From an uncultured Desulfobulbaceae bacterium (GTDB lineage Bacteria; Desulfobacterota; Desulfobulbia; Desulfobulbales; Desulfocapsaceae), in assembly GCA_937132035.1 (NCBI GenBank), contig CAKZOA010000474.1:1-34463 (forward strand): a stretch of DNA of 34,463 nt, read 5' to 3'. Below, in pieces: positions 1 to 34,463 of the stretch. The notes under the pieces were generated by a model. The model had not been told where the DNA came from and searched no databases. It worked only from the letters and a program-made list of their open reading frames with translations. The position numbers and the translations under genes were made by a program. Position 1 is the first letter of the stretch, and each line of letters starts with the position of its first letter.

Positions 1-426
1 GCCCTTGACCCAGGGATCGGCTTTTGTCACTTCCAGATTGACGAAAATGGGAAGGCTGACGTCGATAGGCTTATCGTCGAAAAACAGGACCTGGATATCC
101 ATATTGTCAACCATGAAGTTGACATTGTCGCCAAGGTGGTCGCTGGTGATAAACAGCTGGTCGTAGGACTCGGTGTCCATGAAATGATACTCATCACCCT
201 GATTATAGAGATACTGCATCTTGCGCTCTTCCAGGGCCGGCTTTTCAAACTTGTCGTTTGAACGGTAGGTCTGGGTAAACTGATTGCCGGTTATCATATT
301 ACGCATTTTACACCGATAGAGCGCCTGGCCCTTGCCCGGTTTGGAAAATTCAAATTCGGTGAGGATATAGGGTTCATTGTCAATTTGGATTTTTAATCCT
401 TTGCGTAAGTCTGAAGCGCTGTACAT
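1..426 (-). CDS. efp: Elongation factor P, 3'-truncated by window edge
   Basis: Manual reverse translation from the ATG at 424-426 gives MYSASDLRKGLKIQIDNEPYILTEFEFSKPGKGQALYRCKMRNMITGNQFTQTYRSNDKFEKPALEERKMQYLYNQGDEYHFMD..., a clear EF-P sequence. It is open at base 1, so it is absent from the ORF track. Confidence 0.93.
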   Translation of the reverse strand, partial: MYSASDLRKGLKIQIDNEPYILTEFEFSKPGKGQALYRCKMRNMITGNQFTQTYRSNDKFEKPALEERKMQYLYNQGDEYHFMDTESYDQLFITSDHLGDNVNFMVDNMDIQVLFFDDKPIDVSLPIFVNLEVTKADPWVKG

Positions 427-671
427 TCCTGTCTCCGTGTAATCCGGCAGGGCCGGTTGCTGATGTTTGAAGAGTTTTTCCGGGGCCGCTGCGCCCATGA
501 AGATCCGCGTTGCAGGGCCGTATGCAGGCCCCCACTATACCTGCCACGGACTAATTTCTGCAATACCAAATCTGTCAAGCTGAAAAAGAATGGGGACGAA
601 ACGACAGCCCTGTCCGCTGACGCATTTACGCCATCCATAACTTTTTCCATGCTTGAGCTAGCCATGATATG

Positions 672-703
672 TATAATATATGTTTTTGAACCACCATAAG
701 GAG
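672..703 (+). promoter_or_regulatory. Candidate -10 (TATAAT, 672-677) and Shine-Dalgarno (AAGGAG, 698-703) for the yfcE-like gene
   Basis: Perfect TATAAT about 30 bp before the ATG at 708 and AAGGAG a few bases upstream of it; no convincing -35 at 16-18 bp. Confidence 0.35.
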
Positions 704-707
704 TCAC

Positions 708-1205
708 ATGGTACGGGCCGGAATTCTCTCAGACACCCACCTGGAGGAACCCACACATGAATTTTGCGACATGGCGGCGAGAGCCTTTGCTGACTGCGAT
801 ATCATTTTCCATGCCGGCGACATAACCGGCATGGCCATCCTTGAGCATTTCACCCGGGCCACCGTCCATGCCGTCTCCGGCAATATGTGCGGCCACCGGC
901 TGCAGACTGTGCTGCCCCGGCAGAAAAAGGTGATCATCGACAACCAGGTTATCGGTCTCTGTCACGGAACCGGCCCACGCTTCAACATCGAGGAGCGGGT
1001 ATGGGCGCTCTTCCCCGATGCCGACTGCATAATATACGGTCATACCCACCAGCCTGTCTGCGAATCCAAGGGCGGGGTGCTGTTCATCAATCCCGGCAGT
1101 TTCCAGTGCACCTCCCGCCACGGTGCTCCCGCATCCTATTGTATCTTGGATATCTCCGCCAAAGGTCTCAAGGCACAACTTAAACATATCAGGGTGCGAA
1201 CATGA
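708..1205 (+). CDS. YfcE/MJ0936-type metallophosphoesterase
   Basis: 165 aa with GILSDTHLE, FHAGDI, VSGNMC and GHTHQP metallophosphoesterase motifs. Confidence 0.88.
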   Translation: MVRAGILSDTHLEEPTHEFCDMAARAFADCDIIFHAGDITGMAILEHFTRATVHAVSGNMCGHRLQTVLPRQKKVIIDNQVIGLCHGTGPRFNIEERVWALFPDADCIIYGHTHQPVCESKGGVLFINPGSFQCTSRHGAPASYCILDISAKGLKAQLKHIRVRT

Positions 1206-1690
1206 AAACACTGTGGACGCCATGGCGAATGGAATACGTTAAAGGTGAAGCGCCGTCATTCTCCGGCTGTCTTTTCGAACCTCCCGGCAACAGTCGTCGT
1301 GACAGAGAGCATCTCATGCTGTACCGTAACGAGACGGTGGTGGTTCTGCTCAACCGCTTCCCCTATGCCCACGGCCATCTCCTCATAGCTCCCAGGCGCC
1401 ACATCGCCACACTGACGGAACTCGATGCAAACGAAGCCCACGCGCTCATGGATATGGTGCAGAAATGCACACACATACTTGGCCAGCTCCTGAACTGCGA
1501 CGGTTTCAATATCGGCTGCAACATTGGCGAAATCGCCGGAGCCGGCGTCGCCGACCATCTCCACTTTCATGTTGTCCCGCGCTGGCAGGGGGATCATAAC
1601 TACATGGCCGTAGTCGCCGAAATCCGCACCATTCCCGAACATATAGAAAACACCTACGACGCCTTTGTCGCAAAGTTCGACCGCCTCTAA
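1202..1690 (+). CDS. HIT family (histidine triad) hydrolase
   Basis: 162 aa with HIT motif HLHFHVVPRW; overlaps the preceding gene by ATGA (4 bp). Confidence 0.9.
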   Translation: MKTLWTPWRMEYVKGEAPSFSGCLFEPPGNSRRDREHLMLYRNETVVVLLNRFPYAHGHLLIAPRRHIATLTELDANEAHALMDMVQKCTHILGQLLNCDGFNIGCNIGEIAGAGVADHLHFHVVPRWQGDHNYMAVVAEIRTIPEHIENTYDAFVAKFDRL

Positions 1691-4370
1691 CCCGATACCA
1701 CGCCACAGCGATATGACACGGTCAGTTAAACTCACACCCATGATGCAGCAATATCTCGAGATCAAGGAGAAAAACCCCAACTCCATTCTTTTTTACCGCA
1801 TGGGGGATTTTTACGAGATGTTCTTTGACGATGCCGAACGGGCCTCGAAGATCCTGGGCATTACACTTACTTCTCGAAACAATAAGGGCGATGCCGCCAA
1901 GGTGCCGATGTGCGGCATTCCCTATCACGCCAGCCAGGGCTATATCGCCAAACTGGTACAAGCCGGACATCGGGTGGCTATCTGCGAGCAGGTCGAAACC
2001 CCGGCTGAAGCCAAGGGCATCGTCCGCCGGGAGGTTATCCGCACCATTTCGCCGGGTGTGGTCACCGACGACCAGCTGCTTGATGGCAAATCCAACAATT
2101 TCGTCGCCGCCATCGACCACAGGTCAGCAGGCGACAGGGAACTGTTCGGTCTGGCTTTTCTCGATCTCTCCACCGGTAAATTTCTCGTTGGTGAATTCAC
2201 CGACAGCGGCGACGGATACGAAAACGTCCTCGACCAGCTTTGTCGTCTGGCCCCGGCAGAACTGCTCGTCAACGCCGGCGACAGCGAGAGCCTGCACGAG
2301 CTTTTAAGCCTTGCTCCAACCCTTTTGCCGGGCCTCTGTATCACCGAACGCGACGATGAACTCTTCCACCAGCCCACCTGCCGGCAGAGCCTGCTCGAGC
2401 ACTTCGGCGTAATCAACCTCTCGGGCTTCGGCTGCGAAGCGATGAACTGCGGAATCGTCGCCGCCGGCGTTCTCCTCGAATATGTCCATGAGATGCAAAA
2501 AAGCGCCGTCGACCATATCGAAACCATCGCTCCCATCGACCTCGACACCATCCTGCTTATAGACGACTCCTCGCGCAGGAACCTTGAGCTTACCCAGACT
2601 ATAATCGGCAGCAGCCGCGAAGGCTCGCTGCTCTCCGTTCTCGACCGGACCTCCACGCCGATGGGAGCGCGGCTGCTCAAAGAAAGTCTGCTTTTTCCTC
2701 TCCGGGATGTAGCGACCATCAACCTTCGGCTCGACGCCGTCGATTTTCTCTACAAAAACAATCAGCTGCGTCTTGACATGAGAAAGGCCCTCGACGCCAT
2801 CTATGATATAGAACGGCTCAACAGCAGAATGGTGCTGGGCAGCGGTAATGCCAGGGACATGCTGGCTCTCAAGCACTCCCTGGCCGGACTACCCCTTCTC
2901 AAAGAACTGATAGGCCGGTGCACAACCGCAGATACCCAGGAAATAGCCTCCCGGTTCGAAACTCTCGACGATATTTTCGGTCTGCTCGATGAAGCAATTC
3001 ATGAAGAGCCCCCCGTGACACTGCGGGAGGGTAATCTGATCAAAAAAGGGTACCACAGCGAACTTGATGAGCTCGTCCACCTGCTCCGCGACGGCAAGCA
3101 GCTGATCCTTGAGCTCGAAGCCACTGAGCGTCAGGCCACCGGCATCCCCAAATTGAAAATCGGCTACAACAAGGTCTTCGGCTACTACCTGGAAGTGAGC
3201 AAGGTGCACGCCGACAAGATCCCCGAGCACTATATCCGCAAACAGACCCTGGTCAACGCCGAGCGCTTCATCACCCCCGAACTGAAGGATTTCGAGAACA
3301 AGGTGGTCAGCGCCCAGGAACGCAGACTCGAACTTGAATACCAGCTCTTCACCGACATCCGTAACCACCTGGGAAAAGAGAGTTCCAGACTGCTCAGGAT
3401 CGCCGGATTGCTGGCACGGATCGATTTCCATGCCACCATGGCGGAAATGGCCCACCTTTGCCACTACAGACGCCCGGTCGTCGACGCCGGTGAGGAGATC
3501 ATCATCACCGAGGGCCGACATCCGGTTATAGAACAATCGCTGCCCAGCGGTAAATTCGTGCCCAACGACATCAGCCTCAATCAGAAGAGCGACGAACTCA
3601 TTATCATCACCGGCCCCAACATGGCCGGTAAATCAACCGTTCTGCGTCAGACGGCCCTGATTGTCCTGATGGCCCAGATGGGCAGTTTCGTGCCGGCCGA
3701 GGAGGCGCGGATAGGCGTTGTCGATAAGATTTTCACCCGCGTTGGTGCCATGGACGATCTGCGCCGCGGCCAATCCACATTCATGGTGGAGATGAACGAA
3801 ACCGCCAACATACTCAACAACGCCACCAGCAAAAGCCTGGTCATCCTCGATGAGATCGGCCGCGGCACCTCCACCTACGACGGACTCGCCATTGCCTGGG
3901 CCGTCGCCGAGCATCTGGTGGAAAAAGATGGCAAGGGCATCAAGACCCTTTTCGCCACTCACTATCACGAACTGACGGAGCTTGCCCGCGAGCAGGAGCG
4001 CGTTCAGAATTTTTCCATTGCCGTACGTGAATGGAACGACACCATTATCTTCCTGCACAAACTGGTACGCGGAGGCACCAATCGCAGCTATGGCATCCAG
4101 GTTGCCGGCCTGGCGGGGGTGCCGGACAGGGTTGTCGAACGGGCCAAGGCCATCATGCGCAGCATTGAAACAGGAGAACGGGCCGCTGCCGGCGGCTCCG
4201 CTCCGACAAAAACCGGCGGACGGAGAAAAAAACAGCCCAGTCAGCTGTCGCTCTTCGCATCTCCCTCCGATCCCCTGCGCGACTATCTGCGCAAAATCGA
4301 CATCGACGATCTCAGCCCGCGCCAGGCCCTGGAAATCCTCTACGAACTCGAAAAAATAGCCTCCTCGTGA
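1665..4370 (+). CDS. mutS: DNA mismatch repair protein MutS (start may be 1713, MTRSVKLTPMMQQY)
   Basis: ~900 aa; N-terminal MMQQYLEIKEKNPNSILFYRMGDFYEMF, Walker A GPNMAGKST, Walker B LVILDEIGRGTSTYDG. Confidence 0.97.
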   Translation: MSQSSTASNPIPRHSDMTRSVKLTPMMQQYLEIKEKNPNSILFYRMGDFYEMFFDDAERASKILGITLTSRNNKGDAAKVPMCGIPYHASQGYIAKLVQAGHRVAICEQVETPAEAKGIVRREVIRTISPGVVTDDQLLDGKSNNFVAAIDHRSAGDRELFGLAFLDLSTGKFLVGEFTDSGDGYENVLDQLCRLAPAELLVNAGDSESLHELLSLAPTLLPGLCITERDDELFHQPTCRQSLLEHFGVINLSGFGCEAMNCGIVAAGVLLEYVHEMQKSAVDHIETIAPIDLDTILLIDDSSRRNLELTQTIIGSSREGSLLSVLDRTSTPMGARLLKESLLFPLRDVATINLRLDAVDFLYKNNQLRLDMRKALDAIYDIERLNSRMVLGSGNARDMLALKHSLAGLPLLKELIGRCTTADTQEIASRFETLDDIFGLLDEAIHEEPPVTLREGNLIKKGYHSELDELVHLLRDGKQLILELEATERQATGIPKLKIGYNKVFGYYLEVSKVHADKIPEHYIRKQTLVNAERFITPELKDFENKVVSAQERRLELEYQLFTDIRNHLGKESSRLLRIAGLLARIDFHATMAEMAHLCHYRRPVVDAGEEIIITEGRHPVIEQSLPSGKFVPNDISLNQKSDELIIITGPNMAGKSTVLRQTALIVLMAQMGSFVPAEEARIGVVDKIFTRVGAMDDLRRGQSTFMVEMNETANILNNATSKSLVILDEIGRGTSTYDGLAIAWAVAEHLVEKDGKGIKTLFATHYHELTELAREQERVQNFSIAVREWNDTIIFLHKLVRGGTNRSYGIQVAGLAGVPDRVVERAKAIMRSIETGERAAAGGSAPTKTGGRRKKQPSQLSLFASPSDPLRDYLRKIDIDDLSPRQALEILYELEKIASS

Positions 4371-4415
4371 CATCGCCTTTTTAACCAGACGATCAGCTGT
4401 TTCCGTTGTCTGAGC

Positions 4416-5597
4416 TCATCCGCGGTAGGCCGGGATACCGGTCACTTCCTGACCGATAATCAGGGTGTGCATATCGTGGGTACCCTCATAGGTATAGACC
4501 GATTCGAGATTATTCATATGTCGCATGATCGGATATTCGCCCATGATGCCATTGGCACCCAGCATCGCTCTGGCCTTTCTGGCAATTTCAATGGCTATAT
4601 TGACATTGTTCATCTTGGCCATCGACACCTGGGCCGGTGAATATTTTTCTTCATCTTTGAGCCTGCCAAGCTGGTAGGCCAAAAGCTGCCCTTTGGTCAG
4701 TTCGGTGACCATCTCCGCAAGTTTTCGCTGCTGCAGCTGGAACGAAGCGATGGGCCTGTCGAACTGGATTCGTGAACCGGCATAGTCGAGTGCGGTCTGG
4801 TAGCAGTTGTCAGCCGCCCCCAGCGCTCCCCAGGCTATACCGTAACGCGCCTGGGTAAGACAGCTGAGCGGTGCTTTCAAGCTCGTGGCATTGGGCAGCA
4901 GAGAGCGGCGTTCACCGACAATGACATTGTCGAAGACCAGCTCGGATGTCACCGAGGCACGCAGGCTCCATTTGCCCTTCATACGGGGAGCCGTAAAGCC
5001 CTTAGTGCCCTTCTCCACCAGAAAACCACGCACTCCGTCCTCCGTCTGCGCCCATACCACAGCGACATCGGCTATGGAACCATTGGTGATCCACATCTTG
5101 GCGCCGTTGATGCACCAGGTGCCGTCACCATTGCGTACGGCCCTGGTCTTCATTCCAGAAGGATTGGAGCCGAAATCGGGCTCTGTCAATCCGAAACATC
5201 CGACGGCATCGCCTGCGGCCATGCGGGGCAGCCATCGCTTTTTCTGTTCTTCGGAACCGTAGGTGAATATTGGATACATCACCAGCGAGCCCTGCACCGA
5301 CGCAAAACTGCGCATGCCGGAGTCGCCGCGCTCCAGTTCATACATGAGCAGCCCATAGGCTATGTTGGAAAGGCCGGCGCAGCCGTAGTCCTCCGGCAAG
5401 GTTGGTCCGAGAAAGCCCAATTCCCCCATTTCACCAATCAGCTGTTCGGGAAATTCTTCGCGCTGAGCATAATCGTCGATTATCGGCAGAACTTTTTCAT
5501 TAACGAAGTCCCTGGCCGTCTCGCGCACGAGCCGCTCTTCGTCGCTGAACTGCTCGGTGAGCCTCATATAGTCCGTCATCTCTCTTGTATTGCTCAT
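4416..5597 (-). CDS. Acyl-CoA dehydrogenase, glutaryl-CoA dehydrogenase-like
   Basis: ORF 4416..5666; the preferred start is MSNTREMTDYM at 5597. Acyl-CoA dehydrogenase motifs CFGLTEPDFGSNP, IQFDRPIASFQLQQ, GANGIMGEYPIMRHMNNLESVYTYEGTHDMHTLIIG. Confidence 0.88.
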   Translation of the reverse strand: MSNTREMTDYMRLTEQFSDEERLVRETARDFVNEKVLPIIDDYAQREEFPEQLIGEMGELGFLGPTLPEDYGCAGLSNIAYGLLMYELERGDSGMRSFASVQGSLVMYPIFTYGSEEQKKRWLPRMAAGDAVGCFGLTEPDFGSNPSGMKTRAVRNGDGTWCINGAKMWITNGSIADVAVVWAQTEDGVRGFLVEKGTKGFTAPRMKGKWSLRASVTSELVFDNVIVGERRSLLPNATSLKAPLSCLTQARYGIAWGALGAADNCYQTALDYAGSRIQFDRPIASFQLQQRKLAEMVTELTKGQLLAYQLGRLKDEEKYSPAQVSMAKMNNVNIAIEIARKARAMLGANGIMGEYPIMRHMNNLESVYTYEGTHDMHTLIIGQEVTGIPAYRG

Positions 5598-5805
5598 AAT
5601 CTCTCCTCCAGAGAAGGCTCTTCTATTGGGTCGCTGGCGACCGCTTATGACAGAAAAACGGCACAACAGCGTCAGCCCTTCTGCCAGTGATAATCTTTTC
5701 TGTTTGTTTTTTTGGCCATAACCAATTATTTTACCACAGTATGCTTAAGCACCTTGAACCGCTATGATGCCAACCACTGGCATTATACATCCTCTGTAAT
5801 ACTTA

Positions 5806-7593
5806 ATGATCCGATTCCGCACACCGCTACTTCTCCTCATTCTCCTTAGCCTGTTTTTTCTGCCGGCTATTGCCGCTGAAACAGGTGATGCCTTTCCGAC
5901 AACTATACAGGATCGCTATCATAAATCGAAATTTTTTTATAAACAGCTTGAAACTAATCCCACACTTGGCAACCAACGCCAGATGTGGTTGAAGTCAACC
6001 CGCAATTTCAGAAAGGTGTATCTGGCCAATCCCAAATCGGAACTGGCACCTGCCTCGCTTTTCATGCTTGGAAAAAATTATCGACGCATGTATGAGAAAT
6101 TCGGCCGGAAGAGCGACCTCCAGGAAGCTATTGGCTATTACCGCGATTGCGCCAGTCTCTTTCCCCACCACCGCCTTGCTGATGATTCCCTCTACCTCCT
6201 TGGAATTCTTTTCAACGATATTCTCGATGAGCCCCGGACGGCAGCCCGATATTTCAGCGACGTGGTCTCCCGCTACCCGCAGGGAGACATGCACCCCCAG
6301 GCCGCCACCTCCCTCAAAACCCTCTCCAGCAAATACGATATAGCCCTGCCCGAGATCATGATCAGCGGCAGCAACCACAAGAAACTCACCAATGTGCTCC
6401 CTGTCAAATACTGGTCTTCCAACGACTACAGCCGTGTCATCATCAAGGCCTCCGGACCGGTCACCTATTCGGCACAGCTGCTTGAGAAAAGCAGTAATAC
6501 TCCCCGCAGGCTCTATATCGACTTTCAAAACAGCTATATTGAACCACGCTACAGGACTCCCATACCCATTACAGACGGACTGCTCAAACGCATTCGTACT
6601 GGCCAGTATACCCAGGAAACCGTACGCGTCGTCCTCGACATTGAAACCATTTCCTCCTACAAAATTTTCAGCCTCCCCGATCCGTTCCGCGTAGTCATCG
6701 ATGTTCGCGGCAAAGAGCGTCCGGAATTGCAGCCTGAGAGCAGCAAGCCTGTAAAAGCACTGCACAAGCCCTCCCTGAAGAATGGTCAAATCATCGTTTT
6801 ACGAACGCAGAAAAAGCACAGAGCCGCCGGCACAGCGGCTCCACCAACCAGGGAGGAAGATGACCTCGACAGCTCTCCCGAACTGTCCCTGGCACAACAG
6901 CTCGGACTCGGTGTGGCCAAAATCGTCATCGACCCGGGACACGGTGGCCGCGACCCTGGTGCCATAGCCAATGGCCTTAAGGAAAAGGACATCGTCCTCA
7001 GGCTTGCCAAGAAGCTCAAAGACACCCTGGAGCGCTCCCTGGGCTGTGAGGTTGTGCTGACTCGCGACAGCGACAGATATATCTCCCTGGAAGAAAGGAC
7101 CGCCATCGCCAACGGTAACAACGCCGACCTCTTCCTCTCGCTGCACGTCAATGCTCACCCAAGGCCCACCGTAAATGGGCTTGAAACCTACTTCCTTAAT
7201 CTGTCAAGCAACCCGGAAGCGATGCGGGTCGCCGCCTTCGAAAACGCCACATCTGAGCTGCAGATGAGTGATCTTCAGGATGTACTCTCCGATATCATGA
7301 AAAATTCCAAAATAGAGGAATCCTCCCGACTCGCCCACAATGTTCACTCGACCCTGATTACCGGCCTCCATGAAAGCGACCTCACCCTCAAGGATCTTGG
7401 CGTCAAGCAGGCTCCATTTTATGTTCTTATTGGTGCCGAAATGCCGGCAATTCTTATTGAGATTGCCTTCATCAGCAATGCCGGCGAGGCGAGAAAGCTC
7501 AACGACGATGGCTTTCTCAACTCATCGGCGGCTGGCATAGTCCGTGGAATACGGAGCTATATCGACTCTAACAGCGCCCGGCTTTCTTTCTAA
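5806..7593 (+). CDS. N-acetylmuramoyl-L-alanine amidase with N-terminal TPR-like region, AMIN domain and amidase_3 catalytic domain
   Basis: Signal peptide, TPR-like repeats (EAIGYYRDCASLFPHHRLADDSLYLLG), AMIN-like segment, then VIDPGHGGRDPGAI, SLHVNAHP, ILIEIAFISNAGE. Confidence 0.9.
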   Translation: MIRFRTPLLLLILLSLFFLPAIAAETGDAFPTTIQDRYHKSKFFYKQLETNPTLGNQRQMWLKSTRNFRKVYLANPKSELAPASLFMLGKNYRRMYEKFGRKSDLQEAIGYYRDCASLFPHHRLADDSLYLLGILFNDILDEPRTAARYFSDVVSRYPQGDMHPQAATSLKTLSSKYDIALPEIMISGSNHKKLTNVLPVKYWSSNDYSRVIIKASGPVTYSAQLLEKSSNTPRRLYIDFQNSYIEPRYRTPIPITDGLLKRIRTGQYTQETVRVVLDIETISSYKIFSLPDPFRVVIDVRGKERPELQPESSKPVKALHKPSLKNGQIIVLRTQKKHRAAGTAAPPTREEDDLDSSPELSLAQQLGLGVAKIVIDPGHGGRDPGAIANGLKEKDIVLRLAKKLKDTLERSLGCEVVLTRDSDRYISLEERTAIANGNNADLFLSLHVNAHPRPTVNGLETYFLNLSSNPEAMRVAAFENATSELQMSDLQDVLSDIMKNSKIEESSRLAHNVHSTLITGLHESDLTLKDLGVKQAPFYVLIGAEMPAILIEIAFISNAGEARKLNDDGFLNSSAAGIVRGIRSYIDSNSARLSF

Positions 7594-7640
7594 GTCAAAC
7601 CCTGCCTCAAAAATACGGTTCATCGAATCGTCCATTTTTC

Positions 7641-7720
7641 AAGATATATCCAAAGCGCATAAACCACAAAGGGGGCAATCTCCGAAGAGATGCCCCCTTT
7701 GTGGTGCGTCAATATATCTT
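7641..7720. terminator. Long nested hairpin / candidate bidirectional terminator between convergent amidase and atpC
   Basis: Core ACCACAAAGGGGGCA (7663-7677) pairs perfectly with TGCCCCCTTTGTGGT (7691-7705), inner TCTC-CGAA-GAGA, and outer AAGATATAT (7641-7649) / ATATATCTT (7712-7720). Confidence 0.8.
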
Positions 7721-7729
7721 GTGGTACAG

Positions 7730-8143
7730 CTACATGGACCGTGAGGTCTTCAACCTGGCAAGCGCCCGCTGCAAGGCCGCCTCGGCCCGGGTGCGGTTGA
7801 GGCTCTCGTCATTCTGAGCGGCCTGGGCGAGGCGCTTTTCCGCTCTCTCCTTGGCTTTCATGGCCCGCTCGACATCTATCTGCGTCCCATATTCGGCACT
7901 CTCGACGAGGAAGGTGATTTTATTGTTGGACACTTCACAGAATCCCCCGCTTATCATGAGATTTTCCCTCTTATTGCCCTTTTCGTAGGACAACAGGCCG
8001 ATTTTCACGGTGGAGAGAAATGGCGCATGATTAGCGAGCACACCAAAATCACCTCCATAGCCGGGAGCGTTGACGATATCAACATCGTCGTTCACTACCG
8101 CCCCGGTGGGGGTGACTACTTCTAATCGTATCTGTTGTGCCAT
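7730..8143 (-). CDS. atpC: ATP synthase epsilon subunit
   Basis: [49 protein letters not shown]. Confidence 0.95.
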
Positions 8144-8167
8144 TGATTCGACTCCTCTGAATTGCGT

Positions 8168-9583
<1,416 letters not shown>

Positions 9584-9628
9584 TTACCCCTCCTTGAAAA
9601 GTCTAAATTTTATACGATTTTGGATATA

Positions 9629-10498
9629 TTATTTTAGGGCTTCGGCACCGCCAACGATATCCATGAGTTCTGCGGTAATAGCTGCCTGGCGAGCCTTGTT
9701 ATATACTATCGTCAGATTATCGACGATATCCTTACAGGCGTTGGTCGCGTTGTCCATTGCTGTCATGCGGGCCGCATGCTCACTTGCTCCGACCTCGAGC
9801 ATAGCCGCATATATCATGACATTGAGATAGAGCGGCTGCAACACGTCCATGATCTCCTCGGTGGAGGGCTCATAAATGTATTCACCGGATATCTTCTTCT
9901 GTTCAGCCTCTTCACTTTCTATGGGCTGCACGGGCAGGAAATGGGTAACCGCCGGTTTCTGCACAGCCACGGACTGGAATTCACCGTAGACTACTTCCAC
10001 TGTATCGGAATGTCCGTCGAGAAAGTTCTGGGATACATCGGTGGCGATCTCACGAGCGTTGAACATCTGAAATGAACTCATGATATCTGTGAACTGCTTG
10101 CGTACCTTGCCGGTTTTTCTTAATATCTGATAGCCTTTCTTGCCGACGCAGACAATGCTGACTGTTTTGCCCTCGCCTTCATACTTGGCCATCAGTTTTT
10201 CGACTTTGCGGATGATATTTGAGTTAAACGATCCGCAGAGACCGCGGTCGGAGGTTATGACGACGAGTTCAACGGTCTTGACCTCACGATTCTCCATAAG
10301 AGGAAAGTTGGTCGTATTGGCGCCACCAGAAAGATTCGACATCGCCTCGTTGAACTTGGAGGTATAGGGGCGGAAGGCCTCCATCTTCTCCTGGGCGCCT
10401 CGCAGTTTTGCCGAGGCGACCATGTTCATGGCTTTGGTGATCTGGGCCGTCTTCTTGACGCCCTGGATCTTCATTTGAACGTCTTTTAAACTGGGCAT
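9629..10498 (-). CDS. atpG: ATP synthase gamma subunit
   Basis: MPSLKDVQMKIQGVKKTAQITKAMNMVASAKLR and C-terminal ARMTAMDNATNACKDIVDNLTIVYNKARQAAITAELMDIVGGAEAL. Confidence 0.97.
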   Translation of the reverse strand: MPSLKDVQMKIQGVKKTAQITKAMNMVASAKLRGAQEKMEAFRPYTSKFNEAMSNLSGGANTTNFPLMENREVKTVELVVITSDRGLCGSFNSNIIRKVEKLMAKYEGEGKTVSIVCVGKKGYQILRKTGKVRKQFTDIMSSFQMFNAREIATDVSQNFLDGHSDTVEVVYGEFQSVAVQKPAVTHFLPVQPIESEEAEQKKISGEYIYEPSTEEIMDVLQPLYLNVMIYAAMLEVGASEHAARMTAMDNATNACKDIVDNLTIVYNKARQAAITAELMDIVGGAEALK

Positions 10499-10517
10499 AG
10501 CTTGGACCTATCTTTGA

Positions 10518-12041
10518 TTAGTTGAGACCCTTGGTCGCCTTGAATGTTTCACCAAAGCTGGTCAGTGCTTTATTCAGTTTCTCCTTGATCGGATCGGTGA
10601 ACTCTTTCTGCTCTTTCAAGTCAGAGAAGATGGAAGGATCGTTCGACTCAATGTAATTGTAGAGTTCCTGCTCGTAGTCGGCCAGGGTGTCCACCGGCAG
10701 CTTGTCGAGGTGGCCATTGGCACCGGAGTAAATGATGACAACCTGCTTTTCCATGGGCAGCGGCTGATACTGCGGCTGCTTGAGAATTTCGACCAGCCTC
10801 TCACCTCGGGTAAGCTGGGCCTGGGTCTTGGCATCAAGATCGGAACCGAAGGCGGCGAAAGCCGCGAGCTCACGATACTGGGCGAGATCGAGTCGCAGAG
10901 TACCCGCCACCTGCTTCATGGCCTTGACCTGAGCGGCGCCACCAACACGCGATACGGAGAGACCGACGTTGATCGCCGGTCGAACACCGGAGAAGAACAG
11001 GTTCGGCTCGAGATAGACCTGGCCGTCGGTGATGGAGATAACGTTTGTGGGAATAAAGGCGGAAACGTCACCGGCCTGGGTTTCGATGATCGGCAGGGCG
11101 GTAAGAGAACCGGCGCCGAGTTCGTCATTGAGCTTGGAGGCCCGCTCAAGCAGACGCGAGTGATTGAAGAAAATATCGCCGGGATAGGCTTCGCGTCCAG
11201 GAGGACGACGGAGAAGCAGAGAGAGTTCGCGATAGGATACGGCCTGCTTGGAAAGATCATCGTAGATGATCAGGGCGTGCTGACCGTTGTCACGGAAATA
11301 CTCGCCCATGGCGCAGCCGGCGAAGGGAGCGATGTACTGCATCGGCGCCGGATCAGAGGCACAGGCGGCGACAACCGTGGTATATTCCATGGCGCCGTGC
11401 TTGCGCAGGGCCTCGACCACCAGGGCTACCGTCGATTTTTTCTGGCCGACAGCGACATAGATGCAATGCACGTCGGTTTCTTTCTGGGCGATGATGGCAT
11501 CGACGCACAGAGCGGTTTTACCGATCTGACGATCGCCGATGATCAGCTCGCGCTGGCCGCGTCCAACCGGTGTCATGGCGTCAACTGCCTTGGCGCCGGT
11601 ATAGCAGGGCTCATGCACACCCTTCCGGGCGATAACGCCGGGGGCCAGAACCTCTATCTTGGAGGTCTGCTTGGCGTCTATGGCGCCCAGACCGTCGATG
11701 GGATAGCCGATACCGTCGACGACGCGGCCTTCCATTTCGGGGCCGACTGGAACCTCTGCGATGCGGTTGGTACGCTTGACAATGTCGCCTTCCTTGATCT
11801 TGTCAACGCTGCCGAGTACGGCGCAACCGACATTGTCTTCCTCGAGGTTGAGGGCAAGACCCATGATGCCGCCGGGAAACTCAAGAAGCTCCAGGGCCAT
11901 ACAGTTTCTCACTCCATATACACGAGCAATACCGTCACCGACAGAGATAACCGTTCCTGTCTCGCTCAGGTCAATACTTGTCTCGTACTCCCCAATCTGG
12001 TCTTTGATAATCTGACTGATTTCTTCGGCTTTGATCTGCAT
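10518..12041 (-). CDS. atpA: ATP synthase alpha subunit
   Basis: [10 protein letters not shown]-loop, alpha-type [28 protein letters not shown]. Confidence 0.98.
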
Positions 12042-12587
12042 CTATTCTCTCCCTCTAATGGAATCTTTTAAACCTGCAAGCTGTGTCTTGATACTGCCGT
12101 CCAGAACCAAATCTCCCACCTTAGCCACAATTCCTCCTATCAGGGAGGGATCGACGCTGGTGGACAGTTCAACCTGCTTGCCTGTTAACTTTTCTAGTGC
12201 CGCCTTAACCTTGGCCTGCAATTCATCACTGAGTTCTACTGCTGAAGTAACGGATCCATGGCTAATGTTCTTTTCCTCGTCGACCATCATCCTGAACTCT
12301 TCAGCGATCTCAGGCAGGATGTCGGCACGTTTTTTCTCCACCAGCAGGTTGAGAAAATTTGCCGGAACCTTGTCAACGCTCATGGAATCGATCAGAGAAG
12401 CCATCACCTTCTGCCTGACATCGATTGGGTAGAGGGGATTCGTCAGAGCATCAGCAACTTCCGGAGTAGAAGTATAAAGCCCGGCCACTCCCTGGAGCGT
12501 TTCGTTGTAGGCTTCATACGCATCGTTTTCTTTGCCAACGGCGAAAAGCGCCTTGGCGTATCTTCGCGCTAATATTGTCTGTTTCAC
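12042..12587 (-). CDS. atpH: ATP synthase delta subunit
   Basis: ARRYAKALFAVGKEN N-terminus and SVDPSLIGGIVAKVGDLVLDGSIKTQLAGLKDSI C-terminus; directly abuts atpA. Confidence 0.95.
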   Translation of the reverse strand: MKQTILARRYAKALFAVGKENDAYEAYNETLQGVAGLYTSTPEVADALTNPLYPIDVRQKVMASLIDSMSVDKVPANFLNLLVEKKRADILPEIAEEFRMMVDEEKNISHGSVTSAVELSDELQAKVKAALEKLTGKQVELSTSVDPSLIGGIVAKVGDLVLDGSIKTQLAGLKDSIRGRE

Positions 12588-13339
12588 TGTACGGCCTCTA
12601 CTTTATCTAGGTAATCTTCAATGATCTTGACCTGATCTTCAGGTTTGAGATTCTTTACGATTAACTCCTCGGCCATGGCAGCCGCCTGATTGGCAATATC
12701 GTCTTTGAGCTTGCGTCGGGCAATCATGAACTCATTGGCTATGGTCATTTCCGCCTGACGCTTCATGTCTGCGGCAGCCTGCTCGGCTTTCTCGAGAATT
12801 TTGGCCTTTTCTATCTCTGCCTGGGCAACGGCTTTATCGACAATGGTGTCTATCTCTTGTTCCATGCCGGCAAGCTTTCCCTCAAACTGGTGATACGACT
12901 TCTCCGCTTCAGCCTTTCTCGCTTCCAGATCTTCGATCTCGTCCTTGATTTTCTGCTGACGTCCGGAAAGACCGCCGGCAATCGGCTTGGCGCCGAATTT
13001 CACCAGCAGAAAGACGAGAACGGCAAAGTTAAGGATACGAAAGAACAGATCCCATAGTTTCTCTGAAGAAAGACTGCCTCCGTACGCCTCTCCATGCTCA
13101 CCTTCAACCTCGTGCTCCTCGATCGGATGGGTGACATCGCCGACCACCGGGTATTCACCGCTTTTGGCTTCGGCCCCGTGTTCGGCCTGGGTGGCATCTG
13201 CCAGAAGGATCTGTCCGGTGTTTTCCGCTACTGCATGTCCGGTATCACCGGCAGCCCAAACCGCCGAAGCCGTCAGGCAGAACCAGAGCGCCACCGCAAC
13301 CAGACTCACTCCGCTGGTAATGTGCTTTACTCCTCTCAT
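12584..13339 (-). CDS. atpF: ATP synthase b subunit with secreted/His-Glu-rich N-terminal extension
   Basis: TM LWDLFFRILNFAVLVFLLVKFGAKPI followed by long charged helix; ~80-aa N-terminal extension begins with a signal-like hydrophobic segment; 4-bp overlap with atpH. Confidence 0.88.
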   Translation of the reverse strand: MRGVKHITSGVSLVAVALWFCLTASAVWAAGDTGHAVAENTGQILLADATQAEHGAEAKSGEYPVVGDVTHPIEEHEVEGEHGEAYGGSLSSEKLWDLFFRILNFAVLVFLLVKFGAKPIAGGLSGRQQKIKDEIEDLEARKAEAEKSYHQFEGKLAGMEQEIDTIVDKAVAQAEIEKAKILEKAEQAAADMKRQAEMTIANEFMIARRKLKDDIANQAAAMAEELIVKNLKPEDQVKIIEDYLDKVEAVQ

Positions 13340-13341
13340 TG

Positions 13342-13767
13342 TTAGAGACTCCTTCCAAGAATTTTTCCTGCCATGTCGGATGCAAAAGCCTCTAGATTCT
13401 CCTGGAGGGTTTTTCCAGCAGCATCAACCTGACTTTTCAGTTCCGTCATTTTCTCTTTCTTCCCGGCCTCAACTTCTGCTTTTATCTCGGCGAGCTTCTT
13501 GTTCCCCGCCTCGGCGGCTTCCGTCCGCGCCGAGTCAAGAGCCGCTTTGGCCTTGCCGGAAGCCTGGGCCATCTTCTTGTCTACTTCTTCCTGCCGGAGA
13601 CGGGCATTTTTCTGGAATCGTTCGATATCCTCCTGCATCCCCTGCATCTTCTTCGATCTGTCGCGCAGAATACCCAGTACGGGTTTGTACAGAACTTTAT
13701 TCAGAAGAAACATCAAAATGATGATGTTTATCATCTGAATAATTAAGGTGATGTCCATCGTAATCAT
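13342..13767 (-). CDS. ATP synthase b' subunit (second b-type subunit)
   Basis: IIQMINIIILMFLLNKVLYKPVLGILRDRSKKMQGMQEDIERFQ..., short membrane anchor and coiled coil, immediately upstream of atpF. Confidence 0.88.
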   Translation of the reverse strand: MITMDITLIIQMINIIILMFLLNKVLYKPVLGILRDRSKKMQGMQEDIERFQKNARLRQEEVDKKMAQASGKAKAALDSARTEAAEAGNKKLAEIKAEVEAGKKEKMTELKSQVDAAGKTLQENLEAFASDMAGKILGRSL

Positions 13768-13890
13768 GTTTACACGCTCCCGGTCGGCTTAGAAAAAATA
13801 GTATTAAACATTCAGCTGCCTGAATGACGACATGCTGCTGGTAAACATATTTGTGCAAGCGAATGAATCAATGGCCATCCGGCGCTAAAA

Positions 13891-13904
13891 TGAATGGCCA
13901 TTCA
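13891..13904. promoter_or_regulatory. 14-bp perfect palindrome TGAATGGCCATTCA in the ATP operon leader
   Basis: Sequence is its own reverse complement; a second ATGGCCAT core lies at 13871-13878. Confidence 0.4.
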
Positions 13905-13916
13905 CAACGAGAAAAA

Positions 13917-13945
13917 TCTTTACTGCAAATATTCTCAGGTGTCAA
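13917..13945 (-). promoter_or_regulatory. Candidate sigma-70 promoter of the ATP synthase operon
   Basis: Minus strand reads TTGACA-17 nt-TAAAGA upstream of the b' start at 13767; -35 perfect, -10 weak. Confidence 0.35.
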
Positions 13946-14040
13946 CCAATTTATATAGAACAGGAACTTAACACCACAATTCATACTTTTTTTCTATGAC
14001 ATCAATGTCCGTATCATATCACCGCAAATACAGGTCTGGC

Positions 14041-16686
14041 CTAACCGCCAAGAATATCTTCGACATTTGCCGGCACCGAGCGAATGGCCTCGCCGATTTT
14101 ATCAGGCATATTCCCGCCTGCCTGAGCCATGTCCGGCCTGCCTCCACCCTTGCCTCCGACAATTCTGGCACATCTGTTGACCAGCTCTCCGGCGGTTATC
14201 CGGTCGGTCAGATCTTTGGTGACGATCGCCAGCAGCGCCGCCTTGTCTTTGATGACACCGCCTAAAACAGCAACGCCACTGTCGAGCTGATCCCGGACTT
14301 TGTCGCCCACTTCACGCAGGGTCTTGGGACTGTCGAGAACTATTTCGGCGGCGACGACCTTGACGCCTCCGACTTCGATGGCATTCCCCAAAAGCGTGTT
14401 CAGATCGGCGCTGGCCAGGTTCCTGGATAGATCGGCAATCTGCCTCTCCAGTGTGCGCTGCTCTTCGAGCAGATGACTCACTTTATCTACCAGGTCTTCG
14501 GGACGGCTGTTGAGGATGCCAGCCAGGGCGGTCTGTTTCCTCCAGGCCTCCTGAACGTGGTCGAATGCAGATCCGCCGGCGATAGCTTCGATTCGCCTCA
14601 CACCCGAGGCGATGCCCGTTTCCGAGAGTATCTTGAATAGCCCTATCTCACCGGTGGCTCCCACATGGGTGCCGCCGCACAGTTCCTTGCTGTAGTCTTC
14701 GAGGTTAACCACTCTCACCTCTTCTCCATATTTTTCACCAAACAGCGCCGTGGCACCTTCAGCGATGGCATCATCACGGCTGAGCAGCCTGGTCTGCACC
14801 GGCATGTTCGATCTAATTTTGACATTGACCAACTCCTCGATACTCTCGATCTCCTTTTCGGTAAGAGGCGAAAAATGAGTGAAATCGAACCGCAGACGCG
14901 TCGGACCGACCAGGGAGCCTGCCTGCTTGACATGATCTCCCAGTATTTTTCTCAGCGCCGCATGGAGAAGGTGAGTGGCGGTGTGATTGGCGGCCGTCTC
15001 CCTCCTGCTGCTGGTTTCCACCTGAAGAACAAGCTGCTGCCCTGGACGAAGCTCCCCTTCCAGAACCTCAACTGCATGGAGGACCAGTTCGCCCTCGGAG
15101 GTAGTGGCCGACACGGCGGCGGAACCGCCGTCCCAGCTCAAATGCCCCGTATCGCCCATCTGGCCGCCGGCCTCAGCATAAAAAGGCGTCTCGACGACGA
15201 CCAGGCTGCCTTTCTCACCCGCGTTCATCGATTCCACCACAACGCCCTCGTTATCGAGCAGCGCCTCGGCTGTGGTCGTACTCTGCAGGTGGTCATAGCC
15301 GATAAAGCGGGTTGAACAGCCTTTTTCGAGCAGCCTTTTTATGCCTTCGCTGCGCAGCCGTATGCCCTCGCCCTTCTGGGAAGCCCTGGACTTGGCCCGT
15401 TGCCCCTCCATGGCCTCGGTAAACCCGGCCTCGTCGAAATCGAGTCCCCGTTCCAGAGAGATGTCCCTGACGATGTCCACAGGAAAGCCGTAGGTGTCAT
15501 AGAGCTTGAAAATGAATTCGCCGGAGATCAGATTCTGCTCATGCTGCTGCAGGCGGTCTATCTCGCTGTCGAGCAGGGCCAGGCCGTGCCCCAGGGTCTC
15601 GAGGAAGCGCTCCTCCTCCTTGTTGACAACCTTCTTCAACAGTTCTCTGGCATCTTTGAGATGCGGATAGGCGTGCTCCATCGACGCGGAAACAACGGCT
15701 GTCACCTCGTTGAGAAAGGGTTTGGACAAGCCGAGATTTTTGCCGTAACGAACGGCCCGACGCATGATCCTCCTGAGCACGTAGCCCCGGCCTTCATTGG
15801 CAGGCAGAACGCCATCGGCAACGAGAAAGGCCGTGGCACGGGCGTGGTCGGCTATGACCCGCATGGCGACGTTGACTGCCTCGCTGTCGCCGTACTTCAC
15901 GCCGGAAAGCTGCTCGAGCTTTTCCATGACCGGGGCAAAGAGGTCGGTGTCGAAATTATTGAGCTTGCCCTGCAGGACCGCTACCACCCGCTCAAGCCCC
16001 ATACCGGTATCGATGCTGGGTTTGGGCAGCAGGCTCATTTCCCCGTCGGCCGAACGGTTAAACTGCATAAACACCAGATTCCACAGCTCGAGGAATCGGT
16101 CGCAGTCGCAGCCGAGCCGGCATTCCGGCCTGCCGCAACCCGCCTCCTCGCCCTGGTCGATATGGATCTCGGAGCAAGGTCCGCAGGGGCCGGTATCGCC
16201 CATGGCCCAGAAATTGTCCTCCTCGCCCATGCGTACTATCCTTCCCGGCGGCAAGCCTTCGATCTTCTCCCACAGCTCCTGCGCCTCGTCATCGTCTTCG
16301 AAGATGGACACCCAAAGCTGTTCGCTGGGCAGGCCAAGCTCCACGGTGAGAAATTCCCAGGCATAGCGGATGGCGTCTTCCTTGAAATAATCGCCAAAAC
16401 TGAAGTTGCCCAGCATTTCGAAGAAGGTGTGATGTCTGGCGGTATAGCCGACGTTTTCCAGATCGTTATGCTTGCCGCCGGCGCGGACGCAGCGCTGGCT
16501 GGTGACGGCACGCACATAGTCCCTTTTTTCCTCACCCATGAAGACCGTTTTGAACTGGACCATGCCGGCGTTGGTGAACAGCAGGGTCGGATCGTCTGCC
16601 GGAACCAGGGAAGAGCTGTCGACGACGGTGTGTCCATGTTTCTGAAAGTATTCCAGGAATTTGTTGCGGATCTCGTTTCCAGTCAT
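14041..16686 (-). CDS. alaS: Alanyl-tRNA synthetase
   Basis: 881 aa; MTGNEIRNKFLEYFQKHGHTVVDSSSLVPADDPTLLFTNAGMVQFK, editing domain NHTATHLLHAALRKILG and CGGTHV. Confidence 0.98.
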   Translation of the reverse strand: MTGNEIRNKFLEYFQKHGHTVVDSSSLVPADDPTLLFTNAGMVQFKTVFMGEEKRDYVRAVTSQRCVRAGGKHNDLENVGYTARHHTFFEMLGNFSFGDYFKEDAIRYAWEFLTVELGLPSEQLWVSIFEDDDEAQELWEKIEGLPPGRIVRMGEEDNFWAMGDTGPCGPCSEIHIDQGEEAGCGRPECRLGCDCDRFLELWNLVFMQFNRSADGEMSLLPKPSIDTGMGLERVVAVLQGKLNNFDTDLFAPVMEKLEQLSGVKYGDSEAVNVAMRVIADHARATAFLVADGVLPANEGRGYVLRRIMRRAVRYGKNLGLSKPFLNEVTAVVSASMEHAYPHLKDARELLKKVVNKEEERFLETLGHGLALLDSEIDRLQQHEQNLISGEFIFKLYDTYGFPVDIVRDISLERGLDFDEAGFTEAMEGQRAKSRASQKGEGIRLRSEGIKRLLEKGCSTRFIGYDHLQSTTTAEALLDNEGVVVESMNAGEKGSLVVVETPFYAEAGGQMGDTGHLSWDGGSAAVSATTSEGELVLHAVEVLEGELRPGQQLVLQVETSSRRETAANHTATHLLHAALRKILGDHVKQAGSLVGPTRLRFDFTHFSPLTEKEIESIEELVNVKIRSNMPVQTRLLSRDDAIAEGATALFGEKYGEEVRVVNLEDYSKELCGGTHVGATGEIGLFKILSETGIASGVRRIEAIAGGSAFDHVQEAWRKQTALAGILNSRPEDLVDKVSHLLEEQRTLERQIADLSRNLASADLNTLLGNAIEVGGVKVVAAEIVLDSPKTLREVGDKVRDQLDSGVAVLGGVIKDKAALLAIVTKDLTDRITAGELVNRCARIVGGKGGGRPDMAQAGGNMPDKIGEAIRSVPANVEDILGG

Positions 16687-16764
16687 ATGCTTTATCGTGA
16701 TTTTTTTTGTAGGTTATTGGAGTCAAATACGTAGTCAAATACCATTTCCACGTATCTTGCGGTC

Positions 16765-17346
16765 TCAGCCGTTTTCCTTGGTAAAGGCAATAATGTGAGG
16801 CAGCATCTGCTTAAATTCATCGGTGCCGGCCTTGCCGAGCAGCTCATAGATGATCATCTCCGCCGGACCGATCACGGCGCCGAGCTGGCGCAGCCGGTCA
16901 AGACCGTACTGGTGGTTGGCCTGATCCCTCGAGGAAACGCCATCGGCCACAATCCAGGGTGTCAGTCCTCTCTGGAGTACGCCGACGGCGCTCTGATAAA
17001 TACAGATATGCGTTTCGACGCCGACCATGATTACCGTCGTGATATCGCCTGGAAAAGAGTCGAGGGCAGTGCAGGTCTGTTCATTTTCATAGGCACCAAA
17101 CTCGACCTTATCCGGTCGCGGAATGGCGCCCATCCGCTTTTCCAGTTCTTCGACATAGGGGCCGAGCCCCTTTTTGTACTGGGTGTTGGCCAGTATCGGC
17201 ATTCCCAGGATGGCGGCGCACTCCATCATCAAAGCGATCACCCTGGTGATGTGCGCCCTCTGATGTATCTGCCGCATAAGGCTTTCCTGAGGATCAATTA
17301 TGTGCAGACAGCAGTCGGCAGGTTTCAGCAGTCGGTATGTGCTCAT
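16765..17346 (-). CDS. Isochorismatase-family cysteine hydrolase
   Basis: ORF 16765..17379, likely start MSTYRLLKPAD at 17346; LHIIDPQESL and VGVETHICIYQSAVGVLQRG (catalytic Cys region). Confidence 0.85.
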   Translation of the reverse strand: MSTYRLLKPADCCLHIIDPQESLMRQIHQRAHITRVIALMMECAAILGMPILANTQYKKGLGPYVEELEKRMGAIPRPDKVEFGAYENEQTCTALDSFPGDITTVIMVGVETHICIYQSAVGVLQRGLTPWIVADGVSSRDQANHQYGLDRLRQLGAVIGPAEMIIYELLGKAGTDEFKQMLPHIIAFTKENG

Positions 17347-17506
17347 TTTCTCCTCTCCTGCATTTGTGTTCATCCTCACCGCGAAAACTCCCTTATGGTG
17401 CTTCTGCGATTGAACACCAGATTAACCCCACAGTAAACCCTTTTCTCGACGGCGAATCAAGACTCTCGTCATCTGGCAGGAAAAAATGATCGTGCCGCTT
17501 CAGCGA

Positions 17507-18208
17507 TCAGACATAGTCGATCCAGGTACCGGTTCTGCTGGCGCGGTAGAGGTCGTTGAGGGTCTCCAAACCGCCGGAATGGAATTTTTTTACCAGGTAA
17601 ATGAAAAGATAGGCAGTCTGCATGGCATCACCCAGAGCGCTGTGCTGGGCGAACAGAGGCAATTGGAATTTTGTGCTCAACTCATGCAGATTGAAGCTCT
17701 TCCTTCTGCTGCCGTGGCCGCAATGGAGCCCATAGAGTTCGCCATAATAACTGCGGGAAAGTCGCATGGTGTCGATCATCGGATTGTTGAGGGTGCCGCC
17801 GTAGAGCTTGCGACAGGCCTTGTCGACAAAGTCCATATCAATGGCGATGCAGTGGCCGACTATGAGCGAGTGGCCGAGGAAGCCAAGAAAACGGGGAACA
17901 ACCTCCTCCATTCTCGGAGCCGTTTTCAGCTCCTCGGGAGTAATACGGTGGATCAGCGTGGCCTCGGTGTGTCTGGTTTTATGCGGCCTGATATAGGAGG
18001 AGAAGAGCTGACCGAGATCAATCTGCATGTTTTCGATTCTGACGGCGCCAATGGATATGATCTCGCTACTCCTTTTGTCCAGGCCGGTGAGTTCGGTATC
18101 AAAAACCACAAACGAATAATCGCGTAGCGGTCTGCTCTGGTCAAAATTTCTGAAATGTTTTTTATTCTCAGAAATCAGTGCCGATTGCTTCTTCAGCCAG
18201 TGAAACAC
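17507..18208 (-). CDS. DnaQ-like 3'-5' exonuclease (Pol III epsilon type)
   Basis: FVVFDTELTGLDKRSSEIISIGAVRI (Exo I), LIVGHCIAIDMDFVDKACRKL (Exo II), HSALGDAMQTAYLFIYL (Exo III region). Confidence 0.88.
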   Translation of the reverse strand: MFHWLKKQSALISENKKHFRNFDQSRPLRDYSFVVFDTELTGLDKRSSEIISIGAVRIENMQIDLGQLFSSYIRPHKTRHTEATLIHRITPEELKTAPRMEEVVPRFLGFLGHSLIVGHCIAIDMDFVDKACRKLYGGTLNNPMIDTMRLSRSYYGELYGLHCGHGSRRKSFNLHELSTKFQLPLFAQHSALGDAMQTAYLFIYLVKKFHSGGLETLNDLYRASRTGTWIDYV

Positions 18209-18229
18209 CTCTACCGCCTTGGGCCCGTG

Positions 18230-20191
18230 TCAGGCCGCCGAAAAAAGTTTTTCCAGGGTATTTTGCAGTTTTTCAATCACCTCAAAGGCATCTTTCAGCA
18301 TGGTTCTCTCCATTTCTGTGAGTATTCTAGGCTCTATAAAGTTGTCCGGAGCACGGTTTTCCTCGATCTGCTCAAGCTGGTGAAATATGCGAAACTGCAT
18401 CTGCAGCTCATAGGCCTTGATAGCGGCATTGCATATATCAACGGGGAGATGTCCCTCACTCTGCAGCGCCTGCAGCCTGGAGATGGTATTGGTCTCCTTC
18501 AAGCCGTATTTGAGCGCCAGCACCCTGGCAAAGCCGATTATCGGCTGCAGCCCGCGCAGCTTGATATCGAGCCTGTTCTTATGTTCACCGTCACGCTCAA
18601 CGATGGAATTCTTGAAAAAGGACAGCGGTACGCGGATGGACTGGCACTGCCGGGCCATGATGGTGAGAAACTGCTGGCGCCGTGGGGCGATATCTATGAG
18701 ATGATTCCTCAGACTGACCGCCAGCTTCTCGTCGCCGTACCCGGCTCTGAAGTCGAAGAATATGGCGGCATCGAGCAATTCCTGTGCAGCCGGTTTACCC
18801 GTCCAGCCATTGAAATATTTGACCCAGCCGGAAAAGGACCGGCACCAGGCGGGGTTGGTCGCCATGACATTACCGGGACAGGGCGGGTAACCGCACTTGA
18901 GCAGATGCTGGATGGTTTTTTCGGCCAGTTCGCCGAAATAGGCCTCGGCCCTGTTTTTTTCCTCTTCGCAGTAAGGGTCGGCATAGACAATGCCGTTGTC
19001 CTGGTCAGTGAGAAACGTTTGCTCACGCCTGCCTTCGCTGCCCATCAGCAGCCAGCAGTAGCTTACCGGCGGCTGACCCATCTCCTTTTCCAAAAGCATC
19101 AATATCTGCCGGACGATCTGATCGTTGAGAATGGAGATCATCCTCGAGATATTGCCAGCCTTGCCGCCTTCGTTAATCAGGTGGCGGATCAGTTCCGGTA
19201 CCTTGGAGACGATGGGATAGATGCCTTCGATGCTGCGCTGCTTGCTTACTTCCTTATAAAGATAAAAGGGTGAATTACCCTGCAGCACCATAATATCGTG
19301 GGAGGTGAGCATGCCTGTTATCCGTCCCCCCTTCTCCACCGCCAGATGCCTGATGCCCGTTGCCATCATTTTCAAGAGGACATCGAAACATATCTCGTCG
19401 GCAAGCACGGTATGCACCGGCTTTGTCATGATGTTTTCCACCGGCTCGGTGTAGTCACGGGCTGTGGCCACTACCTTGACCCGCAGATCGGTGTCGGTGA
19501 TGATGCCTATTATGTCTTCCTCATCGTCAGGATCATGGAGCAGCATCGAGCCGATGCGCAGCCTGGCCATGGTGCCGGCCGCTTCCTGAATGGAACTCTT
19601 CACCGACATCTTTTGCACTTCCTTGGCCAGATCGCCGGCGTTCATGGAAAACAGGTAGAAGTTCTCCGAAGACCGCAGTCCCGCTTTCTGTTGCCTGAGT
19701 TCCATGTAGGCTGTACTGACCACCTTGTCCGAAAAGCTTTTCAGAAAAAAGTGGGAGATGGAGGGGGTGTTTTTGACAAGTTCGAGAAATATTTCCCGGG
19801 GCAGGAGAAAACAGAAGGTGTCTTCGATGGTTTCTATATTAAGATTGGCACGGGTGCCGCGGATTATGCCCAGAGCGCCGACATAGGCCCCTTCCCCTCT
19901 GTAATCCTTGAGTATTTCCTCACCTTTTTCGTCAATGAGAAAGGCTTTGACACCACCGCGCTGGATAAGATAGAGATGATGTATTTCCGTCTCGTCGACG
20001 GTCATGAGCCGCGATCCCTTGGGAAAGAAATCTATACGGCAGTGGCCGGCAACCTCCCTGAGCCCCTCTTCGTTCAAAGCGTTGAAGGGCATCACCTTTT
20101 TGAGAAAGGACAGAACGGTTTCCGGAGCGACGGCATTGGCACTGCGGTCAAGCTTCGGCTTTACTGCTTTGACATCTTTTTTCCTCAGCAT
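18230..20191 (-). CDS. cNMP-binding / tandem CBS / DUF294 nucleotidyltransferase-like protein
   Basis: 653 aa; cyclic nucleotide-binding-like N-terminus, CBS repeats (DLRVKVVATARDYTEPVENIMTKPVHTV), nucleotidyltransferase motif LLMGSEGRREQTFLTDQDNGIVYAD. Confidence 0.9.
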   Translation of the reverse strand: MLRKKDVKAVKPKLDRSANAVAPETVLSFLKKVMPFNALNEEGLREVAGHCRIDFFPKGSRLMTVDETEIHHLYLIQRGGVKAFLIDEKGEEILKDYRGEGAYVGALGIIRGTRANLNIETIEDTFCFLLPREIFLELVKNTPSISHFFLKSFSDKVVSTAYMELRQQKAGLRSSENFYLFSMNAGDLAKEVQKMSVKSSIQEAAGTMARLRIGSMLLHDPDDEEDIIGIITDTDLRVKVVATARDYTEPVENIMTKPVHTVLADEICFDVLLKMMATGIRHLAVEKGGRITGMLTSHDIMVLQGNSPFYLYKEVSKQRSIEGIYPIVSKVPELIRHLINEGGKAGNISRMISILNDQIVRQILMLLEKEMGQPPVSYCWLLMGSEGRREQTFLTDQDNGIVYADPYCEEEKNRAEAYFGELAEKTIQHLLKCGYPPCPGNVMATNPAWCRSFSGWVKYFNGWTGKPAAQELLDAAIFFDFRAGYGDEKLAVSLRNHLIDIAPRRQQFLTIMARQCQSIRVPLSFFKNSIVERDGEHKNRLDIKLRGLQPIIGFARVLALKYGLKETNTISRLQALQSEGHLPVDICNAAIKAYELQMQFRIFHQLEQIEENRAPDNFIEPRILTEMERTMLKDAFEVIEKLQNTLEKLFSAA

Positions 20192-20346
20192 ATCAACAGC
20201 CGGATGTGGTTTACCGCCGCTACCTTACAACGAAACGGATGGAAGCAGCGAGCAGGTGAAAAGCATGGGGCAGGGTCCAGAGTACGGCAGGTTTTTGCCA
20301 ACAGCGCTCGGCCTGCTCCTATCAGCCGCATTGCTTAAAAAAAGTC

Positions 20347-20374
20347 TTTACAAAAACTCCCCGAGTATTAAATT
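20347..20374 (+). promoter_or_regulatory. Candidate promoter for the arsR-type gene
   Basis: TTTACA-16 nt-TAAATT, about 34 bp upstream of the ATG at 20408. Confidence 0.4.
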
Positions 20375-20407
20375 GATCGCTAAAATAAAATTTATAAGGG
20401 TGCAAAA

Positions 20408-20701
20408 ATGAAAGACGAACAAATAGATGCAGTTGCCAAGATCCTCAAGTCCATGTCGCATCCCATCCGGCTGAAGATATTGTGCCTGCTCCAGGATCGC
20501 GAGCTCTCGGTGGGCGATATCCGCAACGAAGTAGAAACCACCAATGCCAACGTTTCACAGCACCTCAACATCCTGCGCAACCAGGGAATAATCGACTACC
20601 GCAAAGAAGCCAACTTTATCTATAACCGCATAACCGACAAACGCATTCTTGAGCTGATCATGAACATGCAGAAGCTTTTTTGCCCGGATTTCGAGAAATA
20701 G
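20408..20701 (+). CDS. ArsR/SmtB-family HTH regulator (SqrR/BigR/YgaV-like candidate)
   Basis: 97 aa; AKILKSMSHPIRLKILCLLQDRELSVGDI...NVSQHLNILRNQGIIDYRKEANFIYNRITDKRILELI; Cys at 26 and 92. Confidence 0.92.
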   Translation: MKDEQIDAVAKILKSMSHPIRLKILCLLQDRELSVGDIRNEVETTNANVSQHLNILRNQGIIDYRKEANFIYNRITDKRILELIMNMQKLFCPDFEK

Positions 20702-20748
20702 CCGAACACAGAGCAATACACAGAGCCATACTCACTGAGGTCTTCGTT

Positions 20749-20958
20749 ATGACAGTTACAGACTGGATACATACCATCGCCGGTACTTTCATCCTCGTCA
20801 GTCTCGCTCTTGGTCTGCCGATAAGTCCGGTCTTTCACAGCAAGTACTGGCTGCTGCTGACAGCTTTCGTCGGCCTCAATCTGTTCCAGTACGGCATCAC
20901 CAAATTCTGCCCGATGGCATACATCCTCAGGAGCCTGGGGGTGCCGGAAAGCAGGTAA
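20749..20958 (+). CDS. Small DUF2892 (YgaP-like transmembrane) protein
   Basis: MTVTDWIHTIAGTFILVSLALGLPISPVFHSKYWLLLTAFVGLNLFQYGITKFCPMAYILRSLGVPESR; two TM segments and the CPM...LRSLG tail. Confidence 0.85.
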   Translation: MTVTDWIHTIAGTFILVSLALGLPISPVFHSKYWLLLTAFVGLNLFQYGITKFCPMAYILRSLGVPESR

Positions 20959-20966
20959 GGCGGAGC

Positions 20967-21182
20967 TCAGCTCTCCACCATTTCCGCTCCGCAGGCGGCC
21001 TGCCAGCAGCACAGGGCCTGCGAGCACCTTTCCTGCTTGCGAAAGCAGGGAGAATTGCCCTCATTTTCCTGTATCTTCCACACCAGCTGATCGAGGCTGA
21101 TCATACCGATATTCAGGCCCAGTTGCTTCGATCTTGCTCTGGCCATCACATACAGTTTCAGTCCTTTTTCAAACTTCGCCAT
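20967..21182 (-). CDS. Small SAP/Rho-N-like, Cys-rich protein
   Basis: 71 aa; ARSKQLGLNIGMISLDQLVWKIQENEGNSPCFRKQERCSQALCCWQAACG; helix-extended-helix-like segment followed by a five-Cys tail. Confidence 0.6.
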   Translation of the reverse strand: MAKFEKGLKLYVMARARSKQLGLNIGMISLDQLVWKIQENEGNSPCFRKQERCSQALCCWQAACGAEMVES

Positions 21183-21583
21183 TTTACCAAACCTCCGCTA
21201 GACAACTGTCCACAGCAGCCAATGACCCTTCTTTCTTTGTACCCGGGAAGCAGTGCGGTTGTCACGAAAAGAAATAAAAAAGCAGTCACCCCCCTCTCTA
21301 TCCGCAGTCTATGAAACGCCTCTGCCGCCCTCTTCACCTGTAAAAAGCGCAAACGTCATTCCGCCCGGCAACCGATCATACTGGTACTTGGCGTCCGCCA
21401 GTGTTCAGCCGGCGCATTCTGAGACCGGGATCCTCTTTTCCCGGGACGCCAGTAAAATCCGTCTCCATGAGCCCCACTGCCCTCGCTCAGACTGTGGACA
21501 TCCCTGAAAGGAAATCCTGACTTCGTAAAAGCTGCCACGCTGAGTTCCAGGGGGTAATCAGCTAATAGTATCCAAAATACATG

Positions 21584-24500
21584 TCAAATCGGAAGAATAT
21601 GCATCTCTTCCGTAATCGCATGGTTGCCGCGCAACAGCAGACCATTGCGACCGTCTATGGCCACCGGATCGCCAAAATCGATGCGGAACCCTTCTATTTC
21701 GCAATATTGGCCGGTATCGTAGACTTTAAGGTGCTTGCAGCCGACGATGCAGGTTTTCTCCAACCGCACGGCCACCACCGAGGCATGCGAGGTCTGCCCC
21801 CCGCGCGAGGTTATCAGGCCGTCGGCCATGTTGATAACCTTAACATCTTCGGGCACGGTATCCTGCCGAAAAAGAATAAGGGTGCTGTGCGGGTCTTTTC
21901 TGCGCATCTCACGGATATTGTCCTCGGAGAAAACGGCAATGCCCGACAGTGCCGAACCGGAGACGCCGACTCCCTTGCCGAGAATATGGTCGTTGAATTC
22001 CTCTGATTCGCTGAAAACGTTGAGACGCTCCTTCTTCTTGATGGTTATCATATCCCTGGTCTGCAGCAGATAGAGATCGCCTTCGGAAGGCCCCTCGAAG
22101 GTGAATTCGATTTCCTGCGGGTTCCAGCGCTTTTCGTAGACAAGATCCCTGGCAATCGACAGCAGCCTCTGGTAAATCTGGGGAAAGCGCACCTCCAGGG
22201 TCTCTTCTATGGCCCGGCCGTCGAGTTCGGCCTGCTCCTCGGAAATGGCACAGCTGGTAACCAGACCCGAGACAATGTCTTCGCCCTGATCGCCGTAGGC
22301 GTAATCGCCCCACAGGGCCACCCTCTGCACCTTGCGGTAGGGATGGGAGGTAAACAGCACGCCGGAGCCCGCCTGTTCCGACTTGTTACCAAAGACCATC
22401 TCCTGGACGATCACCGCCGTACCCCAGGAGTTGGACACATCCATGACCTTGCGGTAATCGTTGGCCTTGGCCGTCTCCCATGAGTCGAGCACTTTTTCGA
22501 TGGCACCCACCAGCTGCAGCCAGGGATCCTCGGGGATGCCGTAGCCCCGCTGGCGCACCAGCTTCTGGTAGCTGAGCGCCAGCTCCTTCATCTGCGCAGG
22601 AGAGAACTGACGTTTGAGCCTGACCTTGTGGCGGGTCTTGGCGTCGTCCATAAGCTCCTGGAAATCCTCGCGCTGCATCCCCGAGATCATAGCCCAGGAC
22701 TGGACGAAGCGGCGATAGTTGTCCCAGCAGAGATAGGCATTGCCATGTTCGCGTACATGTTCTTCTATCAATTCCGCATTGAAGCCGACGTTGTGGATGG
22801 TGGCCATCATGCCGGGCATGGAAATGGCCCCGCCGCTGCGTACGGACAGAAGCAGCGGCCGATCCGGCGAACCGTAGACCTTGCCGGTGCGCTCCTCGAT
22901 CTCGGTGAGCGAGGCCCGTACCCTCTGCATGAACTCCTCCCGGGCCTTGGCAAAATCGAAAACCACATCGCGGCAGCGGAACACCTCGGTGGTGATGACA
23001 AAAGCCGCCGGTACCGGCTTGTTGTCGTTGATGAGGTTGAGCAGGTTGAAGCCTTTGTTGCCGAGATGGATGAGATTGTTGGTATAGGGGTTGACGTTGT
23101 AAAGCGAGGAGATAGCCTTTTCCGGGTTATAGGTCATCAGCAGATCGATACCCTGCTTGTCGAGAATATCCTTCTGGTTCTCCAGGGTCTGCAGGATGCG
23201 GACGATGAAGTTATCGAGGTGCTGGAGACCGAAGGTCGAGGCGATCAGATCGCGAAAAAAGGCCTCGGAGAGACGGTGCAGGGTAAAGACCTTGTCGTTT
23301 CCATCAAACTGCGGCTTGTACCTGGTGAGCAGATCTTCGACGCTGATCTGGGGAATGATGATGGAGAGATTGTTCTGGTGGATATTGGTGTAGAAGGCAT
23401 AGATAATGTCCTTGACCCCTTCGGCCATTCCCCTGAAGATGTCGAGGTACTGGGTGTAGGAAAAGCGCCGGACCTTCAGCGAGTTTTTGAGCAGGGTCAG
23501 GTAAATCTCCAACCGGCGCGAGGTGATGCCGTCCACCTCCAGGGCCCGCAGATAGAGTTCGATGCAGGTCACCACCCGGTAGAGAGTGGCCTGGGTGATG
23601 AAGCTGAGATTGACGGTCTCCTGCAGGTTCTCCAGGTAGATATTGGCCAGATTTTCCAGGCGGAAGGTAAGGCTGAGGCTGTCGAACTTTCGTTCCCGGT
23701 AGCGGCCGTAGACCGAGGGAATGTCGACGGCTATATGGCGCTTGTAGTAGATATCCTCCTGGGCCTCGAAACGTTCCTCGGAGAGAATGATCTCCTTGAG
23801 CGCCTCCAGCCTGGTCAGCAGCGCCTTGAGGCAGGTGATGGTGTCGCAGTCCTCCAGTTCCTCAATGAGCTCAGCCATGCCCTCTATGCCGTCTCTGGAG
23901 GCCTGGATCAGCTCCGAGCGCAGCTCCTGGACGCCGAGGTTATATTTCTTGTGCAGCAGTTTATACATGTGCACCAGCAGCTCGAAGCGGCGGCGCTCGG
24001 TTGTCGACAGGTCATCCTGCCTGCCGAGATAGACGCTGATCTCCTCGGGCTCCCAGTCAAGAATGTCGTCGATGGTCTCGAAATGAAGATCCTCTATGAT
24101 TCTACCGGCGAGGATATGCTGTTCATCGATGAACCTGCCCGAAGTCGCCACCTGCTCATAGACCTCCGACGGCAGAAAGGAGGCGAGCCACTCTTTGTCT
24201 TTGCTTTTCCAGAAGAGGAAAATGGCCTTGATGAAGTTGACTATGAGGTTCGAGCTCTCCACATGGCTCTGCTTACGCAGAAAATGGATTAGAATGTCTT
24301 TGCGCTTGTGGAGTTCATCGAGTTCGGTGGAAACATCGCGGAGCTCGCCTTCAGCACCTATTTCATTAAAAAAAACAGGCATCAGCTTGGTGAACTGCTT
24401 GGCGAGGTTGTAGATCGGCTCGATGGGATGGTTGAGCAACTCGGTGATGTCGCGCTGGAACAGATCGGTATCCTTGACGCAGGTGCCGGTGAGCTTGAGG

Positions 24501-25867
24501 TTGATGATCAGCGCCGAAAACAGCGTCGAGCACCATTTTGGTTCCTGCTCGATCAGGTGCAGCCAGACACGGATATTGCTCAGGTGGGCGGGATTGGTCA
24601 ATGGCTGCCAGTCTTCGTCGACGCCGATGACATTGGCGTACTGGAAGCCAAAGCGGACGACGCTGAACAGAAATGCCTCGACCATGCGCGAGTTGCCGCG
24701 CTTGAACACCTCACCGCCTAGCACCTGTATGCACTGCAGGGAGGTGTGGGGATATTTGTTGACGTTGGCCTTGAGCAGATCGAAGGTGGTGAGCAGAAAC
24801 TCCTCGATCTCCTCGAAGCTTTGCTGGCGGATAAGCTGGACCAGGCTGCGGTTGATCTCGCGCAGCGATTCCTCATGGATGAGATAGAGTCCCTCGGTAT
24901 CCATAATCTTGAAGAGAAAAAGCAGCTTCCAGTTTTCGGCTATGGGATCCTCGGTCTCAAGTCCGTCTGCTTCTTCCGCCAGTTCGGCCAGCCGGGCGGG
25001 TATGGTTTTGTAGAAGCGAACGATATCGACATGGGCCGGCAGTTCGAGGACCTCCCCCAGGCCGCGATAGGCATCTGTGTCGATATCAATTTCCGCAAGC
25101 CTGCGGCGATAGTCAATCATGGCCTTATGACTGATGGAGGCGAACAGGTCGTAGTAGTGAAACTGCTGCTCCTCGATGCCGCAGCGTTCGAGAAACCACG
25201 GCAGCGGATCATCCTCACCGAGCCAGTAGCCGTAGTTTTTGAGAAGAACGGTGCGCATAAGCGCGGCGATGGGACGGTAATCGAAAAATACCCGATCTTC
25301 ACTGGAGGCCTCATAAAGCGACGTCGCCAACCGCTTCATGGGGTGCTGTCCCTGAACAATCTGGATCATTATGGGGCTGTCGCCGTCCTCGAGGCTCTGC
25401 ATGCGGGTGAATATCTCATTGACAACCTCCTCGTACTGCAGCAGCGCCTCCCGGTCGAAGAGATGGATCATTTTCTCAATCCAGGCGAGCTTGGACTCAA
25501 TGATCTGCGCCAGCAGGGCCGAGTTTTTCTGCGAATCCTTGATCGCTTCGAAGAAGATCCGGGCCATGAGCCGCATGGCATGCGGTCCCTGCTCATGACG
25601 CACGAAATGGCTGCAGTTGCGCAGGACGAAACTGCGCAACAGCGGCATGATCAGGCTCCAGTTGCGAAAGGGATGGCATATTTCGTGGAGAAGGCTCTCC
25701 AGGCTGGAGTGAATCCCCCGGTACCTGGAGACCACATCGAGCAGAGGCTTGAGCTCCGGGGCTATGACCACCTCACCTGCGGTTTCCAGCAGATTCGCCC
25801 GCAGTGCGTCGGACTCAATTCCCGCCGTCGTCTGCTGCAAATCCATGCTCTTCTCGTCCGTGGACAC
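21584..25867 (-). CDS. Large PPDK-like phosphotransferase (ATP-grasp + phospho-His swivel domain, unassigned ~930-950 aa N-terminus)
   Basis: ORF 21584..25921; likely GTG start at 25867 after GGGAGGAG. PPDK-like NKGFNLLNLIND, LLLSVRSGGAISMPGMMATIHNVGFN and catalytic-His segment GGQTSHASVVAVRLEKTCIVGC; ends ~66 aa after that His. Confidence 0.88.
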   Translation of the reverse strand: MSTDEKSMDLQQTTAGIESDALRANLLETAGEVVIAPELKPLLDVVSRYRGIHSSLESLLHEICHPFRNWSLIMPLLRSFVLRNCSHFVRHEQGPHAMRLMARIFFEAIKDSQKNSALLAQIIESKLAWIEKMIHLFDREALLQYEEVVNEIFTRMQSLEDGDSPIMIQIVQGQHPMKRLATSLYEASSEDRVFFDYRPIAALMRTVLLKNYGYWLGEDDPLPWFLERCGIEEQQFHYYDLFASISHKAMIDYRRRLAEIDIDTDAYRGLGEVLELPAHVDIVRFYKTIPARLAELAEEADGLETEDPIAENWKLLFLFKIMDTEGLYLIHEESLREINRSLVQLIRQQSFEEIEEFLLTTFDLLKANVNKYPHTSLQCIQVLGGEVFKRGNSRMVEAFLFSVVRFGFQYANVIGVDEDWQPLTNPAHLSNIRVWLHLIEQEPKWCSTLFSALIINLKLTGTCVKDTDLFQRDITELLNHPIEPIYNLAKQFTKLMPVFFNEIGAEGELRDVSTELDELHKRKDILIHFLRKQSHVESSNLIVNFIKAIFLFWKSKDKEWLASFLPSEVYEQVATSGRFIDEQHILAGRIIEDLHFETIDDILDWEPEEISVYLGRQDDLSTTERRRFELLVHMYKLLHKKYNLGVQELRSELIQASRDGIEGMAELIEELEDCDTITCLKALLTRLEALKEIILSEERFEAQEDIYYKRHIAVDIPSVYGRYRERKFDSLSLTFRLENLANIYLENLQETVNLSFITQATLYRVVTCIELYLRALEVDGITSRRLEIYLTLLKNSLKVRRFSYTQYLDIFRGMAEGVKDIIYAFYTNIHQNNLSIIIPQISVEDLLTRYKPQFDGNDKVFTLHRLSEAFFRDLIASTFGLQHLDNFIVRILQTLENQKDILDKQGIDLLMTYNPEKAISSLYNVNPYTNNLIHLGNKGFNLLNLINDNKPVPAAFVITTEVFRCRDVVFDFAKAREEFMQRVRASLTEIEERTGKVYGSPDRPLLLSVRSGGAISMPGMMATIHNVGFNAELIEEHVREHGNAYLCWDNYRRFVQSWAMISGMQREDFQELMDDAKTRHKVRLKRQFSPAQMKELALSYQKLVRQRGYGIPEDPWLQLVGAIEKVLDSWETAKANDYRKVMDVSNSWGTAVIVQEMVFGNKSEQAGSGVLFTSHPYRKVQRVALWGDYAYGDQGEDIVSGLVTSCAISEEQAELDGRAIEETLEVRFPQIYQRLLSIARDLVYEKRWNPQEIEFTFEGPSEGDLYLLQTRDMITIKKKERLNVFSESEEFNDHILGKGVGVSGSALSGIAVFSEDNIREMRRKDPHSTLILFRQDTVPEDVKVINMADGLITSRGGQTSHASVVAVRLEKTCIVGCKHLKVYDTGQYCEIEGFRIDFGDPVAIDGRNGLLLRGNHAITEEMHILPI

Positions 25868-26355
25868 TGATTGCTCCTCCCTTTTGTGACAAAAAACGGC
25901 TGCACCGGCCAGGCAGCCCAACCTCGGTACGTTTCGTTACCTTCAACAGTACTTCCTATAATGGTGGATTCCCTCCCATTAGGCAAGGGGGAAAACGAAA
26001 TATCAGAGCCCGATAATAGACCAGGAAGTGTACTTTTCGTATTCTAAGAGGCTTGACCAGTACTGATCTCTCTTTCTCTTACAAAGGGGCAGTAGAGGCT
26101 TTTGCCAGGAGGGGTAATTCTCGAATCGTAGTAGGTATTCCAGTGCGCCGTGGAGCCTTTCTGCGGCACACTTTTTTTGTTGAGCATCCGCAATTAGCAA
26201 AATGTTGCGCACAATACGACAAACACATGGAGAATCCTCAACTATCAGGCCACTCATATTGGCGAACTGTTCCCGCGAGTTGAGAATGTCGGCAATCGAG
26301 TCTACTCCCTTCCCGGGTGATCTCGTCAAAACCTTTAATCCCGGTGGCGGATTTT

Positions 26356-27963
26356 TTAACGTCGCGACCTCGTCCCAATGTGTTTGCTTTCTCGGTTGAC
26401 ATTCAGGCCCTCCTCCGAGGGATCGCCTCCATCCAGCACGGCCCGTAAAGCTTTTGCAAGTTCTGCTCTGGTAAGGGGTTTCCTCAAAAGTGCCCGCACC
26501 CCAATTTGGGCAGCCTCTTATTTATTGATCCTCTCACTAAACCCGGTTGCCAGTATGACCGGGAGACCTGGCTGCATGGCAAGGCATTTTTTTTGCCAAA
26601 ACGTATCCGGTCATTGCCGGCATGGTCATATCGGAGAGCAAAAGATCAAAGTCATCTGGTCTGTTCTCGAACAGCGCCAGCGCCTCGATACTGCTTACCC
26701 TCGTTGTCACTCTGTACCCGAGTCTTTCCAAAACCTTTGTATTTAATCTCAGGACAGCAGATTCGTCGTCAACTACCAGAATATGCTCTTACCCCCCTTC
26801 AATCTCAATGATGCCGTCTTCTTCGACCAGGCTTTTACCAAAGGACTGCGGCTGATAAATATCAAAAACCGTACCTTTACCGAACACGCTGTCCACAGCG
26901 ATCACACCGCCATGATTATGAATAATGCCGTGGACAACCGACAGGCCCAGCCCTGTTCCTTTTTCTTTTTCCTTAGTTGTGAAATAGGGTTCAAAAATTT
27001 TTCTGGCAATATCCGGCTTCATTCCGCAACCGGTATCACCAATCTGGAGGTGAATATATTTCCCCGGGTTAATATCTCTTCAGTCCACTCTCTATATCGA
27101 GTGACGGGATCATACCACCAATACCCTATTTTTCCGGCTCGTTGAGCTATCCTGGAAATTTCTTCTGTTTTCTTAAGGGCTTCCTCGCGTTCTTTTCGCT
27201 CGGTCACATCGATATGAGCACCCATCATACGACCGGGACGCTTCTGGTCGTCGTCAAAAAGCAGGGAAGCAGTGGCCATTATCCAGCGATAGGAACCATC
27301 CTTGTGGAGCATGCGAAACTCATTGGAATAGTCAGCCCATGGCTTTTTGATATATTTCTGCACCTTGCCGACTGCCTCGGCGCGGTCCTCAGGATGCAGA
27401 CGTTTCTCCCATTCAAGGTATTCGTTGCCAATTTCATGGTTTGCATAGCCAAGCTGGCTTTTCCATTCAGGAGAAAAATACATCTCGTTGCTTTCAAGAT
27501 CCCAATCCCATAAGCCAATATTTCCAGCCCGTGCCATCATTTCCAGCCGCCCTTCTGTTCTCTTTTTTTCCTCCAGGGCTAACGTCAGTTCGGTACAATC
27601 ACGGCCACTGGCAACAGCTCCAATAATATCGCCCTGTTCATCACGATAGGGGGAATAGGTGATATGCATGCATCTCCGCCCCATTTCCGCCAGATCAAAC
27701 CACGTTGTGTGGCTGATGGTGTTCCCCTGCAAACAGTCATTGAGATGTTTTTTTATACTCGTCTCGAAGATATCGGCATCGAAGAGTTCATCTACCCTGC
27801 GCCCAATAATGTCTTCTCGTTTCATGTTGTAGAGTTTCAGGTAGACATCGTTGACCAGTACAAAACGGTACTCACGGTCAATAACGGAGAGGGAGTCCTG
27901 GTTTGTGGAAATGATATCTTGAAAAAAACGGTGATTTTGGAACTCTTTCCTCAGGTCTGTCAT
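26356..27963 (-). pseudogene. Decayed PAS-PAS-PAS / HATPase / REC hybrid histidine kinase
   Basis: PAS part 27019..27963; HATPase part resumes out of frame as [49 protein letters not shown]; in-frame TAA at 26789-26791 before EHILVVDDESAVLRLN; frameshift at A8 tract (T8 on + strand, 26587-26594); second in-frame TAA at 26518-26520. Confidence 0.85.
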
Positions 27964-28028
27964 GGAGTTAACTGGGTAAGATGTTATTCATTTGTCGAAA
28001 CGGACGATCATCGTGTAATTCACCAATT

Positions 28029-31000
28029 TCATTGACCGGTATTGTCAAAAATATCTCGAACGACACCTTCTATTTCTCGTTTGGTGAAGGGCTTGGTGAT
28101 AAACGCCTCCACCCCCCATTTCGCGGCACTCATTTCATTGACGACATCGGCGTGTCCCGTAGAGATAATGACAGGGATACTGCTTCGTATACTCTTCAGT
28201 TTCAGGGCGAATTCCGTGCCCGTCATCTCGGGCATGGTCAAATCGGATATAACAAGATCAAAAGTGTCCGGTGCATCTCGAAAGGCCTCCAAGGCGTGTT
28301 GCGGACTGTTGTATGTTGTGATCTGGTAGCCTAGCCGTTCGAATATCTGTTGATTCATCCGGGTGATCGCCTCTTCGTCATCGACAAAGAGAATATGCTT
28401 CTGCCGTGAGGTGGTGGTGGCGCTTTCCGTGGGTGTCGTCGCCGGTTCCTCAACTGTCTCGATCACAGGTAAAAGCACCTTGAATCTCGTTCCTCTCCCC
28501 AGTTGGCTCTCAACAGAAATCGCACCATCATGATTTTTGACTATACCAAGAACGACGGCCAGTCCCATACCAAGCCCTTCGTCAACGTCCTTGGTGGTGA
28601 AATAGGGGTCGTATATGCGGTCTTTTATCTCATCTGAAATACCGCTTCCGCTATCGTTGACAATAAGCTGAATATATGCTCCCGGTCCAAGCTCCATATC
28701 CCTTACTCTGAGACCATCGGTAAGGTGAAGGCTCTCCAGGGTAACCCCCAACACCCCTTTTGTACCTGACATTGCCTGTACGGCATTGTTGCAGAGATTG
28801 ATGAGTACCTGGTGGATCTCGGTTGGATCGGCAAGAATCGATTCCGTAGCGCAGAGCAGGCGGGATTGAATCTCAACAGTAGCCGGCAGCGTCTTTGAAA
28901 GCAGCTTCAGGGCATCCTTGACGACGGTGCGAATCTGCACCGGCTTCTTGACTATGGCGCTCTTGCGAGCAAAGCGTTGTAATCTCTCAACGACATTCCG
29001 TGCCCGAAGAGAGGCCGCCTGAATGTCTGTGATACAACTCATGAGCTCTTCGTTGTCACGCTCTTCGTCGGCGACAAGCTCAAGATTACCGATAATTATT
29101 GTCAGCATATTGTTGAACTCATGGGCTATCCCACCAGCAAGAGTGCCAATTGCCTCCATTTTATGGCGGTGCCGTATTTCTTCTTCAAGTCGGACTCGCT
29201 CCTTTTCTTCGCGCTTTCGTCTGGCGATCTCGGTGCGCAGCCTTTCTGTGGCTTTGGCCTGTTTTCCCGCTTCAATGGCAACATCCCGACTCTGCCGGGT
29301 CTTTAGTACATCATTTGCAATACTGCGTACGCGGTGCAGGTGTCGTTTTTGGAATTCTTCGACAAAGTCAGAGGAAATGTCGCGAGTCGGTGTCGGTGGC
29401 TGCGTAGCGTGAAGATTCATCAGCCAGCTTTGAATATCGTCTGAGTACTCCATCTCCATGCGGCGTACTTTGCTTGTGGCGCCAAAACGACGAAAACAGT
29501 TGTATGCCTGCTGCCAATAAACCTGGGCAAGATTGTCGTTATGCATCTGCCGGCAAAGCAAGCTTGCCCTTTCACTGGCAATCCCTTCCCATTGAGTAAA
29601 ACCATTATGTCGGGCCATTTCTATTGCCTTATCATAAGAGACGAGGGCTTGACTGTATGATCCGTCAATCCTTAAAAGCTCCCCAGAGGCGAAAAGAAAT
29701 TTATGATGCTGATTTTCCGGACAGTACTCTTTCCATACCCGAAATTGTTCAATTGATTGCCCCAGCTCTTTTCTCCACACCGCCTGCTTTTCTGCATCAG
29801 CATCCTGAAAAAGGGCTGATATCACCAGGAACCTGACAAAGCGGTGTTCAGGCCAGGGCAATAACCCTTGTGTTCCTACCGTGTAAATAAGTGCGTCGGC
29901 CTCTTTGGCAATATCATGGGCCTTGTGGTACTGGCCCAACAGGAGGTAGGTAAATGTCTGGAAAATCTTGTAAATACAGCAAACCTGAATATTCTTGTGA
30001 CTATCAACCTGCCTCAGATAGCTGGCATCATCTTGAAATTCATACAACTGTTTTTCAGACTCGCTGGAGAGCATGCCAAAAATGCGAAGTCCGCCCTCGA
30101 GGAGATCGACGGCCCACTGGTTGAGCCGTGACTGACTGAAAACAAGAGATTGTTCCGTGTTTCGTATCAATTCAGGAAGGGGGACAGCCTGGTAGAAACT
30201 GCAGTACATGTTGTGCCCGAAGGCATAGGCAGCGTATTGCAGGTTGCCGGAACGAAGGCCTATGTCGTAGGCACTGAGGTAATCCGTGGTTGCATGGCGC
30301 AGGTGTTTGAACCAATGTCGTATTGAACTTCCCATCATCAGGTAGAAAACACTTTGATCGGAAGGTGAAGCGAATCGCTTCAACATGATTCGCTCGGCTA
30401 CTTCACCGAATTGACGTGCTGTCCGGTAATCATGATCCACCCATCCCAGAAGTCCGCCAAAGGCTGTATGGCTATAACCGATTTGGGGAATGAGGCCATG
30501 TTCAAGAGTCAGGTTGACGACCTTGGAAACGATAACGCTCCATAGCCGCTGGTGCGTTCTGTAACAGGGAGGCCCAATGGTGATAAGTAACCTGATGGCG
30601 GTCTGTACCTCGCTGTTGGACATCAGAGGAGCATCTATGAGAGAGGAAACATTGATGGTATCCAAGGTAGTTCTGCATTTGGCTATTTCCCTGTCCCGGT
30701 ATCTCTCATATTCTTTTTCTGGTAAGGAGATGCCCAACTCCTGAAGAGCTGTTCTTCCCAATGATATGGCCTCTTCATATCGGGCTAAGAGGGTATAATG
30801 AACAATCTGGATATTCATGGTCTCCGCCCGTTCCACAGCGGTCCTGGTATGTTCCATGGAGTGTTCGACAATCCGCTCAGCTCTTTCTCTATCACCTTCG
30901 ACGAACTCACTTTCGGCAAGATCACGGCTTAATTGCAGGGCGGTATCGTAGTGATTCTTCCAGAAGGATTCGGCGCCATTTTCCTCTTCCATGGCAAAGG

Positions 31001-32489
31001 AGTAGGCTTCGCGATTGAAGGTGAGCATGGCGCGATAGGCAGTGGCTGTCTTGGCTTTTCTGGCCGCCTGCATATTGAGATCAATCATTTCCACTCTCTC
31101 GGCCGGATCGACGATTAACGAAGCCCCGGCATTGAGGTGCTCGAGTATCTCAAATAAACGATCATTTCTTTCCCTCTCATTGAGACTGGCCATGAGTTGC
31201 CTGCCAATTTTCAGCTGGAGATTTTGAATGTTGCTGCTGTCAATAAAGTGGTACGCGGCCTGCTGTACCCTGTCATGCATAAATCTGAAACGAACCTTGC
31301 CCCCACGCTTCTGAACACTGCCGCCATCTTCTTCAGCGAAAAGAAGAAAACCGCGTGCCTGCAGCGGCGTGAGCTTGGTAATGCATTGCTCTGTTGAGAG
31401 AGAAGAAATCAGGCTGAGCGATTCAATATCAAAAATGTTTCCAAGACATGCCGCAAAAGCAAGAAGTTCGCGAACGTGTCCACTGAAGAATTTCAACCTT
31501 CTTATAAAGAGTTCTACAATATTGTCTGGAAGATCCTTCGTGCCCACCTGCCATCGCCACTTTTTCTCATGCGAATCAAAGAAGAGCTGCCTGTTCTCAC
31601 ACAAATATTCAAGTAATGATATGATATAAAACGGATTCCCCCCAGTATACTGCCGAACCAGCCGTGTCAGTTCGTTGAGGTTTTCAACGGGATATTGGAA
31701 AATACCCGAAACCAGCGTCTCAACATCATCTTCTGTCAGGCTTTTTACCTCGAGCACCTCTGGAGGCCTATTCTGACTCTGCATAGCCGACAGGACCGGT
31801 TGCAATGGATGGGTGGTGTCGATTTCATCATCACGAAAGGAGACGATGAGCAAAAAGGAGGAGAGCGTGCTGTCTGGCTTAAGAGCCCTCAAGAGATTGA
31901 GGGAGGCTTGATCGGCCCACTGCCAATCGTCAAGAAAGATAACCACAGGGTGATCCGGTTGACTGACAACCTCCAGAAAACCGCGAATAGCACGGGTGAA
32001 CCGGTGACGGGCCTCGGAGATGGCAATTTCTTCAAGACCAGGCTGATCGGAAAACACATCCTCCAGCTCCGGCACAAGCTCTACCAGCAGAGAACCAAGA
32101 TCGCCAACCGTCTTGTGCAGTGAGATCTTCAGAACCTCGAGATCCTCATTCCTTTCCGTCTGAATGTGCTGCCAAAGGAGCGATAAGGCCGTGCTGAGCG
32201 CATAATACGGCGTGTTCTGCTGGTATTGGTCGAACTTGGCCTGGATAAAAACTCCGTTTTGATCAAGTACGGGCTTTTTGAGCCATTCAACCAGGGAGGT
32301 TTTGCCGATTCCGGACTGACCAGGAACAAGTATAATCTTTCCGGGACCACGGCTGGCCTTGACAAAAAGCGTCTCGAGTTTTTCGGTAAGACGCTCACGT
32401 CCAACGAGGAGTTTGGGAATGTCGAGTTGTATATGGTGTGTTGGTCGCTGGCTACGGTAGCTCTCCATATCGGATGAACCTACTCCCAT
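28029..32489 (-). CDS. AAA_16 ATPase / TPR-like / HisKA-HATPase / REC hybrid signalling protein
   Basis: 1486 aa; [16 protein letters not shown]...[33 protein letters not shown], HisKA [23 protein letters not shown], HATPase [53 protein letters not shown]...[14 protein letters not shown]. Start may be MESYRSQ at 32468. Confidence 0.9.
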   Translation of the reverse strand: [1486 protein letters not shown]

Positions 32490-32940
32490 GCATTGAGAAA
32501 GACGCGCAGAGGCATCGTGACCGGGCAGGACACTGGTGCTGCCATCTTCTCGCCTGTCTCAAAGCGTTTCTGCAACCGGTGATATGCTTCATTGTAGCAG
32601 TATTCAAGCGCGCATTCAAATGTGCACGTGGATTGTGTGACTGATCAGACTAAAAACGCTGGCACATCTATAGAAAATGTGCAGGATAGATGAGGGACCG
32701 GCAAGGAGACAATAACGAACCATAATAACACCTTGGCCCTCTTCAGCTTTAGACCGGCCTGCCGGTTGATTCTTTAAGCCAGCCAGCGGGTACGGATTCT
32801 TTTTGCTCCGCCTGGAGGATTTGGCCATGGATGACGGTCGTATTGTGCTCTGCGGCGAACCGGAGCCTTACATTCACCGGAGATCGATGGTGAACAGTAA
32901 TATCTTCCTCAAAGGAGATACCCTGTTGCCGGGCTGCGGC

Positions 32941-33411
32941 TCAATTCTCACTCGATCGAACCATCAGTACCGGTACGCTCCCACCGCGCATTACCCTGTC
33001 GGCGACGCTTCCAAAAGCGAAACGGGAAAGGCCGCCCCTGCCATGCGTCGCCATGGCGACAAGATCAGCATTGGTCTCCTTTTCTGTTTCAATAATTGCT
33101 TCCGCGGGATTTTCGCTGACGGAAACCCTACAGACAACGGTTGTCTTCGAATTCTGCAGGTTTTTGCTCACCCTGTCAAGATATGCTCTGGCCTCATCCT
33201 TGAACGTTTTCAACTGCTCTTCAGTATACGGAATAGAAACCATTCCCCCTCCTTTATAAGGGACATTATGCCTGACTGTGGTAATAACGTGCAGCAGAGT
33301 TATCTCTACAGCTTCCCCGGGAGCCAGCCGAGAAATAAGCCCCTCAACGTAGGAAAGAGCGGCTTCCCCTATTTCTGACCCATCCAACGGCATAAGAATT
33401 CTCTCTGACAT
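32941..33411 (-). CDS. Universal stress protein (UspA family)
   Basis: Start MSERILMPLDGSEIGEAALSYVEGL; C-terminal ADLVAMATHGRGGLSRFAFGSVADRVMRGGSVPVLMVR. Confidence 0.93.
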   Translation of the reverse strand: MSERILMPLDGSEIGEAALSYVEGLISRLAPGEAVEITLLHVITTVRHNVPYKGGGMVSIPYTEEQLKTFKDEARAYLDRVSKNLQNSKTTVVCRVSVSENPAEAIIETEKETNADLVAMATHGRGGLSRFAFGSVADRVMRGGSVPVLMVRSSEN

Positions 33412-33756
33412 GTTCCGCCTCCCCTTGTAGATTACCATGGTTCACTCACCGATCCCGTAATATCAGGCACACTGACCGGGCTGCACCGATAAGAACGTTG
33501 AGTATACGCATCGTGGTACTTCTCCTCTCTTCAGTATACACTATAATGCCGCAAAAACTGCTCAGTGCGCATCTCAAGCAGAGTCTTTATCCTCCAGCCT
33601 CCAGTTTGAACTCATCGACCGCCTGCCTCCAGATAAGGCCTGCGTTACCGTGCGTTCATGGTCAGGAGAGTGTTTTCCAGCCAGGGATCACCCTGGCCGA
33701 TACCTCCTGAAGCTAAAAGGTTGCAGCTGTATTTCTCCCGGGCGGAAAAGTGAAGC

Positions 33757-33897
33757 TTATCCGAATATTTCATGGACGTTTCCACCTCTGTGCATACGCG
33801 ACATCTCTGCTGCGCTCATAACCGAGGCACCAAGGATGACAACTGCAGCAATTTCCCGCAAGCCCCTGATAACGAAGAGGATGGACTTAGCAGACAT
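33757..33897 (-). CDS. Possible 46-aa single-TM small protein
   Basis: MSAKSILFVIRGLREIAAVVILGASVMSAAEMSRMHRGGNVHEIFG; one hydrophobic segment; related reading at the window end; no clear Shine-Dalgarno. Confidence 0.25.
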   Translation of the reverse strand: MSAKSILFVIRGLREIAAVVILGASVMSAAEMSRMHRGGNVHEIFG

Positions 33898-34007
33898 GCC
33901 CGGAGGGTGAAAAAGCTGTTTGCATGAAGCTCCCCCTAAGCAATACGTTTATATTTCACAGGTAACATTGATTGTTCATGAACTCTTCGAGACCAGAGGA
34001 GACCACT

Positions 34008-34222
34008 ATGGACGTTGTCTGCAAACGTGTCTATGACAAGGCAAGACCGGCCGACGACTATCGAGTGCTGGTTGATGTCATCTGGCCGCAGGGCCTGTCC
34101 AAGGAAGAAGTAAAAATTGACGAATGGAAAAAAGGATTACGCTTGTCTACGCCTCGGCCGACCGGCATCATACCAAGGCTGTAGTCCTGCAGCAGTATAT
34201 GAAGATATTCAGGCTCGAGTGA
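34008..34222 (+). pseudogene. DUF488 (YeaO-like) gene with internal out-of-frame deletion
   Basis: N-part MDVVCKRVYDKARPADDYRVLVDVIWPQGLSKEEVKIDEWKK, then another frame gives ITLVYASADRHHTKAVVLQQYMKIFRLE, the DUF488 C-terminus; the middle is missing. RBS AGAGGA upstream. Confidence 0.75.
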
Positions 34223-34314
34223 TGACGCCGGCGTCCACCCAGATTCGCCCCGCTGTTCCTCCGGAAAAGACCGGGCCAGGCCCCCGGTTACCTCTGTAAG
34301 CCGATACTTCCAGC

Positions 34315-34352
34315 ACAGGTATGCCCACGAGTATGCCCACGAGCATACCTGT
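34315..34352. repeat. Hairpin with internal direct repeat
   Basis: ACAGGTATGC (34315-34324) / GCATACCTGT (34343-34352); the loop region repeats TATGCCCACGAG. Confidence 0.6.
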
Positions 34353-34394
34353 CTGCTGAGCTCATAATCGACACATCAGGGGATGCAGATGCAA

Positions 34395-34418
34395 TGAACT
34401 ATTGAACTATTGAACTAT
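34395..34418. repeat. Three tandem copies of TGAACTAT
   Basis: Read directly: tgaactat tgaactat tgaactat, flanked by gcaa and tgcaag. Confidence 0.9.
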
Positions 34419-34463
34419 TGCAAGCCCGCGATACCCAGGAGAATGGACCCAGCAGAGGCGTTC

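Follow-up and report, generated by a model that had tools for sequence, protein, structure and literature searches.

Organisation of the locus

The window analysed here is a stretch of 34,463 nucleotides from an uncultured Desulfobulbaceae bacterium. It carries on the minus strand an ORF of 1427 amino acids (the solenoid-dikinase ORF, hereafter referred to as X), which begins with a GTG at 25867, ends with a stop codon at 21584 and is preceded, 6 nucleotides ahead of the GTG, by a Shine-Dalgarno sequence. The features are as follows.

21584..25867, minus strand: X, stop codon included (ORF call, Pfam, PDB sequence alignment)
25874..25880, minus strand: Shine-Dalgarno sequence GGAGGAG (read directly)
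23078..25867, minus strand: N-terminal region, residues 1-930, of no known family (AlphaFold pLDDT 85; no Pfam or PDB match)
24188..24667, minus strand: residues 401-560, proposed to bind the acceptor or a partner (31 invariant residues per 100)
23633..23767, minus strand: residues 701-745, hairpin (42 invariant residues per 100; AlphaFold)
21998..23074, minus strand: PPDK-type ATP-grasp, residues 932-1290 (Pfam, NCBIfam, PDB alignment, conservation, structure superposition)
21620..21988, minus strand: phospho-His swivel domain, residues 1294-1416 (Pfam, PDB alignment, structure superposition)
21785..21787, minus strand: codon of His1361 in GGQTSHAS, the phosphate carrier (invariant in 136 homologues)

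The ORF and the domain order described in a first-pass annotation of the sequence were borne out. Its residue numbers are offset by 18, an upstream TTG having been taken as the start: residue ~950 and His ~1379 fit the TTG start (1445 amino acids) and become ~932 and H1361 when counted from the GTG.

Domain organisation and active site of the dikinase half

Pfam searches identified PPDK_N at residues 977-1283 (E-value 2e-27) and the mobile PEP-utilizers domain at 1331-1409 (E-value 2e-16), with the PEP/pyruvate barrel (PF02896) absent from X. PPDK sequences from the PDB align to residues 932-1417 (E-value 8e-72, identity ~33%), in agreement with the PPDK-type ATP-grasp proposed earlier near the start of the C-terminal half, and a structural superposition of the model of X on PPDK 1kbl covers 539 columns at 3.5 A. 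Only 66 residues follow H1361 and, as had also been noted, the C-terminal TIM barrel is missing. A separate gene for the barrel, which the first-pass annotation had suggested looking for, does not occur in the genome; PF02896 is present there only within the canonical PPDK and PEP synthase, which rules out a split PPDK with a stand-alone barrel gene. As the host genome encodes both of these canonical enzymes, X is not needed for PEP.

The ATP-grasp positions of X are occupied by K938, R1010, R1053, E1252, E1254, Q1269 and R1271. Equivalents of PPDK K22, R92, R135, D321, E323, Q335, R337 and of the swivel residue H455 are conserved in at least 99% of 136 homologues, the position of D321 being a Glu in X and in the aligned homologues. 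The roles of R92, R135, D321, E323, Q335, R337 and H455 are those known from PPDK mutants. For K22 the role is described in PMC4844700. Two hallmarks of PPDK are therefore found in X, namely an ATP-grasp with the counterparts of K22, R92, E323, Q335 and R337, and a swivel domain whose catalytic His lies in GGxTSHA. Loss of the ATP-grasp catalytic residues, which had been set down as evidence against an enzymatic role, was not seen in any part of the invariant set among the 136 homologues. X scores 346 bits against TIGR01828 (PPDK; below the equivalog cut-off of 843 bits) and 76 bits against TIGR01418 (PEP synthase), and since the scores are of the PPDK type rather than the PEP-synthase type, we infer that its chemistry would be that of a phosphate dikinase.

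The N-terminal region

Residues 15-945 have no consistent Pfam match across 52 members of the family, and no carbohydrate-binding module was found in the N-terminus of these members by Pfam. The N-terminus of X has no significant sequence match in the PDB and no match in a plasmid search, and a viral fold library gave no match at E <= 0.001. AlphaFold models (residues 15-945, pLDDT 85; residues 300-1427, pLDDT 87, pTM 0.75) predict a solenoid that is helical almost throughout and has a single conserved beta hairpin (701-745), the tip of which is of low confidence in the model and probably mobile. Foldseek searches with the N-terminus returned nothing specific, only generic HEAT/karyopherin-type solenoids with TM-scores of at most 0.17 normalised to the query. 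A match to a characterised domain, which was to have overturned the earlier reading, was thus found neither by sequence nor by fold. The helical nature of the region, proposed earlier, is also predicted by AlphaFold, and either of the roles suggested for it, acceptor-binding or regulatory, may be the right one.

Invariant residues are unevenly distributed: there are 31 per 100 in residues 401-560 (motifs such as DTDLFQ, NEIGxEG and FLRKQxHVES), 42 per 100 in residues 701-745 (EDIYxKRHIAxDIPSxYGxYxExKFD), 22.5 per 100 in the ATP-grasp and 4-9 per 100 elsewhere in the N-terminal region. Arg, Lys, His, Glu, Asp and Tyr are frequent among the N-terminal invariants. Conservation of this kind in 401-560 and 701-745 is what should be expected of an acceptor site or of the face towards an obligate partner.

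Distribution of the family

Full-length homologues of X (identity 38-83%) were identified in 84 of 297 sampled genomes, all Desulfobacterota, so that the 930-residue N-terminus is kept joined to the dikinase half phylum-wide. X is neither a chance ORF nor a broken PPDK. A tblastn-confirmed scan retrieved 80 GTDB loci at 61-83% identity, recorded as Desulfobulbaceae, Desulfocapsa, Desulfopila and similar organisms. Genes of the family are labelled 'PEP/pyruvate-binding' by domain only, a label that hides the N-terminal module. The combination of PPDK_N and the mobile domain is also present in DVU0246/Dde_0604, a 'nitrate cluster' protein of D. vulgaris (PMC4001038). Literature searches returned no relevant paper on the X family, its biochemistry or a phosphoglycerate dikinase activity.

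Gene neighbourhood

In distant lineages a frequent gene order is rapZ-rimI-gap-X-gapL-pgk-tpi, where gapL encodes a long divergent GAPDH (GAPL). The gapL gene adjoins X in ~38 of 46 distant loci; in several lineages only these two genes are still together, in some of them convergent. Canonical gap, pgk and tpi are probable members of an ancestral X operon. Among the nearer (Desulfobulbales) loci, 37 have canonical GAPDH directly upstream of X, in most cases with glycogen synthase ahead of it. X and gapL are unlinked in the Desulfobulbales, including this window, in whose own genome gapL is found on a different contig, ahead of a rimI-like gene, with canonical gap elsewhere.

Other genes of the window were considered as partners and set aside. 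The DUF294, DnaQ and AlaS genes recur almost only in the near (Desulfobulbales) loci, the upstream PAS/hybrid histidine kinase genes are not among the conserved neighbour families, and the isochorismatase gene was likewise rejected.

The GAPL protein and its co-occurrence with X

GAPL (~420 amino acids) carries the Gp_dh_N and Gp_dh_C domains with the catalytic Cys, as expected of a type-I GAPDH, and the motif SCTT around this Cys is kept in 40 of 40 sequences. Three members score 297-332 bits against TIGR01534, under its cut-off of 367.2. Judged by sequence, GAPL is a divergent type-I GAPDH subfamily. It has VNxGR where the NAD-binding INDL is expected, a replacement which suggests the use of NADP. 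In two single-contig genomes GAPL is the sole type-I GAPDH found, so it is probably a functional GAPDH.

Both genes occur in 83 of the 297 Desulfobacterota genomes, X alone in 1, GAPL alone in 2 and neither in 211 (Fisher p 2e-70, computed without phylogenetic correction). The X-only genome is 76% complete, and the two GAPL-only genomes, both of one genus, are 79% and 62% complete. As the Fisher value ignores phylogeny, a stratified test was performed within families, and in six GTDB families that differ internally the two genes were gained or lost together (p 1.7e-6). Pyruvate kinase, taken as a control, showed no association with X (p 0.88), and a second control, aprA, only a loose one (both 60, X only 24, aprA only 59, neither 154). 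A strict APS/PPi role for X as a partner of sulfate reduction was dropped, aprA being present in 60 of 84 X genomes and in 59 of the 213 others. PGK is found in essentially all X genomes, and X therefore fills no missing step; a replacement of PGK by X is ruled out. A seeming PGK gap in one genome was explained by a short fragment of the gene that lies on a separate contig and fell under the strict cut-off.

Putative function

The earlier proposal of a dikinase-type phosphotransferase of undefined substrate is supported, as the N-terminus has no characterised domain and the ATP-grasp residues are invariant, and the partnership with a GAPDH narrows the likely acceptor. The reading we favour, at a probability of about 0.4, is that X is a phosphate dikinase with a triose-level acceptor, likeliest 3-phosphoglycerate, and offers together with GAPL an ATP/AMP route past phosphoglycerate kinase. 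The simplest acceptor is 3-phosphoglycerate because its product is the substrate of GAPL. The narrower form, a phosphoglycerate, phosphate dikinase linked by channelling, in either direction, to a dedicated NADP-type GAPDH, is more tentative still. From the evidence above we infer that the N-terminus holds the acceptor site, and likewise which molecule is accepted, which cofactor is used and which way the reaction runs.

In the proposed mechanism, the ATP-grasp would bind ATP, together with phosphate through a PPDK-type Pi site, and pyrophosphorylate His1361; Pi would then take the gamma phosphate, leaving phospho-His1361. The swivel domain would carry the beta phosphate not to a pyruvate barrel but to an acceptor on the 401-560/701-745 surface of the solenoid, the putative reversible reaction being 3-phosphoglycerate + ATP + Pi <-> 1,3-bisphosphoglycerate + AMP + PPi. 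GAPL would then reduce 1,3-bisphosphoglycerate with NAD(P)H to glyceraldehyde-3-phosphate. Together the two proteins could form a second route round the PGK/GAPDH steps, as PPDK is round pyruvate kinase. By textbook values, PGK in the gluconeogenic direction stands at about +19 kJ/mol, whereas the dikinase route would be near +4 kJ/mol and be drawn further by removal of PPi. Run in reverse, the reaction could make ATP out of the AMP and PPi that sulfate activation sets free.

Against 3-phosphoglycerate stand the near universality of PGK, the solenoid fold and the lack of linkage between X and gapL in the Desulfobulbales. Solenoid folds bind proteins more often than metabolites, which counts against a small-molecule acceptor. 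In the main rival reading X is a regulatory kinase of GAPDH in the manner of VadK: it would autophosphorylate His1361, and the solenoid would dock GAPL or canonical GAPDH and tune its activity with no small-molecule acceptor. The solenoid fold and the one-to-one co-occurrence with GAPL are in its favour, as is the precedent of VadK (Rv1127c), a truncated PPDK which phosphorylates itself and binds to enzymes of metabolism (PMC13400623). VadK, however, has no comparable N-terminus, and the charged and Tyr-rich N-terminal invariants, denser than those of the ATP-grasp, resemble a catalytic site more than a docking face. This explanation is put at about one chance in four. Slightly less probable again is a dikinase for another small molecule, the acceptor being glycerate, glyceraldehyde, dihydroxyacetone, a glucan or a sugar. 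Dikinases swap acceptor domains readily, with rifampin and phenols as examples (PMC4844700, PMC12167813), and glycogen synthase lies two genes upstream of X in many Desulfobulbales; this link, however, is nearly confined to that order (40 near loci, 1 far), and a glucan dikinase reading was rejected on this ground, while GAPL tracks X phylum-wide and Pfam detects no carbohydrate-binding module.

The two remaining explanations are far weaker. With its PPDK-type ATP-grasp and swivel domain, X might still be a PEP/pyruvate enzyme whose N-terminus substitutes for the barrel, but the missing barrel, the canonical PPDK and PEP synthase already in the genome and the triose enzymes among its neighbours make this very improbable. 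Loss of the barrel and a frameshifted copy in one genome could be read as signs of a degenerate or non-enzymatic PPDK relative, a view which the catalytic residues invariant in 136 homologues and full-length identities of 38-83% render the least credible of all.

X is a conserved enzyme of sulfur-cycle bacteria in which the ATP-using half of PPDK is fused to a large novel helical domain. Its near one-to-one tie with GAPL holds across many lineages of the Desulfobacterota, whether or not they have APS reductase. Central carbon metabolism is held to be fully mapped, and the pairing points to an unrecognised triose-level enzyme or control point, possibly a step of sugar synthesis or breakdown; X could also link the AMP and PPi of sulfate activation to sugar metabolism. 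The N-terminus would be a new acceptor module on a well-studied swivel machine and, if the favoured reading is true, phosphoglycerate dikinase would correspond, at the level of PGK, to PPDK in core glycolysis/gluconeogenesis.

Comparison with known systems

Glucan, water dikinase resembles X in having a large extra N-terminal region along with ATP-grasp and His domains; by its general description it is set apart by a His domain placed before the ATP-grasp and by carbohydrate-binding modules. Rifampin phosphotransferase and the two-component phenolic dikinases HpeHI, CreHI and PpsAB share the swivel His close to the C-terminal end with X, together with the dikinase mechanism and the barrel-unrelated acceptor domain proposed for it. 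In these enzymes, unlike X, the acceptor domain lies between the ATP-grasp and the swivel or on a separate subunit; no acceptor domain is present between the two in X by Pfam, and X scores 25.6 bits against NF041857 (cut-off 999). The ATP-grasp of rifampin phosphotransferase is PEP-synthase-like whereas that of X is of PPDK type, and the solenoid of X has no fold match among these dikinases.

PPDK (EC 2.7.9.1; TIGR01828) has the ATP-grasp and phospho-His swivel in an order identical to that of X and shares its active-site residues; X differs in the absence of the C-terminal PEP/pyruvate barrel, the 930-residue N-terminal solenoid and the gap/gapL/pgk context. VadK (Rv1127c), the truncated PPDK of mycobacteria, consists of the ATP-grasp and His domains (PMC13400623). 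It is an actinobacterial protein of ~50 kDa without an N-terminal solenoid and belongs to the methylcitrate cycle, whereas X is neither short nor in a methylcitrate operon, having its 930-residue N-terminus and gap/gapL/pgk neighbours. Both are tied to metabolic enzymes, and in its barrel-less ATP-grasp and swivel His the C-terminal half of X agrees with VadK in architecture, as judged by Pfam.

Gene neighbourhood of the solenoid-dikinase

Genes around the solenoid-dikinase ORF (X) in the window include the following:

8168-13767, minus strand, F-type ATP synthase genes (two b/b' subunits, alpha, gamma, beta)
17507-18208, minus strand, DnaQ-like exonuclease, adjoining the next gene
18230-20191, minus strand, nucleotidyltransferase of the DUF294 type, carrying CBS and cNMP domains
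20408-20701, plus strand, ArsR-family regulator
~20749-20958, plus strand, small putative membrane protein, following the regulator
20967-21182, minus strand, Cys-rich protein of 71 aa, CFRKQERCSQALCCWQAACG
27019-27963, minus strand, double-PAS protein, adjoining the next gene
28029-32489, minus strand, hybrid histidine kinase of 1486 aa

The Cys-rich protein has no Pfam family and shares 48% identity with a small protein of neighbour cluster c23, which is encoded immediately downstream of X in other Desulfobulbales (13 loci). The hybrid histidine kinase combines an N-terminal AAA_16/STAND-like ATPase with HisKA, HATPase_c and a C-terminal receiver; with the double-PAS protein it makes up a signalling pair that occupies the place upstream of X held in relatives by gap (canonical GAPDH) and glgA (glycogen synthase). 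The DUF294 gene lies near acetyl-CoA synthetase in relatives, and the ATP synthase genes, located downstream of alaS, are ordinary.

X-bearing genomes

The copy of X in G065 (L154:1433-5600) carries a frameshift near residue 590 that breaks its reading frame; G065 is a single-contig genome with GAPL, the long divergent GAPDH, as its sole type-I GAPDH. In the close relative G028 X is intact, and the frameshift represents either a sequencing error or recent decay. A divergent phosphoglycerate kinase was identified at L147, L148 and L149 (genomes G033, G231 and G184, respectively), with E-values of about 1e-75 to 1e-79 as against ~1e-150 for phosphoglycerate kinases elsewhere, and is the sole phosphoglycerate kinase found in some X-bearing genomes.
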